Of a stretch of DNA of 64,000 nt, positions 1 to 64,000 are shown in pieces. The stretch comes from Sulfurimonas sp. HSL-1656 (GTDB lineage Bacteria > Campylobacterota > Campylobacteria > Campylobacterales > Sulfurimonadaceae): assembly GCF_039645585.1 (NCBI RefSeq), contig NZ_CP147915.1, positions 1,364,001-1,428,000 on the forward strand, given 5' to 3'. The stretch's first letter is position 1. Each line of letters opens with the position of its first letter. A program made the position numbers and the translations under genes. The notes beneath the pieces are model-generated. The model made no database searches. It was not told where the DNA came from and worked only from the letters and a program-made list of their open reading frames with translations.

Positions 1-510
1 TGCGTGCTTGTCCCGCTGGGAATAGGCGTCGCGCTGCGCCAGAAGCTTCTTGACCACGCTGCTGTTGTGGCGCAGATAGTTGCCGCACCATGCCAGCATA
101 AAGAGCACCTGCAGCTCCAGCAGCTGCTCAGGACTGTAGTCGTCGCGGTGGAAGAGCGCCGCGTAGCGCGGCAGCGGCCGTACCATGGTCTCGAACTGCG
201 TCGATTTGCACATCTTGACCATCCAGGCGCGCTCATTCTCTTCCAGCTTTTCCACCGGTTTGATCCACAGGGCCAAAAAGGCGTCGTTGACCAGCGGATC
301 GCGGTAGAGGTTCAGCTGCTCGATCAGCGGCGGCGTCACGTTGAACGTGGCTTTGAGTCCCGGGAACCGGGTCAGGAGCCACGGCATCTCGTAATAGTCC
401 TTGATGGCGTGCAGAAAGACCCATGGCATCGTCATGACACCGCTGCTGTCCCGGTAGTCGGGCTGGTGCATATGCCAGATAAACGCCAGGTTCAACGGTG
501 CCGTTTCCAT
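1..510 (-). CDS. Glycoside hydrolase family 57 protein (3' part outside window)
   Basis: This is the first 170 codons of a gene that runs off the left edge. The protein starts METAPLNLAFIWHMHQPDYR; the HMHQPDY motif close to the N-terminus is the hallmark of GH57 alpha-glucan-active enzymes (amylases, glucanotransferases, branching enzymes). The catalytic residues of GH57 lie further along and are not in the window, so the exact activity cannot be assigned. The ATG at 510 overlaps the TGA of the upstream nucleotidyltransferase as TGATG, which argues for translational coupling. Together with the downstream-named CBM48 protein this suggests an alpha-glucan or storage-polysaccharide cluster. The start is well supported by the overlap. 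Confidence 0.85.
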   Translation of the reverse strand, partial: METAPLNLAFIWHMHQPDYRDSSGVMTMPWVFLHAIKDYYEMPWLLTRFPGLKATFNVTPPLIEQLNLYRDPLVNDAFLALWIKPVEKLEENERAWMVKMCKSTQFETMVRPLPRYAALFHRDDYSPEQLLELQVLFMLAWCGNYLRHNSSVVKKLLAQRDAYSQRDKHA

Positions 511-3017
511 CACGCTCTGGCCCACTCCGCAACCTTGGTCGTGTATTCGGCGAGAATCGCCTCGCCGCGCTCGCTCGTCTCCGCCTGGATGTAGAGGTTG
601 AGATGGTCGCTGTACTGGTCCGGAATCATCAGGACCCAGTCATTCTTGTCGAGCCAGATCTTCACGCCGTCGAGGGTCGAGGCGTCTTTGCCCTTCGCAT
701 CCTCGAGGAAACGGCGCATCATCTTGCCCTTGAGCGACTGGCTACATGCCGCCTGGGCCGTACGGTAGTAGAACTTCGGCAGCGACGCGATCAGCTCGGA
801 TAGCTTGACCTCGAACTTGATCAGCATCTCCAGGATCTTCAGGGTCGCGAACATGCTGTCGCGGTGCGTCGCGAAGGCGGTGAAGGCAAAGTTCCCCTCC
901 CCTGTCGCCACGAGGTCGTACTGGCGCATCTGCTCCGCTTTGAAGTTGGCGTACTGTCCGCGCTCGATCTCGAGGGAGTCGAAGAAGACGATGTCCGCCG
1001 CCCAGGTCGGCAGGAAGACCTTCATCTTCTCGCCGCGTTCGCGCGCTTCCATGTTCAGCAGCGTAAGCACGACGTAGAGCGCCGTCTGCTTTTCGAGCAC
1101 CTTCCCCTCGTCGCACATGATATCCAGGCGCTGGCCGTAGGGGTAGAACATGAAACCGGCATCCAGCCCCATGGAAGTCATGACAGCACTCATGTCGCCG
1201 ACGGAGCGCTTCACCAGGGAGTTGATGTTCGCCAGGCGTTTCTCATCCGCATAAGCGTTGAAGATGATATTGTCCACCTCCATGTCGCGCAGGATTTCCG
1301 GGTAGACCTCATAGCCCATCCCGTGCATCACGTCTACGGCGATCCGGCACCCGCTGCGTTTGAAGAAATGCGGGTCGAAGAGGTGCTCCATCTGCTTCTG
1401 GTAGGCGGAGTACTCTCTGGCATGATCCGATTCGAAGATCTGGCCGATCTGGGAAAAGTCGACCCGGCGGAAGGTCTCTTTGAAAAAGGCCTTCTCAACC
1501 TTCTTCGCCACCTCGTTGTTGATCCGCAGCGCTTCACTGTTGTAGAAGGTGATGACCGTGCTGGTGGGGTCGTCGATCTGCTGACGGAAGTAGACCCCCG
1601 CGACGACCTTGCTGTCCATGGAGAGGCTGCAGCGCAGGACCGAGGAGGGAATGCCGTTATAGTCCTTGACATTGACACCCGAGGAGAGCAGCCCGCCGAC
1701 GAAGGCGCGTTTGAGCATCCGCGAGCCTTTGTTATAGTCGCGGGCCATGACGACCGTCGAACCGATCGGCAGCTGGGCACCGAACGCCTCGGCGAGCTTC
1801 GTCGCCATTTCGCAGGAGAGCTCGACGTTGGATTTCCCGACAACATACCCGTTCTCGAAAATGGAGTTCTTGTAGCGGCTCCCGAGAATCACGCTGCGGC
1901 TGACGATGGCCGCATCCTCGATCACTTTGTGCGGCCAGATCGTGACGTCCTTCTCGACGGTGACCAGCTGGCCGATCTCGCACTCTTCGGCCAGGATAAG
2001 TCCCGCCTTTGCCGTGACGTTTTTGCCGATCTGGTTGTCGTTACAGATGACACAACCGTCGAGCAGTGCACGCTTGTCCACCGTGACGCGTTCCCACAGG
2101 ACGCTGTTGCGCACTTTGCTCTCTTTGCCGATCGTACAGTCGTCGCCGACGACGACGTTGTTGAGCTTCGTGCCTTTGCCGACGGTGACGTTCCTGCCCA
2201 GGACGACCGTCCCGATGATCTCGACACTGTCGTCGAGTTTATAGGGTTCGTCGCTGTAGAGTGTCCCGTCGGGGTAGGCCTGGCGGACCGGCGGCATCAT
2301 CACCTTGACGCTGCCGCCGAGGATATCCTCGTAGACGTCGCGGTAGCTCTCCGGGTTGCCGACATCGCGCCAGTACCCTTCGGCGTTACCGGCCATGAGG
2401 GGCACCCCTTCGCGCATCAGCAGCGGGAAGAGGTCTTTGGCGAAGTCGAAATTCTCGTTTTTGGGGATGTAGGAGAGGATCTCCGGTTCGATGACGTAGA
2501 TCCCCGTATTGATCGTGTCGCTGAAGACCTCGCCCCAGCTCGGCTTTTCGAGGAACTTCTCGATCCGCCCCTCTTCGTTGGCGATGACGACGCCGAACTC
2601 GAGAGGGTTCTCGACCGAGGTGAGCGTGATCGTCAGCTTGGAGTCTTTCTGTTTGTGGTAATCGAAGATCTTCTTGAAATCGAAATCCGTCACCAGGTCG
2701 CCGCTGATGATAATGAAGTTGTCGTCGCCGATATACTCCTCGGCCAGCTTGACCGCCCCTGCCGTGCCGTAATCGTCATCGGGCAGGACGTAAGTGATGT
2801 TGATCCCCAGGTGGCTGCCGTCTTTAAAGTGTTCCTTGATAATGTCGGGCTTGAAATAGAGCAGCACAATAAACTCGGTGATCCCGAGCTCCTTCAGGGT
2901 CATCATCGTGTGCTCCATCATCGGACGGTTCACAATCGGCAGCATCGGCTTCGGACGCGAATGGGTTAACGGTTGGATCCTCGTTCCAAACCCACCTGCC
3001 ATAACAACGGCTTTCAT
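510..3017 (-). CDS. Sugar-nucleotidyltransferase fused to a phosphomannomutase-like domain
   Basis: An 835-residue fusion. Residues 1 to about 235 form a nucleotidyltransferase with the signature GGFGTRIQPLTHSRPKPML, typical of enzymes that activate hexose-1-phosphates (mannose-1-P guanylyl- or glucose-1-P transferases). A left-handed beta-helix of hexapeptide repeats follows (roughly 265-370), then a phosphohexomutase-like domain to the end. In the mutase part the usual phosphoserine loop (TASHNP) is not recognisable; the equivalent stretch reads GVYFRQQIDDPTST, so this domain may not be catalytic. A GAGGAG ribosome site precedes the ATG at 3017. It is translationally coupled to the GH57 gene. 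Sugar specificity cannot be read from sequence. Confidence 0.88.
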   Translation of the reverse strand: MKAVVMAGGFGTRIQPLTHSRPKPMLPIVNRPMMEHTMMTLKELGITEFIVLLYFKPDIIKEHFKDGSHLGINITYVLPDDDYGTAGAVKLAEEYIGDDNFIIISGDLVTDFDFKKIFDYHKQKDSKLTITLTSVENPLEFGVVIANEEGRIEKFLEKPSWGEVFSDTINTGIYVIEPEILSYIPKNENFDFAKDLFPLLMREGVPLMAGNAEGYWRDVGNPESYRDVYEDILGGSVKVMMPPVRQAYPDGTLYSDEPYKLDDSVEIIGTVVLGRNVTVGKGTKLNNVVVGDDCTIGKESKVRNSVLWERVTVDKRALLDGCVICNDNQIGKNVTAKAGLILAEECEIGQLVTVEKDVTIWPHKVIEDAAIVSRSVILGSRYKNSIFENGYVVGKSNVELSCEMATKLAEAFGAQLPIGSTVVMARDYNKGSRMLKRAFVGGLLSSGVNVKDYNGIPSSVLRCSLSMDSKVVAGVYFRQQIDDPTSTVITFYNSEALRINNEVAKKVEKAFFKETFRRVDFSQIGQIFESDHAREYSAYQKQMEHLFDPHFFKRSGCRIAVDVMHGMGYEVYPEILRDMEVDNIIFNAYADEKRLANINSLVKRSVGDMSAVMTSMGLDAGFMFYPYGQRLDIMCDEGKVLEKQTALYVVLTLLNMEARERGEKMKVFLPTWAADIVFFDSLEIERGQYANFKAEQMRQYDLVATGEGNFAFTAFATHRDSMFATLKILEMLIKFEVKLSELIASLPKFYYRTAQAACSQSLKGKMMRRFLEDAKGKDASTLDGVKIWLDKNDWVLMIPDQYSDHLNLYIQAETSERGEAILAEYTTKVAEWARA

Positions 3018-3107
3018 ACACTCTCCTCACAATATAAATCAACCCCTCCGTTTAACGACCGGTAAGGCAGTTACGTCGTCCCTGATCTTTTACAGTTCAT
3101 ACGGCAT

Positions 3108-3389
3108 TCACAGCTCCAGCAGAGCGTTGTGGCTGCCGAACGGCGAAGGGACCGTTGCACAGTCCCCCTCCGCCATCCAGGCACCGTCGCCGCTTTTGTA
3201 GCCGAATTCAAACGTACTGCCGGCGGGCAATACCTTCGTCAGATAAAACTCGCCGTTCTTTTTCTGCTTCATCGGTTCATCCGACCAGTCGTTCCAGGCA
3301 CCGCACAAGACGACGTCTTCCATTCCGGTTTCGGGGAGAACCGTAAACGTTACCCAGACTTTTTTCCCGTTCTGTTTTTTTCTGATCAT
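3108..3389 (-). CDS. Small CBM48/AMPK-type glycogen-binding-like protein
   Basis: A 93-residue protein made almost wholly of one isoamylase-N/AMPK-type carbohydrate-binding fold: VWVTFTVLP, then VVLCGAWNDWSDEPMKQKKNG, then FEFGYKSGDGAW match the pattern of early-set domains (beta strands with conserved Trp in GxWNxW). Stand-alone CBM48 proteins bind alpha-glucans. It lies just upstream of, and in the same direction as, the nucleotidyltransferase-GH57 pair, which supports a role in alpha-glucan metabolism. A strong AGAGGTGG ribosome site precedes the ATG. No catalytic domain is present. Confidence 0.8.
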   Translation of the reverse strand: MIRKKQNGKKVWVTFTVLPETGMEDVVLCGAWNDWSDEPMKQKKNGEFYLTKVLPAGSTFEFGYKSGDGAWMAEGDCATVPSPFGSHNALLEL

Positions 3390-3533
3390 TACCCACCTCT
3401 TATGTTTTGAAATGTGCTTTTAGGATTCTACTACAAAATAGTATGCAAAACAGATTACGAGTTGATTGCAAATTAATCAATATACTCCTGCAGGCGGCCG
3501 ATACGGGCACTCTGCCTCTAAGTATCTTTTTGC

Positions 3534-3539
3534 TACAAT
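3534..3539 (+). promoter_or_regulatory. Candidate -10 box (TACAAT) for the gatC operon
   Basis: TACAAT preceded by a T-rich stretch (ATCTTTTTGC) in an AT-rich gap 32 bases upstream of gatC. No convincing -35 is seen, as is usual for the main sigma factor of Campylobacterota. Confidence 0.45.
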
Positions 3540-3570
3540 TAATACGATTACGCCAACGTAAAGGTATTTT

Positions 3571-3861
3571 ATGCAAATCGATGACGCCCTGCTAAGCCGT
3601 CTGGAAAAACTCTCAATGCTCAAGATTGACGACGCCCACCGCGAAGAGGTGATCGGTCAGCTCAGCGAGATCGTCGCCTTTGTCGACAATCTTAGCGCAC
3701 TGGATACAACCGATGTCCCCGACACCTTTGCCATGACCGCAAATGCGACGCAATTGCGCGAAGATGTTCCCAACTGCAACACCGCCGTCAACGACGACAT
3801 CCTTGAACATGCTCCTCACAGCGACGAGCATTTCTTTATCGTCCCGAAGATTATCGAATGA
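3571..3861 (+). CDS. gatC: Aspartyl/glutamyl-tRNA amidotransferase subunit C
   Basis: A 96-residue protein with the GatC pattern: an N-terminal helix (DALLSRLEKLSMLKID), the EVIGQLSEIVAFVDNLSALDT core, and the C-terminal FFIVPKIIE ending typical of the family (VPKVIE). GatC stabilises the GatAB complex that converts mischarged Glu-tRNA(Gln)/Asp-tRNA(Asn) to the amide form, an essential route in organisms without GlnRS or AsnRS. The gatA and gatB genes are not adjacent. The stop overlaps the next start by four bases (ATGA). Confidence 0.93.
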   Translation: MQIDDALLSRLEKLSMLKIDDAHREEVIGQLSEIVAFVDNLSALDTTDVPDTFAMTANATQLREDVPNCNTAVNDDILEHAPHSDEHFFIVPKIIE

Positions 3862-4205
3862 TCACTGTCTACGGCATCAAAAACTGCGACAGCGTGAAAA
3901 AAGCCCTCGCTTTTTTCAAAAAGCACGACATCGCCTACACCTTCGTGGATTTCAAAACGGATCCCGTCGGCGAAGCGGAAGTCGACCGCTGGCTTGCAAT
4001 GGGTGCCGAGATGCAACAGCTTTTCAATACGCGGGGAACGACCTACCGTACCCTCAAACTCAAAGAACTCAACCTCGATGACGGCGGTAAACGGACCTGG
4101 CTTGCCAAGGAAAACCTGTTAATAAAACGCCCTGTTGTGGAAACCGGAAATCATGTTATAATCGGTTTCAATGAACCCCTCTATGAAGGAGAACTTCTCT
4201 CATGA
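3858..4205 (+). CDS. ArsC/Spx-family thioredoxin-fold protein
   Basis: A 115-residue protein of the arsenate-reductase/YffB/Spx family. It begins MITVYGIKNCDSVKKALAFF; the single Cys of NCDSVKK matches the YffB type (one Cys, no CxxC), and the RGTTYRTL, LLIKRPVV and GFNE segments follow the family order. Members include glutathione-dependent arsenate reductases and proteins of unknown function, so arsenate reduction is not assured. It is sandwiched between gatC and pilT with four-base overlaps on both sides. Confidence 0.85.
   Translation: MITVYGIKNCDSVKKALAFFKKHDIAYTFVDFKTDPVGEAEVDRWLAMGAEMQQLFNTRGTTYRTLKLKELNLDDGGKRTWLAKENLLIKRPVVETGNHVIIGFNEPLYEGELLS
4157..4162 (+). promoter_or_regulatory. 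Candidate internal -10 box (TATAAT) upstream of pilT
   Basis: A perfect TATAAT within the 3' end of the ArsC-like gene, 40 bases before the pilT ATG. It could give pilT expression independent of gatC. Confidence 0.35.
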
Positions 4206-5278
4206 GTCAGACCCTGGATATCCGTAAACTGTTAAAAAGCGTCGTCGCCTACAATGCGTCGGACCTTCACCTCGTTTCCCGTTCCGAACCGCAGATCCGT
4301 ATCGACGGCCGTCTGGTGGCGCTGAACCTTCCCGTCCTCGACGGCAAAACGATCGAGGATATGTCCTACTCCCTGCTGACCGAGAAACAGAAAAAAGAGT
4401 TCGAGGAGCATAACGAACTCGACTTCGCGATCCTGCTCCCCGAAGTCGGCCGTTTCCGTGCGAACTACTATAAGACGATGGGCGACATCGCCTGCGCCTT
4501 CCGTATCATTCCGATCGAGATCCCGAGCCTTGACGATCTCAACGCCAAATCGATCTTCAAAAAAATCATCAAACGCGAGAAGGGGCTTATCCTCGTCACC
4601 GGCCCGACCGGTAGCGGTAAGTCCACCACCCTGGCGGCCATGCTCAACGAGATCAACGAAACGGAAAACCGCCACATCATCAGCGTCGAGGACCCGGTCG
4701 AATTCGTTCACCAGAACAAAAAGTGTCTCTTCTCCCACCGGAACGTCGGGACCGATACGGCCAACTTCGCCAACGCGCTCAAATACGCGATGCGTGAAGA
4801 CCCCGATGTCATCCTGGTCGGGGAGATGCGTGACAAGGAGACCATTGCCGCCGCACTGACCGCGGCCGAAACGGGTCACCTCGTCTTCGGAACCCTGCAC
4901 ACCAACTCCGCGCCGCAGACGATCAACCGTATTATCGACGTCTTCAGCGGGGACGAGCAGCCGCAGATCCGTGCGCAGCTCTCCACCTCCATCATCGCCG
5001 TTATCTCCCAGGCGCTGCTCCCGCGTCTGGGCGGCGGACGGGTCGCGGCCCAGGAGCTGATGATCAACATTCCGGCAGTCGCCAACCTGATCCGCGAAGA
5101 CAAAGTCCACCAGCTCTATTCCCAGATGCAGCTCAACCAGCAGGAGACGGGGATGGTCACCCAGACCCAGGAGCTCTTCGACCTGGTCCGCAAGCGGATC
5201 GTCTCCAAGCAGGACGCCATCCAGTGGTCCAACCGTCCCGACGAACTTATCAAGGCGCTCGACGCCGCCGCGCTCTAA
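4202..5278 (+). CDS. pilT: Type IV pilus retraction ATPase PilT
   Basis: A 358-residue secretion ATPase. Walker A GPTGSGKS lies at residues 134-141; the Asp/Walker B region (PDVILVGEMRD), the His box (GHLVFGTLHTNSA) and the PilT-type C-terminal motif (ANLIREDKVHQLYSQMQ) follow. PilT powers depolymerisation of type IV pili for twitching motility. An AAGGAG site precedes the ATG. No other pilus gene is next to it in this window. The length matches typical PilT (about 340-370). Confidence 0.93.
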   Translation: MSQTLDIRKLLKSVVAYNASDLHLVSRSEPQIRIDGRLVALNLPVLDGKTIEDMSYSLLTEKQKKEFEEHNELDFAILLPEVGRFRANYYKTMGDIACAFRIIPIEIPSLDDLNAKSIFKKIIKREKGLILVTGPTGSGKSTTLAAMLNEINETENRHIISVEDPVEFVHQNKKCLFSHRNVGTDTANFANALKYAMREDPDVILVGEMRDKETIAAALTAAETGHLVFGTLHTNSAPQTINRIIDVFSGDEQPQIRAQLSTSIIAVISQALLPRLGGGRVAAQELMINIPAVANLIREDKVHQLYSQMQLNQQETGMVTQTQELFDLVRKRIVSKQDAIQWSNRPDELIKALDAAAL

Positions 5279-5380
5279 GCGCACTGCTCCGCCCTTCCCC
5301 GTTCGGGGAAAAATCACGTAATACTTTCTTGGAATTGTCTAGAATCTGAAAATTGCCGCAGTGTGGATTTGTGTAATGCT

Positions 5381-5656
5381 TAAGTGCGGTTTATACCTAA
5401 AGGTACTTCCTTCGGTCGCCTGCACGCGCCCTGCAATAAGTACCCTTGGGGTGCGCCCTGAAAGAAGTGCTCTCGGAGTATGGGCTTCCTGCCGAGGATG
5501 AAGCTTGCGGAATTCCGCAACAAAGTGAGGACAAAACCCAGTGTTAAGGTGAGAAGCGTCAGCGGATGCAAACTGCTTTGCATCTGTAGCTTCGGAACCG
5601 GAGGCATTGTGCCGGAGCACTGCCGAAGGAGGCCGAGGCCCGGATGCCGTAATTAA
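5381..5656 (+). repeat. Intergenic element, long copy (six conserved blocks)
   Basis: The 378-base gap between pilT and the convergent DAHP synthase gene holds no convincing gene. It contains, in order, TAAGTGCGGTTTAT (5381), CTGCACGCG (5420), GCCGAGGATGAA, ACCCAGTGTTAAGGT, CAGCGG and GATGCCGTAATTAA (5643-5656). The same blocks in the same order and orientation occur in 9799-9888. Between blocks this copy carries several perfect hairpins (GATGCAAA/TTTGCATC, GCGGAATTCCGC, CTTCGG/CCGAAG). It could be a structured RNA or a REP-like mobile repeat. Confidence 0.6.
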
Positions 5657-5659
5657 AAA

Positions 5660-7009
5660 TTAGCTACGGGCTGCTTTGAGGGTATCGGCGATGAGGAACG
5701 CCAGTTCGAGGGACTGGTCCGCATTGAGGCGCGGATCGCAGTGGGTGTGGTAGCGGCTGTTGAGGTCCTCTTCCGTAATATGGAAGGCACCGCCGAGGCA
5801 CTCGGTGACGTTCTTGCCCGTCATCTCCAGGTGAACGCCGCCGCCGTAGGTCCCCTCGGACTTGTGGACCTGGAAGAACTCTTTCATCTCGGTGAGGATA
5901 TCATCGACGCGGCGGGTCTTGTAACCGTTGCCGGACTTGATGATGTTGCCGTGCATCGGGTCGCAGCTCCAGAGTACTTGTTTGCCTTCGCGTTCGACGG
6001 CGCGGATCAGTTCCGGCAGGTGGTCGCCGACCTTGCCCGCACCCATGCGTACGATGACGTTGATGCGTCCCGCTTCGTTCTCCGGGTTCAGGGTATCGCA
6101 GAGCTTGAGCAGGTCTTCGGTCGTCATGGACGGACCGGCTTTGAAGGCCAGCGGGTTTTTGACGCCGCGCAGGAACTCGACGTGCGCGCCGTCGACCTGG
6201 CGGGTACGGTCGCCGATCCAGAGCATGTGCGAGGAGACGTCGTACCAGTCGCCCGTCAGGGAGTCCTGGCGGGTGAAGGCCTCTTCGTAGTTGAGCAGTA
6301 GCGCTTCGTGCGAGGTGAAGTAATCCGTTTCACGCAGGGTGCGGTAGCTCTGCGACGTCACGCCGCAGGCTTCCATAAAGCGCAGGGACTGCTCGATCTG
6401 TGCGGCGAAGGCTTCGTACTTCTCCGACATCTCCGTCTGCTTGACGAAATCGAGGTTCCACTTGTGGACCTGGTGCAGATCCGCCATACCCCCAGACGCG
6501 AAGGCGCGCAGCAGGTTCAGCGTCGGTGCCGCCTGGTGGTAGGCGTGGATCATGCGTTCCGGATCCGGGATACGTGCGTCCTCGGTAAATTCGATGCTGT
6601 TGATGATATCGCCGCGGTAGCTCGGCAGCGTCACGTCACCGATAGTTTCCATGTCAGAGGAGCGCGGCTTGGCGAACTGTCCGCCCATGCGCCCGACTTT
6701 GACGACCGGCAGGCCGCTGGCGAAGCTCATGACGACGGCCATCTGCAGCATCACTTTGAACGTATCGCGGATGTTGTCGGCATGGAACTCGGAGAAACTC
6801 TCGGCGCAGTCGCCGCCCTGGAGCAGGAACGCCTTCCCTTCAGAGACCTGGGCCAGCTGCGTTTTGAGGTTCCGTGCTTCGCCCGCAAACACCAGCGGCG
6901 GATAACGCCGCAGCTCTGCTTCGACCCGTTTCAGGTGGTCCTGATCGGGGTAGGTCGGTTGCTGCTTGATCGGAAAACTTCTCCAGCTCGATGGTGACCA
7001 GTTACTCAT
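5660..7009 (-). CDS. Class II 3-deoxy-7-phosphoheptulonate (DAHP) synthase
   Basis: A 449-residue class II (plant-type) DAHP synthase, the first enzyme of the shikimate pathway, joining PEP and erythrose-4-phosphate. The class II landmarks are present: [68 protein letters not shown] and [18 protein letters not shown]. The reading frame is open further upstream to 7102, but the ATG at 7009 (MSNWSPSSW) gives the usual family length and N-terminus and has a GAGAG site. Three aromatic/shikimate genes (this, trpE, aroE) plus a chorismate mutase lie in the window. Confidence 0.93.
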
Positions 7010-7124
7010 GGCTCTCAATACCTTATAATCAATTTTGAGCGGCAATGATACAGCACGAAGCTTTAACAGGGGGTTAATAACGCGCTGCTGGCACGCTGTC
7101 AAGCTTTTTTTAGTGAGAGTTGTC

Positions 7125-7130
7125 TATAAT
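7125..7130 (+). promoter_or_regulatory. Candidate -10 box (TATAAT) for cvpA-fur-lysS
   Basis: TATAAT 29 bases upstream of the cvpA ATG, in a T-rich context (AGCTTTTTTTAGTGAGAGTT upstream). It is the only good promoter before the cvpA-fur-lysS run. Confidence 0.5.
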
Positions 7131-7159
7131 TCTTCTCAATTTCAAAACGGGCGTTCTGA

Positions 7160-7765
7160 ATGGATTTCAACTACTTCGACCTTGTCATCTCCGTCATCAT
7201 CCTGCTGCTTGGCCTCAAAGGCATCCTCAACGGCTTTTTCAAAGAGCTTTTCGGGTTGATCGGGATCATCGGCGGTATCTTCGTCGCATCGCGCGTCAGC
7301 GGCGAGGTCGGAGCCTTCCTCAACGACAATATTTTCCATTTCGAGAGCCCCTCTCTCATCTCTTTTTCGGGCTTCCTCCTCACCTTGGCGCTCTTCTGGC
7401 TCGCCATGGTCGGAATCGGCCATCTCTTCAAACGCCTCGGTGCCGCCAGCGGCCTGGGCGCGCTTGACCGTCTTGCCGGGTTCGTGTTCGGCAGCGGGAA
7501 GTTCTTCTTCATCGCCGCCGTCATCGCCTATGCCCTCAACAACGTCGTCACCATCCGCGAAAACATCCGCGAACCGCTTGAGGGAAGCATCCTTTTCCCT
7601 ATTCTCGTCGAGACCGGCAGCTACATCATGCACCTCGACACCGAATCGCTGCAGCCCAAGGAGAGCGCACCCAAGCCCGAAACGAACGACTCCGCCATCT
7701 CGATCGAACGTGCCGGCGAGATCATCGAGACGGTCAAATCACAGCTGAAGGAGCAGACGCAATGA
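7160..7765 (+). CDS. cvpA: CvpA family membrane protein
   Basis: A 201-residue protein with four hydrophobic helices in the first 150 residues (starting FNYFDLVISVIILLLGLKGI, then GFFKELFGLIGIIGGIFVASR) and a charged cytoplasmic tail; this is the CvpA/colicin V production pattern. The biochemical role of the family is unsettled (linked to envelope stress and colicin V export). The same gene precedes lysS in Helicobacter, as I recall it. It overlaps fur by four bases. Confidence 0.88.
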   Translation: MDFNYFDLVISVIILLLGLKGILNGFFKELFGLIGIIGGIFVASRVSGEVGAFLNDNIFHFESPSLISFSGFLLTLALFWLAMVGIGHLFKRLGAASGLGALDRLAGFVFGSGKFFFIAAVIAYALNNVVTIRENIREPLEGSILFPILVETGSYIMHLDTESLQPKESAPKPETNDSAISIERAGEIIETVKSQLKEQTQ

Positions 7766-8244
7766 GCCATTCGAATGACTTCAACGCCAAAACCATCGAA
7801 TACGAACAGCTCCTCGAAGATTTCAAAAAACTGCTGAAAAAGAACGGGCTGAAGTTCACGATCCAGCGCGAGGTGATCCTGGAGACGCTTTATAACTCCG
7901 ACGAGCACCTGACCCCCGAAGCGCTTCACAAGAAGATCCAGGAGAACTACCCGGACCTCAAAACGGGGATCGCGACAATCTACCGCACGCTGGGGCTGCT
8001 GGAGAATGAAGAGATCGTCACCTCGCTCTCCTTCGGCGCCCAGGGCAAGAAGTACGAGCTGGGTGCCAAAGAGCACCACGACCATATGATCTGTACCGAA
8101 TGCGGCTCCATCACCGAGTTCGTCGACGAAGAGATCGAAAAACGCCAGCACGCCATCGCCGAAAAACTCGGCTTCCAGATGAAAGACCACTCGATGCAGA
8201 TCTACGGGGTCTGCGCCGAATGCCAGAAAAAATCACACACCTAA
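7762..8244 (+). CDS. fur: Ferric uptake regulator Fur
   Basis: A 160-residue Fur-family repressor. An N-terminal winged helix (KFTIQREVILETLYNSDEHLTPEALHKKIQ.. and GIATIYRTLGLLE) precedes the metal sites: HHDHMICTEC with the first CxxC, then a second pair GVCAEC near the end. Fur with ferrous iron represses iron uptake genes. The sequence carries the longer N-terminal extension seen in epsilonproteobacterial Fur. It overlaps cvpA (ATGA) and lies 15 bases before lysS, so it is co-transcribed with housekeeping genes. Zur or PerR identity is less likely but not excluded by motifs alone. Confidence 0.87.
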   Translation: MSHSNDFNAKTIEYEQLLEDFKKLLKKNGLKFTIQREVILETLYNSDEHLTPEALHKKIQENYPDLKTGIATIYRTLGLLENEEIVTSLSFGAQGKKYELGAKEHHDHMICTECGSITEFVDEEIEKRQHAIAEKLGFQMKDHSMQIYGVCAECQKKSHT

Positions 8245-8259
8245 AAGAGGAGATCGCTA

Positions 8260-9789
8260 TTGTCTTTTTTTGACAACAAATACATCCAGCAACGTATCGA
8301 AAAAGCCGATGCGCTCAAGGCCGAGGGGATCAACCCCTACGCCAACGACTCGGCACGCAATACGACCATCGACAAATTCCTGAACGTCAACTCCGACCTG
8401 GCGCATACCGAGACGAAACGCGACGAGAACCGCCGCTACTGCGTCGCGGGGCGCATCAAGTTCTTCCGCGTCATGGGGAAGGCGAGCTTCCTGAAGATCG
8501 AAGACGAAAGCGCCATGCTGCAGGTCTACGTCACCCGCGACAACCTGCCGGAGGGCTTTTACAACAACGTCTTCAAAAAACAGATCGAGGTCGGTGACAT
8601 CATCGAGGTCGAAGGCTTCCCCTTCGTCACCAACCAGGGCGAGCTCTCCCTGCACGTCGACGGCTTCAAGCTCCTGACCAAGGCGATCGCGCCGCTGCCG
8701 GAGAAGTTCCACGGCCTCACCGACAAAGAGATGCGCTACCGCCAGCGCTACCTCGACCTGATCATGAACAGCGAAGTGCGCAAGACCTTCAAGATCCGCA
8801 GCCAGATCATTTCGCTCACGCGCCGCTTCTTCGAGGACAAAGGCTTCCTCGAGGTCGAAACGCCGATGATGCACCCCATCGCGGGGGGCGCCAACGCCAA
8901 GCCGTTCGTGACGCACCATAACGCCCTGGGCGTCGACCGCTACCTGCGCATCGCCCCGGAACTCTACCTCAAGCGCCTCATCGTCGGTGGCTTCGAAGCC
9001 GTCTTCGAGATCAACCGCAACTTCAGAAACGAGGGGATGGACGCGACGCACAACCCGGAGTTCACCTCCATCGAGTTCTACTGGGCCTTCAAGACCTACA
9101 AGGACCTCATTGCGCTCACCAAGGAGTACTTCGAGTACCTCTTCGACCACCTGAAGCTCCCGACGCTGCTGCCCTACGGCGAGATGGAAGTCGACTTCTC
9201 CAAATTCACGGAGATCCCGCTCATCGAGTCGCTCAGCGCGATCGGCGGCGTGCCGGAGATCATTGTACACGACAAAGCGAAGATGCTCGTCTACCTGCGT
9301 GAAAACGGATTTGACGTCAGCGACACTCTCAATGTCGGCCAGCTCCAGGGCGAAATGTTCGACGCCTTCGTCGAGGACAAGCTCATCAACCCGACCTTTA
9401 TCACGATGTACCCGGTCGAGATCTCCCCGCTGGCACGCCGCAACGACGCCAACCCGGCGCTCACCGACCGCTTCGAGCTCTTTATCGCCGGGCGCGAGAT
9501 CGCCAACGCCTTCAGCGAGCTCAACGACCCCATCGACCAGCTCGGCCGTTTCGAGGGGCAGCTCGAAGCCAAAGCCGGCGGTGACGAAGAGGCGCACGAG
9601 ATGGACGAGGACTTCGTCCGCGCGCTCAGCTACGGGATGGCCCCGACCGCCGGCCAGGGGATCGGCATCGACCGTCTCGTCATGCTGCTGACCAACGAGC
9701 ACTCCATCCGCGACGTGCTCCTGTTCCCGGCGATGAAGCCGCTGAAACATGAAACGAATCCATCCGAAGACGGAGACGAGGAAGAGTAA
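8260..9789 (+). CDS. lysS: Lysyl-tRNA synthetase, class II
   Basis: A 509-residue LysRS. The OB-fold anticodon domain comes first ([19 protein letters not shown]), then the class II core: motif 1 region [17 protein letters not shown], motif 2 [20 protein letters not shown], motif 3 [13 protein letters not shown]. The start is TTG at 8260 (MSFFDNKY), with AGAGGAG upstream; no in-frame ATG gives a full-length N-terminus. The gene ends in a GAGTAA direct repeat (three tandem copies across the stop). Confidence 0.96.
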
Positions 9790-9798
9790 GAGTAAGAG

Positions 9799-9888
9799 TA
9801 AGTGCGGTTTATCTGCACGCGGGCTCGCCGCCGAGGTGAACCCAGTGTTAACGTAGGCAGCGGGACTTTGTTCCGATGCCGTATTTAA
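9799..9888 (+). repeat. Intergenic element, short copy
   Basis: A 90-base version of the element at 5381-5656, in the lysS-glyA gap. The blocks TAAGTGCGGTTTAT, CTGCACGCG, GCCGAGGTGAA, ACCCAGTGTTAACGT, CAGCGG and GATGCCGTATTTAA appear in the same order with shorter spacers; GGGAC-TTT-GTTCC forms a small hairpin near the 3' end. It ends 22 bases before the glyA ATG, so it would be part of the glyA leader if transcribed. Confidence 0.6.
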
Positions 9889-9910
9889 TTTAAAACAAAA
9901 GAGGAAAAAA

Positions 9911-11158
9911 ATGAGCTTTCTGCAAGAGTTTGACAACGAAGTTTATGCCCTGTGTGAAAAAGAGCTGGAGCGCCAGACCGACCACCTTGAGATGATCGCT
10001 TCCGAGAACTTTACCCTGCCCGCCGTCATGGAGGCGATGGGTTCCGTATTCACGAACAAATACGCCGAAGGCTACCCGCAGAAACGTTACTACGGCGGAT
10101 GTGAATTTGCCGATGCCGTCGAGCAGCTCGCCATCGACCGCGCCTGCGAGCTCTTCGGCTGTAAATTCGCCAACGTCCAGCCGCACGCCGGCTCCCAGGC
10201 GAACGGCGCCGTCTACGCCGCGCTGATCCAGGCGGGCGACAAGATCCTCGGGATGGACCTGAGCCACGGCGGTCACCTGACCCACGGTGCGAAGCCCAGC
10301 TTCTCGGGCAAGAACTACCAGAGCTTCACCTACGGTGTCGAGCTCGACGGCCGCATCAACTACGAGCGTGTCATGGACATCGCCCGCATCGTCCAGCCGA
10401 AGATCATCGTCTGCGGCGCTTCCGCCTATGCCAGAGAGATCGACTTCAAGAAATTCCGCGAGATCGCGGACGAAGTCGGTGCGATCCTCTTTGCGGACAT
10501 CGCCCACATCGCCGGCCTCGTTGCCGCAGGTGAGCACCCGAGCCCGTTCCCGTACGCAGACGTCGTCACCACAACGACGCACAAGACCCTTGCCGGCCCG
10601 CGCGGCGGTCTCATCATGACCAACGACGAGGATATCGCGAAGAAAATCAACTCTGCGATCTTCCCGGGTCTGCAGGGCGGGCCGCTGGTCCACGTCATCG
10701 CCGCCAAGGCCGTTGGCTTCAAATACAACCTCTCCGAGGAGTGGAAAGCGTACGCGAAGCAGGTCAAGTCCAACGCGAGCGTCCTCGCCGACGTCATCAT
10801 GAAACGCGGCTACAAGGTCGTCAGCGACGGTACGGACAACCACCTGGTGCTCGTCTCCTTCCTCGACCGCGACTTCAGCGGTAAAGATGCCGATGCGGCG
10901 CTGGGCCGTGCGGGCATCACCGTCAACAAGAACACCGTTCCGGGCGAATTCCGTTCGCCCTTTGTCACCTCCGGTATCCGCATCGGTTCCCCGGCACTGA
11001 CGTCCCGCGGGATGAAAGAGGAGCAGTTCGAGATCATCGCCAACCGCATCTGCGACGTCCTCGACGATATCGAGAACGAAGCCAAGCAGGCCGAAATCAA
11101 ATCAGAACTCAAAGCGCTCGCCCAGCAGTTCGTCATCTACTCCCAGCCGACGTATTGA
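9911..11158 (+). CDS. glyA: Serine hydroxymethyltransferase
   Basis: A 415-residue PLP enzyme interconverting serine and glycine with tetrahydrofolate. Visible motifs: [38 protein letters not shown], and the PLP-lysine segment [14 protein letters not shown]. Length is standard. An AGAGGAAAAAA site precedes the ATG. The lysS-glyA order is conserved in Campylobacterota. The stop overlaps the next start (TGATG). Confidence 0.96.
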
Positions 11159-11694
11159 TGGACAGAGAGGCCCGTTTTTTCGAACGGATCGTCCGGTCGT
11201 ACTACTGGCAGAAGATGCCGGAAGTCGCCGAACAGATCCCGTTCGGGAACCGCACCTTCTTTTCGAAATACAAGCGTGTCGATGCGCCGCTGAGCGATAC
11301 CCTGATCAACGCGCACCGCGCCCGGCAGCTTACCCTGGCCCACCCCCTTGTCGACGCTGACGGTAACGTCCCTTTTATCGTGATCGACTACAACGGCGAT
11401 GCGCCAAAGCACTTCTACCACCATGCGGGCAAGATCCTCTCGGCACTGGGGTATGAAGACCTTGTCACCTTCCACTCGGCAAGCCCGAACCACCTGCATC
11501 TCTACGTGCCATGCGACGCCGCTTTACAACACGCCGTCGAAATGGGTAAAATCATTTCCCAAAAACTGGAAGAGAAAATGAACCGGCAGTGGCGGGTCTT
11601 CCCCACCGACGCGCTGCCCGATGCCTACAACATCATTAATCTTCCCTATGCCCTGTTTACAGCGGGGGGCAACAAAGGAGCCCAGTATGCCTGA
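11158..11694 (+). CDS. DUF1882 family protein
   Basis: A 178-residue protein of the DUF1882 family that follows glyA in many Campylobacterota; function unknown. It starts [20 protein letters not shown] and has a central PFIVIDYNGDAPKHFYHHAGKI segment and LVTFHSASPNHLHLYVPC. The ATG at 11158 overlaps the glyA stop; a TTG at 11155 is an alternative one codon upstream. It overlaps the SPOR gene by eight bases. The fold has some look of a small primase or RNA-binding domain but I cannot support that. Confidence 0.82.
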   Translation: MDREARFFERIVRSYYWQKMPEVAEQIPFGNRTFFSKYKRVDAPLSDTLINAHRARQLTLAHPLVDADGNVPFIVIDYNGDAPKHFYHHAGKILSALGYEDLVTFHSASPNHLHLYVPCDAALQHAVEMGKIISQKLEEKMNRQWRVFPTDALPDAYNIINLPYALFTAGGNKGAQYA

Positions 11695-12376
11695 CGAACA
11701 CCACAACGAACTCAACGATATCATCCTCAACCGGAATTCACGGGACGGCACCCGGAAAAAGATGCTTATCGGAGTCGGTACGCTGGTGATCGTCGCCATC
11801 GTCATCGTCATTATCATGGGACGCATGAGCGGTTCCGCACCGGTACAGGTCGCCCACCCGGAAGTCGTTGCCAAACCGATCCCCTCACCGGTCACCCCGG
11901 CGGAATCCGTCAATGCGACGACCCCTGCCCCCGAACCGGAAGCGGAGCCGGCAGCCGAAGCGCCCGCAGTCCCCGAGATGGCCCAGCCGGTCCCGATCGA
12001 GCAGAGCGACATCATCGTCATCGACGAGACGGAACCCGAAGTAGTACCGGAGCCGAAACCGGTACCTGCACCGGTCGTAAAACCGAAACCCGCACCGGTC
12101 CCGACGCCTGCACCGGCAGTCGCGGGCCATCCGGCACCGGGTGATGTCTATATCCAGGTCGGCTCGTTCAGCCGCTACAAGCCCAACCGCACCTTCCTGG
12201 ACAACATCAAGCGCAGCGGCTACGAGTACACCTTCCACCGCGTCGTCATCAACGGCGCGACGATCAACAAGGTCCTCGTCGGACCGTTCAAAAGCCGCAG
12301 CGACGCCAAAGCGCGCCTGCAGGATGTCCGCCGCAAGATCGAATCCGGCGCCTTCATCTACACCATCAAACCGTAA
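11687..12376 (+). CDS. SPOR domain membrane protein
   Basis: A 229-residue bitopic protein: short cytoplasmic N-terminus, one transmembrane helix (MLIGVGTLVIVAIVIVIIMG, about residues 26-45), a long Pro/Ala/Glu-rich periplasmic linker (about 60-145) and a C-terminal SPOR domain (DVYIQVGSFSRYKPN ... KVLVGPFKSRSDAKARLQ ... GAFIYTIKP). SPOR domains bind denuded peptidoglycan at division sites, so a role in cell division or septal wall is likely. The ATG at 11687 has an AAAGGAG site and overlaps DUF1882. Confidence 0.87.
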   Translation: MPDEHHNELNDIILNRNSRDGTRKKMLIGVGTLVIVAIVIVIIMGRMSGSAPVQVAHPEVVAKPIPSPVTPAESVNATTPAPEPEAEPAAEAPAVPEMAQPVPIEQSDIIVIDETEPEVVPEPKPVPAPVVKPKPAPVPTPAPAVAGHPAPGDVYIQVGSFSRYKPNRTFLDNIKRSGYEYTFHRVVINGATINKVLVGPFKSRSDAKARLQDVRRKIESGAFIYTIKP

Positions 12377-12388
12377 GAAGCGAGAGTT

Positions 12389-13795
12389 ATGTTCCACCAT
12401 ACCCAGTTTATGCTCGATCAGTTCGCGCCGATCGCGCTCTACCAGAAACTCAAAAATGCCTTTGCGGACGAGATCACCTTCCTGTTCGAGAGTGCCGGCA
12501 GCAGCGGCGGCAAGAACAGTATCATCCTGATCGGCGCGCGGGAACGCCTGCAGTACCGCGAGGGCGAAACGCGCTATACGAACGGTGCGGGTGAAACCGA
12601 CGTGTCGGCGGTCTCCCCTTTTGATTTTCTCAAATCCTACTACGCCGCTATAGACACCGCCCCGTACAAGGCGGTCTGCAAAAGCCTCGATATCGGCTAT
12701 GCCGACGGCTTTATCGGCTACATCGGCTACGACATGGTCAAGGTGTTCGAGCCGGTACTGAAGAGCTACATGGAGAAACTCGACGACCCGATGCAGGTGC
12801 CCGACCTCGACCTGATCCTGCCCAAGCTCGTCGTCGTCTACTCCCACCAGAACCACAAGGTCACCCTGCTGACGACCCTGGACGCGATGGCGGAGCGCTT
12901 CGGCACCCTCGAAGCCGAGATCAAGGGCGAATACGACTACACGCCGCTCGTGCCGATGCATAACGACGAAGGGGGCAGTTTCGCCTTTACGAAGGAGCGC
13001 TTCTTCGAGATGGTGGCGGACTCCAAAGAGATGATCAAGAGCGGCGACGTCTTCCAGATCCTGATGACGAACCGCTACACCCGCAAAGCGAATGTCGACC
13101 CGTTCAGCTTCTACCGCATTCTCCGCACGAAGAACCCTTCGCCCTACATGTTCCTGATGGAGTACGAGGATTTCGCCATCGTCGGCAGCTCCCCGGAGGT
13201 CATGGTGCGCCTGCAGGAGAACGAACTGCTGCTGCGCCCCATCGCGGGCACCCGCAAGCGCGGCGACACCAAAGAGCGCGACCGTGAACTCGAAGAGGAG
13301 CTGCTGGCAGACCCCAAAGAGCTCTCCGAGCACCTCATGCTCATCGACCTGGGCCGCAACGACATCGGCCGCGTCGCCAAGACGGGCACGGTCAAGGTCG
13401 AGGACATGATGCACATCGAGCGCTACTCCCACGTCATGCACATCGTCAGCGACGTCACCGCGGAACTACGCGAGGACAAAGACATGTTCGACCTCTTTAT
13501 GGCGACCTTCACCGCCGGCACGATGACCGGGGCGCCGAAGATCCGCGCCATGGAGCTTATTGCCGAATTCGAAGGGCTCAAGCGCGGCTTCTACAGCGGG
13601 GCCATCGGCTACTTCGGCTTTGACGGCAATATGGACAGCGCCATCACGATCCGGACCTCCCTCGTCAAACCGGGTGAGGTGATCCTGCAGGCGGGCGCGG
13701 GCATCGTCGCGGACTCCCAGCCCGAACTGGAGTACCTCGAAGTCCAGAATAAACTGGGCGCGCTGATGAGCTCCCTGGAGGACCTGAAGTTTTGA
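12389..13795 (+). CDS. trpE: Anthranilate synthase component I
   Basis: A 468-residue chorismate-utilising enzyme. The catalytic half is clear: RPIAGTRKRGDT, LMLIDLGRNDIGRVAKTG, HIVSDVTAEL, TFTAGTMTGAPKIRAMELI and GYFGFDGNMDSAITIRT. This fits TrpE, which makes anthranilate from chorismate with the TrpG glutaminase. The trpG, trpD genes are not adjacent; instead aroE follows with a four-base overlap. Para-aminobenzoate synthase (PabB) is the main alternative, but the N-terminal lid pattern and PIAGTRKRG favour TrpE. Confidence 0.88.
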   Translation: MFHHTQFMLDQFAPIALYQKLKNAFADEITFLFESAGSSGGKNSIILIGARERLQYREGETRYTNGAGETDVSAVSPFDFLKSYYAAIDTAPYKAVCKSLDIGYADGFIGYIGYDMVKVFEPVLKSYMEKLDDPMQVPDLDLILPKLVVVYSHQNHKVTLLTTLDAMAERFGTLEAEIKGEYDYTPLVPMHNDEGGSFAFTKERFFEMVADSKEMIKSGDVFQILMTNRYTRKANVDPFSFYRILRTKNPSPYMFLMEYEDFAIVGSSPEVMVRLQENELLLRPIAGTRKRGDTKERDRELEEELLADPKELSEHLMLIDLGRNDIGRVAKTGTVKVEDMMHIERYSHVMHIVSDVTAELREDKDMFDLFMATFTAGTMTGAPKIRAMELIAEFEGLKRGFYSGAIGYFGFDGNMDSAITIRTSLVKPGEVILQAGAGIVADSQPELEYLEVQNKLGALMSSLEDLKF

Positions 13796-14589
13796 CCCCC
13801 GCCCTCTTCGCCATCTTCGGCGATCCCGTCCACCACTCCCGCTCGCCGCTGATGCACAACCACGTCTTCAAACGCCTGGGGTATCCCGGCTGCTACACGC
13901 GGGTGCATCTGACCGACGGCACCAAACTTCGCAAAACCTTTTTCGACCTGGGGCTGCAGGGCGCGAACATCACCGTGCCGCACAAAGAGGCCGCCTACAA
14001 CGCCTGCGACGAGATCCGCGGCTTCGCCAAAGAGGTCGGCGTCGTCAATACGATCGTCAACGAAAACGGTAAACTGATCGGCTATAACACCGATGCCGAC
14101 GGTTTTCTCTTCGCCATCCGCAACTTTGACAATGTCAACGACGTCCTGATCCTCGGCGCGGGCGGCACGGCACGGGCGCTGGCAACGAGGCTGAAGCAGG
14201 ATGGCAAGAGCGTCCACGTCCTCAACCGCTCCGCCGGCCGTCTCGCCCCCTTCGCCGCCGACGGTTTCACAACGATGACGTGGGACGCTTTTGAACCGAA
14301 AGCTTACGACCTCGTCGTCAATACGACTTCGGCCGGGCTCGAAGACGACAGCCTCCCTGCCCCCGAAGCCCTGCTGCTCCCGCTGCTGCGGCAGAGCCGC
14401 TACGGGGCCGATGCCATCTACGGCAAGGTGACGCCTTTTCTCGCGCTCTGTGCCGAGAACGGCCTCAAAGCCATCGACGGCGCCGAGATGCTGCTGGGCC
14501 AGGGGGTCCTGGCCAACCGTTTCTTCACCCGGGAGCGCTACGAAGCCGATACCATCGAAGAGGTGATGCGTGAAAGTTTTACCTTTTAA
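13792..14589 (+). CDS. aroE: Shikimate dehydrogenase (NADP+)
   Basis: A 265-residue AroE that reduces 3-dehydroshikimate. Substrate site: FGDPVHHSRSPLMHN and the catalytic Lys in NITVPHKEAAYNACDE; NADP site: VLILGAGGTARALATRL; family end: GAEMLLGQGVLANRFFT. The start is TTG at 13792, overlapping the trpE TGA as TTGA and following GGAGGACCTGAAG. It overlaps the next gene by 20 bases. Confidence 0.95.
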   Translation: MTPALFAIFGDPVHHSRSPLMHNHVFKRLGYPGCYTRVHLTDGTKLRKTFFDLGLQGANITVPHKEAAYNACDEIRGFAKEVGVVNTIVNENGKLIGYNTDADGFLFAIRNFDNVNDVLILGAGGTARALATRLKQDGKSVHVLNRSAGRLAPFAADGFTTMTWDAFEPKAYDLVVNTTSAGLEDDSLPAPEALLLPLLRQSRYGADAIYGKVTPFLALCAENGLKAIDGAEMLLGQGVLANRFFTRERYEADTIEEVMRESFTF

Positions 14590-15559
14590 CCGCGCAGCCG
14601 CGGCCCTGCTTCTGCCGCTGCTCAGCACTGCCCTCTTCGCCTACAGCGACTGCAGCTTCAAAATCGACGCCTACGAATCCATCTGCAACAAGGCGGTCAA
14701 AGCCGGCGTCAGCGTCGACTACGCCAACCGCTACCTGCTCGATGCCCAGAGCACCCTGCGCGACGCCCAGAGCCTGCGCCTCTTCAGCCCGAAGATGATC
14801 ACGGTCCACCATGCCAACGAGAAGCGTGCCAACAACGCCCTCGTCACCTTCGTACCGGCCATGGTCGAAAACCTTCGGCAGTACCGCGGCGCCTATGACG
14901 AGGCGGAACGGCGCTTCGGCGTCAACCGCGAGGTCATCGCGGCCATTCTCGCCAAGGAGACACGTCTGGGACGTGTGGGATGTACCCACGACGCCTTCAC
15001 CGTCTTCAACACGCTCGTACGGGAGCTTCCCGCCGACAGCGAACGCAACAGGGGGCTCCTTGCCATGGCCGAGCGCAACATCGTCTCCCTGATGGACTTC
15101 TGCTACGCCAACGCCATTACCCCAAGCGACTGCCGTTTCAAAAGTTCCTATGCCGGGGCGGTCGGCATCTCCCAGTTCATGCCGCAGAACTTCTACCTCG
15201 TCGAGAGCTACGGCGAAGGAGCGGGCGACCTGCAGAAGATGGAGGACGCCATTCTCTCGACCGCGCGCTACCTGCATGACAATGCCTCTTTTACGGCGCT
15301 GATCGACTGGAAGAAGTTCCCGGTGATGCCCGAGGTTGAAGAGGCGTGGTACGACTACGACTTCGCGACCGACAACGCCTCCTTCGCCTTCGACAAGGGG
15401 CGCAACGGCCGCACCTACAACTGCTTTGCCTGCGGCAAACCGGAACTGGATCACCTCTCGGTCTACGTCAAGAAGATCATGCGCTACAACAACTCCAGCA
15501 ACTACGCCGTGGGCGTGTTGCGCCTCGCCTACGACGCCCATCTGCTACTGAATAAATAA
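14570..15559 (+). CDS. Lytic murein transglycosylase (MltB-like)
   Basis: A 329-residue exported protein. A signal peptide (MKVLPFNRAAAALLLPLLSTALFA) is followed by an SLT-type domain with the catalytic Glu context REVIAAILAKETRLGR and the AGAVGISQFMPQNF motif of the MltB/SltB family (COG2951). It cleaves the MurNAc-GlcNAc bond with 1,6-anhydro product. The start is GTG at 14570 inside aroE. A Cys pair near the C-terminus (NCFACGKPEL) is unusual for the family. Confidence 0.85.
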   Translation: MKVLPFNRAAAALLLPLLSTALFAYSDCSFKIDAYESICNKAVKAGVSVDYANRYLLDAQSTLRDAQSLRLFSPKMITVHHANEKRANNALVTFVPAMVENLRQYRGAYDEAERRFGVNREVIAAILAKETRLGRVGCTHDAFTVFNTLVRELPADSERNRGLLAMAERNIVSLMDFCYANAITPSDCRFKSSYAGAVGISQFMPQNFYLVESYGEGAGDLQKMEDAILSTARYLHDNASFTALIDWKKFPVMPEVEEAWYDYDFATDNASFAFDKGRNGRTYNCFACGKPELDHLSVYVKKIMRYNNSSNYAVGVLRLAYDAHLLLNK

Positions 15560-15586
15560 AACGGTATTCGCGCGAAGGTAGAAGCC

Positions 15587-16369
15587 TTACGCCCAGTCGT
15601 GCAGGTGGGCGTGGGTGTGTTCGCTGCCGCCGTGGGTATGGCGGTGGCGGTGCAGCAGTCTGGCCTCGTCCAGGATACGCAGGTCGTCAAACAGCGCATC
15701 GACCGGGCCGTCGTAGTGCAGGGTGTGGTCGGGACCGAGCACGAGCGCGCGTGTCCCAAGCTCGCGGCCGAGGCTGAGGTTGTGCGTACAGAGCAGCGTC
15801 GTGATATTCATCTCCTGCAGCAGCTCCACCAGCCACCCCGTCGTCGGCGGGTCCAGGTGCGCCGTCGGTTCGTCCATCATCAGGAACTTCGGCTCGACGG
15901 CCAGCAGCGAGGCCAGCAGCACCCGCTGTTTCTCGCCGCCGCTGAGCCTGTAGGGGGCGCGTTCGAGCAGCTTCGTCACCCCGAACAGCTCCGCGAAGTG
16001 CTTTACCCTCTCATCGACGTCGTCAAATCCGAAGGTCCGCGGCCCGAAGGCGATCTCCTCGTAGACGCTCGTATTGAAAAGCATGCTGTTGGGGTCCTGC
16101 ATCTGCAGCACGTTCTCGCGCCTGAACGTTCCCTTGTTCGCTTTGAGGTAGCGTTTGTCCATCGCTTCCCCGCCGTAGAGGATCTCGCCGCTTTTGGGCT
16201 GTTCCAGCCCATTGAGGAGTTTGAGCAGGGTCGACTTGCCCGAGCCGTTGATCCCGAAGAGCACGAGCTTCTCCCCTTCTTCTATAGTAAAGGAGATATC
16301 GCGCAGCAGCGGATGTTTCTCCCCTTCGAAATCGGTCGCGTCGAAACTGACGTTGCGGCACTCAATCAT
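15587..16369 (-). CDS. nikO: ECF nickel/cobalt transporter ATPase
   Basis: A 260-residue ABC ATPase with Walker A GINGSGKST, signature LSGGEKQRV, Walker B FLMMDEPTAHLD and H-loop LLCTHN. It matches the CbiO/NikO energiser of group I ECF transporters. The tail is rich in His (RLLHRHRHTHGG ... HTHAHLHDWA), a likely metal-binding extension. It is the last gene of a six-gene operon and overlaps the T-component gene by eight bases. Confidence 0.88.
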   Translation of the reverse strand: MIECRNVSFDATDFEGEKHPLLRDISFTIEEGEKLVLFGINGSGKSTLLKLLNGLEQPKSGEILYGGEAMDKRYLKANKGTFRRENVLQMQDPNSMLFNTSVYEEIAFGPRTFGFDDVDERVKHFAELFGVTKLLERAPYRLSGGEKQRVLLASLLAVEPKFLMMDEPTAHLDPPTTGWLVELLQEMNITTLLCTHNLSLGRELGTRALVLGPDHTLHYDGPVDALFDDLRILDEARLLHRHRHTHGGSEHTHAHLHDWA

Positions 16370-16910
16370 CCATCACCCCCCGTGATCGCATCCCCATCGC
16401 ATTCTCCTGCGACAGCGAAAGTGTTTTGTACATAAAATAGTAGAGCTGCGCCAGCAGCGCATGCAGCCTTGTGCCGCGCTGACGGCCGGCGTTGCGGCTC
16501 CGCAGCCCCTCCGAAAATGCAGCGTAGGAGCGTATAAAAGCGATGATCTGCGAGACACAGAGGGTATAGAGCAGCGAGAGCGTCCGCGAAAATGCAAGTG
16601 CCCGGGCCATATTGATGCGCGACACCAGGGTGAAGGTCATCAGCGTCATCGCCAGGGCGCGCAGGTTGATCAGCAGCAGGGCCGCTTCGGGAAAGCCGAA
16701 GAAGCGGTGGGCCAGGAAGTAGGCCAGCGTCACGGTCACGTTAAAGAGCAGCAGCGCCGCGACCGCACGGCGCAGCAGCAGCCAGCGCCGGCGACCGCCC
16801 AGCGCGACGAGCAGCAGCAACAGCGCGCCGATCACCCTTATGTCATGGATATAGCCCAGCGCCACGATCCCGGCGAGATAGGCGAAGAGCCACAGACGTT
16901 CAAACCGCAT
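16362..16910 (-). CDS. nikQ: ECF transporter T component (CbiQ/NikQ-like)
   Basis: A 182-residue membrane protein with four to five hydrophobic helices and the two Arg-rich coupling motifs of T components (GLRSRNAG and GMRSRG) at the C-terminal cytoplasmic region, which contact the ATPase. It is short compared with usual CbiQ (about 220-260). It overlaps the nikM-like gene by 11 bases and nikO by eight, so the assignment rests strongly on context. Confidence 0.82.
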   Translation of the reverse strand: MRFERLWLFAYLAGIVALGYIHDIRVIGALLLLLVALGGRRRWLLLRRAVAALLLFNVTVTLAYFLAHRFFGFPEAALLLINLRALAMTLMTFTLVSRINMARALAFSRTLSLLYTLCVSQIIAFIRSYAAFSEGLRSRNAGRQRGTRLHALLAQLYYFMYKTLSLSQENAMGMRSRGVMDD

Positions 16911-17547
16911 CGAACACCCCTTTGAAATAGCGCTGCAGGAAACGTACCATCATGAGCGTCACGGCCCCCTCGGCGAATCCCGCGATGAGATGCGGGATCA
17001 TGATGCTCGGCAGCGTCACCTCCAGCCCGAAGGGGAAAAAGAGCGGCTTGCCCCCGGCGTCGTGGGCGATCAGCGGCTGGATGCCCAGTACGAACGCGAC
17101 GATCACCGCCGGGATGACCAGTCCGAACCAGCCCGCCGCGAAAAGGGCCGCGCTCTCCGAAAAACGTTTCACGAAGCGGTAGACGGTATAGGCGGAGACG
17201 GACCCGGCAAAGGCGATCGCGATGACGTGCACCCCGTACGCGGTGATCCCGCCTTCCCCGAAGAGCAGCGCCTGCACCAGCAGTACCAGGGAGAGCGCCC
17301 CGAAGGCCGTCCACGGGCCGAACAGTACCGCCATCAGCCCCACCCCGCCCAGGTGGACCGAGGTGCCGCCGGGCATGGGGACCGCGAAGAGCATCGCGAC
17401 GAAACTGAACGCGCTCACCGCCGCGACCCCGGCGATCTTGTCGGCATCGAGCTCGGCACGCTTCAGCGCCAGGAAAATGAGTCCCGCCGCCACGGCCGTG
17501 GCCGGGAGGTAGGTGATCGGGGAGAGAAAACCGTCGGGGATATGCAT
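16900..17547 (-). CDS. nikM: ECF nickel/cobalt transporter S component (CbiM/NikM)
   Basis: A 215-residue integral membrane protein that begins MHIPDGFLSPITYLPAT, the diagnostic CbiM/NikM N-terminus; in this family the N-terminal Met-His chelates the metal. A second conserved site, PGGTSVHLGGVGLM, and an FGEGGITAYGVH segment are also present. It is the substrate-binding membrane subunit for Ni(II) or Co(II). Nickel is favoured by the linked NikK/NikL-type genes and absence of CbiN or cobalamin genes. Confidence 0.9.
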   Translation of the reverse strand: MHIPDGFLSPITYLPATAVAAGLIFLALKRAELDADKIAGVAAVSAFSFVAMLFAVPMPGGTSVHLGGVGLMAVLFGPWTAFGALSLVLLVQALLFGEGGITAYGVHVIAIAFAGSVSAYTVYRFVKRFSESAALFAAGWFGLVIPAVIVAFVLGIQPLIAHDAGGKPLFFPFGLEVTLPSIMIPHLIAGFAEGAVTLMMVRFLQRYFKGVFDAV

Positions 17548-17557
17548 CTCTTAGCCT

Positions 17558-18532
17558 TTAAAAGAGGGTCGAGAAGGTAAAGATAATGCGGTAGCGCTCT
17601 TTGCCTTCGGAACCCTGCTGGAGATCCGCTTCGTTCAGGTCCGTCACCGTCGGCAGTTTCACGCCCATTGCGGCCGAAACAGTCTTGTAGGTCAGACGCA
17701 TGCCAGGCGTCGTATAGAGGATCGAACCGCCCGTCGCTTCGGCGCCGACACCGTCCTCTTCGTCACGGCCGAGGTAGAGGTAGTTTGCCTCGAGGGAAGC
17801 ATCCAGCCGCAGCCGCGATTTTGGCAACTCGTAGACCCTTGCAGTGAGTGCGCCGTTGACACGGATCTCATCCCCGAACCGCAGACGGGTGCCGTCGTCG
17901 TAGGTATGCTCAAAGAAGGTATTGTACGAACAGTCGCCCACGAACGTAAAGGCGTTCCCGAACCACTTGGTCATGCTGGCCCCGACCATCAATGAGGGTT
18001 CGCCGAACCCCGTCTGCATCCCCGGGTCGATGAGCGCGCCGCTGCCGTCCTTGCGTTCGGAGTCCCCCGTGGGCAGGGTGCCGTTCACGAAGAGCGTAAA
18101 GTGCCAATCCTCCATGTCATCCAGGCTCTCGTTTTTGCGTGCCAGTTTGAACCCCTCGTCATAGACCAGCCCGAGCACGAGCTGGAGGTTGACGTCATGG
18201 AAGCCCGACACCATTGTCGCGTCGTCCAGCGCCTTCGTATAGTAGGGCATGAACACATACGCACTCAGGTAGGGGGTCGCCCCGTAGCCCAGGCCGTAGA
18301 GCCAGTAGTCCGTCCGCTCCATCTCGCCGTCTTTGGCACTCGTGTAGGTTTTGTACTTCGCGTGGTCGAGCTTCAGGTATCCCAGGAACGATCCCTCCGG
18401 AAGCGTCGTTGAACTGGTCGTTTCCAGCGGCGCCCCCGGACCGTCGACGCCCGTCAGGCTGATCGAAGGTACCCCGTGGTGTCCCCATGCCGCGGCACAG
18501 GCCAATGCCGCCATTCCCAATACTTTTTTCAT
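17558..18532 (-). CDS. Outer-membrane beta-barrel protein in the nickel operon
   Basis: A 324-residue protein with a signal peptide (MKKVLGMAALACAAAWG) and alternating beta-strand pattern ending in Phe (RIIFTFSTLF), as expected for an outer-membrane barrel; the layout resembles the MetA-pathway phenol transporter-like family (PF13557). The predicted mature N-terminus starts HHGVPSISLTG. Its start overlaps the upstream gene by four bases and it ends 10 bases before nikM, so it is co-expressed with the nickel transporter and is a candidate outer-membrane entry channel for the metal. That role is inference. Confidence 0.75.
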   Translation of the reverse strand: MKKVLGMAALACAAAWGHHGVPSISLTGVDGPGAPLETTSSTTLPEGSFLGYLKLDHAKYKTYTSAKDGEMERTDYWLYGLGYGATPYLSAYVFMPYYTKALDDATMVSGFHDVNLQLVLGLVYDEGFKLARKNESLDDMEDWHFTLFVNGTLPTGDSERKDGSGALIDPGMQTGFGEPSLMVGASMTKWFGNAFTFVGDCSYNTFFEHTYDDGTRLRFGDEIRVNGALTARVYELPKSRLRLDASLEANYLYLGRDEEDGVGAEATGGSILYTTPGMRLTYKTVSAAMGVKLPTVTDLNEADLQQGSEGKERYRIIFTFSTLF

Positions 18533-18951
18533 TCCCCTCTCCTTTTTTTATAAAAATACAGCCCGCCGAACAGCGCGAAGATCAGCGCCAGCCCGACAAA
18601 GACCTTCTGGAACTTCTCGAACAGCGGCCGGTCATACCCGCCCAGGGCCAGTTGATCGTCGACGGTGATCTCCACCGTCGCGCCGTGGCCGTCCTCGCCG
18701 AAGGCCTTCAGTGTCCACACCCCCTGTTTCGTCGGCAGGAAACAGAGCGACGACATTTTATCCGTCCGTCCGACCTGGTAGGGAATGGTCTCGCCGGGGG
18801 CGTAGAGCTCATAGGACTGGTAGGAAAAATCGCTCTGATCGGCATAGGAGAAGGAGACGGCGATGCATTCCGCATGCGACACCCGGTGCACGAGGTCATG
18901 GGCGAAGAGCAGCGGCGTCAGCATCATCAGGCCAAAAAGCAGTCGCATCAC
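18529..18951 (-). CDS. nikL: NikL-like periplasmic/membrane-anchored component
   Basis: A 140-residue protein with a signal peptide (MMRLLFGLMMLTPLLFA), mature start HDLVHRVSHAECIAVSF, a small beta domain and one C-terminal transmembrane helix (VFVGLALIFALFGGLYFYKKR). This fits the NikL-type accessory subunits of NikKMLQO systems described in comparative genomics of ECF nickel transporters. The mature N-terminus is unusually rich in His. It overlaps both neighbours by four bases. Confidence 0.7.
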   Translation of the reverse strand: MMRLLFGLMMLTPLLFAHDLVHRVSHAECIAVSFSYADQSDFSYQSYELYAPGETIPYQVGRTDKMSSLCFLPTKQGVWTLKAFGEDGHGATVEITVDDQLALGGYDRPLFEKFQKVFVGLALIFALFGGLYFYKKRRGE

Positions 18952-19616
18952 TTCACCTCCAGGTTCAGCGTGGCGTTGTAGAGACGCTCGGCGACCGGGG
19001 CACCCCGGAGCGGTTCTCTCAGGGTGGCGCGGATGAGCTGCAGCCCCGCGTGGCGGATACGGACATTGATATGTCCCGCCTCGTCCGTCATGCCGACGAC
19101 CCGGCCCTCATAGGCGACGACCGCCCCGGCTTTCGGCGCCCCGTCGAAGGTTGCGAGAATCCGCATCTTGTCCCCCGCTTCCAGGTTTGAGGGGTCCCGG
19201 CTGAAACTCAGTTCAAACCCTTTTCCCAGCGGCGTAAAGTCCGCAGGCCGGTTCAAGCGCTTGACGCTTTCGATACTCTCCCAGCTCCGGATCACCATGG
19301 TAGGGTTTGCCTCCGCCGCCGTGACGATGCCGTAGGGGGTTTTGGCGTAATTGCCCAGGTGCAACACGACCATCACGCTGTCGCACGCCGTGCCGAGACG
19401 TTCCGAAACGCCGAACGGCCCCTGCACCTCGTCGGTCGTGCCGTTACGGCGGCAGTAGCGCTCGGAAGGAAACCGCTGCGGCGCCTCGTCCTTATGGGCA
19501 TGCTCCCCCGCGTCCGCGGCGAGGTGACCGCGCTGCAGTGCGCCCGAAGCGTCGATCCAGTAGTCGTGGGCCGAAAGCGTTGCCGCCGTCATCGCCATGA
19601 GAAGAAGTCGGTACAT
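18948..19616 (-). CDS. nikK: NikK-like DUF4198 periplasmic protein
   Basis: A 222-residue DUF4198-type protein. The signal peptide MYRLLLMAMTAATLSA is followed by HDYWIDASG; HDxWL-like starts are the mark of DUF4198/NikK proteins, thought to bind metal in the periplasm. Later segments (GTACDSVMVVLHLGN; AGAVVAYEGRVVGMTDEAGHINVRI) form beta domains. The ORF is open upstream to 19670, but ATG 19616 has a GGAGGG site at correct spacing and opens directly with the signal peptide. First gene of the six-gene operon. Confidence 0.78.
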   Translation of the reverse strand: MYRLLLMAMTAATLSAHDYWIDASGALQRGHLAADAGEHAHKDEAPQRFPSERYCRRNGTTDEVQGPFGVSERLGTACDSVMVVLHLGNYAKTPYGIVTAAEANPTMVIRSWESIESVKRLNRPADFTPLGKGFELSFSRDPSNLEAGDKMRILATFDGAPKAGAVVAYEGRVVGMTDEAGHINVRIRHAGLQLIRATLREPLRGAPVAERLYNATLNLEVK

Positions 19617-19649
19617 CCATCCCTCCAAACCGGCCGGTGCCGGCTGTAA

Positions 19650-19663
19650 TGAATCATTATTCA
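19650..19663. promoter_or_regulatory. Short palindrome TGAAT-CATT-ATTCA in nikK leader
   Basis: A perfect 5-4-5 inverted repeat between the predicted transcription start and the nikK ATG, within TGTAATGAATCATTATTC, which loosely resembles a Fur box. It may be an operator; no test from sequence alone. Confidence 0.3.
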
Positions 19664-19696
19664 CCTGCATCTTAAAGAAGGATCACTAAAGCCGCA

Positions 19697-19727
19697 CTAA
19701 ACGATCTCACTTCTTATATCGTTTTAG
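19697..19727 (-). promoter_or_regulatory. Inverted repeat over the nik operon -10 box
   Basis: CTAAACGAT - 12 bases - ATCGTTTTAG on the plus strand. Read on the minus strand the repeat encloses TATAAG, a good -10, about 80 bases before nikK. An arm-to-arm layout around the -10 is typical of a repressor operator; a nickel-responsive NikR-type regulator is the obvious guess, but the arms do not match any NikR consensus that I can recall exactly. Confidence 0.5.
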
Positions 19728-19844
19728 GACCAAATAGCGCGTAATCGTCTCGATTTTGCGTACGGCTCCATGCCCTGCAACAATGCGTTACAAAAAACTG
19801 CTACACTGACAGCAGAAAATCTTCCGCTTTTTCAAGGAGCCGCC

Positions 19845-21188
19845 ATGCACCCGATCCGTCCGCTTCTTCTGTCGCTGCTCGCCTCCCCCCTCCTCTTTGC
19901 CGCCACCCTCTCGCCGACGGCGACGGAGACCTCCCTCGTCATCTACAACGCAGGCATCGGGCTGGTGCATGAGAAGCGGCAGCTCAGCGTCGAAAAGGGG
20001 AAACAGAGCGTCGTCTACCCTGGCGTGGCGACGACGGTACAGACCGATGCCGTCAGTATAAGGCTGCCGGAGGGCGTGACGCTCTATTCGCAGCAGTACC
20101 GCTTCGACAAGATCACCCTCGCCAAGATCATCGAGGCAAATATCGGGAAGCGCGTCCGGTTCAAAACAGGCGGCAAGGAGAAACCGGAAATCGGCGGCGG
20201 AACGCTTCTGGCGGCATCGCCTGCCGTCGTGCAGACCGACCGCGGCATCGAGAGCGGGATCAAAAACGAGGATTTCATCTTCGACGCCATCCCCGACACG
20301 CTCATCATGAAGCCCTCCCTCGTCTGGAACGTCGAGGCCTCCAAACGCATCCATGGCGATATGGCGCTGGACTACCTCATAGGGAGCATCCAGTGGAAGA
20401 GCGACTACACCCTCACCCTGGACGGCGACGAAGGGGACCTGACGGGATGGATCACCGTCGACAACCGCTCGGGCAAACGTTTCGAGAACACGAAGCTGTA
20501 CCTGCTCGCCGGGGAGATCAACAGGGCCGCGGAACCGCGCCGCTATGTCGGCAAGGTGATGATGGAAGCCGCAATGGCGCCGGTGGCGGAGCAGGCGGTC
20601 GAGGGGTACCACCTCTACAGCGTCCCCTTCGAGGTCACCCTCGCCGACAATGAAAAAACGCAGATAAGATTTATCGACCGGCCGTCGCACGCGCTCAAGC
20701 GGCGCTACGAGGTGACCATGCCTGCGCCCCTGCAGAGCGGCGCGGAACTGAAACGCCCCGTCAGCCAGTTCGTCGACCTCGAGGGGTTCGATATCCCGCT
20801 GCCCGCGGGCACGGTACGCACTTACGCCGAAACGGACGGGACGACCATCCTCCTGGGCGAAAGCGCGCTGGACAACACCCCCAAAGACGAGACGGTCACC
20901 CTGCGCCTGGGGACGAACTTCGACCTCGTCGCCAAAAGCACAATGGTGACGCGCGAGGACGAGGGCTCCTACTGGAACGTGAAGGTCGACTACCGCCTCT
21001 CCAACCGCTCCGACGCCTCAAAACGCGTCGACGTCCTCGTCCCCGGCGTCTCCTCGGACGGCAAGGCCACCATCAAAAGCACGCTCTCCTACGAACGCCG
21101 CGACGGCTACACCATCCGTTTCTCGCCGACGCTGAAAGCGGGCGAGACCAAAACGTGGCAGGTCACTTACCGCATTCCCAAGCCCTAG
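19845..21188 (+). CDS. DUF4139 domain protein, exported
   Basis: A 447-residue protein. The signal peptide MHPIRPLLLSLLASPLLFAA is followed by the DUF4140/4139-like layout: TSLVIYNAGIGLVHEKRQL near the mature start and a C-terminal beta-rich DUF4139 region (EGYHLYSVPFEVTLADNEKTQI ... KVDYRLSNRSDASKRVDVL ... LKAGETKTWQVTYRI). Function unknown. The ORF is open to 19770, but ATG 19845 has AAGGAG and starts the signal peptide. Its TAG stop shares the tetranucleotide CTAG with the stop of the convergent gene. Confidence 0.82.
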   Translation: MHPIRPLLLSLLASPLLFAATLSPTATETSLVIYNAGIGLVHEKRQLSVEKGKQSVVYPGVATTVQTDAVSIRLPEGVTLYSQQYRFDKITLAKIIEANIGKRVRFKTGGKEKPEIGGGTLLAASPAVVQTDRGIESGIKNEDFIFDAIPDTLIMKPSLVWNVEASKRIHGDMALDYLIGSIQWKSDYTLTLDGDEGDLTGWITVDNRSGKRFENTKLYLLAGEINRAAEPRRYVGKVMMEAAMAPVAEQAVEGYHLYSVPFEVTLADNEKTQIRFIDRPSHALKRRYEVTMPAPLQSGAELKRPVSQFVDLEGFDIPLPAGTVRTYAETDGTTILLGESALDNTPKDETVTLRLGTNFDLVAKSTMVTREDEGSYWNVKVDYRLSNRSDASKRVDVLVPGVSSDGKATIKSTLSYERRDGYTIRFSPTLKAGETKTWQVTYRIPKP

Positions 21189-22723
21189 CTTTTCTGCGCC
21201 CCTATAAACGCCGCCAGCGCCTTCACCGGCAGCGGCGCGTCGCACTGCAGGACAAATCGGTACTCCTGCTCCGACTGTGAGAGCGGCTTGACTCTGCGCT
21301 GCTGCATGGCAAGGACCTTTTCGTCCGCCTCTGAAACGTCGTCGCCCTTCTCGCCGCGCAGCCGAATGCGGCGCAGAAGTTCCTCTCCACTGCACTCGAT
21401 ATCCAGAATGGCATAGGGAACGCCGAGGCGCTTGGCCAGTTCGGCGAAGGGCTCGCGCTGCTGCGCAGAGAGGAAGGTCGCGTCGGCGACGGCGCTGCAG
21501 CCTGCTTCCAACAGCGTTTCGGCCAGCGCTTCAAGCCTGCCGTAGGTCGCCGCCGTCGCCTCTGCCGTGTAGATGTCAACCTCTTCCCCTTCGCTGCGGA
21601 AGAGGCGCATCCGCTCAATGTCCGAGCGAAGGCGCAGCGCCCCGAAGGCCTCGACGGCTTCCAGGGCCAGGGTACTCTTGCCCGAAGCGGAGACCCCGTG
21701 CATGATCATCAGGAAGGGTTCTCCCTTCTCCCCGTAGCTTTTTGCCAGTGCGATATAGGCGCGCACTTCGTCGACGACCCTTTCGCGCGCCTCCTCCGCA
21801 ATGTCCTGAGCGGCATGAAGGGCAAGCACTTTCGCCCGCACCATGGCCCGGTAGGTCTTGTAAAAAGGCAGAAGCTCCACGGCGGCATAGTCGCCCGTAT
21901 GCTCAAGGTAGCGGTTCAGGATGCGGCGGCTCTGTCGGGCTAGTCCCCTGTACTCCAGATCCATCAGCAAAAAGGCGAGGTCGCTGATGACGTCGATGTG
22001 GTTGAGGTAGGGGTTGAACTCGATGGCGTCGAAGAGCATCGGCCTGCCCTCGAAGAGCGCCATATTGTGCAGGTGCATATCGCCATGGACTTCGCGCACG
22101 AAGCCCTCATCGCGCCGCTGCTGCAGCAGCGGGGTGAGGCGCGTGTGCTCCGCCTGCGTCCACTGCGCGAGCGCCGCAACATCCGCGGCCAGGTCGCCGT
22201 CGCGGTGCAGGGAGGCCATGAGGTCAAAGTTCTCCTGCATCGGCATAATGACCCTCGCGGGCGTACCGTAGTCGCTCTCACTGTCGACAACGGGTGCCCC
22301 GTCGTGCATGGCGGCGGCCGTGTCGGCGACGGCGTCGCACTCTTCGTCGGTGAGTCCGCTCGCAGAAGCGATGTTGTCGAGCTGCGCCCCGGCGTCGAAG
22401 CGGCGCATCTTGACGGCATATTCGATGGCTGCGCCCTCCCCGTCCAGCTCCGGCACCTCAATGCTGCCCGTGACGGCGACGACCCCCAGGTAGAGCAGCG
22501 GGGCGTAACGGCCGTTGATGCGCACCTCCTCCTGGCAGAAACGCTTGCGCCGCTCAAGGGTGGAGTAGTCCAGGAAGCCGAAGTCGACTGGTTTTTTGAG
22601 CTTGTAAACGACGTCTTTGGCGATGATGACGCTGGAGATGTGGGTCTGGATAAGAGAGGATTCGGGCTGCCCCAGCAGCCGAAGCAGGTTGCGCACCAGC
22701 CGGTCGTGGTCGCGCTCTGTCAT
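21185..22723 (-). CDS. Aminoglycoside-phosphotransferase-like / P-loop kinase fusion
   Basis: A 512-residue two-domain protein. The N-terminal part (to about 320) is APH-kinase-like: lysine in VVYKLKKPVDFGFLDYSTLERR, catalytic loop REVHGDMHLHNM and metal-binding LFDAIEFNPYLNHIDVISD. The C-terminal part is a small P-loop kinase with Walker A MHGVSASGKST, resembling gluconate-kinase or Zeta-toxin-type folds (COG2187 plus COG0645 architecture). Substrate unknown; antibiotic resistance is not implied. It ends in a shared CTAG with the DUF4139 gene and begins five bases after recR. Confidence 0.82.
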   Translation of the reverse strand: MTERDHDRLVRNLLRLLGQPESSLIQTHISSVIIAKDVVYKLKKPVDFGFLDYSTLERRKRFCQEEVRINGRYAPLLYLGVVAVTGSIEVPELDGEGAAIEYAVKMRRFDAGAQLDNIASASGLTDEECDAVADTAAAMHDGAPVVDSESDYGTPARVIMPMQENFDLMASLHRDGDLAADVAALAQWTQAEHTRLTPLLQQRRDEGFVREVHGDMHLHNMALFEGRPMLFDAIEFNPYLNHIDVISDLAFLLMDLEYRGLARQSRRILNRYLEHTGDYAAVELLPFYKTYRAMVRAKVLALHAAQDIAEEARERVVDEVRAYIALAKSYGEKGEPFLMIMHGVSASGKSTLALEAVEAFGALRLRSDIERMRLFRSEGEEVDIYTAEATAATYGRLEALAETLLEAGCSAVADATFLSAQQREPFAELAKRLGVPYAILDIECSGEELLRRIRLRGEKGDDVSEADEKVLAMQQRRVKPLSQSEQEYRFVLQCDAPLPVKALAAFIGAQKS

Positions 22724-22728
22724 TTTGT

Positions 22729-23298
22729 CTAGACCTTGACGCGGTCTTCGAGGGCCCGCGCGAGGGAGAGCATGTCGATGTTCTCCAGGCTCACGCCCGT
22801 CGGGACCCCCTGGGCGATCCGGGTGAACCGCACATCCATCCCCTGCAGCTTGTCCTCGATGTAAAGGATGACGGCGTCAGTGGCGATGGAGGGCGTCAGC
22901 GCAAAGATGATCTCCTCGACGCCGCTGCCCGCCGTGGCGCGCAGGTGGTCGATGTCGAGGCGGTCGAGGGCGTCGAGGACGTAGTAGCGGCCACTGAAAA
23001 GGCCGTTCTCCTCGATGGTGAGAATGTCCTTCGCGTTCTCGACGATGCACAGCAGCGACACGTCGCGCCCCTCGTCGGAGCAGACGCCGCAGAGCTCGTC
23101 TTCGCTCATCCCCCCGCAGGAGCGGCACTTTTTGATGCTGCCGACGGCATCCTCGATGGCGTGGGCAATCTTCATCGCCCCGAAGCTGTCGTGCATCAGC
23201 ATGTGGTAGGCCAGGCGGGTCGCCGACTTCTGCCCGACGGTCGGGAGCTCCTGCAGGGCATCGACAAGGCGCGTAAACTTCTCAAGGCTGTGTTTCAT
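22729..23298 (-). CDS. recR: Recombination mediator RecR
   Basis: A 189-residue RecR: N-terminal helix-hairpin-helix (LQELPTVGQKSATRLAYHML), a four-cysteine zinc finger (CRSCGGMSEDELCGVC) and a Toprim domain (LLCIVENAKDI ... GRYYVLDALD). It helps load RecA on gapped DNA. Length is close to the usual 198-200. Confidence 0.94.
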   Translation of the reverse strand: MKHSLEKFTRLVDALQELPTVGQKSATRLAYHMLMHDSFGAMKIAHAIEDAVGSIKKCRSCGGMSEDELCGVCSDEGRDVSLLCIVENAKDILTIEENGLFSGRYYVLDALDRLDIDHLRATAGSGVEEIIFALTPSIATDAVILYIEDKLQGMDVRFTRIAQGVPTGVSLENIDMLSLARALEDRVKV

Positions 23299-23443
23299 AG
23301 CGCTATTTTAGCGTAAAGCCGCCCCGCTGAGGCGCTGCCGCCTGAAAGATTTTTCAGCAATTCCTGCGGGAACGGCGACGATAGAAAACCTTTACCTGTT
23401 CCGGCCTAGAATAAAAGATTACGGCACTAGAAGGAGCAGCGTC

Positions 23444-24115
23444 ATGGCAGAGTTTGACCCCGAAGCGTACAGGCAGATGGTACGCTCCTACCAGGAGCGC
23501 GACGACCCGCTGGGGTGGTTCGACAGCATCTACAGCAGCGCCAACGGCGACCACACCGCCGTCTTCTGGGCCGACCTCGCCCCCAACCCCTACCTGACCG
23601 ACTGGCTAAAGGCGCACCCCCTCGCCCCAGGGGAGAAGAAAAAGGCCATTGCCGTCGGCTGCGGCGTCGGCGACGATGCCGAGGAGCTCTCCGCCTACGG
23701 CTACGACGTCACCGCCTTTGACATCGCCCCCAGTGCCATCGCACTGTGCAAGAACCGCTATCCCGACAGCAAAGTGGAGTACCTCATCGCCGACCTGTTC
23801 GACTACCCTGAAGCATGGCGAGCAAACTACGACGTCGTCTACGAATGCAACACCATCCAGGTACTGCCGGGCAAGTACCGCATCATGGCCCGCGACGCCA
23901 TGGTCTCGCTCCTCACCCCTGGCGGCACCATCCTCGTCTCCTGCCGCAGCCGCCTGGCCGGAGAACAAACTGACGCCATCCCCCTCCCCCTCGACAAAGA
24001 CGAGATCGGCGGCTTCGTCCGTGCGGGTCTAAACGAGGAAAGCTTCGTCGCCTACGACGACGACCAGACACCGCCCGTGCCGCACTTCTTCGCCACCTAC
24101 CGTAAACCACTTTAG
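23444..24115 (+). CDS. Class I SAM methyltransferase, TPMT-like
   Basis: A 223-residue methyltransferase with SAM motif I IAVGCGVGDDAEELSAYGYDVTAFDIA and a DVVYECNTIQVLPGKYR motif IV/post region similar to the thiopurine methyltransferase family (which also includes metalloid and thiol methyltransferases). The acceptor is unknown. AAGGAG precedes the ATG. It is the last GC-rich gene before the AT-rich island. Confidence 0.8.
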   Translation: MAEFDPEAYRQMVRSYQERDDPLGWFDSIYSSANGDHTAVFWADLAPNPYLTDWLKAHPLAPGEKKKAIAVGCGVGDDAEELSAYGYDVTAFDIAPSAIALCKNRYPDSKVEYLIADLFDYPEAWRANYDVVYECNTIQVLPGKYRIMARDAMVSLLTPGGTILVSCRSRLAGEQTDAIPLPLDKDEIGGFVRAGLNEESFVAYDDDQTPPVPHFFATYRKPL

Positions 24116-24160
24116 CTCACAGGTAGTACTAATTAGCCTCCTTCCCTCTACATCTACAGT

Positions 24161-24189
24161 TTGACAAAATAAAATTTATCACTCATATT
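24161..24189 (+). promoter_or_regulatory. Candidate promoter of the AT-rich island
   Basis: A perfect TTGACA at 24161-24166 and CATATT at 24184-24189 separated by 17 bases. A separate TATATT at about 24254 is an alternative -10 nearer to the first gene. A full -35 hexamer is unusual in this window and fits foreign DNA. Confidence 0.4.
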
Positions 24190-24290
24190 TTCAATGTTAA
24201 ATCACAAAAAATACAGCAACTTGATATTAGAAAATAAGTTCTATAGTACACTGCTATATTTACTAATTAATTGCTTTATAAAGGAAATCC

Positions 24291-24998
24291 TTGCCACTTT
24301 ACAAATTTATTGAAAGGGAATTTCTAGAGGCTTTCTTTAGGACAGGGTCTCTTCGACTTGGCACAATATATGATTTTAAAGATATCGTAGAACATGGTGT
24401 AAGTCGAGGTGATGAAGCTGAAGGTGAACATCATCTTATACGTGGAATAGATGGAACTGTAAGTATCAGTAAAGATAAATACGAACCTATAATATCAGAG
24501 ATTTTCAGAGTAGAGGGCGAAGGAAAAATCTCCCTTTGTAACTTGAGTGTTGTTGTTCCGAGACGATGCCAAGATGGTTTCATTTTCTGTACTAGCTCTA
24601 TTTACAATGAACAATTATTTAGAAAATGGAATAAAGAAAATGATTTGGATGCATGCTATGAAATTATAAACCAAATCGGATTTATATCAGCAATAAATAA
24701 AGCAATAAAAGACAGTGCAACCTTCTTTGCATGTTCGAATGTAACATATACAGAGAAGCAAATAGATTACCAAACACCTGAGGCTAATCTCCACCCAGCA
24801 TTCACTAAAGTAAAGGATGATTATAGTTGGCAGCATGAGCATAGAATAGTCTGGGGTGCAAGAGGGCCTTCTGGTCCTTTGAACCCTTGGATTGTATATG
24901 TTCCTGAAGCTATTCAATACTGTCGGCCTTTTGCATTTTTGGAGAATGGGGTAATCACTCAAGCACAGAATATACGAAAACATAAAAAAGAAATATGA
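24291..24998 (+). CDS. DUF2971-like protein of unknown function
   Basis: A 235-residue AT-rich gene product. The layout resembles DUF2971 proteins: an N-terminal LYKFIEREFLEAFFRTGSLR block followed by LGTIYDFKDIVEHG, a middle FIFCTSSIYNEQLFRKW segment, and a late aromatic/acidic block SWQHEHRIVWG that matches the W-x-E-x-E/H-R motif of that family. No activity is known for sure. The start is TTG at 24291 with an AAGGAAA site at good spacing. The stop overlaps the next gene by four bases, so it is part of the island operon. Confidence 0.6.
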   Translation: MPLYKFIEREFLEAFFRTGSLRLGTIYDFKDIVEHGVSRGDEAEGEHHLIRGIDGTVSISKDKYEPIISEIFRVEGEGKISLCNLSVVVPRRCQDGFIFCTSSIYNEQLFRKWNKENDLDACYEIINQIGFISAINKAIKDSATFFACSNVTYTEKQIDYQTPEANLHPAFTKVKDDYSWQHEHRIVWGARGPSGPLNPWIVYVPEAIQYCRPFAFLENGVITQAQNIRKHKKEI

Positions 24999-25687
24999 AT
25001 CTGGAAATGACATTCATAAACAAATTAAATAATGAAATAAATAACCTATGGAATCAAGCAGCGTTGTCAGAAACACTTGGACGACAGCCTTTGTATTATC
25101 ACGAGTTAAAAAAGAATTGTGTTCTTTTCATTGGTATCAATCCATCTTTTAGTTCACGAGGCTTTGAATCATATTTAAAAGACAGTAATGATTTTTCCAG
25201 GTTGAATGCAGAAACTTTTTATAAACATCCAAATAGTAATTTTGATATTAATGAATCCATAGAAATTGAAAAAGAAGCTAGAAAAAAATACTCCTATTTC
25301 AAGAAGTTTCATGTAATCGATGAAGACTATGAACACATAGACTTATTCCTTATTCGAGAAACAAATCAAGCAAAACTAAAAAAGATTATCTATAGAAAAG
25401 GTGAAACGCTAAGTGAGTTTGCAAAAAAACAAATCGACATTTTTCATCGTATTCTCTTAGAAATTAATCCACGAGTAATTGTGGTAGCGAATGCACTGGC
25501 CAGTCAAATCATCCAAACAGAATTTGATACACAAATTGACAATGAAAAGGGATGTCATATCCTCCCTATTAATGGAAAAGCTGTGCCTATATTCTATACC
25601 TCAATGCTGACTGGTCAACGTGCTCTTGATAATTTCTCATTTGAGCGACTTAAGTGGCATCTAGATTTTGTCATGGCCAGCACTTGA
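24995..25687 (+). CDS. Uracil-DNA-glycosylase-superfamily-like protein
   Basis: A 230-residue protein. CVLFIGINPSFSSRG matches the catalytic/water-binding motif of MUG/UDG-like proteins (GINPG/S), INPRVIVVANALASQIIQ matches the next strand-helix of that fold, and IFYTSMLTGQRALDNFSFERL sits where the HPS/NPS loop occurs, though the usual His or Asn is replaced by Thr-Ser. It could be a base glycosylase or a binding-only relative. It overlaps the preceding gene (ATGA). Family assignment is by motif reading only. Confidence 0.55.
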   Translation: MNLEMTFINKLNNEINNLWNQAALSETLGRQPLYYHELKKNCVLFIGINPSFSSRGFESYLKDSNDFSRLNAETFYKHPNSNFDINESIEIEKEARKKYSYFKKFHVIDEDYEHIDLFLIRETNQAKLKKIIYRKGETLSEFAKKQIDIFHRILLEINPRVIVVANALASQIIQTEFDTQIDNEKGCHILPINGKAVPIFYTSMLTGQRALDNFSFERLKWHLDFVMAST

Positions 25688-25724
25688 GTACTCAACTTTA
25701 TACACTGAATATATAGGAAAAATT

Positions 25725-26186
25725 TTGAAGAAACCATATCGAAGAATTGAAGCAAAATCTAATACACATGCTGGAAAAGACTTCGAAATTGCGGCTCAAG
25801 TATTTTTCGAAGAAAAAGGGATTCCGTTATACCAAAATGTAAAAGTTCCCATTGGCATTAGGACAACTAAAAAAGAACACGCTTTTGACCTTGGAAGTAT
25901 AGAAGAACGAACTCTCGTTGAGTGTAAATCCCATAAATGGACTCGTGGAGGCAATGTTCCCAGTGCGAAGCTAACCATTTGGAATGAAGCTATGTATTAT
26001 TTTTTAGCCGCCCCTGATGGGTATCGAAAAATCATGTTTGTCCTTCGCGATTACAATGAAAAACGGGACGAAACACTAGCTGAGTACTACCTAAAAAAAT
26101 ATAGGCACCTTATCCCTGTTGATGTCGAATTTTGGGAATACGATGAAGCAACAAAAAAAGCGAAGCAACTCTCATTTAACAAATAA
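25725..26186 (+). CDS. PD-(D/E)XK nuclease-like protein
   Basis: A protein of 153 residues (172 if a TTG at 25668 is used). The core HAFDLGSIEERTLVECKSHKW gives the D...ExK active site of PD-(D/E)XK nucleases, preceded by GKDFEIAAQVFFEEKGIPLYQNV, the usual first helix and strand. Restriction endonuclease-like, Mrr-like or Holliday-junction-type roles are possible. TTG 25725 is chosen because AGGAAA lies just upstream; TTG 25668 overlaps the UDG-like gene by 20 bases with no clear ribosome site. Last island gene. Confidence 0.62.
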   Translation: MKKPYRRIEAKSNTHAGKDFEIAAQVFFEEKGIPLYQNVKVPIGIRTTKKEHAFDLGSIEERTLVECKSHKWTRGGNVPSAKLTIWNEAMYYFLAAPDGYRKIMFVLRDYNEKRDETLAEYYLKKYRHLIPVDVEFWEYDEATKKAKQLSFNK

Positions 26187-26203
26187 GTTTTGTGGAATAC
26201 GTT

Positions 26204-27145
26204 CTATAACCTGTACGGCGTTGCGCTCAAAAAGAGATAGGGTTTCCCGGTCAGCGTTACCCGAAACTTCTTCTGTTGCAAATACTTCTTGCAGAAATAA
26301 ACGTCCTTGTAAAGCAGTGACTGCTCCGAGAAGGCGTAGTTGGGTGCTTTGGCACCGTAGATGAGTTCCCCATCCGTCCAGCGGCTGTTGGGGAAGCCAA
26401 GGATGACGCTGCCGCCGGGGGCGAGATAGTTTTGTATGAGCGACATAAAAAGCGGCTTGAACTCCACGCCGGGGCTCTGCAGTGTTCCAATGCTCATAAT
26501 GAGGTCGAAACGTCCCAGGTCGAGACTGCCAAGGTCGTTGATGTCATGAACGTGGAAAGTCACATTAGGCTCGGGGAACTTTGCCTGCGCCTCGGCGATG
26601 GCCGTCGATGAGTGGTCGATTCCGACGAGTTCTATCTCTCGAAAAGAGTCGCTGAGCATCCGGCGGATCAGCTCGAACTCCTCCCCGCTGTTGATGCCGA
26701 GGTTGAGCACCCGCTTCCGCTGTACTATTTTGACCCGTTCCAGTGAATGACGATAGGCCCAGAGGAAGGCCGGTTCCTCGTTCTTGTTGATGGCTGCAAA
26801 GGGGGAAGCCACGCCGTACTTCTCCGTCCTTTCCTCCACCTCTTCGCGGTGGAAAGACGAAGCCGTATCCAGTTTCATAAAGCATAGGCGGACGGTACCA
26901 TTTTCGAGCCGTTCGGGGGTCATCATGCGGCACAGCAGCAGCTCCGCAAGGTCGGTCCAAGCCTTGTATCCGCGGTAGAAGTACTCCACACCTTCAACGG
27001 TAATAATCGCTCCGGCGTAGCTGCCCGCCCCCAGGTCGGGGTCGAGGACGGAAAACTCGACATTCTCCCCAGCTCCGAGCTGCGCCACCTTTGTTTCGAG
27101 CAGAGACAAAATCTCCGTCATCGGTTCGGTCGTAAACGTCAGCAT
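26204..27145 (-). CDS. Class I SAM-dependent methyltransferase
   Basis: A 313-residue protein. The C-terminal two thirds hold a Rossmann methyltransferase: VLNLGINSGEEFELI (motif I), IELVGIDHSSTAIAEAQ (motif II), FDLIMSIGTLQSPG (motif IV). The N-terminal 120 residues are not recognised. Start ATG 27145 follows GGGAGAAG; an upstream in-frame start at 27172 would overlap mltA. It lies eight bases after mltA on the same strand. Acceptor unknown. Confidence 0.78.
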   Translation of the reverse strand: MLTFTTEPMTEILSLLETKVAQLGAGENVEFSVLDPDLGAGSYAGAIITVEGVEYFYRGYKAWTDLAELLLCRMMTPERLENGTVRLCFMKLDTASSFHREEVEERTEKYGVASPFAAINKNEEPAFLWAYRHSLERVKIVQRKRVLNLGINSGEEFELIRRMLSDSFREIELVGIDHSSTAIAEAQAKFPEPNVTFHVHDINDLGSLDLGRFDLIMSIGTLQSPGVEFKPLFMSLIQNYLAPGGSVILGFPNSRWTDGELIYGAKAPNYAFSEQSLLYKDVYFCKKYLQQKKFRVTLTGKPYLFLSATPYRL

Positions 27146-27152
27146 CTTCTCC

Positions 27153-28250
27153 CTACTCCGCTTTCGGCACAAGGAGCCAGAGGCGGAGCGGCGATTTCAT
27201 CCGCCCGGCTTCCGCCTCCGCGTGCTCGCCGTAGCCCCAGAAGAGGTCGGCGCGCACCTGCCCCTTGATGGCGCTGCCCGTATCCTGTGCCATGGCCAGG
27301 AGCTGCAGCGGTTCTCCTCCGAGGGGTTCGACGGCGTCGACGTAGACGGGGTAGCCCAGCGGGATGCGCGTTCGGTCGACGGCGACGGAGTGCATCGGCG
27401 TCAGCTCCGCGCCGAGCGTGCCCGTCGCCCCCTGGGTGCGCAGGCCAAAGAAGATATAGCTGGGATTAGACTCCAAAATGCGCTTCTTCTCTGCCGGGTG
27501 GCTGCGAAGGTAGGCGCGGATGGTCTGCAGGGAGATCTCGGCTTTGGGAATGAGCCCCTCCTCGACCATCAGCTTCCCGATGGAGCTGTAGGGGTGGCCG
27601 TTGCGGTCGGTGTGGCCGATGTAGAGGGTCGTGTTGTCATCGAGCAGTACCCGCCCGGAGCCCTGGACATGGAGGAAAAAGCGGTCGATGTCGCTGCTGA
27701 CATAACAGAGCGGCTGCGCGTCGACGTCCCCGGCGTTGATCTGCGCCCGGGAGGGGTACGGTACCACGCGGTTGCCCTGCAGCCTGCCGCGCAGGTATTG
27801 GTGCGCAAGCTCCGGGTAGAGCAAGGCCAGCTCGACGCGCAGCAGGTCCTTCGGCGGTGCGTACAGAGGAAAGGGGTAAGCGGCGCTCTGATTCGCAGAG
27901 CCGTGCAGGAGCGGTTCGTAGTAGCCCGTCATCAGCCCCTCACTCTCCCCCTGCTCCGACAGCATAAAGGGGCGGAAGTTCGCTTCAAAAAAGGCTTTGG
28001 GGTCATTGCTCTTTTCCGCCTCTTCGCAGAGCGTCTGCAATGCTGGCACCTTGTTCAAGCCGCACTGTTTTTTGAAAACGGCCAGCCCTGCCGCTGCTCT
28101 TTGTTCGTTCCACTGCGGCAACTTGTCAAAGGATACGAAGACGCCGCTGCTGTCCGCCTCGCCGTTCAGGTTCAGGTGTGTTGCTTTCTCGGCACAGCCG
28201 GTCAAAAAGGTCAGAAAAACAAGGGTAAAAAGGGAATGAAAAATGTACAA
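27153..28250 (-). CDS. mltA: Membrane-bound lytic transglycosylase A
   Basis: A 365-residue lipoprotein: signal with lipobox LTGC at residues 16-19 (MYIFHSLFTLVFLTFLTGC). The MltA core is visible in GLMTGYYEPLLHGS, VELALLYPELAHQYL, DIDRFFLHVQGSGRV and the 3D domain end LAMAQDTGSAIKGQVRADLFWGYG with its conserved Asp residues. It degrades peptidoglycan to anhydro-muropeptides. The start is TTG at 28250; the ribosome site is weak, but the signal peptide begins here. Confidence 0.9.
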   Translation of the reverse strand: MYIFHSLFTLVFLTFLTGCAEKATHLNLNGEADSSGVFVSFDKLPQWNEQRAAAGLAVFKKQCGLNKVPALQTLCEEAEKSNDPKAFFEANFRPFMLSEQGESEGLMTGYYEPLLHGSANQSAAYPFPLYAPPKDLLRVELALLYPELAHQYLRGRLQGNRVVPYPSRAQINAGDVDAQPLCYVSSDIDRFFLHVQGSGRVLLDDNTTLYIGHTDRNGHPYSSIGKLMVEEGLIPKAEISLQTIRAYLRSHPAEKKRILESNPSYIFFGLRTQGATGTLGAELTPMHSVAVDRTRIPLGYPVYVDAVEPLGGEPLQLLAMAQDTGSAIKGQVRADLFWGYGEHAEAEAGRMKSPLRLWLLVPKAE

Positions 28251-28275
28251 CTTTATATCACTTCACTCAAGATGG

Positions 28276-28314
28276 TATAATTCCGAAAATTTTTTCGGGG
28301 CACTTCATTGTGCC
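28276..28314 (+). promoter_or_regulatory. dnaJ -10 box and leader hairpins
   Basis: TATAAT at 28276-28281 is followed by two perfect inverted repeats: CCGAAAA-TT-TTTTCGG (28283-28298) and GGCAC-TTCATT-GTGCC (28299-28314), directly abutting, 32 bases before the dnaJ ATG. They overlap the expected transcription start. Heat-shock operator or RNA-structure control is possible; they do not match the CIRCE consensus. Confidence 0.45.
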
Positions 28315-28346
28315 GATCAAAAAAAACAGTATAACAGGGGATTTGT

Positions 28347-29465
28347 ATGGAAGAGATGAGCTATTACGAAATTTTGGAGATCAGCCAGAGCGCTGAAAAG
28401 ACCGAGATCAAGAAAGCCTATCGCAAAATGGCAAAGAAGTACCATCCCGACGCCAACCCGGACGACCCGGAAGCGGAACACAAATTCAAGCTCTGTAACG
28501 AGGCCTACCAGGTCCTCAGCGACGACGAAAAACGGGGCATCTACGACCGCTACGGCAAACAGGGACTCGAGGGCATGGGCGCCGGCGGCGGACGCGGCGG
28601 TTTCGGCGGGTTTGAGGACCTGGGCGAGATCTTCGAAGAGATGTTCGGCGGCGGGCGCCGTTCGCGCCAGAACCCTGCGGATATGGACAAATACCCCCTC
28701 GACCTCGGCGTGGAGATCGTTCTCAGCTTCAAAGAGGCCGTGTTCGGTTGCGACAAGGAAGTGAGCTTCAGCTACAAAAAGGCGTGCGCGATGTGCGACG
28801 GCACCGGCGCCAAGGACGGCAAGCTCGCGCCGTGTAAACAGTGCGGCGGCAAGGGCCAGGTCTATATGCGCCAGGGCTTCATGACCTTCTCCCAGACCTG
28901 CCCGGTCTGCCACGGCGCGGGCACGATGCCGGGCGAGCCCTGCTCCGAGTGCCACGGCGCGGGCTTCGAGGAGGTCGAAGAGACCGTGACCATCAAAGTC
29001 CCCGCAGGCGTCGACAGCGACAACCGCCTGCGCGTCTCCGGCAAGGGCAACGTCGGCAAGCGCGGCAACCGCGGCGACCTCTACGTCACCTTCCAGGTCG
29101 AGCACGACGAGACCTTCCAGCGCCACGGCAACGACGTCTACGTCGAAGTCCCCGTCTTCTTCACCCAGGCGATCCTCGGCGAGACCATCACCATCCCGTC
29201 GCTGACCGGCGAGATCGAGCTTGAACTCGACCAGGGGACCCGCGACAAGCAGCAGTACCGCTTCCGCAGCGAGGGGATCGAGGACGTCCACGGCCACGGC
29301 AAAGGCAGCCTGATCGCCCAGGTCAAGCTCGTCTACCCGAAAAAACTGAACGACGAGCAGAAGGACCTGCTCGAACAGCTCCAGGAGAGCTTCGGCATCG
29401 AATCGAAACCCCACGAAAGCGTCTTCGAATCGGCCTTTGAGAAGGTCAAAGGGTGGTTTAAATAA
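28347..29465 (+). CDS. dnaJ: Chaperone DnaJ
   Basis: A 372-residue Hsp40. J domain with HPD ([10 protein letters not shown]), Gly/Phe-rich linker ([20 protein letters not shown]), four zinc-binding CxxCxGxG repeats ([32 protein letters not shown]) and the C-terminal substrate domain. It stimulates DnaK ATPase. The dnaK gene is not in the window. Confidence 0.96.
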
Positions 29466-29483
29466 GGGGCGGTAAAATACCTC

Positions 29484-29489
29484 TATAAT
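29484..29489 (+). promoter_or_regulatory. Candidate -10 box (TATAAT) for the chorismate mutase gene
   Basis: TATAAT 17 bases before the ATG with a CAGGAG ribosome site in between, leaving a very short leader of roughly ten bases. Confidence 0.45.
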
Positions 29490-29506
29490 CCCTACAGGAG
29501 CGCCTT

Positions 29507-29800
29507 ATGAAAGAGTGCAACTCCCTCGCAGAAGTCCGTCAGGAGATCGACAAGCTCGACGATATGATCGTCGAGCTCATCGCCAAGCGCAATAACTACA
29601 TCAAGCAGGCTGCCCGCTTCAAGAACACCATCGACGAGGTCAAAGCCCCCGACCGCATCGACGCCGTGATCCAGCGCCTGCGGCGCAAGGCCCTCGACCT
29701 CGACCTCTCCCCCAACCTCGTCGCCGAACTCTACACGCTGATGATCAACGAGATGGTCGAGACGGAGATCGCCGAACTGCGCAACGCGAAAGACCTGTAG
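29507..29800 (+). CDS. AroQ-class chorismate mutase (PchB-like)
   Basis: A 97-residue all-helical protein: SLAEVRQEIDKLDDMIVELIAK, RNNYIKQAARFK, then APDRIDAVIQRLRRKA. The first-helix Arg, the Lys/Arg of the second helix and the overall spacing match AroQ chorismate mutases; the RNNYIKQAARFK segment is closest to the isochorismate-pyruvate lyase PchB branch. With aroE, trpE and DAHP synthase nearby in the window, prephenate formation is the simplest role. It abuts the next methyltransferase gene with no gap. Confidence 0.85.
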   Translation: MKECNSLAEVRQEIDKLDDMIVELIAKRNNYIKQAARFKNTIDEVKAPDRIDAVIQRLRRKALDLDLSPNLVAELYTLMINEMVETEIAELRNAKDL

Positions 29801-30403
29801 ATGTCCCGCTTCGACGCCGCTGCCGCCGACTGGGACAAGGGCGACCTGCGCCAGCAGATCGCCGCGCATACCGCCGACGCCGTCATCAATACCATTGCCC
29901 TGAACGACACTATGTCCGTGCTCGACTTCGGCGCGGGGACGGGACTGCTGACCTACCGTGTCGCGCCCCATGTCCACGCTGTCACCGCCGTCGACACCTC
30001 CGAAAAGATGCTCGAAGTGTTGAAGAGCAAAAGCACCCCGGAACACCAGATCAAAACCGCCTGCTGCGATATCACGCAGATGCCGCTGAGCGAGACCTTC
30101 GACGGCATTATCAGCTCCATGGCGATGCACCACGTCGAAGACACCGAAGGGTTCCTCAAGACCCTCTATGACCACCTCAATCCCGGCGGCTTCATCGCCG
30201 TCGCGGACCTCGACAAAGAGGACGGCAGCTTCCACTCCCACGGCAACGACGGGGTCTTTCATTTCGGTTTCGACAGAGACAAATTGACGGAGATGGCAAC
30301 AAAATGCGGGTTCGTCGATGCAGCCTTCACGACCGCACTGACGATTGAGAAACCAGACAGGGACTACCCGGTGTTTTTGTTCAGCGCCTATAAAGCGCGC
30401 TGA
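29801..30403 (+). CDS. Class I SAM-dependent methyltransferase
   Basis: A 200-residue UbiE-type methyltransferase: VLDFGAGTGLLTYRVAP (motif I), VTAVDTSEKMLEVLK (motif II), FDGIISSMAMHHVED (motif IV), LKTLYDHLNPGGFIAVADL. Acceptor not predictable. Its ATG directly follows the chorismate mutase stop, and its own TGA abuts the stop of the convergent DUF2892 gene. Confidence 0.82.
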   Translation: MSRFDAAAADWDKGDLRQQIAAHTADAVINTIALNDTMSVLDFGAGTGLLTYRVAPHVHAVTAVDTSEKMLEVLKSKSTPEHQIKTACCDITQMPLSETFDGIISSMAMHHVEDTEGFLKTLYDHLNPGGFIAVADLDKEDGSFHSHGNDGVFHFGFDRDKLTEMATKCGFVDAAFTTALTIEKPDRDYPVFLFSAYKAR

Positions 30404-30619
30404 TCACTCCTCTTCTTCTTTCTTCTCTTCGCGCTTGCAGCCCGTATTGAGTTTCAGCGGGATATAAAGCGGGCAGACACCCAGTACGCCCGTCAGCAGC
30501 GGCACCAGCCCGATCACGGCAACGATGTAGTTCGGCGCCATAAGCCCGTAGGCGATCAAGGCGATGCCCAGAACGATCCTTATCATCTTATCGACGGTTC
30601 CCATATTGACACACATCAT
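30404..30619 (-). CDS. DUF2892 (YgaP-like) small membrane protein
   Basis: A 71-residue protein with the DUF2892 pattern: VNMGTVDKMIRIVLGIALIA and a second helix ending in GVCPLYIPLKLNT, followed by a highly charged tail (CKREEKKEEEE). The family contains the transmembrane part of YgaP-like rhodaneses and many stand-alone proteins of unknown role. AAGGAG lies upstream of two adjacent ATG codons (30619 and 30616). Confidence 0.85.
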   Translation of the reverse strand: MMCVNMGTVDKMIRIVLGIALIAYGLMAPNYIVAVIGLVPLLTGVLGVCPLYIPLKLNTGCKREEKKEEEE

Positions 30620-30667
30620 ATTCTCCTTGAGTATAAAACTTGGATGGAATAGAGTATATACAAATTG

Positions 30668-30696
30668 GGTGACCGCCGTCAGTAACCTAGGTCACC
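30668..30696. repeat. Inverted repeat GGTGACC-N15-GGTCACC
   Basis: Perfect 7-base arms in the 82-base gap between the ABC exporter stop and the DUF2892 start (both minus). It could be an operator for the DUF2892 gene or a terminator stem for the exporter, but there is no T tract. Confidence 0.4.
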
Positions 30697-30701
30697 AAAC
30701 C

Positions 30702-32474
30702 TCAGTGCGCCAGCTGTTTCTGCACGAAGCGCTGGTAGAACCCCTCGCGCTGCAGCAGCTCCTCCGGCGTCCCCGCCTCCACGATGCGGCCGCGGTCGAG
30801 GAAATAGACATAATCCGCGTGCTCGACGGTACTGAGGCGGTGGGCGATGATCAGGGTCGTTTTGCCCTTGAGGTAGTCGCGCAGGGAGGTGAAGAGGTGG
30901 CTCTCCGTCTGCACGTCCAGGGCCGAGGTCGATTCGTCGAGGATGACGACGCTTGGGTCGTGCAGCAGCATCCGCGCAATGGCGAGGCGCTGGCGTTCGC
31001 CGCCGGAGAGCCTTATGCCGTCCTTGCCGATCATCGTCTCGAGCCCTTCTGTGAGCTTCGCCACGACGTCGTCGAGCTGGGCGACATGCAGGGCGTCAAA
31101 GAGCTTGTCATCGGGCATCTCCCGTCCAAGCGTCAGGTTCTGGCGCAGCGTGTCGTTGAACATCTTCGGCGTCTGCAGCACGAGGGCGACATGGTCGCGG
31201 ATGACGTCGAGCCCGATCTGCTCGGTCGGGACGCCGTCGATACAGATGCTCCCCTCCTGTGGGGCGTAGAGCCCAAGGACCAGCTGCGCCAGGGTCGTTT
31301 TGCCGCTGCCGCTGTGCCCCAGGAGTGCGACGGTCCTGCCCGCTTCGACCGTCATGGTGATATCGTTCAGCACTTTTTTCTCGCCGTAGCCGAAACTGAG
31401 GTGCTCCACGGAGATGCTGTTCGTCGCCTTCCCTTCGAAGGGGTTGTGCTCGTGGGGGTACTTGGGCTCCTTTTCCAGCCGCAGCAGCGCGTTGAGACGC
31501 TCCAGCGCCGCTGTGGCGTTCTGGTAGGAGAAGATGATCTGCAGCATGTCCTGCAGCGGGGTGACCATGAACCAGAGGTAGCCCAGCACGGCGAACATCT
31601 CCCCGATGGAGAGCGACGAGAAGAGGACCATCAGCATCGACGCCGCACGGAAAAACTCGAACCCGCTCAGAAAGAGCAGCGAAGAGAGCTGCCCCGCCGC
31701 CTCGCTCTTCCACCCGAACTGCGTCGAGGCGTTCTTGATCCCCTTCGCATCCTCGATCATGCTGTCGATATAGCGCCGCTCCTGGTTGTAGGTGCGGATC
31801 TGCACGAAGAGGTCCAGGGTTTCGGAGAGGCGGTTCTGGAACCGCTCGATCTTCTGGTTCTCCGTCTTTTTGAGCCGACGCACCTTCTTGCCGAGCCAGG
31901 TCGTCAGCGCGACGACGGCGGGATTGAGCATGAGGATGATCAGTGCGAGCTGCCAGTTGATATAGAGCAGGACCAGCGCCACACCGAGCAGGGAGAGCGC
32001 CGAGACGAAAAAGCGCCCGATGCTTACCCCGATGAAGGCGTCGACGGTGTCGATATCCGTCACGAGCCGCGCACTGACGCCGCCCCCGCCGAGGGCTTCG
32101 TACTCTGAGACGGAGACGTGGCGCAGATGCTCCAGGATGCGGCGCCGGATCGTAAAGACAAGGTGCTTGGAGATGATCGTGAAGAGGCGGGACTGGAACA
32201 CGTTGGCGACGACAAAGAGCATGCGCAGGAACAGCGTCGTCAGCAGCACGACGACGATGTAGCCCCACGGCTCACCCGGGGCGAACAGCGTGTCGATGAG
32301 GCCCGTCAGCTGGGCCGGCTTTTCGAGCAGAACCTGGTCGACGAGAAGCGGGAAGAGCAGCGGGACCGGCAGGGAGATCGCGACGGCGAGCACGGCAACC
32401 ATCTGCCCCAAGGCGATCCGTCTACGAAAAGGTTTGGTGTCGCGCAGCAGGGTGCGCCATGTCATTTCTTGCAT
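30702..32474 (-). CDS. ABC exporter, fused membrane and ATPase domains
   Basis: A 590-residue half-transporter of the MsbA/multidrug type. Six hydrophobic helices in the first 320 residues (for example LALIILMLNPAVVALTTWL), then ATPase with Walker A GHSGSGKTT, signature LSGGERQRLAIARML, Walker B VVILDESTSALD and H-loop IIAHRL. It should act as a homodimer; substrate unknown. The start is uncertain: the -10 box lies only five bases upstream of ATG 32474, so either the mRNA is leaderless or ATG 32465 is used. Confidence 0.9.
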   Translation of the reverse strand: MQEMTWRTLLRDTKPFRRRIALGQMVAVLAVAISLPVPLLFPLLVDQVLLEKPAQLTGLIDTLFAPGEPWGYIVVVLLTTLFLRMLFVVANVFQSRLFTIISKHLVFTIRRRILEHLRHVSVSEYEALGGGGVSARLVTDIDTVDAFIGVSIGRFFVSALSLLGVALVLLYINWQLALIILMLNPAVVALTTWLGKKVRRLKKTENQKIERFQNRLSETLDLFVQIRTYNQERRYIDSMIEDAKGIKNASTQFGWKSEAAGQLSSLLFLSGFEFFRAASMLMVLFSSLSIGEMFAVLGYLWFMVTPLQDMLQIIFSYQNATAALERLNALLRLEKEPKYPHEHNPFEGKATNSISVEHLSFGYGEKKVLNDITMTVEAGRTVALLGHSGSGKTTLAQLVLGLYAPQEGSICIDGVPTEQIGLDVIRDHVALVLQTPKMFNDTLRQNLTLGREMPDDKLFDALHVAQLDDVVAKLTEGLETMIGKDGIRLSGGERQRLAIARMLLHDPSVVILDESTSALDVQTESHLFTSLRDYLKGKTTLIIAHRLSTVEHADYVYFLDRGRIVEAGTPEELLQREGFYQRFVQKQLAH

Positions 32475-32479
32475 GGGGG

Positions 32480-32485
32480 ATTATA
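32480..32485 (-). promoter_or_regulatory. Candidate -10 box (TATAAT) at the ABC exporter start
   Basis: On the minus strand, TATAATCCCCC leads straight into the ATG at 32474; initiation seven bases after the -10 would fall within the start codon region. Confidence 0.4.
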
Positions 32486-32507
32486 GACTACAGAGGGTGT
32501 GGGAAAC

Positions 32508-32539
32508 GTAAAGCGGGGAGACAACGCCCCCGCGTTTAC
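32508..32539 (-). terminator. Hairpin downstream of the DUF4382 gene
   Basis: GTAAACGCGGGG pairs with CCCCGCTTTAC (one bulged base) across a nine-base loop, 21 bases after the DUF4382 stop on the minus strand. The T stretch after it is short (GTTT), so terminator strength is doubtful. Confidence 0.45.
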
Positions 32540-32560
32540 CCGTGCGAAAGGTTGAAGCGG

Positions 32561-33115
32561 TTACTTCGTATCGATGTGAAGTACCGGTTTAAGCATCCAC
32601 TTGTCACTGCCGGTGGAGTGGATCGACTTGTTCGCATCGAAGTCGATGGTCATCGTCATGTTGCCGTCCGGCGCCATAATGAAGTTGTGGCTCTCTTTGA
32701 TTTCCATACTTGGTACCGTCAGTTCGCTGGGCGTACCGCCGATGACGACGTAGTTGCCGTACGGGTGAACCGTCGAGTCGTTGCTGTCATACTGCAGAAC
32801 CAGGCGCATCTGCGTATATTTGGTTGCCGGGATGTTCGCGACGCCGATCATTGAAACATTGCCGTCGCGCAGTTTCAGCAGGTCATAGGTACCGTTGACA
32901 TCCGCCACGGTCAGCCAGGTGGAGTTGGACTCGTTGGACTCGTCCGAACGGTGCACCATCACTTTGTCTATTGTCACATAAACGGCTTCAAACTCACCCG
33001 GGGCATCCGTCAGGCCGACGTTGAGCACGCCGCTGTCCGAAGAGCTCCCGCCGCATCCGGCGATCCCGGCCGTCAGCAGTGCTGCTGCGGCGATACTTGC
33101 ATAGAAACGTTTCAT
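32561..33115 (-). CDS. DUF4382 lipoprotein
   Basis: A 184-residue predicted lipoprotein: signal MKRFYASIAAAALLTAGIAGC with the lipobox ending in Cys21, then a Gly/Ser linker and one DUF4382 domain (LNVGLTDAPGEFEAVYVTIDKVMVH ... LLKLRDGNVSMIG). The family is a beta-sandwich of unknown function. It is a single-gene unit with its own TATAAT promoter. Confidence 0.85.
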   Translation of the reverse strand: MKRFYASIAAAALLTAGIAGCGGSSSDSGVLNVGLTDAPGEFEAVYVTIDKVMVHRSDESNESNSTWLTVADVNGTYDLLKLRDGNVSMIGVANIPATKYTQMRLVLQYDSNDSTVHPYGNYVVIGGTPSELTVPSMEIKESHNFIMAPDGNMTMTIDFDANKSIHSTGSDKWMLKPVLHIDTK

Positions 33116-33149
33116 TGCAGGCTCCTTAGTAATATTACTGTATCCTGCT

Positions 33150-33155
33150 ATTATA
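33150..33155 (-). promoter_or_regulatory. Candidate -10 box (TATAAT) for the DUF4382 gene
   Basis: TATAAT 35 bases upstream of the ATG on the minus strand (GGCTATAATAGC), with a GGAGCCTGCA ribosome site nearer the start. Confidence 0.5.
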
Positions 33156-33173
33156 GCCTAGAATAGTTACCGT

Positions 33174-33203
33174 CTGAAAGGCCCTGTTTTAGGGGCTTTT
33201 CAG
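33174..33203. terminator. Hairpin at the 3' end of the dihydroorotase-like gene
   Basis: CTGAAAGGCCCT-GTTTT-AGGGGCTTTTCAG forms a stem of about 12 pairs with one mismatch and overlaps the TGA of the minus-strand gene. No U tract follows on the minus strand. Confidence 0.35.
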
Positions 33204-34399
33204 GCGTTATGGAAGCGTTCGACGACCGTTCCATGAAGGGTTTCGCCGTCATAGAGCGACTGGCGGTCTTCGAGCATGCGGACGGGCTGCGGGTCGAAAA
33301 GGACCACATCGGTCGTGCCCACGCCGATCATACCGGCATCGCGCCCGATGGAACGGGCCGGTTCGCGGACACAGAGCGCCACCAGCCGCTCCCAGCTGAT
33401 CCAGCCCGAGGCGACCAGTTTCGTATAGAGCAGCGGCAGCGCATCGGAAATGCTCTCACAGCCGTAGGCCGCGTCGGCGAAGGCGACCTCTTTGTTGACC
33501 GGCGAGTTGGGCTGGTGCAGCAGGGTCAGCATATCCACCGCCCCCGCCTCGAATGCCTCGCGGAGCTTCAGCACATCGCTTTCGGACTGCAGCGGCGGGT
33601 CGAGCTTGGCGACGGTATTGAACCCCTCGCACGCCTCGTCGCTTTTGAGGAGGTGGTGCAGGCTCACTTCACAGCGCACATCCACCCCTTCGCGTTTGGC
33701 CGCGGAGATCATCTCGATGGAGCGCGGGGAGGCGATACTTTTGAAGACGATGGCGATCCCGAACTCCCGGGCGATCTCGATCATCCGCGCGACGTGGACC
33801 GGTTCGCCGAGCGCGGGGATGCCGACCAGGCCCAGGCGCTGCGCCACGGCCCCCTCGTTCATCACCCCGTTGGCGGAGAGGTTGCGGTCGAAGGCGCGAC
33901 AGAAGAGCGTCCCGCCGAACATCTTGACGTACTCGGCGACCCGAACGGCCAGGTGGTTGGAGATGGAGGTCGTCATATAGGGTGCGACCGCGCCGCGCCC
34001 CAGCAGGATGGCGATGTTGCTGAAACGCTCGTCGTCAATCGTCGCGGCGATGGCCGTTTCGATCCGCGCCCCTTCGCATCCGTCGCGCTGGTTCTGGACG
34101 AACTCCAGGGAGATCGCATCGTCGACCGCGGGGGTCGAGTCGGGGGAGAGCACGACCGTCCCGACCCCGCCTTTGCGCGCCGCCTTGGCCAGCTCGAGCA
34201 GGTGCCGGCCCGTCAGGCGGCCGTCCTTGAGACGGACGTTCGTATCGACGAGCGCCGGCAGCAGGATCTTTCCGGAAGCGTCGACACGCTCGTCCCCGGC
34301 AATCTGTTCGGCGATCTCGGCGATACGCCCCTCCTCGATGCGTACGCAAGCGACCCGTTCCCCGCTGCAGTCGCAAATCGTCACGTTTTCAAAAATCAT
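33200..34399 (-). CDS. Dihydroorotase-like protein lacking the HxH metal motif
   Basis: A 399-residue amidohydrolase-fold protein with the PyrC class I outline: N-terminal beta domain (MIFENVTICDCSGERVA), KILLPALVDTNVRLKDG, LELAKAARKGGVGTVVLSPDSTP, HHLLKSDE and a C-terminal GTTDVVLFDP return to the beta domain. In active enzymes the first motif reads DxHVHL; here DTNVRL removes both histidines. It is therefore probably a non-catalytic PyrX-type partner of aspartate carbamoyltransferase or has another role. Start ATG 34399 follows GAGTGAGGAC. Confidence 0.8.
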   Translation of the reverse strand: MIFENVTICDCSGERVACVRIEEGRIAEIAEQIAGDERVDASGKILLPALVDTNVRLKDGRLTGRHLLELAKAARKGGVGTVVLSPDSTPAVDDAISLEFVQNQRDGCEGARIETAIAATIDDERFSNIAILLGRGAVAPYMTTSISNHLAVRVAEYVKMFGGTLFCRAFDRNLSANGVMNEGAVAQRLGLVGIPALGEPVHVARMIEIAREFGIAIVFKSIASPRSIEMISAAKREGVDVRCEVSLHHLLKSDEACEGFNTVAKLDPPLQSESDVLKLREAFEAGAVDMLTLLHQPNSPVNKEVAFADAAYGCESISDALPLLYTKLVASGWISWERLVALCVREPARSIGRDAGMIGVGTTDVVLFDPQPVRMLEDRQSLYDGETLHGTVVERFHNA

Positions 34400-34448
34400 G
34401 CCCGTCCTCACTCCCGGGCCCCGCAAGCGCGCAGGAAGGCCCGGATGC

Positions 34449-34454
34449 TATAAT
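34449..34454 (+). promoter_or_regulatory. Candidate -10 box (TATAAT) for the cytochrome-lpxB operon
   Basis: TATAAT in the divergent gap, 40 bases before the GTG start of the cytochrome gene. An in-frame ATG at 34453 overlaps it and so cannot be the translation start. Confidence 0.5.
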
Positions 34455-34494
34455 GTCGACATTGTATTGCAAAACCAATAAGGCAGGGGTTAGA

Positions 34495-34863
34495 GTGCGT
34501 TTTTTTCTTTTGATTCTTCTCGCGGCCGCTGCATTCGCGGCGAACAAGAGCGATGAGAGCTATGAACGGGGGAAAACCCTCTACTTTCAGAACGGCTGCA
34601 ACAACTGCCACGGCTCCCGCGCGGAGGGAACCGGCAACTACCCCTCCCTCGCCAACCGGGCGAAGGGGTTCCTCGCCTATAAGCTCCAGACCTTCCGCAA
34701 AGGGATTGCCGACACCCCGATGCAGGAGATGATGATCGGCTTTGCGTCGGCGCTCAGCGACGCGGACATCGATGCCATCACCACCTTCCTGCACGACTTC
34801 CACGACGCCCAGACGGATCGCTACGACCCGGCCTTCCAGCAGTGGGGGGACGGCGGATCATGA
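34495..34863 (+). CDS. Class I c-type cytochrome
   Basis: A 122-residue exported monohaem cytochrome. GTG 34495 opens a signal peptide (MRFFLLILLAAAAFA); the haem site is CNNCH in YFQNGCNNCHGSRAEG, with a later Met-rich IADTPMQEMMIGFASALS that should give the axial Met, as in cytochrome c553 proteins. Periplasmic electron carrier. It overlaps lpxB by four bases, an odd pairing of electron transfer with lipid A genes. Confidence 0.87.
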   Translation: MRFFLLILLAAAAFAANKSDESYERGKTLYFQNGCNNCHGSRAEGTGNYPSLANRAKGFLAYKLQTFRKGIADTPMQEMMIGFASALSDADIDAITTFLHDFHDAQTDRYDPAFQQWGDGGS

Positions 34864-35912
34864 AGCTGCTCGTTTCCGCCCTCGAACACTCGGCCAATGT
34901 CCACCTGAAAGCCCTCAAAGCCGAACTGAGCGACGACGTCGAGCTGATCGGCATCTTCGACAGTTCCCTGGGCGAGCCCGTCGTCGACCTCCGTTCCCTG
35001 GCCATCATGGGTTTCGTCGATGCGCTCAAGAAGCTGCGCTATTTCTTCAAGCTCGCCGACGAGATGGTCGAGCTCGCCGCCGGGGCCGACAAGGTACTGC
35101 TGATGGACTCCTCCGGCTTCAACCTCCCCCTGGCCAAGAAGATCAAGAAGCGCTACCCGGAGAAGGAGATCATCTACTATATCCTCCCCCAGGCCTGGGC
35201 GTGGAAGCGCAAACGCATTCCCGTACTGGAACGCACGATCGACCGGCTCGCCTCCATCCTGCCGTTCGAGAAGGATTACTACAGCCCCGGCGCCCCCATC
35301 GAGTACGTCGGCCACCCGCTGCTCGACGAGATCGCACACTTCAAAACCGGCAGCGCGCCGACGGTCAAACGGGTCGTGTTCATGCCCGGCAGCCGCAAAA
35401 GCGAGATCCGGCGCCTGATGCCGCTTTTCCGGGAACTGCGCTCCCGTCTCGATGCCGAAGCGGTGCTCGTCGTGCCGAAGCATTTTGCGAAAGAAGAGCT
35501 GAATGATCTTTACGGTAACCTATCACCGTTTATTGTGGCACACGATGCGCATGCGGCCCTCTACGAGAGCGATTTCGCCTTTATCTGCAGCGGCACCGCG
35601 ACCCTGGAGGCTTCACTGATCGGTACCCCGTTCGTCCTCGCCTACGTGGCGAAACCGCTGGACTACCTGATCGCAAAAAGTTTGGTCAAACTCGACTACA
35701 TCGGCCTGGCGAACATCATGTTCTCCCGCTTCAAGGGGCGGCCGCTGCACCCGGAACTGATCCAGAACGACGTGACGGCGGAGGCGCTTTTGGACGCGAT
35801 GCAGGCCCTTGACCGGCAGGCGTTCCTCGAAGACTCCAAAGCGCTCCGGGCGTACCTTGAGCACGGCAGCAGCGCACGTGTGGCACATCTTATCGAAGGT
35901 GAACAGGAATGA
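34860..35912 (+). CDS. lpxB: Lipid-A-disaccharide synthase
   Basis: A 350-residue GT19 enzyme joining UDP-diacylglucosamine and lipid X. Visible: MKLLVSALEHSANVHLKAL, MGFVDALKKL, LMDSSGFNLPLAKKIK, YYILPQAWAWKRKRI, YVGHPLLDE, VVFMPGSRKSEIRRLMPLF and ICSGTATLEASLIGTPFVLAY. Start ATG 34860 overlaps the cytochrome stop (ATGA). The next gene overlaps by four bases. Confidence 0.94.
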   Translation: MKLLVSALEHSANVHLKALKAELSDDVELIGIFDSSLGEPVVDLRSLAIMGFVDALKKLRYFFKLADEMVELAAGADKVLLMDSSGFNLPLAKKIKKRYPEKEIIYYILPQAWAWKRKRIPVLERTIDRLASILPFEKDYYSPGAPIEYVGHPLLDEIAHFKTGSAPTVKRVVFMPGSRKSEIRRLMPLFRELRSRLDAEAVLVVPKHFAKEELNDLYGNLSPFIVAHDAHAALYESDFAFICSGTATLEASLIGTPFVLAYVAKPLDYLIAKSLVKLDYIGLANIMFSRFKGRPLHPELIQNDVTAEALLDAMQALDRQAFLEDSKALRAYLEHGSSARVAHLIEGEQE

Positions 35913-37006
35913 AAATCAATTTTATCGATCTGCAGGCGCAGTATCAGGCATACAAAGAGGAGATCGACCGCGAAGTCGGCGAGGTCATGGCATCGGCCCA
36001 GTTCATCGGCGGCCCGAAACTGCAGAAGCTTGAGAGCGACCTGGCCGCCTACACCGGCGCGGCGCACGCCATCGGCTGCAGCAGCGGCACGGACGCCCTG
36101 CTGCTGGCGCTGATGGCCCTTGACATCAAGGCCGGGGACGAGGTCATCACCACCCCGTTCACCTTCATTGCCACGGCCGAAGTCATCGCCTTCCTCGGCG
36201 CCAAAGCCGTCTTCGTCGACATCGACGAAACGACCTACAACATCGACGCCGCCCTGATCGAAGACGCCATCACCGAACGCACCAAGGCGATCATCCCCGT
36301 TTCGCTCTACGGCCAGTGCGCCGACATGGACGCCGTTAACGCCATCGCCGCCAAACACGGCCTCCCCGTTATCGAGGACGCCTGCCAGAGCTTCGGGGCC
36401 GAGTACAAGGGCAAAAAGTCCTGCAACCTCTCCACGATCGGCTGTACCTCCTTCTTCCCGTCCAAACCGCTGGGCGCCTACGGGGACGGCGGCGCCGTCT
36501 TCACAAACGACGATGCCCTGGCTGAGAAGATCCGCATGCTGCTCAACCACGGCCAGAACGAGCGTTACAAGCACAAGTACATCGGCATCAACGGCCGTCT
36601 CGACGCCGTCCAGGCGGCGGTACTCAACGTCAAGCTCGGCCACTTCGACGGCGAAGTCGAAGCGCGGATGCGCATCGGTGCGGCCTACAGCGAAAAACTG
36701 GCCAATGCGAACGTCGTCACCCCTGCTGTCATGGCAGACCGTACCAGCGTCTACGCGCAGTACTCCGTGCGCGTCAAGAACCGCGAAGCCGTCGCCGCGG
36801 CTCTGAATGCCCAAGGTATCCCGACGGCGGTCCACTACCCGATGCCGCTGCACCTGCAGGAAGCCTTCGCCTCCCTGGGCCACAACGCCGGTGACTTCCC
36901 CGTCTCCGAGCGCGTCAGCGAAGAGATCATGTCCCTGCCGATGAGCCCCTACCTCACCGAAGCGCAGCAGGACTTCATCGTGAAGGCCCTGGAGGAAAAC
37001 GCATGA
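35909..37006 (+). CDS. DegT/DnrJ-family sugar aminotransferase (GnnB-like)
   Basis: A 365-residue PLP aminotransferase for UDP-keto-sugars. IDLQAQYQAYKEEIDREV, the substrate/PLP segment CSSGTDALLLALMAL, ITTPFTFIATAEVI, VIEDACQSFGAEYKG and the PLP-lysine motif FFPSKPLGAYGDGG are present. Next to a Gfo/Idh dehydrogenase and an LpxA homologue, the family member GnnB (UDP-3-keto-GlcNAc 3-aminotransferase for diamino lipid A) is the likely match; WbpE-type O-antigen enzymes are the alternative. Confidence 0.87.
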   Translation: MKINFIDLQAQYQAYKEEIDREVGEVMASAQFIGGPKLQKLESDLAAYTGAAHAIGCSSGTDALLLALMALDIKAGDEVITTPFTFIATAEVIAFLGAKAVFVDIDETTYNIDAALIEDAITERTKAIIPVSLYGQCADMDAVNAIAAKHGLPVIEDACQSFGAEYKGKKSCNLSTIGCTSFFPSKPLGAYGDGGAVFTNDDALAEKIRMLLNHGQNERYKHKYIGINGRLDAVQAAVLNVKLGHFDGEVEARMRIGAAYSEKLANANVVTPAVMADRTSVYAQYSVRVKNREAVAAALNAQGIPTAVHYPMPLHLQEAFASLGHNAGDFPVSERVSEEIMSLPMSPYLTEAQQDFIVKALEENA

Positions 37007-37902
37007 TCAAGATCGCCCTGATCGGCCTGGGTTCCATGGGCCGCAACCACTACCGCATCCTCCACGCCCTGGGAGAGAAAGTCGAGATCGTGGCCCTCTG
37101 CGACGTCGTGAAAAACGGCGACTTCGCCGAACCCTTCTTCACCGACGTCGACGAGATGCTCGACACTGCCAAGCCCGACGCCGCCATCATCGTCGTGCCG
37201 ACCTTCCTGCACAAGGAAGTCGCCCTCAAGTGTATCGAGCGTGGTGTACATGTCTTTATCGAGAAACCGGCGGCATCGACCATCGAGGATGCGAAACTGA
37301 TCGCCAAAGCGGTCCAGGAGGCGGGGCTGAAAAGCTGTGTCGGCCACGTCGAACGTTTCAACCCCGTCGTCCAGGCGCTCAAAGAGGAGCTCGAGGGCAA
37401 GGAGATCTATACGATGTCCATCACCCGCGTCGGCCCCTTCCCGCCGCGCATCGCCGACGTCGGTGTCCTCACCGACCTTTCGGTGCACGACATCGACCTG
37501 ATGCGCTTCATCACCCACCGCAACATTCTCGAGAAGAACATTTTCAAGTCCCGCAAGATTCACAACCACCACGAGGACAACGCGGTACTGAGCTTCGAGC
37601 TCGAAGACGCCATTGTCGCCGAGATCCTCACCAACTGGCTCACGCCGTTCAAAAAACGCACCATCGAGGTCGCCTGCAAGGACGCCTATTTCGAAGCGGA
37701 CCTGATCACGCAGAACCTCACCGAGTATTCGAACTTCCACGTCAACAACTCCTACGTCGTGCGCGGCTGCCACATCAAAAAAGACGAACCGCTCCTTAAA
37801 GAGGTCGAGGCCTTCGTGACCTACCTTGAAACGGGCGAGCGCGGATCGCTGGCCACGATCGAGGACAGCATCATTACCCTGCAGGTGGCGACCGAAGCAT
37901 GA
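37003..37902 (+). CDS. Gfo/Idh/MocA-family sugar dehydrogenase (GnnA-like)
   Basis: A 299-residue NAD(P) oxidoreductase: Rossmann motif ALIGLGSMGRNHYRIL, the family EKP in HVFIEKPAAS, and the GHVERFNPVVQ substrate segment. GnnA oxidises UDP-GlcNAc at C3 so that GnnB can aminate it; the tandem of the two with a four-base overlap fits that. WbpB-like activity is the alternative. It overlaps the LpxA-like gene by four bases. Confidence 0.85.
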   Translation: MIKIALIGLGSMGRNHYRILHALGEKVEIVALCDVVKNGDFAEPFFTDVDEMLDTAKPDAAIIVVPTFLHKEVALKCIERGVHVFIEKPAASTIEDAKLIAKAVQEAGLKSCVGHVERFNPVVQALKEELEGKEIYTMSITRVGPFPPRIADVGVLTDLSVHDIDLMRFITHRNILEKNIFKSRKIHNHHEDNAVLSFELEDAIVAEILTNWLTPFKKRTIEVACKDAYFEADLITQNLTEYSNFHVNNSYVVRGCHIKKDEPLLKEVEAFVTYLETGERGSLATIEDSIITLQVATEA

Positions 37903-38621
37903 TCCATCCTACCGCCGTCATTGCTCCGGGTGCCCAGATCGCCCCGGACGCCCAGATCGGGCCTTTCTGCCATATCGGCGACGAATGCGTCATCGGTGCG
38001 GGCGTGCGGCTCGAAGCGCACGTCGTACTTGAAGGGCCCGTCACCCTCAACGAGGGCGTACGCCTCTTCTCCTTTGTCAAGCTCGGCAACGGCCTCGCCC
38101 CCGTGACGCTGGGGCGCGGTACCTTTGTCCGTGAATTCTGCCAGATCGCGACACAGAACGACACGGCCGACGCTGTCATCATCGGTGAAGAGAACTTCAT
38201 CATGGCCTACGTCCAGCTCTTCCCCGGGGTCTCCCTCGGGGCCAACTGTATCCTGACCAACGCCGTGACGATGCAGGAGAAGAGCCGCTGCGAGGAGCGC
38301 GTCATCGTCGGCGGGCTCAGCACCGTATCGGCGGGCTGTACCATCGGCACGGGCGTCATGGTCGGGGGTGCGTCGAACCTCCGGTACGACGTCCCGCCCT
38401 TCTGCCTCGTAGAGGGCAACCCCGCTACCGTCCGCGGCCTGAACCTGATCGGGATGCGGCGCCGCTTTGAGGACCGCGAAGATATCGAAAGCGTGCGCCG
38501 CTGCTTCCGGCAGCTGCACAAGCAGTTCGATCCCCTCGCTGCCGCCGAAATGACCGAAGCCGTCGACAACCCGCAGGCCAAACGTTTTACCGGTTTTATC
38601 GCCGCACACCGCTGCGCCTGA
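37899..38621 (+). CDS. LpxA-like acyltransferase homologue without catalytic histidines
   Basis: A 240-residue left-handed beta-helix protein aligning along its length with UDP-GlcNAc acyltransferase: IHPTAVIAPGAQIAPDAQIG at the N-terminus and VMVGGASNLRYDVPPF, the LpxA DVPP motif. By my ungapped alignment with E. coli LpxA (NLLMINAHIAHDC against NFIMAYVQLFPGV), His122, His125 (catalytic base), His144 and His160 become Gln, Pro, Lys and Ser. It may acylate an amine by another route, or be inactive. It lies directly after the GnnA/GnnB pair. Confidence 0.8.
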   Translation: MIHPTAVIAPGAQIAPDAQIGPFCHIGDECVIGAGVRLEAHVVLEGPVTLNEGVRLFSFVKLGNGLAPVTLGRGTFVREFCQIATQNDTADAVIIGEENFIMAYVQLFPGVSLGANCILTNAVTMQEKSRCEERVIVGGLSTVSAGCTIGTGVMVGGASNLRYDVPPFCLVEGNPATVRGLNLIGMRRRFEDREDIESVRRCFRQLHKQFDPLAAAEMTEAVDNPQAKRFTGFIAAHRCA

Positions 38622-38631
38622 GGAGAAAAAC

Positions 38632-39099
38632 ATGCTGCAATTCAACACCTACGACACCGAAACCCTTTCCGCGATCCGCGAAAACCTGAACGCCTGCGCC
38701 GAAGCCCTGGGAGGTACCGGGCGCCTGCTCGGCCTGGCCGAGACGATCCTCGGAATGAAACCGTCGCCGCTGCAGAACAAGACGGCATCGTTTCACTTCG
38801 AGCAGGGCAAGGTCAGCTGGGACAAGGTCCTCTTCGCCGACAAGATCGTCACCGTCGCGCAGATGATCAAGAAGCACGACACAATGGAAAACATCCTGGA
38901 AAAGGGCTCGAAAAAAGAGCAGAACGCCATCCGGACCCTCTTCCCCGTTACCTTCACTATCACGCCCAAAGAAGGAGAGGCTTTCACTTTCAAGGCCGTC
39001 GACGCCCCCGACGCGAAGACGGCACGCATCAATCCCCTCTTCGAGCTTCTTTTCTTCGCCTCGACGGGACTGATCAAAAAAGCGCTCAAGGAGGCATAA
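38632..39099 (+). CDS. Hypothetical protein before hemF
   Basis: A 155-residue soluble-looking protein, no recognised domain. Starts MLQFNTYDTETLSAIRENLN; an amphipathic helical first third, then KTASFHFEQGKVSWDKVLFA and a beta-rich middle. AGGAG upstream; ten bases after the LpxA-like gene and three before hemF, so it is in the operon. No signal peptide; the C-terminal FELLFFASTGLIKKALKEA is mildly hydrophobic. Confidence 0.75.
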   Translation: MLQFNTYDTETLSAIRENLNACAEALGGTGRLLGLAETILGMKPSPLQNKTASFHFEQGKVSWDKVLFADKIVTVAQMIKKHDTMENILEKGSKKEQNAIRTLFPVTFTITPKEGEAFTFKAVDAPDAKTARINPLFELLFFASTGLIKKALKEA

Positions 39100-39102
39100 G
39101 TC

Positions 39103-40140
39103 ATGGAACGTATCTACTCGAAAACGGCGGAGTCGGAGGCGGCGATCGCCCTGATGGAGAACCTACAGCTCTACTTTGTCAACCGTCTTAACGGCCTCAG
39201 CCAGATCTTCGGTGCGAACGTTCCCTTTGAAGCCGTAGAGTGGTTCCGCGACGAGGGCCGCCACGGCGGCGGCATGCGGTACGAAGGGCGCGACGAACGC
39301 CTCTTCAACCGCGCCTCCGTCAACGTCTCCCAGGTGCACTACGAAGATATGTCCGAGAAGAAGCTCGACGCCGCCAGCGCCATCTCGACCATCATCCACC
39401 CGCGCAACCCCCATGTGCCTTCCATCCATATGCACATCAGCTATACCCGCATGAAAGACGGGACGGGCTACTGGCGCATCATGGCGGACCTGAACCCCTC
39501 CATCTTCTACGAAGAAGATCAGCACCGCTTTATCGAGCATCTCAATTTCATCACTCCCGACCTTTTCGATAAAGGCGCGGAGCAGGGAGACCGCTACTTC
39601 CGTATCCCCGCCCTGGAGCGTCACCGCGGCGTCGCGCACTTCTACCTGGAGCACTACAACAGCGGCGATTTCGGCACCGACTACGGCTTTGCAAAGTATT
39701 TTGCCGAGCAGGTGATCGACGTCTACGTTTCCATCATCGCCGACGCCCTTGCCAAGCGGACTGAGGTGAGCGAAGAGGATGTCGCCGAACAGCTCGCCTA
39801 CCACACGCTCTACTTCTTCCAGGTTCTCACCCTCGACCGCGGCACGACCTCGGGCCTGCTGATCCATGACCAGAACGACGTCGGCATCATGGGCTCCATC
39901 CCCGAGTTCGTCGACAGGACCCTGCTGCAGAGCTGGCTGCCGAAGATGACCGCCCCGCAGGACAAACTCCTTCAGGGGCTCATCGACGCCCTTCCCGACG
40001 AGGAGATCGTCATGGTCGACGAACCGGTCAAAGCGCGCCTTGCCGCAGCGGTACGCACCCATTACAGGGCCCACCCGGAAGCCCTCTCCATGCAGGCCGA
40101 CAGCGTTGTCGTCCCGCCGACCGTAGAGAACCACCGCTAG
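39103..40140 (+). CDS. hemF: Oxygen-dependent coproporphyrinogen III oxidase
   Basis: A 345-residue HemF, which decarboxylates coproporphyrinogen III with O2. Landmarks: RASVNVSQVHYEDM, NPHVPSIHMHISYTRM, YWRIMADLNPS, then GDFGTDYGFAKYF and DRGTTSGLLIHDQND. It is about 45 residues longer than E. coli HemF, with an extended N-terminus and C-terminus. The O2-dependent enzyme points to aerobic or microaerobic growth. Last gene of the cytochrome-lpxB operon. Confidence 0.9.
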   Translation: MERIYSKTAESEAAIALMENLQLYFVNRLNGLSQIFGANVPFEAVEWFRDEGRHGGGMRYEGRDERLFNRASVNVSQVHYEDMSEKKLDAASAISTIIHPRNPHVPSIHMHISYTRMKDGTGYWRIMADLNPSIFYEEDQHRFIEHLNFITPDLFDKGAEQGDRYFRIPALERHRGVAHFYLEHYNSGDFGTDYGFAKYFAEQVIDVYVSIIADALAKRTEVSEEDVAEQLAYHTLYFFQVLTLDRGTTSGLLIHDQNDVGIMGSIPEFVDRTLLQSWLPKMTAPQDKLLQGLIDALPDEEIVMVDEPVKARLAAAVRTHYRAHPEALSMQADSVVVPPTVENHR

Positions 40141-40148
40141 TATCCGGC

Positions 40149-40154
40149 TATAAT
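40149..40154 (+). promoter_or_regulatory. Candidate -10 box (TATAAT) for the small protein-trkAH operon
   Basis: GGCTATAATGG nine bases after the hemF stop and 31 bases before the first small-protein GTG, leaving a short leader with GAGGAG. Confidence 0.5.
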
Positions 40155-40184
40155 GGTCTGAAGAGAAGCCCTGAGGAGTCAACC

Positions 40185-40325
40185 GTGGGACCTGCAAACC
40201 TTCCGCCGGACAGTGCCGGCCATCTCAACACCGCCGCCCTTCCGGGCTTTATGGTCTGGGCCGGGGTTATCATCTGCCTTGTCGCCTTCGCCTGGTACCT
40301 GGAAAAACAGCGCGGCGACGATTAG
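40185..40325 (+). CDS. Small single-helix membrane protein 1 (46 aa)
   Basis: GTG start at 40185 behind GAGGAG. The 46 residues have a polar start (MGPANLPPDSAGHLNTA), a ALPGFMVWAG segment leading into a transmembrane helix (VIICLVAFAWYLE) and a charged end (KQRGDD). It is similar in plan to the next protein, including the LPGF motif at the helix start. Role unknown; co-transcription with trkA-trkH suggests a link with K+ uptake or another small membrane subunit. Confidence 0.55.
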   Translation: MGPANLPPDSAGHLNTAALPGFMVWAGVIICLVAFAWYLEKQRGDD

Positions 40326-40334
40326 GCCCAATCG

Positions 40335-40469
40335 ATGCAGAACCCCGATGCCGCCGCCCTCTTTGAAACGATCATCCTTCCCGGCTTTGCCGTGCTTTCA
40401 GCCGCCGCACTTCTTTTGCTTGTTTACGCGGCCTATCTGAACAAAAAACACCCCAAGGACAGACCGTGA
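40335..40469 (+). CDS. Small single-helix membrane protein 2 (44 aa)
   Basis: ATG 40335 to TGA 40469. Sequence plan: short polar start MQNPDAAALFET, IILPGFAVLSAAALLLLVYA helix, basic tail YLNKKHPKDRP. The LPGF motif and helix position match the preceding small protein, so the pair looks like a tandem duplication that has diverged. Its stop overlaps the trkA GTG (GTGA). No clear ribosome site, so it may depend on coupling to the first. Confidence 0.55.
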   Translation: MQNPDAAALFETIILPGFAVLSAAALLLLVYAAYLNKKHPKDRP

Positions 40470-41791
40470 ACATCATCATCGCCGGTGCCGGACGGGTCGG
40501 GTACCGCCTCGCCAGCACCCTTTCGCACCGCCACAACGTCACCATTATCGACCAGCGGGCCGCAGCACTGCAGCAGCTCCAGGAGAGCATCGACGTCTTC
40601 ACCATCGCGGGCAATATCGAGAACCCCGACACCTACCTGCCGCTGAAACAGCGCCGGTTCGACATTTTTATCGCGGTGACCGACAGCGACGAGGCCAATA
40701 TTCTCTCCACCCTCATTGCCGGGGATTTCATCGACGCCGACACAAAGATCATCCGCCTCAAAAACCCCTACTTCGCCGACAGTACCATTGCCGGTAAACT
40801 CGGGATCAGCAGTGCCGTCTTCCCCTTCTCCTCCGCGGCGCGCTCCATCAGCGCCCTGCTCGACTACCCGCAGGCGAATAACGTCAAATCCTTTATCTAT
40901 TCGCCCTTCCAGATGGTCTCCGTCTACGTCGAAAGCGCACCGGAGGCTGGCATTCCCGTCGCGGAGTTCGTCCATGAGACCTGCGTCGTCGTCGGCCTGG
41001 AACGCGCCAAGCGCTTCACCCTGCCTGACGGGGAGAGTGTGCTCTACCGGGGCGACCTCGTCTACTTCTTCGGGGACCCTGACACCATCCGTAGCTACTG
41101 CGCCCGGCTCAACCCCGCCGTCCCCGACCGCATCAGCCGTGTGGCCATCTTCGATGCGGGACTGCTGGGGCTGGAGATCGCCAAAGCGCTGATCCCGCGG
41201 GGGGTCAAGCTCAAGATCATCGACAAGCATCTCGAGAAATGCGAACGCGCTTCCGAACTGCTGCAGGAGAACGCAGTGGTGATCAACAGCCACTACATCG
41301 AACACACCCTTTTTGACAATGAACACGCCGGCCGCGCCGATATGGCCATCTTTACGAGCGAAGAGGACGAGGAGAACATCATCCGCTGCCTCGAGGCCAA
41401 AGAGCACGGCATCCCGCGTACGGTCGCCATCAACAACGACATTGAGCGCTACGGCCTGATGCACTCGCTCGGCATCATCCCGATGCGCGGCCCGAAATCC
41501 AGCGCCTACTACGCCATCCTCGAGGCGATCGGGTCGAGTTCCATCATCTCCGAGCGCCACTACTGCGGCGGCAGGGGGATCATCTACTCGCGCAAGATCT
41601 TCTCCGACTCGCCGCTGCTGGAGAATATGCTCCCCCCGCCGGACACGAAACGCAGCAGAAGTTTTCTGCTCAGGGACAACCTTCTCCTGCCGTGGGTCGC
41701 AAAATTGCAACTGCACGAGGATGACGTTCTGTTCGTCTTTCTTGATGCCGAAAATGAGGAGGCGATGAAGCGGTGGATATACACACTCTGA
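40466..41791 (+). CDS. trkA: Trk potassium uptake regulatory subunit TrkA
   Basis: A 441-residue protein with two RCK units. Each starts with a Rossmann NAD site: MNIIIAGAGRVGYRLASTLS at the N-terminus and RVAIFDAGLLGLEIAKALIP in the second half (the usual GxGxxG is altered to DAGLLG). It is the cytoplasmic regulator of the TrkH channel. GTG start overlapping the preceding small gene; 19-base overlap with trkH. Confidence 0.88.
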   Translation: MNIIIAGAGRVGYRLASTLSHRHNVTIIDQRAAALQQLQESIDVFTIAGNIENPDTYLPLKQRRFDIFIAVTDSDEANILSTLIAGDFIDADTKIIRLKNPYFADSTIAGKLGISSAVFPFSSAARSISALLDYPQANNVKSFIYSPFQMVSVYVESAPEAGIPVAEFVHETCVVVGLERAKRFTLPDGESVLYRGDLVYFFGDPDTIRSYCARLNPAVPDRISRVAIFDAGLLGLEIAKALIPRGVKLKIIDKHLEKCERASELLQENAVVINSHYIEHTLFDNEHAGRADMAIFTSEEDEENIIRCLEAKEHGIPRTVAINNDIERYGLMHSLGIIPMRGPKSSAYYAILEAIGSSSIISERHYCGGRGIIYSRKIFSDSPLLENMLPPPDTKRSRSFLLRDNLLLPWVAKLQLHEDDVLFVFLDAENEEAMKRWIYTL

Positions 41792-43227
41792 TCAACAGTG
41801 CCAAATTCATCAGCACTGTCGGCACCGGGCTTGCGCTCTTTTTCCTGATCCCGATCGCAACGGGGCTCTGGTACGGCGAGGATATGAAGCCGTTTATCCT
41901 CTTCGACCTGTTCTTTTTACTCTTCAATGCCGTCCTCTTCTCTGCCCTGGCCCGCCGCCGGATGCAGATGACGGTCAAGGGGGCCATCTTCTCGGTCAAT
42001 CTCATCTGGCTGCTGCTGGGCATCGGCGGCGCCATTCCGCTCTATCTCTACACGGATGTCTCCCCGAGCGGCGCCTTTTTCGAAGCCATCAGCGGCTTCA
42101 CGACGACGGGGGCGACGATCTACACGCAGATAGAGGAGCTTCCCAAAAGCATCCTGATGCTGCGCAGCCTGATGCACTGGCTCGGCGGGATGGGGATCAT
42201 CGTGCTGGGCGTGGGGCTTTTCTCGCTGATCAACCCCACGGGATCGCTCACGATGTTCCGGGCGGAGTCCACCGGGATACAGCTGGAAAAAGCGACGCCG
42301 AAGATCAAAGACACCGCCCTGTGGCTCTGGGGGATCTACTTCCTGTTTACGGCCGCGAACACCCTGCTGCTCCTGGTAGGCGGCATGGGCTTTTTCGATG
42401 CACTCAACCACGCCTTCTCCACGATCGCCACGGGCGGCTTTTCGACCCGGAACCTCTCGATGGGGTACTGGAACGATGCGCCTTTCATCCTCTGGACCAC
42501 TACCCTTTTTATGCTCATCTCGGGGGTCAACTTCCTCGTACACCTCAAAGCGCTGCGGGGCGATTTCAGCGGATGGCGCAGCGAAGAGGTGCGGTGGTAC
42601 CTTGGAATCTTTCTGCTTTTCTCCGCAGTACTGACCGCACTGCATCTGCTTAACGGCAGCGACGGGTTTGCCTACAGTGCGACCCACGCCTTCTTTACCG
42701 TCGCCTCGCTGCTGACCACTACCGGGTTCACGACCCTCGATTATGAACTCTGGGGTGCGGCGCCCGTGGCGCTGCTGATGGTCGCCATGCTGCTCGGCGG
42801 CAATGCCGGTTCGACGGCCGGGGGGATGAAGACCATCCGCTTTGTCGTCCTCTTCAAAAACCTCAGGACCCAGCTAAAACAGATCCTCCAGCCCAACGCC
42901 GTCGTCGGTATTTTCATCGACCGCGAACGCGTCGGCAGCGAGGTCGTCGGCAGGGTCAGCGGTTTCCTCCTGCTCTTTATCGCGACCAATGTCCTGGTCA
43001 CTTTCTACCTCTTTGTCCGCGGCTACGACCCCATGACCTCCATCAGCACCGCAGTCGCCTGCGTCAGCAACATCGGGCCGGGATTCGCCCTTATCGGGCC
43101 GTCGCAGAATTTCCACTTCTATTCCGACGGTGACAAACTCCTGCTCTCGGCCGCCATGATCATCGGCAGGCTGGAGTTCTATACGGTCGTACTGCTATTT
43201 ACACGGAGTTTCTGGAAACGTTACTGA
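41773..43227 (+). CDS. trkH: Trk potassium transporter membrane subunit TrkH
   Basis: A 484-residue membrane protein of the SKT family with four pore loops: SGFTTTGATIYTQIEELP, ATGGFSTRNLSMGYW, LTTTGFTTLDYELWG and VSNIGPGFALIGP; each carries the selectivity-filter Gly. Together with TrkA it forms a K+ channel-like transporter. GTG start within trkA. The 3' end overlaps the convergent gene by seven bases. Confidence 0.92.
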   Translation: MDIHTLINSAKFISTVGTGLALFFLIPIATGLWYGEDMKPFILFDLFFLLFNAVLFSALARRRMQMTVKGAIFSVNLIWLLLGIGGAIPLYLYTDVSPSGAFFEAISGFTTTGATIYTQIEELPKSILMLRSLMHWLGGMGIIVLGVGLFSLINPTGSLTMFRAESTGIQLEKATPKIKDTALWLWGIYFLFTAANTLLLLVGGMGFFDALNHAFSTIATGGFSTRNLSMGYWNDAPFILWTTTLFMLISGVNFLVHLKALRGDFSGWRSEEVRWYLGIFLLFSAVLTALHLLNGSDGFAYSATHAFFTVASLLTTTGFTTLDYELWGAAPVALLMVAMLLGGNAGSTAGGMKTIRFVVLFKNLRTQLKQILQPNAVVGIFIDRERVGSEVVGRVSGFLLLFIATNVLVTFYLFVRGYDPMTSISTAVACVSNIGPGFALIGPSQNFHFYSDGDKLLLSAAMIIGRLEFYTVVLLFTRSFWKRY

Positions 43228-43739
43228 CGCTCCTGGGACGTTTCGTTCCAGATGGGGTTTTCCCGGTCGTCAGGGTGGAGTTTCGCTCTCTCCTCGGGAT
43301 AGATATGCCAGAAGGAGCTGTCGATGGCCGCGTCTTTATAAAAGGGCTTTTTATCGTGTCCGAAGGGGCACCACCAGTTCTCCACCACCTTGACGAGGTA
43401 GGCCAGGTAGCTGAACAGTGCCACGCTCAAAGGGCAGTAGACTTTGCAGTTGAAGAGCCAGAACAGCCGGTAGCGGGCAAGCTGCCACCACGCCGTATCG
43501 GTGGTAAAGATGATCTGGTCCCGCCGCGTATAGCGGTGGCTGGCCCACTCCGGGACGAAATCCCGGTAGGACTTCAGGTTCTCCGCCCCCATGATGCGGA
43601 GGTGCCAGCGCACCAGCACCACCGCCAAGGCGGCAAAGGGGATGGCAACAAGGATCGGCAGGTAGATCAGTACCGTTCCCGGGATCGTTTTCCAGACCGT
43701 CTTCGTTTTATGATTCTCCCCGATTCTCACCCGTTCCAT
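43221..43739 (-). CDS. Hypothetical two-helix membrane protein
   Basis: A 172-residue protein with one strong hydrophobic helix near the N-terminus (GTVLIYLPILVAIPFAALAVVLV), a central charged segment, a second helix (CPLSVALFSYLAYLVKVV), then WWCPFGHDKK and a soluble tail ending NPIWNETSQERQ. A Cys-containing WWCPFGHD next to the second helix is notable. No family recognised. GGAGCAGT precedes the ATG; a TATACT -10 lies at 43761-43766 (minus). Confidence 0.75.
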   Translation of the reverse strand: MERVRIGENHKTKTVWKTIPGTVLIYLPILVAIPFAALAVVLVRWHLRIMGAENLKSYRDFVPEWASHRYTRRDQIIFTTDTAWWQLARYRLFWLFNCKVYCPLSVALFSYLAYLVKVVENWWCPFGHDKKPFYKDAAIDSSFWHIYPEERAKLHPDDRENPIWNETSQERQ

Positions 43740-43852
43740 ACTGCTCCTTTAGTGGTACCCAGTATAGACAAAGCGGCTTGAGGGGCTGATTAAGCTGCCG
43801 CTCCCGCGTTTCCGTACAAACGCCCGACATCGTTTCATCAGCCGTTTGGGAC

Positions 43853-43858
43853 TATAAT
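43853..43858 (+). promoter_or_regulatory. Candidate -10 box (TATAAT) for the 43915 methyltransferase
   Basis: GGACTATAATCGG, 57 bases before the GTG start. Confidence 0.45.
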
Positions 43859-43914
43859 CGGTCGCATCGTTTCTGCATAACCGGGGGAACAGAGACATAC
43901 GACAAGGAGAAACC

Positions 43915-44490
43915 GTGGCGCAAAAAGACAAAGAGAAATGGGATAAGAAGTACACCGAAATGGAGGGGCTGCTCGAACGCAGGCCGCCGAGCGAACTGGT
44001 CAGCGCACACGCCGCCGAAGCCCCGGGAATAAAGGCCCTCGACCTCGCCTGCGGCGGCGGGCGCCACAGCCTCTATCTGGCCGACAGGGGTTTTACGGTC
44101 GATGCCGTGGACATCTCGACCGTCGCCCTCGCGGCACTGCGTGAAAAAGCGGATCTCGAACACATCAACCTGATCGAGGCGGACCTCGACACCTTCGTCC
44201 CCGACGCCGGAACTTACGACATGATCGTGAAGACGAACTTTCTCGACCGCGGCCTGATCGGGCGTGCACAAGCGGCACTGAAACCGGGCGGCATCATGGT
44301 CGTGGAGACCTACATGGCCGACGAAGGCAACGAGAAACCCGACTCGAACCCGGACTTCCTGCTCCAAAAAGAGGAGCTCAAATCGCTCTTCGGCGAGGGC
44401 TTCACGGTGCTCGAGTACAAAGAGTTCTGGAACGAACCGCACGAGAAATACTGTATGAAAAAGCAGGCCATCGCGGTACGCAAAGATTGA
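43915..44490 (+). CDS. TehB-like class I SAM methyltransferase
   Basis: A 191-residue methyltransferase: ALDLACGGGRHSLYLADRGFTVDAVDIS (motif I/II; broken here only by the text) is characteristic of the TehB/tellurite-resistance-like family, followed by YDMIVKTNFLDRGLI and LKPGGIMVVETYM. Acceptor unknown; tellurite methylation is not established for most members. GTG start at 43915 with AAGGAG. Confidence 0.82.
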   Translation: MAQKDKEKWDKKYTEMEGLLERRPPSELVSAHAAEAPGIKALDLACGGGRHSLYLADRGFTVDAVDISTVALAALREKADLEHINLIEADLDTFVPDAGTYDMIVKTNFLDRGLIGRAQAALKPGGIMVVETYMADEGNEKPDSNPDFLLQKEELKSLFGEGFTVLEYKEFWNEPHEKYCMKKQAIAVRKD

Positions 44491-44496
44491 TCGCTG

Positions 44497-44502
44497 TATA
44501 AT
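44497..44502 (+). promoter_or_regulatory. Candidate -10 box (TATAAT) upstream of metE
   Basis: CTGTATAATGCGG just after the methyltransferase stop. If this is the metE promoter, the leader would be about 400 bases and would include the small Cys-rich frame at 44533. Confidence 0.5.
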
Positions 44503-44532
44503 GCGGCAACAATTTGAGAACAGGACAGGTCT

Positions 44533-44862
44533 GTGAGAGCACCCAGAGGTTTCGGCAAGCGCTACTTTACCCTCGCTTCTATCCAGGCGCACAGCGTAGC
44601 ACCCGCGCAGAATGCCCTGCACCTCTGCCTTGAGACCTATGCCACCGCCCTGCAGCGCGACCGCGAAAGTGACGAGGACCCGCCGGAAGAGCCCCTCGAA
44701 GCCCTTGCCTGCTTCGCCACCGACAAACCCTGCCACTGCGACTGTTACTTTCGACGCCGAACCTCCCTGACCCTGCGCGCCTGCCGCAAAAAATCCGCCT
44801 GTAACTGCAACTGCCGCTTCTACAGCTTCCGCCGTACCGGGGTTCACCCGCCGCACCTCTGA
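44533..44862 (+). CDS. Possible small Cys-rich protein upstream of metE
   Basis: A 109-residue frame from GTG 44533. The first 65 residues look like normal protein (RAPRGFGKRYFTLASIQAHS, acidic DRESDEDPPEEPLEAL) with the codon bias of the neighbours; the last third is rich in Cys and Arg (KPCHCDCYFRRR, SACNCNCRFYS), a possible metal site or a sign of a shifted frame. A weak AGGACAGG site precedes it. No family recognised. It ends 53 bases before metE, in what is otherwise a 425-base leader. Reality uncertain. Confidence 0.45.
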   Translation: MRAPRGFGKRYFTLASIQAHSVAPAQNALHLCLETYATALQRDRESDEDPPEEPLEALACFATDKPCHCDCYFRRRTSLTLRACRKKSACNCNCRFYSFRRTGVHPPHL

Positions 44863-44915
44863 TTTTTTCCATCCTATCATTCCGACCAAAAAGAAAAATA
44901 TCAAAGGACAGACCC

Positions 44916-47267
44916 ATGTCAAAAAACTACATTATCGGCTACCCGCGCATCGGAGAGAAACGCGAACTGAAATTCGCCCTGGAGCGCTACTGGAGCGGCG
45001 ACAGCGACCTCGCCGCCCTGGAAACGTGCGCGACGGAACTGCGCCGCCGCCACTGGCAGGAGCAGCATAACGCCGGCATCGGCGCGATCAGCTGCAACGA
45101 TTTCAGCTATTACGACGCGATGCTCGATACCTGTATCCTGCTCGGTGCGGTCCCGGCCCGTTTCCGCAACATCAAAGACGAGACGCTCCGCTACTTCACG
45201 ATGGCCAGAGGCGACAGCCGTCGCACCGCAATGCAGATGACCAAGTGGTTCAACACCAACTACCACTACATCGTCCCCGAGTTCGCTGCCGCAGACACCT
45301 TCGCGCCGAACGCCGCGAAGATCATCTCCGAATACCGCGAAGCGAAGGCCGCGGGGATCACCCCGAAGATCAACCTGATCGGCCCCCTCACCTTCCTGGG
45401 GCTCGGCAAAAGCGTCGACAAAAATTTTGACCGCTACGCCCATTTCGATGCCGTCGTCGAATGCTACGAAGCGGTGTTGACGGCGGTCAGTACCCTTGAT
45501 GAGCACATCACCGTCCAGATCGACGAGCCGATCCTGGTGACGGGGCCGGATGCCAAAACCCTGAGCCTGCTCAAACGTGCCTACGACCGTATCGGCAAGA
45601 CCGTGCCGCATATCGAACTGATCGTAGCGACCTATTTCGAGCACGCCTGCGAGGCCGTCGAAGTCCTGGCCCATACGCCGATCAGCGGGATCGCCCTGGA
45701 CTTCGTCCACGGGCCGCGCAACATGGAAGCGCTCTGCACCATCGCAAAAAGCGGTAAAACGCTCATTGCCGGGGTCATCGACGGGCGGAACGTCTGGCGC
45801 AGCGACCTCGATGCCGTCGGCAACAGGCTCGAGACGATCGCGCAGACGGTTCCCCGTACCCTCATCGTACCCGCCACTTCCTGTTCGCTGCTGCACGTCC
45901 CCTACACTCTTGATGCGGAAACGAAGCTCGATGCGGAAATAAAGCAGTGGCTCGCCTTTGCGAAGGAGAAGCTGGCCGAACTGAATGTCGTCGCCAAACG
46001 CTTTGCCGGTGAGGCACTGGACGAGGCGGAGCTGCGCCTGATGCAGCTCAGCCGGGAGGCCGTCCACACACGCCAATGCTCCCCGCGCATCCACGACGCC
46101 GCCGTGCAGCAGCGCGTCGCATCACAGACGTCGACGGAGCGTGCGCAACCCTATGCGGAGCGGATCAAGGCCCAGCGCGAAGCACTGGCCTACCCCCTGC
46201 TGCCAACGACAACGATAGGTTCCTTCCCCCAGACGCCGGAGCTGCGCGCCCTGCGCCGCGACTTCAAACGCGGCGGCATCGATGCCAAGGCGTACGAAGC
46301 GGGCATCAAAGCCTATATCGACGACTGCATCGCCTTCCAGGAGTCGATCGGTCTGGACGTGCTCGTACACGGTGAACCGGAACGCAACGACATGGTCGAA
46401 TATTTCGGCGAACAGCTTGCCGGGTTTGCGTTCAGCGCCAACGGCTGGGTCCAGAGCTACGGCAGCCGCTGCGTCAAGCCGCCGCTGCTCTACGGCGACG
46501 TCAGCCGCCCGCTTCCGATGACGGTGGGCTGGACGGCCTATGCGCAGAGCAAAACGGCAAAGATCGTCAAGGGCATGCTCACCGGCCCCGTCACGATCCT
46601 CAACTGGTCCTTCGTCCGCGACGACCTGCCCCGCGCCGACGTCGCCGCGCAGATCGCCCTGGCCATCGGTGACGAGGTCGACGATCTCCAGGACGCCGGT
46701 ATCCGCATCATCCAGGTGGATGAAGCCGCCTTCAAAGAGGGGTACCCGCTGCGCCGCGAAAACATCGTTGACTACGAGACGTGGGCCGTCGACGCCTTCC
46801 GCCGCAGCGTTGCCTGCGCACACAGCGAGACGCAGATCCATACGCACATGTGCTACAGCCAGTTCAACGACATCATCCACACCATCGAGGCGATGGACGC
46901 GGACGTCATCTCCATCGAGACCGCCCGCAGCGGCAACGCGCTGCTGCGCATCTTTAAAGAGGTCGGCTACAAGCAGGAGGTGGGTCCCGGCGTCTACGAC
47001 ATCCACTCCCCCCGCATCCCGCCGGTGGCGGAGATGGTCGAGCAGATCAACGCCCTGCTGGAGGTACTGCCGCAGGAGCAGCTCTGGATCAACCCCGACT
47101 GCGGCCTTAAAACCCGCAAATGGGAGGAGGTCAAACCGAGCCTGGCCAACATGGTCGAAGCCGTCAGGGAGGTCCGCGCCTCATTTGACGCTATAATCGC
47201 ATCCAAAAAAGGCGATGCAGCATGGACGAACCCCTCGAGATCCTCTACCGCGACGAGTGGCTTGTAG
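44916..47267 (+). CDS. metE: Cobalamin-independent methionine synthase
   Basis: A 783-residue MetE that transfers methyl from 5-methyl-THF triglutamate to homocysteine. N-terminal domain YIIGYPRIGEKRELKFALE; C-terminal domain LLPTTTIGSFPQTPELR; zinc ligands in IHTHMCYSQF and later NPDCGLKTRKW. The last 25 residues or so (from about ASKKGDAAW) run past the usual end of MetE and overlap truC by 46 bases, so the tail is probably an extension without function. AAAGGA site before the ATG. Confidence 0.94.
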   Translation: MSKNYIIGYPRIGEKRELKFALERYWSGDSDLAALETCATELRRRHWQEQHNAGIGAISCNDFSYYDAMLDTCILLGAVPARFRNIKDETLRYFTMARGDSRRTAMQMTKWFNTNYHYIVPEFAAADTFAPNAAKIISEYREAKAAGITPKINLIGPLTFLGLGKSVDKNFDRYAHFDAVVECYEAVLTAVSTLDEHITVQIDEPILVTGPDAKTLSLLKRAYDRIGKTVPHIELIVATYFEHACEAVEVLAHTPISGIALDFVHGPRNMEALCTIAKSGKTLIAGVIDGRNVWRSDLDAVGNRLETIAQTVPRTLIVPATSCSLLHVPYTLDAETKLDAEIKQWLAFAKEKLAELNVVAKRFAGEALDEAELRLMQLSREAVHTRQCSPRIHDAAVQQRVASQTSTERAQPYAERIKAQREALAYPLLPTTTIGSFPQTPELRALRRDFKRGGIDAKAYEAGIKAYIDDCIAFQESIGLDVLVHGEPERNDMVEYFGEQLAGFAFSANGWVQSYGSRCVKPPLLYGDVSRPLPMTVGWTAYAQSKTAKIVKGMLTGPVTILNWSFVRDDLPRADVAAQIALAIGDEVDDLQDAGIRIIQVDEAAFKEGYPLRRENIVDYETWAVDAFRRSVACAHSETQIHTHMCYSQFNDIIHTIEAMDADVISIETARSGNALLRIFKEVGYKQEVGPGVYDIHSPRIPPVAEMVEQINALLEVLPQEQLWINPDCGLKTRKWEEVKPSLANMVEAVREVRASFDAIIASKKGDAAWTNPSRSSTATSGL
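47192..47197 (+). promoter_or_regulatory. Candidate -10 box (TATAAT) for truC inside metE
   Basis: TTTGACGCTATAATCGC, 25 bases before the truC ATG, embedded in the 3' end of metE. Confidence 0.45.
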
Positions 47268-47950
47268 CCGTAAACAAGCCCAGCGGGCTGCTCGTACACC
47301 GTTCCTGGATCGACAAGGACGAGACACGCTTCGCGCTGCAGCTTGTGCGGGACCAGATCGGGCAGTATGTCTACCCGGTCCACCGCCTCGACAAACCTAC
47401 TTCCGGCGTGCTGCTCTTCGCCCTCGACCCAGATACGGCCCGAAAAGTCGGCGCGATCTTCGAGGCGGGGAGCGTCCGCAAGGAGTACCTCGCCGTTGTC
47501 CGCGGCTACATTGACGAAGCGGGCCGCATCGACTACCCGCTCAAAGAGCTGCTCGACAAGATGACCGATGCGAAGGCTCGCACGGACAAGGAAGCACAGG
47601 AGGCGGTCACGGCTTTTGAGCGCCTCTCAACCGTCGAGCTTCCCCTCCCGGTCGGGCGCTACCGGACCGCCCGCTACTCTCTGGTGCGGCTTCGGCCCGA
47701 AACGGGGCGCAAACACCAGCTCCGCCGCCATATGAAGCACCTGCTGCACCCCATCGTCGGCGATACCAAATACGGTCGGACCGAACACAACAACCTCTTT
47801 CGGGAACATTTCGGCTGCCACCGCCTGCTGCTGGCCTCGACGAAGCTGGAACTCCCCCACCCCGTCACCGGTGAACCGCTCTGTATCAACGCCTCCCCCG
47901 GGGAGGTTTTCGAAGCACTCATGGCACGATTCGGCTGGCATACTGAATAA
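47222..47950 (+). CDS. truC: tRNA pseudouridine(65) synthase TruC
   Basis: A 242-residue RluA-family pseudouridine synthase. LEILYRDEWLVAVNKPSGLL at the start, catalytic Asp in VHRLDKPTSGVLLFAL, and HPIVGDTKYG then FREHFGCHRLLLAS near the end closely follow E. coli TruC in order and wording. It starts 46 bases inside metE. Confidence 0.88.
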   Translation: MDEPLEILYRDEWLVAVNKPSGLLVHRSWIDKDETRFALQLVRDQIGQYVYPVHRLDKPTSGVLLFALDPDTARKVGAIFEAGSVRKEYLAVVRGYIDEAGRIDYPLKELLDKMTDAKARTDKEAQEAVTAFERLSTVELPLPVGRYRTARYSLVRLRPETGRKHQLRRHMKHLLHPIVGDTKYGRTEHNNLFREHFGCHRLLLASTKLELPHPVTGEPLCINASPGEVFEALMARFGWHTE

Positions 47951-48032
47951 TATTTTTTAATTTTACACGCCGCACACTCCCTTAACAATACGGTGGCATA
48001 ATCAAAAATAACACCCGTATAAAGGAGTGCCG

Positions 48033-48425
48033 ATGAAACCGATAATCCTACCTCTTCTTCTCTGCGCATCGCTATTTGCCGCGGACGGTTATAAGATCTA
48101 TGAACAGCACTGCGCCTCCTGCCATATGGTCATGCTTCCGCTGAACGAACCCGAACGCGGCATTCAGAAGGCGAAGATGAAAGCGCCGACGATGCGCATG
48201 GTCTCGATGCGCCTGAAGATGATGATCCATATCCATAACGAAGATGAGGATATCCAGCGCAAAGTCGTCAAGGCCTTTATCAAGGAGTACATTGACGACC
48301 CGGACGAGGATTATGTCCTATGCCTGCCGGAGATGGTAGAAAAGTTCGGGGTGATGACGCCCGTCAAAGGGTTGACGAACGCAGAGAAAGAAGCCGTCGC
48401 CGAATGGCTGTGGGAGCAGTTCTAG
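48033..48425 (+). CDS. c-type cytochrome, Met-rich
   Basis: A 130-residue exported cytochrome: signal MKPIILPLLLCASLFA, haem site CASCH in YEQHCASCHMVMLPL. A Met-rich stretch follows (AKMKAPTMRMVSMRLKMM) and then an acidic loop (NEDEDIQ, DDPDEDY). One haem. ATG 48033 has AAAGGAG at ideal spacing; GTG 48027 would lie inside that site. A CATAAT -10 is at about 47996. Redox partner unknown; the convergent dsbD gene follows. Confidence 0.85.
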   Translation: MKPIILPLLLCASLFAADGYKIYEQHCASCHMVMLPLNEPERGIQKAKMKAPTMRMVSMRLKMMIHIHNEDEDIQRKVVKAFIKEYIDDPDEDYVLCLPEMVEKFGVMTPVKGLTNAEKEAVAEWLWEQF

Positions 48426-48437
48426 ACCGCATTACGG

Positions 48438-50234
48438 CTAGAGTGAACGCAGGTGTTCGAGGAACGCCTCGGGCGGCTTATAGCCGATGAGCGTCTTGTT
48501 CCCGATCAGTTTTCCGCTTTCGTCAAAGAAGAGGATGCCCGGAGGTCCGAAGAGTCCGAACTGCTTTGTAAGCGCCTTTTCGGGGTCGCTGTTATCCGTC
48601 ACGTCCGCCTGCACCAGGACGAAATCGTCCAGCGCCGATACGACCCGAGGGTCGGCGAAGGTGATCTCCGCATACTCCGCGCAGGCCGTGCACCATGCGG
48701 CCGAGAAGTCCAGCATCACCTTTTTTCCCCTGTTCGCCGCCAGGATCTGCTCCAGTTCCGCCTCGGAGTGGATCACCTGAAAGGCCACCTCCTTCGTCGA
48801 TGCCGCAGCCGGGGTACCGTCCGTGCACATTTTCACTTCAAACCCTTTGAGCGGCTGCGTCAACGACGTGCCGCCCGAAAGCGCGCCGACGAGCAGGATC
48901 GTCCCGTAAAGCATGAAAACGATACCGATCGCTTTGATAAACGAGTGCATTGAGCGGCGCACACCGCCGTGGACCGGTTCGAAAGCGCCGAGGTAGACGG
49001 CGGCGACGATGAAGTAGATCGCCCAGAGCATCATTGTGATCCAGTCCGGGATAACCCGCGACACCATCCAGATGGCAATACCCATCATCACGGCGCCGAA
49101 CACCTCCGTGACGATGTTCATCCAGCCGCCCGGTTTCGGCATGAACCTGCCCGCACCCAGACCGATGAGCAGAAGGGGAACCCCCATTCCGAGGCTCATG
49201 ACGAAGAGGGCCACGCCGCCGAGCGCCGCATTGCCCGTCTGGCCGATGTAGATCAGTGCCGCCGCCAGGCCGGGAGCCACGCAGGGGCCGACGATGAGTG
49301 CGCTCAGAAAGCCCATCACCGCGACGCCGGTAAACCCGCCCTTTTCACCTGCCTTGTCGGAGAAGCGCGACAGGCGCGTCTGCAGTGTCGCCGGAAGCCC
49401 GATCTCGTAAAACCCGAACATGGAAAATGCCAGCGCGACAAAAATCAGTGCAAAAGCGCCGATCGCCCACGGGTTCTGCAGGATCACCTGCAGGTTCTCG
49501 CCGAAAAGTCCTGCCATGATCCCGGCGATCGTGTAGGCGAACGCCATCGCCAGGACGTAGACCAGCGAGAGCGTGAAGCCGCGTCTGGCCGTGATATGCT
49601 CCCCCTGTGACACAATGATGGAAGAGAGGATCGGGATCATCGGGAAGATACACGGGGTGAGCGACAGCGCCAGACCGAAGCCGAAGAAAAGCGCCAGAAT
49701 CGCCCAGAGGCTGCCGCCTTTGAGCGTATCGACGATCAGGTCCGTTTCGCTCTCCTGCCCGGCCGTATCCGCTGCTTCCTGCACCGGAACCGCTGCGGCG
49801 ACGGGTGTCAGCCTGGAGAGATCGATGTCGAAGGTATACTCTTTGTTCTGCGGCTCGTAGCAGAGCCCGCGCTCCGAACAGCCCTGGAACGCCAACGTGA
49901 CGGTGACGGGGACCGTGCCCGTTTTCTGTGAAGAGGTCAGGATGATCTCGACGGGGACCTTGTGCAGGTGGACCATCTCGCCGTCGTGCTCCTCGGCGAC
50001 GCTGTTGACTTTGATTTCGGAGATGGAGACCGTTGAAGGTGCCTTGATGGAAGCATCAAGTTTGTCCGCATAGACGTAGATCCCCTCTCCCAGTTCGATA
50101 TCGATGGCAATATGCTGGTTGTCCAGCAGGGATGCCTTGGGCTTGAACGCCTCTTCGGGCATCAGGAAACTGCTTTGAAAGGCGAAGAGGAGTGTCGCCG
50201 AAAGCAGGGTAAAAAACGCGATAAACCGTTTCAC
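48438..50234 (-). CDS. dsbD: Thiol:disulfide interchange protein DsbD
   Basis: A 598-residue protein. Signal MKRFIAFFTLLSATLLFA, periplasmic alpha domain (LGEGIYVYADKL ... FQGCSERGLCYEPQNK with its Cys pair), eight-helix membrane domain with its Cys residues (SLTPCIFPMIPILSS and VGPCVAPGLAAALIY), and C-terminal thioredoxin domain with active site AAWCTACAEY. It carries electrons from cytoplasmic thioredoxin to the periplasm, for example for cytochrome c maturation. Start GTG 50234, chosen for the signal peptide and AAAGG site; the frame is open to 50282. Confidence 0.93.
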   Translation of the reverse strand: MKRFIAFFTLLSATLLFAFQSSFLMPEEAFKPKASLLDNQHIAIDIELGEGIYVYADKLDASIKAPSTVSISEIKVNSVAEEHDGEMVHLHKVPVEIILTSSQKTGTVPVTVTLAFQGCSERGLCYEPQNKEYTFDIDLSRLTPVAAAVPVQEAADTAGQESETDLIVDTLKGGSLWAILALFFGFGLALSLTPCIFPMIPILSSIIVSQGEHITARRGFTLSLVYVLAMAFAYTIAGIMAGLFGENLQVILQNPWAIGAFALIFVALAFSMFGFYEIGLPATLQTRLSRFSDKAGEKGGFTGVAVMGFLSALIVGPCVAPGLAAALIYIGQTGNAALGGVALFVMSLGMGVPLLLIGLGAGRFMPKPGGWMNIVTEVFGAVMMGIAIWMVSRVIPDWITMMLWAIYFIVAAVYLGAFEPVHGGVRRSMHSFIKAIGIVFMLYGTILLVGALSGGTSLTQPLKGFEVKMCTDGTPAAASTKEVAFQVIHSEAELEQILAANRGKKVMLDFSAAWCTACAEYAEITFADPRVVSALDDFVLVQADVTDNSDPEKALTKQFGLFGPPGILFFDESGKLIGNKTLIGYKPPEAFLEHLRSL

Positions 50235-50325
50235 AGAAAACCTTTGTGACGAAGTTGCGCCACATTTTAGCGCAAGAAGCAAAAACGAATCGGTAACATG
50301 GCCCTGTAGCGGCCGGTGCAGGACC

Positions 50326-52143
50326 TTACTTCAGAAACGGGAGCAGCCGGGCATAAAAACAGGCGGCATGCTGTACCGCATCGACACGGACCCACTGCCG
50401 TGTCAGTTTGAAGCGGAAACTGCCGACGGTACGCGCCGGGTCGCGGTGGGCGTACGTCGATTCCGGTGTATTGAAAGTGGCGAGCAGTCCCCGCGCCGCC
50501 AGCAGCATGGGGCCGAGTACCCGCGTCATCTCTGCCCGGTCGCCGCGCTGACGGGCCAAACGGTAGGCCGCCATCAGTCCTTCGCAGCGGGAGCCGTCAT
50601 GATAGACGTGGTCACCGAAGCGGTAGTAGAAACCGCCGGGGTAATCGGGATAGAGCGCGTCGTCGGGCATGTACATGTGCCGGATCATCTGCGCCGCATC
50701 ACCGTAGACGAAGGCACGGTGGGCATCCGTCACGATCTCCGCGATGCCGTCCCAGGCTTCAATCGCCTGCATCAGCCAGCTGTCCGCCGGCAGCGGTTCG
50801 AAAAGGTCGGCATACCGCTCGGGACGGATATGTACGAGGAAATCAAGCGCACGTCGGCTCTGTGTGAGGATGGCCGTTTTGAGTTCCGGCGCCGCGTCCG
50901 CGTGCGCATAAAAGAGGGCCAGCCCCAGCAGCGCCTCGCCGGGGTAGTAAAAAGAGAAGAGCGCACGTTTCGTTTCCGCATCGATGTCGACGAGCGGTGC
51001 ACCGTTTTGATGACGCGGGTGGCGGTAATAGCCGATCATCTCGCCGTCATCCGCAATACGGCCGAGCAGGTGCCGCACCATCCCCTCGGCATAGTGCCGG
51101 TAGCGGGTGTCGCCGCTGGCATGCTCGTAGCGCATCAGGGCGGCCAGCCCTATTCCCGCCCCGCCGAGTTTGGACTTCTTGTTATAAAAAGGGTAACAGG
51201 CGTAGCCATCTCTGCCCTCCTCTTCGCACAGTGTCGTCACAAAAAAGTCGATGGAGTGCCGTGCGGCCGCAAGCAGCCGTTCCTCTTTGAAGTGTTCGTA
51301 CCCTTCAATCAGGGTGATCGTCGCGCCGCTGTGGCGCAATATATTGTAGTAACCCGGATTTTTCGGATGTTGAAAATCGGCTTCGCTGTCCCTGATGGGG
51401 TCATAGTAGTAGAGGAACCGGCCATCTTCGCGCATATTGTCCGCCAGCCACCCTATGCTCTCCCGCACGACACGCTCCACCCCTGCAGCCGAGAGGCTGA
51501 AAGGTGCGGGAATAGCGCGGTACAGCGGCAACGCCTCCGATTCGTAAGAGATCACCGCGACGCTTTTGAGCAGGGAGCACTGCAGCGGGAGCGACAGCAT
51601 GCGTTCGGCACGCGCCTCTTCCTCCTCGCCCCGCTCCGCCAGTCCGAACCGCCGGGCGAGAAAATCCAGCAGCTGCGTCACACTCATGAGACTGTGGGTG
51701 ACCGCATCCGTCGGCATAACGTAACGCACCTGACCGTTCCATTCACACCGAAGCCCCGAGACACCGGGTTCGTAACGCGTCGGGGAGATCGCCATCCAGG
51801 TCAACGCCTTTAGCTCGCAGGGGACGGCTTCGGTCACCATCTCGACCATGATCCGGCACGCAGAAGGGTCAGCGATGTCAAAAGCCCCGAACGCTTTGCG
51901 TTTTCTCAGTCCGGCGACTGCCCCCAAAACGCTCGCTTCTGCCGTACGGCGGCGCGACCCCCATCGCAGCGGCTTTTCCCCGGGTTGGAAAAGGGTGACG
52001 TACCATTGCGAGCACGCCGGATCGAATGCATGTCCAAACCGCTTCGGGATCTGCAGGGAAACCTCCCCGCCTCCCAGAAGTTTGCGGACATCCGCGATGA
52101 AATGCGTTTCGTCCGTTCCGGAGACCGCATGCGGTACCGTCAT
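50326..52143 (-). CDS. AMMECR1-like plus six-hairpin glycosidase-like protein
   Basis: A 605-residue cytoplasmic-looking protein. The N-terminal 180 residues (including LKALTWMAISPTRYEPGVSG and RYVMPTDAVTHSLMS) are faintly AMMECR1-like. From about 220 the sequence has the regular helical pairs of an alpha/alpha barrel (GYYNILRHSGATITLIEGYE, GGAGIGLAALMRYE, PGEALLGLALFYAHADA, HVYHDGSRCEGLMAAYRLA), as in six-hairpin glycosidases and epimerases. Substrate unknown. AAAGGAG before the ATG. It follows the adhesin gene in direction but is separated by two terminators. Confidence 0.6.
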   Translation of the reverse strand: MTVPHAVSGTDETHFIADVRKLLGGGEVSLQIPKRFGHAFDPACSQWYVTLFQPGEKPLRWGSRRRTAEASVLGAVAGLRKRKAFGAFDIADPSACRIMVEMVTEAVPCELKALTWMAISPTRYEPGVSGLRCEWNGQVRYVMPTDAVTHSLMSVTQLLDFLARRFGLAERGEEEEARAERMLSLPLQCSLLKSVAVISYESEALPLYRAIPAPFSLSAAGVERVVRESIGWLADNMREDGRFLYYYDPIRDSEADFQHPKNPGYYNILRHSGATITLIEGYEHFKEERLLAAARHSIDFFVTTLCEEEGRDGYACYPFYNKKSKLGGAGIGLAALMRYEHASGDTRYRHYAEGMVRHLLGRIADDGEMIGYYRHPRHQNGAPLVDIDAETKRALFSFYYPGEALLGLALFYAHADAAPELKTAILTQSRRALDFLVHIRPERYADLFEPLPADSWLMQAIEAWDGIAEIVTDAHRAFVYGDAAQMIRHMYMPDDALYPDYPGGFYYRFGDHVYHDGSRCEGLMAAYRLARQRGDRAEMTRVLGPMLLAARGLLATFNTPESTYAHRDPARTVGSFRFKLTRQWVRVDAVQHAACFYARLLPFLK

Positions 52144-52198
52144 TGCGTCTCCTTTATCTGCCTGTGATCGGAACGGTCCGATCTCTTCAGGCCCTTAC

Positions 52199-52257
52199 AA
52201 AAAAGTGCCCGCAGGCACGCTTTGGTAAACGCACAAAGAAGCGGGCCTTAGCCCGCT
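52199..52257 (-). terminator. Tandem intrinsic terminators after the adhesin gene
   Basis: Two hairpins lie in series downstream of the minus-strand stop at 52262. First: AGCGGGC-TAAG-GCCCGCT (52240-52257). Second: GTGCC-TGCG-GGCAC followed by six T on the minus strand (52199-52218), a textbook rho-independent terminator. They should isolate the Lap locus from the gene at 50326-52143. Confidence 0.85.
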
Positions 52258-52261
52258 CCGT

Positions 52262-53566
52262 TTAAACGATGCTGTCAGGATCCGGATCAACATCCAGATC
52301 GGCCAGATCGCTGTCGTCGAAGAGGTCGAAGTCGTCTGCATCCATCGTACCATGGTTGCCGCCGCCCTGTCCCGGGTTGCTGTCGTCGTCATGGTCTTCA
52401 TCATTGCCGTGACCGTTGTCATGGTCATCGTCGCTGTCCGCATCAGAGTCCGCGTCGGTATCTGTATCGGTATCCGTGTCAGTATCGGTATCAGTGTCCG
52501 TGTCTGTATCGGAGTCATCGTCCGTGTCGGCACCGTGACCGCCGCCGCCCTGTCCCGGGTTGCTGTCGTCATCGTGGTCTTCATCGTTGCCGTGACCGTT
52601 GTTGCCGTCGTCATCCGTGTCGGTATCGGTGTCAGTGTCCGTGTCAGTATCGGTATCAGAGTCCGTGTCGGTATCTGTGTCAGTGTCCGTGTCTGTATCG
52701 GAGTCATCGTCCGTGTCGGCACCGTGGCCGCCGCCGCCCTGCCCCGGGTTGCTGTCGTCGTCGTGGTCATCGTCGTTGCCGTGACCGTTGTTGCCGTCGT
52801 CATCATCGTCGGAGTCATCGTCCGTATCGGCACCGTGACCGCCGCCGCCCTGACCCGGGTTGCTGTCGTCATCATGGTCATCGTCGTTGCCGTGACCGTT
52901 GTTGCCGTCGTCATCGTCATCGTCATCGTCGTCGTTGTCGTCATCATTATCGGTATCGTCATCGTCGTCGTTGTCGGTATCCGTGTCGGTGTCTGTATCA
53001 GTATCCGTATCGGTGTCAGTGTCTGTATCCGTGTCGGTGTCTGTATCGGTATCCGTATCCGTGTCAGTGTCTGTATCAGTATCGGTATCAGTGTCTGTAT
53101 CAGCCGCCGGCTGCGCATCCGCCGGGTTACCGATCTCTTCACCGGTAAAGCCGTGTTCGGCACCTGCGGCACCGGCCTGTTCTGCACCGACGTCACCCCG
53201 AGCGTCATCACGCTGTTCATAGAGCGCACCGTTACTCAGGCCGCTGCCCTGCGCACCGCCCTGGCCGGCTGCCGTTGCACCCATCTCACCCATCAGGGCG
53301 GTTTCCAGTGCCGTTACATCACCGATCAGGGCATCGTTTGCGGCCGTATCGACCGTGACACTGCTGTCAAGCACCACATGCTCGTTCGAGCCGATCTCGA
53401 CGGTATGCCCGTTATTAAGGCTCAGCGCAATCCCGCCTTCACCTGTAATAACCGTGTCATTCTCATGGATGATATCGCCAGAGACGGCAATCTTTTCAAT
53501 GCCGTTCGGTCCAATCACCTTTACTACGCCTTCTACTGCCGTTACCATTCCGATTGCAGTTGCCAT
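52262..53566 (-). CDS. Small LapA-like surface adhesin with retention module
   Basis: A 434-residue acidic protein. Residues 1-95 match the N-terminal retention module of LapA-type adhesins (AIGMVTAVEGVVKVIGPNG, GDIIHENDTVITGEGGIALS, GHTVEIGSNE). TAAG at residues 98-101 is the motif cut by LapG in LapA. From residue 156 onward the protein is Asp/Thr repeats alternating with four units containing NGHGN and SNPGQGGG; three carry GGHGAD, which fits the RTX pattern GGxGxD. The C-terminus DSDLADLDVDPDPDSIV could be the type I secretion signal. It is far smaller than typical LapA proteins and lacks Ig-like repeats. Secreted by the adjacent T1SS. Confidence 0.82.
   Translation of the reverse strand: MATAIGMVTAVEGVVKVIGPNGIEKIAVSGDIIHENDTVITGEGGIALSLNNGHTVEIGSNEHVVLDSSVTVDTAANDALIGDVTALETALMGEMGATAAGQGGAQGSGLSNGALYEQRDDARGDVGAEQAGAAGAEHGFTGEEIGNPADAQPAADTDTDTDTDTDTDTDTDTDTDTDTDTDTDTDTDTDTDTDTDTDNDDDDDTDNDDDNDDDDDDDDDGNNGHGNDDDHDDDSNPGQGGGGHGADTDDDSDDDDDGNNGHGNDDDHDDDSNPGQGGGGHGADTDDDSDTDTDTDTDTDTDSDTDTDTDTDTDTDTDDDGNNGHGNDEDHDDDSNPGQGGGGHGADTDDDSDTDTDTDTDTDTDTDTDTDADSDADSDDDHDNGHGNDEDHDDDSNPGQGGGNHGTMDADDFDLFDDSDLADLDVDPDPDSIV
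52335..53101 (-). repeat. Low-complexity Asp/Thr and GGHGAD repeats in the adhesin gene
   Basis: Hexanucleotide-type tandem repeats coding Asp-Thr occupy several blocks (the longest just below 53101), interrupted by four copies of a roughly 80-base unit coding GNNGHGN..DHDDDSNPGQGGG. Such tracts can gain or lose units by slippage, always in multiples of six and so in frame. Acidic repeats probably bind calcium. Confidence 0.85.
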
Positions 53567-53595
53567 CTCATCTCCTTTGAATGTTTCTTAGCTGT

Positions 53596-53601
53596 ATTAT
53601 A
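53596..53601 (-). promoter_or_regulatory. Candidate -10 box (TATAAT) for the adhesin gene
   Basis: GTCTATAATACAG on the minus strand, 30 bases before the ATG; AAAGGAG is the ribosome site. It would let the adhesin be expressed separately from the upstream secretion genes. Confidence 0.55.
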
Positions 53602-53649
53602 GACACAAAGCTTCTGAGAACTCAATACTACTTTCGTATGAATTTGTTA

Positions 53650-54264
53650 TTATTTGCCACTATTCACCATGATCGCCAGTTCGAGGCGGCTGGCGACGCC
53701 GAGCTTTTCGTACACCGTTTTCAGATGCGTCTTGACGGTCTGTTCGGTGATGTCTGCCGTCTGGGCGATCTCTTTGTTGCTCATCCCGAGCGCCACCATC
53801 TCGGCGAGTTCCCGCTCCCGTGCGGAGAGCGGTTCAAGCGTCTCCTGCCTTCCGGCCGCGATCATGCTGTTTTGCCGGATCATCATCTGAATGAACTCCG
53901 GATAGAGCCAGATATTGCCGCCGACGACGGCCTTGACGGCCTGGTTGATATTGTTGGCGGAAGCGTAGGCGTTCAGCAGGGCACGCGCGCCCCCTTTGAG
54001 CAGCACGATCCCGTCCGAATAGACAGGACTGCTGTTCATCGCCATCACTGCGGTATTGGAGGAGCTGAGATACTGCAGCAGCTCCTCGATCTCGCCGATA
54101 TGCCCGTCATAGTCAAACAGCACGGCGGCGGGACGGACCTCTTCCAGGGCCGCATAGAGCGATCCCAGCTCCTGAAACCCCTGCAGTTTATACAGCCGCG
54201 ACATACCGCTTTTCCAATGCTTCAGTACCGAATCGCGCTTCGAGTAGAGGTAGAGTCGTTTCAT
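53650..54264 (-). CDS. LuxR-family transcriptional regulator (CsgD-like)
   Basis: A 204-residue regulator: receiver-like N-terminal domain with Asp in AAVLFDYDGHIGEIEELLQYL, then a LuxR HTH (LSARERELAEMVALGMSNKEIAQTADITEQTVKTHLK, shown here only to name it by its start LSARERELAEMVA and end TVKTHLKTVYEKL). The receiver is atypical (GARALLNAYAS where a Lys-containing loop is usual). It lies one base after the secretion adaptor gene and 83 before the adhesin, so it is the likely regulator of adhesin expression. Confidence 0.85.
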   Translation of the reverse strand: MKRLYLYSKRDSVLKHWKSGMSRLYKLQGFQELGSLYAALEEVRPAAVLFDYDGHIGEIEELLQYLSSSNTAVMAMNSSPVYSDGIVLLKGGARALLNAYASANNINQAVKAVVGGNIWLYPEFIQMMIRQNSMIAAGRQETLEPLSARERELAEMVALGMSNKEIAQTADITEQTVKTHLKTVYEKLGVASRLELAIMVNSGK

Positions 54265-54265
54265 C

Positions 54266-55654
54266 TTATCGCTCCTTGAAGGCGTTGTCCTTCGTCCGCA
54301 GGAGCGGGCGAAGGATATAGTCGAGGATACTCTTCTTGCCCGTGACGATCTCCGCGTTGACGACCATCCCCGGGATCAGCTTCAACGGGTTTTCGACCGT
54401 ACCGAGGAACGTCTTGTCCGTTTCGATCCAGACCTGGTAATAGGTTTTGCCGTCCGCTTCGTTGATGGAGTCGGGGCTGATCCGCACGACCCGTCCGCTG
54501 AGCCCGCCGTAGATGGAGAAGTCGTAGGCCGTAATCTTGATGACGGCACGCTGGTCGGGGTACAAAAAGGCGATATCACGCGGGTGGACTTTGACTTCCA
54601 CCAGCAGGGAGTCGCCCGTCGGAAGGATATCCATCATCTTCATGCCCGGGGTGACGACCCCGCCGATTGTCGTAACATAGAGACGTTTGACGATCCCGTC
54701 GACCGGCGAGCGCACGAGGGTCCGGCTCACCTGGTCCTCCAGCGCCGTCTGCGACTCTTTGATCCGCTGCATCTGCGCCTCAATGCCGTTGAGGTCCTCC
54801 TTGGCCCGGTTCTGGAACGCCAGCGCCGCTTCGTCGCGTTTGCTCTTGGCCTCTTCGATCATCGCCCGTGTCGACGTGATCTGGTGGCGTGTAGCCGTCA
54901 ACGACTGCTGCACGTTGTTGGCATCACGCTGCAGTTTGATGAAATCGACTTCGGGTACGATGCGCTTTTCCACCAGCGGCCGGTTGATATCGATCTCTTT
55001 CTGCACCAGGGTCATTTCCGCTTCAAGCTGGGTGTAGCGCTCGCGTGCCTCTTTAAGCTCACTGGTCCGCTGTGCTATCTGCGCTTTGAGCGCGCCGATG
55101 CTTTTTTGGAGCTGCTGCTTGTTGCTCTGGTAGAGGCTGCGTTCCTTCTCGATCAGCGCTTTTTGCGCCGGATCGGTTATCTCGGGTTCGATAAATGCCG
55201 TGCCGTAGGCTTCTGCCCGCAGACGGACCGCCCGGGCATAGAGCTCGTCATACTCGAGGCGGTTGCGTTCGACGGTCGAACTGAAGTAGATATCCTGCAT
55301 CTTCAGGAGAGGTTCGCCTTTTTGCACCAGGTCGCCCTCCTTGATCAGGATCTCCTTGACGATCCCCCCTTCGAGGTTCTGGATCGGTTTGATCTGGCTG
55401 CTGGGGACAATTTTCCCGTCGCCTTTGACGACCTCGTCGATCATGGCGTGGTCCGCCCAGACGATGAAGATCGCCACCGTCAGCATCATAATCCAGAGGA
55501 ACAGCCGTGAATGCAGCGCCGTGCGCTCAAGGACCGCGGCCGTACGGCTGTTGAGATACGCGAGCTCCTTTTCCGTCACGGCTTTAGGTCGAAGGTCGTT
55601 CTTATGCTCCGGGCGCTTCGGCGGCTTGTTGGAGAGCATGGATCCGTCAAGCAT
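54266..55654 (-). CDS. Type I secretion membrane fusion protein (LapC/HlyD-like)
   Basis: A 462-residue HlyD-family adaptor: one N-terminal membrane helix (SRLFLWIMMLTVAIFIVWAD), lipoyl-like GDGKIVPSSQIKPIQNLEGG, a long coiled coil (about 150-310) and the C-terminal beta-barrel (LVRSPVDGIVKRLYV ... YPDQRAVIKITAYDFSIYGG). It links the ABC ATPase with the TolC-like pore. It overlaps the ATPase gene by eight bases. Confidence 0.92.
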   Translation of the reverse strand: MLDGSMLSNKPPKRPEHKNDLRPKAVTEKELAYLNSRTAAVLERTALHSRLFLWIMMLTVAIFIVWADHAMIDEVVKGDGKIVPSSQIKPIQNLEGGIVKEILIKEGDLVQKGEPLLKMQDIYFSSTVERNRLEYDELYARAVRLRAEAYGTAFIEPEITDPAQKALIEKERSLYQSNKQQLQKSIGALKAQIAQRTSELKEARERYTQLEAEMTLVQKEIDINRPLVEKRIVPEVDFIKLQRDANNVQQSLTATRHQITSTRAMIEEAKSKRDEAALAFQNRAKEDLNGIEAQMQRIKESQTALEDQVSRTLVRSPVDGIVKRLYVTTIGGVVTPGMKMMDILPTGDSLLVEVKVHPRDIAFLYPDQRAVIKITAYDFSIYGGLSGRVVRISPDSINEADGKTYYQVWIETDKTFLGTVENPLKLIPGMVVNAEIVTGKKSILDYILRPLLRTKDNAFKER

Positions 55655-57800
55655 GATGCACCTCCGACTTGTTCAGGTAAGCAAGGACTTCTTGCTTCGT
55701 CCCGTCCTTGATGATCTCCCCGCGCTCGAGCAGGATGATACGGTCGACCAGCTCGAGTACGGCATCTTTGTGGGTGACGAAGATGGCCGTTTTCCCCTTG
55801 ATCTTCTGGGAGATCCCGAGAATGGCGATGCGTTCGCTCTCTTCGTCCAGGTGCGAGGTCGGTTCATCGAAAAGGACAAACGTGAAACTGTCGATCAATG
55901 CCCGTGCGATCCCGATGGACTGCCGCTGCCCGCCGGAGACGTTGCGTCCCTTTTCCTTGATCTTCATGTTGAAACCGTCGGGGTTCTGGTTGATGTAGCG
56001 CAGGGCCCCGCTCAGGCGGGCCGCCTCGACGATCTCGTGCGAGTCGATGCCGGGATGTTTGAGGGCAATGTTCTCCTTGATCGTCCCCTGCAGCAGGATG
56101 ATCTCCTGCGGTACGTAGGCGATCTCCTTGCGCAGCTCCGCCGGGGCATACTGGTCCATCTCGACATCGTCGACGAGGATCATCCCATCTTTGGGCGCAT
56201 AAAAGCCCATCAGCAGGTTGATGATGGTCGTCTTGCCCGACCCCATCTCTCCCATGATCGCCACGTGCTCGCCGGGTTTGATTGTAAACGAAACGTTGTT
56301 CAGGGCATTCCGCGCCGCATCGGGGTAGGCGAAATCGACATTGACGAACTCGATGTTCCCTTTGAGATGGCGTGCACTGATGAAATCCCGTTCGGTCGGG
56401 TGTTCGATCGCACTGTCCATCACCTTTTCGATCGCCCGGAAGCCTGACCTGGCCTTGTTGAACTGCAAGATCAGCATCACCAGTTTCCCGACCGGGTTGA
56501 CCGCCCGCGAGGCGAGGATATAGGCGACCAGCAGTCCCCCCGTCGTCAGCAGTCCCTGATGGATCATATAGACGCTCGCCACGATGACGGCGACCGTCTG
56601 CACCCGGATCAGGAAGGCCGTGACCGTCGCGATGGAGCCGTTGAGCACACGCGACTTGAGCCCCCGCTGGGCAATTTTGCCGGTCGCCTCCTCCAGTTTC
56701 CACTGCATCACGCTGTTGTAGTTAAAGGCCTTGATCGTCTCAATGGCGTTAAGGCTTTCGAGCAGAATGCTGTTTTTCATCGACGCGGCCTGGTTCGAGT
56801 TACGGATGCTCGTCCGGATCGGCCCCTTGATCAGGAACGCATAAAGCACGATCAGCACGATCGTAAACAGGGGGATATAGACGATGTCTCCCGCCACCCA
56901 GTAGACCACCAGCAGGAAGAGGATGGAGAAAGGGAGGTCGATCACGGTCGTCACGACCGTAGAGGTCAGAAAATTCCGGATACTCTCATACTGTTTCAGG
57001 TCACTTGAAAACGCCCCGACGGAACCGACCTGTTCGGAGAGCTTCATATCCATCACATGCTCGAAGATCTTCGAGGACATGATGACGTCGCTCTTCTTTG
57101 CCGCGATCTCCATAAAGTAGCTGCGCAGGAACTTCAGGAGGGCTTCGAGCACAAAAATGGCGACGACGCCGTAGGTCAGGACCCAGAGCGTATCGAGGGC
57201 CGAGTTCGGGATCACCCGGTCGAAGACGTTGCGCATATACAGCGGCAGGATCAGGATGAAGAGGTTGACCAGGAACGACCCGATCAGGATATCGGCGTAA
57301 ATCGCTTTCGTACGCTTGAGCGTACTCCAGAACCAGTGCCGGCCGTCCTCTTCGGCTTTGTCCTCCTGCTCATCCACCCGGTACCCGAAGTTCTTCTTCA
57401 TCAGGAAGCAGTACCCCAGGTACTCCTCTTCGAGGTGCTCGATGGCGATCCACCCTTCCTGCTCGGGAACCCCGGGGATCAGCACGTTTGCATACTCCAT
57501 ATCTTTGTCAAACTCGAGCAGGACGCAGGCCCGCTCCTCTTTGAGGACAAGGATGCACGGCAGCAGATGTTGCGCGATCTTGCGCAGCGGTTTTTTCTGG
57601 AGCGTACTGGAGAAACCCGCTTTTTCCGCCGCCCGGCTGAACAGGGAGCGGGAGCGCTGCGGATCGGGTTCGAAAAGCTTCGGATCCCTCGGGTCGACCG
57701 GCAGGCCGGCCAGCACGATCTCCTCCGTCACCTCCTGGTGATAGAGTTTCGCGACGGCCAGCAGAGCGTCAAGCAGCCCGGAACTATTGCGTTCGCCCAT
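55647..57800 (-). CDS. Type I secretion ABC transporter (LapB-like)
   Basis: A 717-residue exporter with an N-terminal C39-like domain (about 1-140) that lacks the catalytic Cys of true C39 peptidases, six membrane helices (for example IGSFLVNLFILILPLYMRNV), and ATPase: Walker A GEMGSGKTT, signature VSGGQRQSIGIARAL, Walker B FVLFDEPTSHLD. A non-cleaving C39-like domain is typical for transporters of RTX and LapA-type proteins. Its start adjoins the LapD-like stop without a gap. Confidence 0.93.
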   Translation of the reverse strand: MGERNSSGLLDALLAVAKLYHQEVTEEIVLAGLPVDPRDPKLFEPDPQRSRSLFSRAAEKAGFSSTLQKKPLRKIAQHLLPCILVLKEERACVLLEFDKDMEYANVLIPGVPEQEGWIAIEHLEEEYLGYCFLMKKNFGYRVDEQEDKAEEDGRHWFWSTLKRTKAIYADILIGSFLVNLFILILPLYMRNVFDRVIPNSALDTLWVLTYGVVAIFVLEALLKFLRSYFMEIAAKKSDVIMSSKIFEHVMDMKLSEQVGSVGAFSSDLKQYESIRNFLTSTVVTTVIDLPFSILFLLVVYWVAGDIVYIPLFTIVLIVLYAFLIKGPIRTSIRNSNQAASMKNSILLESLNAIETIKAFNYNSVMQWKLEEATGKIAQRGLKSRVLNGSIATVTAFLIRVQTVAVIVASVYMIHQGLLTTGGLLVAYILASRAVNPVGKLVMLILQFNKARSGFRAIEKVMDSAIEHPTERDFISARHLKGNIEFVNVDFAYPDAARNALNNVSFTIKPGEHVAIMGEMGSGKTTIINLLMGFYAPKDGMILVDDVEMDQYAPAELRKEIAYVPQEIILLQGTIKENIALKHPGIDSHEIVEAARLSGALRYINQNPDGFNMKIKEKGRNVSGGQRQSIGIARALIDSFTFVLFDEPTSHLDEESERIAILGISQKIKGKTAIFVTHKDAVLELVDRIILLERGEIIKDGTKQEVLAYLNKSEVHHA

Positions 57801-59708
57801 TTATACCGCCCCCTTGGCCGGTTCGCCGATCCAGAAGCCCTGCAGCAAATCGATCCCGAGCTTGTGCAGACGGTCTGCCGTCTCCTCGCTGTCGACACCC
57901 GTTGCGATCAGTTCGATATCGATCAGACGGGCGATGGTGAAGAGCGCCGCTTCGCGCTTGCCCTCGGAGCCGACCAGCGAAAGCAGGTAGACCGCATCGA
58001 TCTTCAGGTAGGAGGGCTTGATCCGTTGCAGGAAAGTCAGCTCTTTTTCCGACTCGACCGTAAAGTGGTCGATACCGAACCGCCACCCCTGTTTCTGCAC
58101 GAAGGCGGAGAAGGTCGCCGCCGTCTCCGGCTCGGCCATCACCGTACTGTTGGAAACCTCGAAGGAGAGCTCCAGTTTCTTGGTCTCCCAGGCACTTTTC
58201 CGCTCTGCGAGCCACCCCATGGTCGCACTGTGGGCAATGAAATCCCCAGAAACGTTCACCGCGATCTCGCTGGCATGCAGGGTCTCGCCGACCTTGTCCA
58301 GCACGTAGCGGTCAAGTTCCTCCTGCAGTTCAAGGTGTCCGACGACCGGGATGAATGCCCCGGCATTGAGCAGGCTGCCCTCGAGCTCCAGACGCAGCAG
58401 CAGCTCCTGCTGGACCGTCAGCCCGTTGCGGGAGACGACCGGCTGGTAAAAGGCAACAAAGTGGTCCAGTTTCATGGCGTTGCGCAGATGTTTGCGCCAC
58501 GCGTCGTGCCCCCATGAAGGGACATTGTCATGCTTGGCACGGTAGATAAAAGGCGCCGTCCCCCGTTCGGCTTCCGCCTGCATCAACGCGTAGTCAAGGT
58601 GGCTCAGCAGTTCCGATGCCGCTTCGCCGGCACGGTAGGGCGTCGCCGCGATCGTCACACAGTAGCCGGCACCGCGGCAGCTTTCCGCCGCCGAAGTGAG
58701 CAGGCCTGTCACTTCGGACTCCTCCAGCGACGGGATAATCAGCATCACATCGAACTCGCGGACGCGGCAGGCGACCCCCTCCTCGACGCCGTTGACGATC
58801 CCGCGGGCGATGTCACTGATAAAAGAGAGCACTTTTTGCAGGACGTAGCCGCCCTCTTCATGCTTCACCTTGTCGGGGTCGCACAGCTGGAATGCAGCGA
58901 CATAACCCGAGGAGAAACGGTCTTCGCCCGAGACGAGACTGCCGAGTTTCATCATGAAGAAGTCCCGGTTTTTGAGGTGGGTCTGCCGGTCCTCATACAG
59001 CAGCGTATTGTAACGGGCGACGGCGTCGGCTTCCTGCTTGTAGACCTCTTTGACCTTGTACACCAGGGTATTGATAGCCTGGACGACGTCACGGATCTCC
59101 TTGGTCCTCGGCAGCGAATCCTGGATGATAAACCGGTTGCCCGACACCGCTTCCGCCTGTTCCCGGACCGCTTCGAGCGAACGCAGTACGACCTTCAGCA
59201 TGAAGAAGATCCCGGCCATGGCTATCACGCTCAGAATGACGAAACTGGCGATCACCTCTTTGAAGGCCTCCCACATCTGGGTATAGGCCTGCCCGCGGTG
59301 TCCTTCGATCTGGAGCCGGCCGACCAGCATCCACTCTTTGCCGACGGGAACGGAGGCTACCGCCGGCGGCAGTGCGATGCTGTTGGCGAACCATTCCGGT
59401 ACGGTGTCCAGGGTCAGCGGCGTGTGACGATCGTACAGGATTTTGCCGTCCACATTCCGGTAAACGATCCCCTCGTAAAGCCCGCTGTCGAAGACCGCAT
59501 TGATCATGGTCTCCGCCATCGCGACATCCTCGCCGTCGCTCGCCTTGCTGATCGCCAGTCCCAGTGACGACGCCGTATTGCGCGCGCTGGTATAGAGCTG
59601 GTCCTCGATAAAGCGGACGTTCGTCCGGTAGTTGCTGAACATTGTCATCGCCAGCAGGGCGACAACAAGTACCGACATCGCCAGCGTGATCTCTTTGAAG
59701 AGTGTCAC
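57801..59708 (-). CDS. LapD-like c-di-GMP receptor with degenerate GGDEF and EAL
   Basis: A 635-residue inner-membrane protein. N-terminal helix, periplasmic LapD/MoxY-type domain (about 30-150, RTNVRFIEDQLYTSARNTAS ... GMVYR-like YEGIVYRNVDGKILYD), second helix (ASFVILSVIAMAGIFFML), HAMP, then GGDEF and EAL domains. The GGDEF site is lost (RVREFDVMLI) and the EAL motif reads ELLLRLE, so neither should be enzymatic. In the known system LapD with c-di-GMP sequesters LapG. Overlaps lapG by four bases. Confidence 0.88.
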   Translation of the reverse strand: MTLFKEITLAMSVLVVALLAMTMFSNYRTNVRFIEDQLYTSARNTASSLGLAISKASDGEDVAMAETMINAVFDSGLYEGIVYRNVDGKILYDRHTPLTLDTVPEWFANSIALPPAVASVPVGKEWMLVGRLQIEGHRGQAYTQMWEAFKEVIASFVILSVIAMAGIFFMLKVVLRSLEAVREQAEAVSGNRFIIQDSLPRTKEIRDVVQAINTLVYKVKEVYKQEADAVARYNTLLYEDRQTHLKNRDFFMMKLGSLVSGEDRFSSGYVAAFQLCDPDKVKHEEGGYVLQKVLSFISDIARGIVNGVEEGVACRVREFDVMLIIPSLEESEVTGLLTSAAESCRGAGYCVTIAATPYRAGEAASELLSHLDYALMQAEAERGTAPFIYRAKHDNVPSWGHDAWRKHLRNAMKLDHFVAFYQPVVSRNGLTVQQELLLRLELEGSLLNAGAFIPVVGHLELQEELDRYVLDKVGETLHASEIAVNVSGDFIAHSATMGWLAERKSAWETKKLELSFEVSNSTVMAEPETAATFSAFVQKQGWRFGIDHFTVESEKELTFLQRIKPSYLKIDAVYLLSLVGSEGKREAALFTIARLIDIELIATGVDSEETADRLHKLGIDLLQGFWIGEPAKGAV

Positions 59709-60361
59709 AATCCCTCCTTTTCAATGCGCTGCAGAAATACAGCCCACTCTTTGTTTCGTGTCGACCCGCCCGCCAGGGTCCGGCCTCTTCCCTTCTGGGT
59801 ATTCAGGAAAAGCGATTCCGCATTGAAACTGTAGACATAGACCAGGTCTTTGCGTTTCGTCGCCGGAAAAATACGGTAATTGAGATTATCAAGGACCAGC
59901 GGAACGGCTCTCGGGTTTTCATAATAGGTTAGCACCATATGGGCCTGATTGAACCTGATTGCTTTGACGTAGGTAAAATAGAGTTTCTGCTCGGGAACGC
60001 CCAGGCGTTTAAGCGCAAAATACTTTGCGATGACGTAGTCTTCGCAATCCCCCCGGTCACGGGTCAGAAATTCGCTCGGGCGTGCCCAGTAATCCTCGAC
60101 GCCCCAATTCTCCAGGTCGGAAACGAAACGGACACGATTGAAGAAGTCGTTGACCCCCTCAAGCTTTTCCATTTCACTTTTGTTCCGAAGGTCCCGGAGC
60201 ATTTTGTCCATAGCCTCAAAACGTTTCTTGGCAAAATAGTCCTCTTTTTTTGCCTTGGAAGCGGCCAGGGCAGGCTCCACCGCCAACAACGGCGCACCTT
60301 CTCCCGCCCAGACGAACAGAACCAGAAAAAGTGCAAGAAACCTGGGCAAACCAAGCACCAC
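59705..60361 (-). CDS. LapG-like periplasmic cysteine protease
   Basis: A 218-residue bacterial transglutaminase-like cysteine protease. Signal-like N-terminus (LPRFLALFLVLFVWAGEGA); catalytic triad visible as Cys106 in TRDRGDCEDYVIAKYF, His141 in NQAHMVLTYY and Asp158 in LVLDNLNYRIFP. LapG cuts the adhesin retention module at a TAAG/PAAG site when c-di-GMP is low. Start is one of two GTG codons (60361 or 60358). Confidence 0.9.
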   Translation of the reverse strand: MVLGLPRFLALFLVLFVWAGEGAPLLAVEPALAASKAKKEDYFAKKRFEAMDKMLRDLRNKSEMEKLEGVNDFFNRVRFVSDLENWGVEDYWARPSEFLTRDRGDCEDYVIAKYFALKRLGVPEQKLYFTYVKAIRFNQAHMVLTYYENPRAVPLVLDNLNYRIFPATKRKDLVYVYSFNAESLFLNTQKGRGRTLAGGSTRNKEWAVFLQRIEKEGL

Positions 60362-60384
60362 CTTGTTGTCTTGTCGCCGGACGC

Positions 60385-61767
60385 CTACTCGGACGCCGGG
60401 ACCTTCGTTTCTGCCATGGCGTCGCGTTTCAGCGCCAGAATCTCATCGGGTTTCACTTCCGCGACCAGCGGGAGGTTCCCGACGTTCTCAATGACCCGGT
60501 ACTCGGACAGCTGCTGATCGTACAGCGCAGAGACATAGGCCTTGCGGGAGGTATAGTACTCGTTCTCGACGTCAAGGACGTCCAGCAGGGTACGGCGTCC
60601 GAGACGGAACTCCTCGAGATAGGCCTGCAGGGTCTTCTGCGTGAAGTCGCGGTGATCTTTGAGGTATTCAATCTGCTCCGCGATCCGTGTTTTTGCCGCC
60701 CAGGAGTAGTTGAGGCGTTCGAACACGAGGCGCTGGTTCTCCATCATTTTTTCCGAAGCGTTGAACGCGGACGCCAGCGCTTTTTTGCGCCCGGCGACAT
60801 CCGAACCGCCGTTATAGAGGTTCCACGATGCGATCAGCTGAACCGTGAATTCGTTCTCGTCCCCGGAGTTCGTACGCCAAGCGTAATCGCCCGTCCGGTC
60901 ATTGTTGACATGGGTCTCTTTAACCTCCAGGTCGACGGTCGGGTAGTAGTTCGACGCCGCCTGGCGGTAGGCCGCCTGCGCCGCTTCGATGTTTTTGCGG
61001 TTGGCCATCAGGGTCGGGTAACGCAGAAGCGCCGTTTGTTCCGCCGCCGCGATATCCGCCGGCAACAGCGAAGCGTTGATGTCCGCTTCCATCATATCGT
61101 CGGGGTTGACCGCCTCGCCGTAGATTCGCTTGAAACTGGTCTGCGCATCTTCATAGTTGTTCATGGCGACCTTGACGTTCGATTCGGCCAGCGCCAGACG
61201 TCCGGAGATCTGTTCCATATCCGACTGTGTTCCGGCACCGGCTTCCACGCGCTCTTTGATCATGTCGTAGTAGCGCTGGTGCGTATTGCGGTTCTCAACG
61301 GTCAGGGCGAGAAGCTGTTTCTGTTTCAGAACCCCCAGGTAACTTTCGATCATGGAGAGGCCGAGCTGGCTCACCTTTTCCATCAGAGAGTGCTCCGCTG
61401 CGAGCAGCCGCGCATCCTGCTGGGCGACGTCGTACATTGTCGAAAAGCCGCGGAAGAGGTTTTCACGCGCCCGGACGAAGGCCTCCGTATGCAGGTAATC
61501 ATCCTGATCGTTGTTCGGGTCAAGCGATCCGACGGAACCTTCATCATGTTTATAACCGACACTGCCCTGGATATCAACAACCGGAAGATAGTCGGCGAAC
61601 GCAATCGTTTTGTCCTCTTCCACCGCGCGGTAATCCTCGATACGCTGCCGGACTTCCGGGTTGGTATCAATGACCGTACGATAGGCTTCCTCTACAGTGA
61701 GTCCGTAACCGGACGTCGCCAATAAGAAAGGTAGAATCCCCAATATTCCTTTACGTTTCATTGTCAA
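60385..61767 (-). CDS. TolC-family outer-membrane efflux protein (LapE-like)
   Basis: A 460-residue exported protein: signal MKRKGILGILPFLLATSGYG, then two repeated helical/beta halves typical of TolC (GSVGYKHDEGSVGSLD ... AREN LFRGFSTMYDV; IASWNLYNGGSDVAGRKKA). It is the outer-membrane duct of the type I system. First gene of the lap operon, with a TATAAT promoter upstream. Confidence 0.9.
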   Translation of the reverse strand: MTMKRKGILGILPFLLATSGYGLTVEEAYRTVIDTNPEVRQRIEDYRAVEEDKTIAFADYLPVVDIQGSVGYKHDEGSVGSLDPNNDQDDYLHTEAFVRARENLFRGFSTMYDVAQQDARLLAAEHSLMEKVSQLGLSMIESYLGVLKQKQLLALTVENRNTHQRYYDMIKERVEAGAGTQSDMEQISGRLALAESNVKVAMNNYEDAQTSFKRIYGEAVNPDDMMEADINASLLPADIAAAEQTALLRYPTLMANRKNIEAAQAAYRQAASNYYPTVDLEVKETHVNNDRTGDYAWRTNSGDENEFTVQLIASWNLYNGGSDVAGRKKALASAFNASEKMMENQRLVFERLNYSWAAKTRIAEQIEYLKDHRDFTQKTLQAYLEEFRLGRRTLLDVLDVENEYYTSRKAYVSALYDQQLSEYRVIENVGNLPLVAEVKPDEILALKRDAMAETKVPASE

Positions 61768-61811
61768 TCCTTTGCACTTGATTTGCCAGTTTTTAAACTG
61801 TCCTTATAGGG

Positions 61812-61817
61812 ATTATA
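61812..61817 (-). promoter_or_regulatory. Candidate -10 box (TATAAT) for the lap operon
   Basis: GGGCTATAATCCC on the minus strand, 44 bases before the tolC-like ATG. The region to 61900 is AT-rich on both strands and holds the divergent promoter of the DUF255 gene. Confidence 0.5.
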
Positions 61818-61892
61818 GCCCGTTTCAGCCTTATAAGAACATAATGTAATAATTTTTATCTGCGAACCTTCAGGATTAAATAACAGTTTGTA

Positions 61893-61898
61893 TATAAT
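61893..61898 (+). promoter_or_regulatory. Candidate -10 box (TATAAT) for the DUF255 gene
   Basis: TTGTATATAATGCC, 31 bases before ATG 61930. The in-frame TTG and ATG codons at 61888-61899 overlap this box and so cannot be used if the promoter is real. Confidence 0.5.
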
Positions 61899-61929
61899 GC
61901 CCCACTATCCCAACCAAGAGGGACCGACT

Positions 61930-63870
61930 ATGCCCAATAGACTTGCCAACGAAGACTCCCCCTACCTGCAGCAGCACAAGAACAACCCCGTCGACTGGTA
62001 CCCCTGGTGCGACGAAGCTTTTGCGCGCGCCCGCGAGGAGAACCGTCCCATTTTCATCTCCATCGGCTACAGCAGCTGCCACTGGTGCCACGTGATGGAG
62101 CACGAGGTGTTCGAAGACGAGAGCATTGCCGCGTATCTGAACGAACACTTCATCAGTATCAAGGTCGACCGTGAAGAGCGCCCTGACCTCGACAAGTACT
62201 ACCAGGAGGTGCACCAGCTGCTCAACCGCCGTGCGGGCGGCTGGCCCGCCTCCATCTTCTGCACCCCTGACAACAAACCCTTCTACGCCGGCACCTACAT
62301 CCCGCCGACCACCCGGGAGCGCATGCTGGGCTTTACGGAACTCACAGAGATCATCGCCACCAAGGTGGCCGAGGGGGACGAAAAGCTCTTCCAGAACGCC
62401 GACGAGATCCAGAACTACCTGAAACCCGAAGCGCGGCCGAAGGAGGCGACGGTCCTGAAGCCCTCCCTGGCCACCGGTTTCGTCAAGCAGGCACTGCACA
62501 ACTTCGAGAGCGTGAACGGCGGCTTCTCCCATGAGCCGAAATTCCCGCACACCTCGACGCTGAACGCCCTGCTCGACATCGTGCTGCTCCAAAACGATAC
62601 CGATGCAAAGAAGATGGTGACTCAGACGCTTTCGACAATGCACCGCGGGGGGATGTACGACCTCGTCGACGGCGGATTCTGCCGCTACAGTGTCGACCCG
62701 GAGTGGCTGGTGCCGCACTTCGAGAAGATGGCCTACGACAACGGGCTGCTCTGCGAGCTCTATGCCCGGGCCGGGCGGATGCTGGACGATGCGTCCTATA
62801 CCCGCACGGCCGCGGAGATCGCCGACTTCATGGCAACGAAGATGCAGGAAGACGGTCTCTTCTACTCCGCCAGCGACGCCGACAGCGAGGGCGAGGAAGG
62901 CACCTATTTTATCGTGGCGTACGATGTCGCCAGGGCAGCGCTGATCGAGGACGGCTTCGCCGGGGATGACGCCGATGCGACCCTGGAGACCCTCCATGTC
63001 ACACCGGGCGGCAACTTCGAGGGCAAAAATATCCTCTGGCTCTCCGAGCCCGTCGAACGCCCCGGGTGGTTCGCCGCTGTCCGCGACGTCTTCCTCCGCC
63101 TGCGCAAGGAACGCAAATACCCCTTTATCGACCGCAAGGTCCAGACCTCCTGGAACGCGATGATGATCCGCGGCCTTTTCGAACTCGGCAAGATCGACCC
63201 AGCCTACAACGAAAAGGCGGTTTCAGCCCTCAAGGCCCTGCAAGCGTTCCTGATGCCGGACGGGATGCTTTACCACACCGCGCTCATTCACAGCACGCCG
63301 AAAATAGGCGCTTTCCTGGAGGATTACGCCTACCTGGGGACCGCTTTCGTCAAGGCCTATGAAGCGACCTACGACGAGACCTACCTCATGCAGGCGCAGC
63401 AGATGGCCAACCGCGCCCTGGAGACCCTCTACGACAACGGGCGCTGGTACTTCAGCAAGGGCGAGTTCATCACCGACGCCGACCCGACTGACAGTTCCTA
63501 CCCCGGCTCCGTCGGGGTCATGGTCGACCTGCTGCTGAGCCTCGGCATCCTTGTCGAGGAGAAGTACCGCCATTTTGCCTTCAAAACCCTGGAGTACTAC
63601 TCGGCGCGCCTGGCGAAGACGCCCATCTACTTCCCCTACCTCTTTAACCAGGCGCTGCGCTACCTCTTCGAGGACCTCGTCGTCAAAGCCGACGCCGAAC
63701 GGCTGGCATCGGCCGCAGGTAACCTCTCGGCAGTCACCTACCCCTATGTCCACGTCAAAGCAACCGACGACAATAATTATATGCTCTGCGGCGTCCAAAG
63801 CTGTTTTGCACAGCTCAAAAACGCCGATGAGATCGCCCCGACCATCAAGGAGAAGTTCTCGGCGTTTTAA
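61930..63870 (+). CDS. YyaL/DUF255 thioredoxin-domain protein
   Basis: A 646-residue protein: N-terminal thioredoxin-like DUF255 domain ([35 protein letters not shown] with a CxxC active site, [30 protein letters not shown]) and a long alpha/alpha-barrel region like N-acylglucosamine epimerases ([36 protein letters not shown]). Same architecture as human SPATA20. Biochemical role unsettled. Start 61930 chosen from the AGAGGGAC site and promoter position. Confidence 0.9.
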
Positions 63871-63902
63871 ATGCGCCCGGGACTTCTTTACTCGGCCGTT
63901 CC

Positions 63903-64000
63903 CTACTGGTACTTTCTCATCAATTCCGAAGCATTAAAGTCACAGTTATCCATAGATGTACCTAGTAAACTGATGCTTTCGCCACTAAGATGATTATTAT
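63903..64000 (-). CDS. Possible C-terminal end of a minus-strand gene (partial)
   Basis: One minus-strand frame is open from the right edge to a TAG at 63903-63905 and codes NNHLSGESISLLGTSMDNC then a hydrophilic end SELMRKYQ. It is convergent with the DUF255 gene. The sequence is more AT-rich than the neighbours. A competing plus-strand 40-codon frame starts at 63871 directly after the DUF255 stop; neither can be confirmed from this window. Confidence 0.3.
   Translation of the reverse strand, partial: NNHLSGESISLLGTSMDNCDFNASELMRKYQ

Follow-up and report, generated by a model that had tools for sequence, protein, structure and literature searches.

An AT-rich three-gene insert of Sulfurimonas sp. 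HSL-1656 as a probable local allele of a variable integron-cassette site

Introduction

Between two methyltransferase-like genes of Sulfurimonas sp. HSL-1656 lies a short stretch of AT-rich DNA carrying three tightly packed genes, here called A, B and C. A preliminary description, made from the sequence, took the three for a candidate defence module working as one system. We ask how this DNA came to lie at this place, and whether its genes belong together. The window is the whole stretch of 64,000 nucleotides that was analysed (contig NZ_CP147915.1, positions 1,364,001 to 1,428,000), and all positions are counted from its first letter.

Results

The insert and its borders

The GC fraction is 0.344 between 24116 and 26215 and 0.595 in the rest of the window, and a GC profile of the whole window finds its lowest-GC 2.1-kb stretch at just these coordinates. 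Nucleotide similarity to sister genomes ends at 24116 and picks up again at 26215–26219, and the borders of the insert are therefore true borders of an insertion or replacement. The profile and the two breaks in similarity bear out the earlier description of an AT-rich island with abrupt borders.

24116–26215, no strand: AT-rich variable insert, with different inserts at exactly the same site in three genomes of the genus
23444–24115, plus strand: left anchor, SAM methyltransferase-like gene (Pfam Methyltransf_25, 1.8e-11)
26204–27172, minus strand: right anchor, methyltransferase-like gene (Pfam Methyltransf_31, 3.3e-10)
24161–24189, plus strand: promoter-like TTGACA-17-CATATT
24236–24252, plus strand: AAGTTCTATAGTACACT, 17 bp matched exactly at the left border of the insert in sister genome G005
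24291–24998, plus strand: gene A, 235-aa DUF2971-like protein, PHROG 13198 family
24995–25687, plus strand: gene B, 230-aa protein with a Mug-type motif 1 (GINPSFSSRG) and no motif 2
25725–26186, plus strand: gene C, 153-aa putative PD-(D/E)XK-type nuclease (E40, D74 and E85-C-K87 in the numbering of a 172-aa reading)

The TTG start of gene A is preceded by AAAGGA, and the ATG of gene B lies within the ATGA stop of gene A, which gives an overlap of 4 bp. As listed, the open reading frame of gene C runs from 25668 to 26186 (the 172-aa reading), but the TTG at 25725 is the likelier start, since the N-termini of C homologues begin at the residue encoded there and AGGA stands ahead of it. With this start the gap between B and C is 37 bp, and the arrangement described before, three co-directional genes with a 4-base overlap and a short gap, is confirmed by the layout of the reading frames. 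The proposed TTGACA promoter fared less well: the hexamer is present at 24161, but TTGACA-type promoter matches are no more frequent in the region than expected by chance (8 observed, 7.8 expected in shuffles), and TTGACA-17-CATATT as the promoter of A-B-C is plausible rather than demonstrated.

The same site in sister genomes

The same two methyltransferase genes flank the same site in three complete genomes of the genus (G004, G005 and G007). The left anchor shares 93–96% amino acid identity with its copies there, and the nucleotide identity between the flanks of the window and those of the sisters is 92–93% on one side and 89–90% on the other. In all three sisters similarity ends at the stop codon of the left gene and restarts where the right gene has its 3′-end; the last codons of the right gene vary between genomes, so that the border of the insert falls there. 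The sister inserts are AT-rich, 2.6–2.9 kb long, and entirely different in content from A-B-C. In G007 a nuclease-like gene, which gives no match to C by hhalign, accompanies a TIR-like one, whose matches to CAP12/Pycsar TIR (4.4e-4) and to the PADLOC TIR effector (2.7e-4) are weak, the former falling short of the Pfam cut-off; in G004 a caspase gene (C14, 9.3e-19) is accompanied by genes for an HExxH protein and a membrane protein; and G005 carries small proteins and membrane proteins. The A-B-C island is one allele of a variable site that holds several gene sets among relatives, and the TIR-like and caspase-like genes in other alleles fit the idea of accessory defence cargo. The 17-bp match AAGTTCTATAGTACACT is possibly an old border common to the inserts of the window and G005.

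Integron sites at the locus

A repeat of about 70 bp (TAACAAATCA...GATTGCTCATTTTAAACGTTA) sits between and after the genes of the sister inserts, and attC-like sites of this length (TAACAAAT...AAACGTTA) terminate cassettes in them. An integron attC site is bounded by TAAC and GTTA and encloses an imperfect inverted repeat, and the repeat of the sister inserts matches this architecture. Four members of the genus carry 10–21 copies of it each, in several separate clusters, the genome of the window having 17; in the other four members searched, some of these genomes being incomplete, it was not found. A covariance model made from 23 of the copies recovers attC sites in the sister inserts as well as in other clusters; at the methyltransferase site it finds four intact attC in G005, two in G007 and one in G004. 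Beside an attC array, sister G007 encodes an integron integrase that scores 420.6 bits and clears the curated cut-off. Genes for a 119-aa and a 178-aa cassette protein are common to this main array and to the G005 insert at the methyltransferase site, which links the site with the movement of integron cassettes. The locus between the methyltransferase genes is an integron-cassette hotspot.

In the window insert the covariance model, run with default filters, found no intact attC. An unfiltered search of the window gave its best partial matches at 24159–24202 (E 0.17) and at 26174–26207 (7.3 bits, E 1.7).

26174–26207, plus strand: possible decayed attC at the 3′-end of gene C, TAACAAAT...ACGTT with the middle missing

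The attC-like remnant amounts to 27 bp and has the position that the last attC occupies in G005. Its pattern was met in the last 60 bp of none of 4000 dinucleotide shuffles, a count to be read with the pattern having been picked after the sequence was seen, and going by its letters and position this may be a decayed attC. The window allele itself is not classed as a CALIN, the concept that covers attC clusters lacking an integrase (PMC12444791). No integron integrase above the curated cut-off was found in the genome of the window, and the insertion would thus be old, or the work of an integrase since lost.

The integrase that is complete in G007 (L146 6857–7831) is precisely missing from the corresponding array of the genome of the window, where the sequence jumps from one side of the integrase position to the other, and a second attI-like copy is followed by only the first integrase codons (L147 5731–5960, L148 10414–10707). 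Another attC cluster of this genome (L148 5068–5997 and 9207–10148) contains open reading frames that read as class D beta-lactamase-like and DUF4238-like.

Could homologous recombination between co-existing strains, acting on the conserved flanks, have exchanged the insert, integrons playing no part in the window allele? Flanks that remain 89–93% identical across species, similarity that ends right at the gene ends, and a window allele that has no attC all speak for such a swap. However, attC sites bound the sister alleles and mark the site itself as a past target of integrons, and a sequence resembling an attC remnant is found where the last attC should be. We regard a swap of this kind as doubtful though quite conceivable, and the two views are compatible, since cassettes may build the alleles and recombination exchange them.

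Gene C

No family scored above threshold for C and no PDB entry matched by sequence. In its family, however, F39-E40, F73-D74 and E85-C86-K87 are invariant among 40 homologues, and below threshold Pfam returned Mrr_cat for 4 of the 40 members and PDDEXK_3 for one. The nuclease-like character read earlier from D...ECK is hence upheld at the level of residues, the full PD-(D/E)XK set being present and invariant in the predicted nuclease family.

The family is large, with at least 140 candidate loci in genome contigs of proteobacteria, firmicutes, other phyla and one archaeon; 80 of these loci, whose proteins are 47–67% identical to C, were studied. Most homologues are lone genes with changing and often ordinary neighbours. 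In other bacteria attC-like repeats flank C homologues in at least five loci (L009, L012, L024, L033 and L036), and in these bacteria too C apparently moves as a cassette.

Several single neighbourhoods are worth recording. On a Methylobacter plasmid (L005 6046–7204) a gap of 32 bp separates a C homologue (51%) from the PF03167 uracil-DNA glycosylase (UDG) gene directly downstream of it, the pair being placed between IS256-family transposases; this UDG is not B-like. We rejected UDG-C as a conserved pair, there being this one clear case among the C loci studied, and we rejected the neighbour of C in L008 as a second UDG, as it has no Pfam match and no UDG similarity. In L045 and L070 (around 6001) C homologues lie just downstream of HsdS-like genes and near HsdR-like genes of about 980 aa, neighbourhoods that look like type I restriction loci, the gene names being given by reading. 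In Marinomonas gallaica (L017 1058–1729) an AbiV (HEPN) gene (Pfam 1.3e-43) stands just upstream of the C homologue.

Gene B

The UDG-like reading of B stands in one part and fails in another. Its motif 1 (CVLFIGINPSFSSRG) aligns with that of E. coli Mug (RVVFCGINPGLSSAG) over 14–15 residues (hhalign E 3.5e-4, probability 37%), but glycosylase motif 2 (NPSG or HPSP) was not found in B, SMLTGQR standing where NPSGLS is expected, and PF03167 gave no match within a limit of E 1. The model of B made from its sequence alone was unusable (pLDDT 40). With motif 2 absent and no usable fold model, a role of B as a sensor of modified bases is unproven.

B is rare. A first genome-wide scan with B alone gave no match; searches of another 396 genomes from the phylum and of 385 alphaproteobacteria did not find the gene, and its distribution is sporadic (1/397 and 1/321 genomes). 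One gammaproteobacterium has a relative (46%), alone between ribokinase-like and peptidase-like genes, and a more distant one (23%) is found on a Runella plasmid without A or C. On the Runella plasmid (L004 2678–7052) the B homologue lies beside a cytosine-5 methyltransferase gene and an MvaI/BcnI-type endonuclease gene.

Gene A

Gene A matches PHROG 13198 over most of its length (E 2.6e-15). Conserved in an alignment of 11 sequences are the LY[KR] start (K/R5), C-x-S at 100–102 (S or T at 102) and Q-x-E-x-R at 181–185, with Q181-x-E183 invariant, and K/R5, S102 and Q-x-E183 may correspond to the R-S-E set of the ADP-ribosyltransferase (ART) superfamily. A model made from the 11 sequences (mean pLDDT 79.8) had no significant Foldseek match in PDB and viral fold searches. 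Structural re-alignment of this model placed an ADP-ribosyltransferase toxin subunit on top (Z 3.7, rmsd 3.9, 109 aligned), the next rows reaching Z 3.1; the gyrase, kinase and tail-protein rows of the fold searches were taken as noise.

The assignment of A to DUF2971, perhaps as a distant relative, is tentative. DUF2971 proteins from relatives have the same order of landmarks as A, but neither A nor its relatives gave a Pfam match, the gathering score of PF11185 was missed, and a profile comparison by hhalign aligned the last motif with E 0.016 and a probability of 2.8%. DUF2971-like, possibly ART-like, is our best lead for A from sequence and model, and is not established.

Relatives of A occur in chromosomes and on an Acinetobacter plasmid, and in temperate phages such a relative is a lone gene between structural genes; among the three genes, phage records contain A only. 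The distribution is sporadic (2/100 and 1/321 genomes), and the phage-borne gene was not found in the E. coli genomes searched. In Klebsiella phage 1 LV-2017 an unannotated homologue lies between the small terminase and lytic enzyme genes (L090 3459–4154). A DUF2971 gene lies inside the coordinates of the main attC array of G005 (L164 1309–2049, G005:C1:936076), and genes of the DUF2971 type may travel as cassettes in the genus.

Do A, B and C occur together?

None of the 80 C loci studied has A or B within 6 kb of the C homologue, and no two of the three genes were found together outside the window, A and B having been searched in part of the genomes. Viral-contig scans gave no match for B or C, scans of all three proteins with Pfam, NCBIfam and PADLOC gave no credible family, and no defence-library match of note was obtained for any of them. 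The proposal of one three-gene defence system is thus unsupported, as homologues of the trio were never found together in the collections searched. What survives of the candidate defence module is foreign, AT-rich cargo at a site with TIR-like and caspase-like alleles; co-occurrence lends no support to a three-part unit.

One may still argue that A-B-C is a real but rarely assembled three-part operon, in which B recognises or excises modified phage bases, C cuts and A is the effector. Its advocates could point to the tight layout, in which A and B overlap by 4 bp and B and C are 37 bp apart, to the Mug-like and PD-(D/E)XK motif readings of B and C, to the C homologue 32 bp upstream of a PF03167 UDG gene in Methylobacter, to the B homologue beside methyltransferase and restriction genes in Runella, and to Brig1, a glycosylase of UDG-like fold that is an established anti-phage protein (PMC11078745). 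But B has no glycosylase motif 2, the Methylobacter UDG is not B-like and is the one such neighbour among the C loci studied, and there is no second genome found with any two of the three genes. We consider such an operon improbable. The best reading of the sequence comparisons is that A, B and C, each of them separately mobile, were brought together locally and recently.

Discussion

We suggest that the island is a local allele of a variable integron-cassette site, carrying interchangeable accessory and possibly anti-phage cargo, and we give this reading a probability of about 0.72. Cassettes with AT-rich accessory genes and attC sites of about 70 bp would have been inserted at several chromosomal places, the methyltransferase site among them, and the A-B-C operon would be one such cassette load, its attC decayed or lost. 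C would then be a common stand-alone nuclease that is often cassette-borne, A a gene borne by phages and plasmids, and B a rare gene. Foreign genes would reach the integron target, stay while they are useful and then be replaced. The arrival of A-B-C as a cassette in this genome, like the enzyme activities of the three proteins, is something that we infer.

The likeliest role of the cargo is an accessory one against phages, in which C could cut foreign DNA, B could bind or excise bases in it, and A could be an effector of the ADP-ribosyltransferase-like or DUF2971 type. That at least one of the three has a defence role we hold to be about an even bet, an estimate that rests on published integron stores of anti-phage genes (Darracq 2025; Kieffer 2025; Getz 2025, in the passages of PMC12444791 and PMC13092281 that cite them) and on Brig1 as a defence protein with a UDG fold. 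Nuclease C is the strongest candidate among them. A joint mechanism of all three, on the other hand, we think unlikely. The same low expectation applies to a more elaborate proposal, in which A-B-C would be a composite anti-phage cassette of recent assembly, made up of an ART-like effector of the DUF2971 type, a Mug-like base sensor and a PD-(D/E)XK nuclease; here B with its altered motif 2 would sense modified or damaged phage bases, and the unit would be exchanged against TIR and caspase modules.

The genes could instead serve housekeeping or stress functions, with B as a DNA repair glycosylase alongside a nuclease, and the Mug-type motif of B and the many C homologues that are lone genes beside ordinary ones would agree with this. 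Such a function does not sit well with the sporadic occurrence of A and B in the genomes counted above, with the foreign base composition of the insert, or with residence in phages, plasmids and cassette sites adjoining defence-like alleles, and we find it rather unlikely. Returning to the cassette-site reading, we point out that close relatives swap whole accessory, partly defence-like gene sets at a single integron target without any change in the order of the host genes, and that four natural alleles of one locus are available for comparison. Two unnamed families are worth testing as single-gene defence candidates: C, with its loci in bacteria and an archaeon, and A, a single accessory gene in temperate phages.

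Comparison with known systems places the parts at different distances from what has been described. PHROG 13198, a family of phage proteins of unknown function, provides a family name for A and no functional explanation. With DUF2971 (PF11185), A has in common the order of landmarks, namely the LY[KR][YF] start, the [CL]-x-S strand and the K...W-x-[QE]-x-E-x-R end, but it differs in having neither the NDP nor the LMWSHY stretch. B resembles Mug/TDG-type uracil-DNA glycosylases in the motif 1 that it shares with E. coli Mug, and departs from them in having no motif 2 and no PF03167 match; to Brig1, the case of a UDG-like fold in defence (PMC11078745), it can be likened by description, its own fold being putative. 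The C family has the E...D...E-C-K residue set of the Mrr_cat-like PD-(D/E)XK nucleases, but unlike Mrr, C is a stand-alone protein of about 150 aa without the Mrr DNA-recognition domain. As to the locus, the window allele differs from integrons and CALINs in having no intact attC, and its genome in having no integrase above the cut-off, whereas the canonical attC sites that sister genomes have at the locus, the dispersed cassette clusters and the integrase in one sister liken it to sedentary chromosomal integrons and CALINs.
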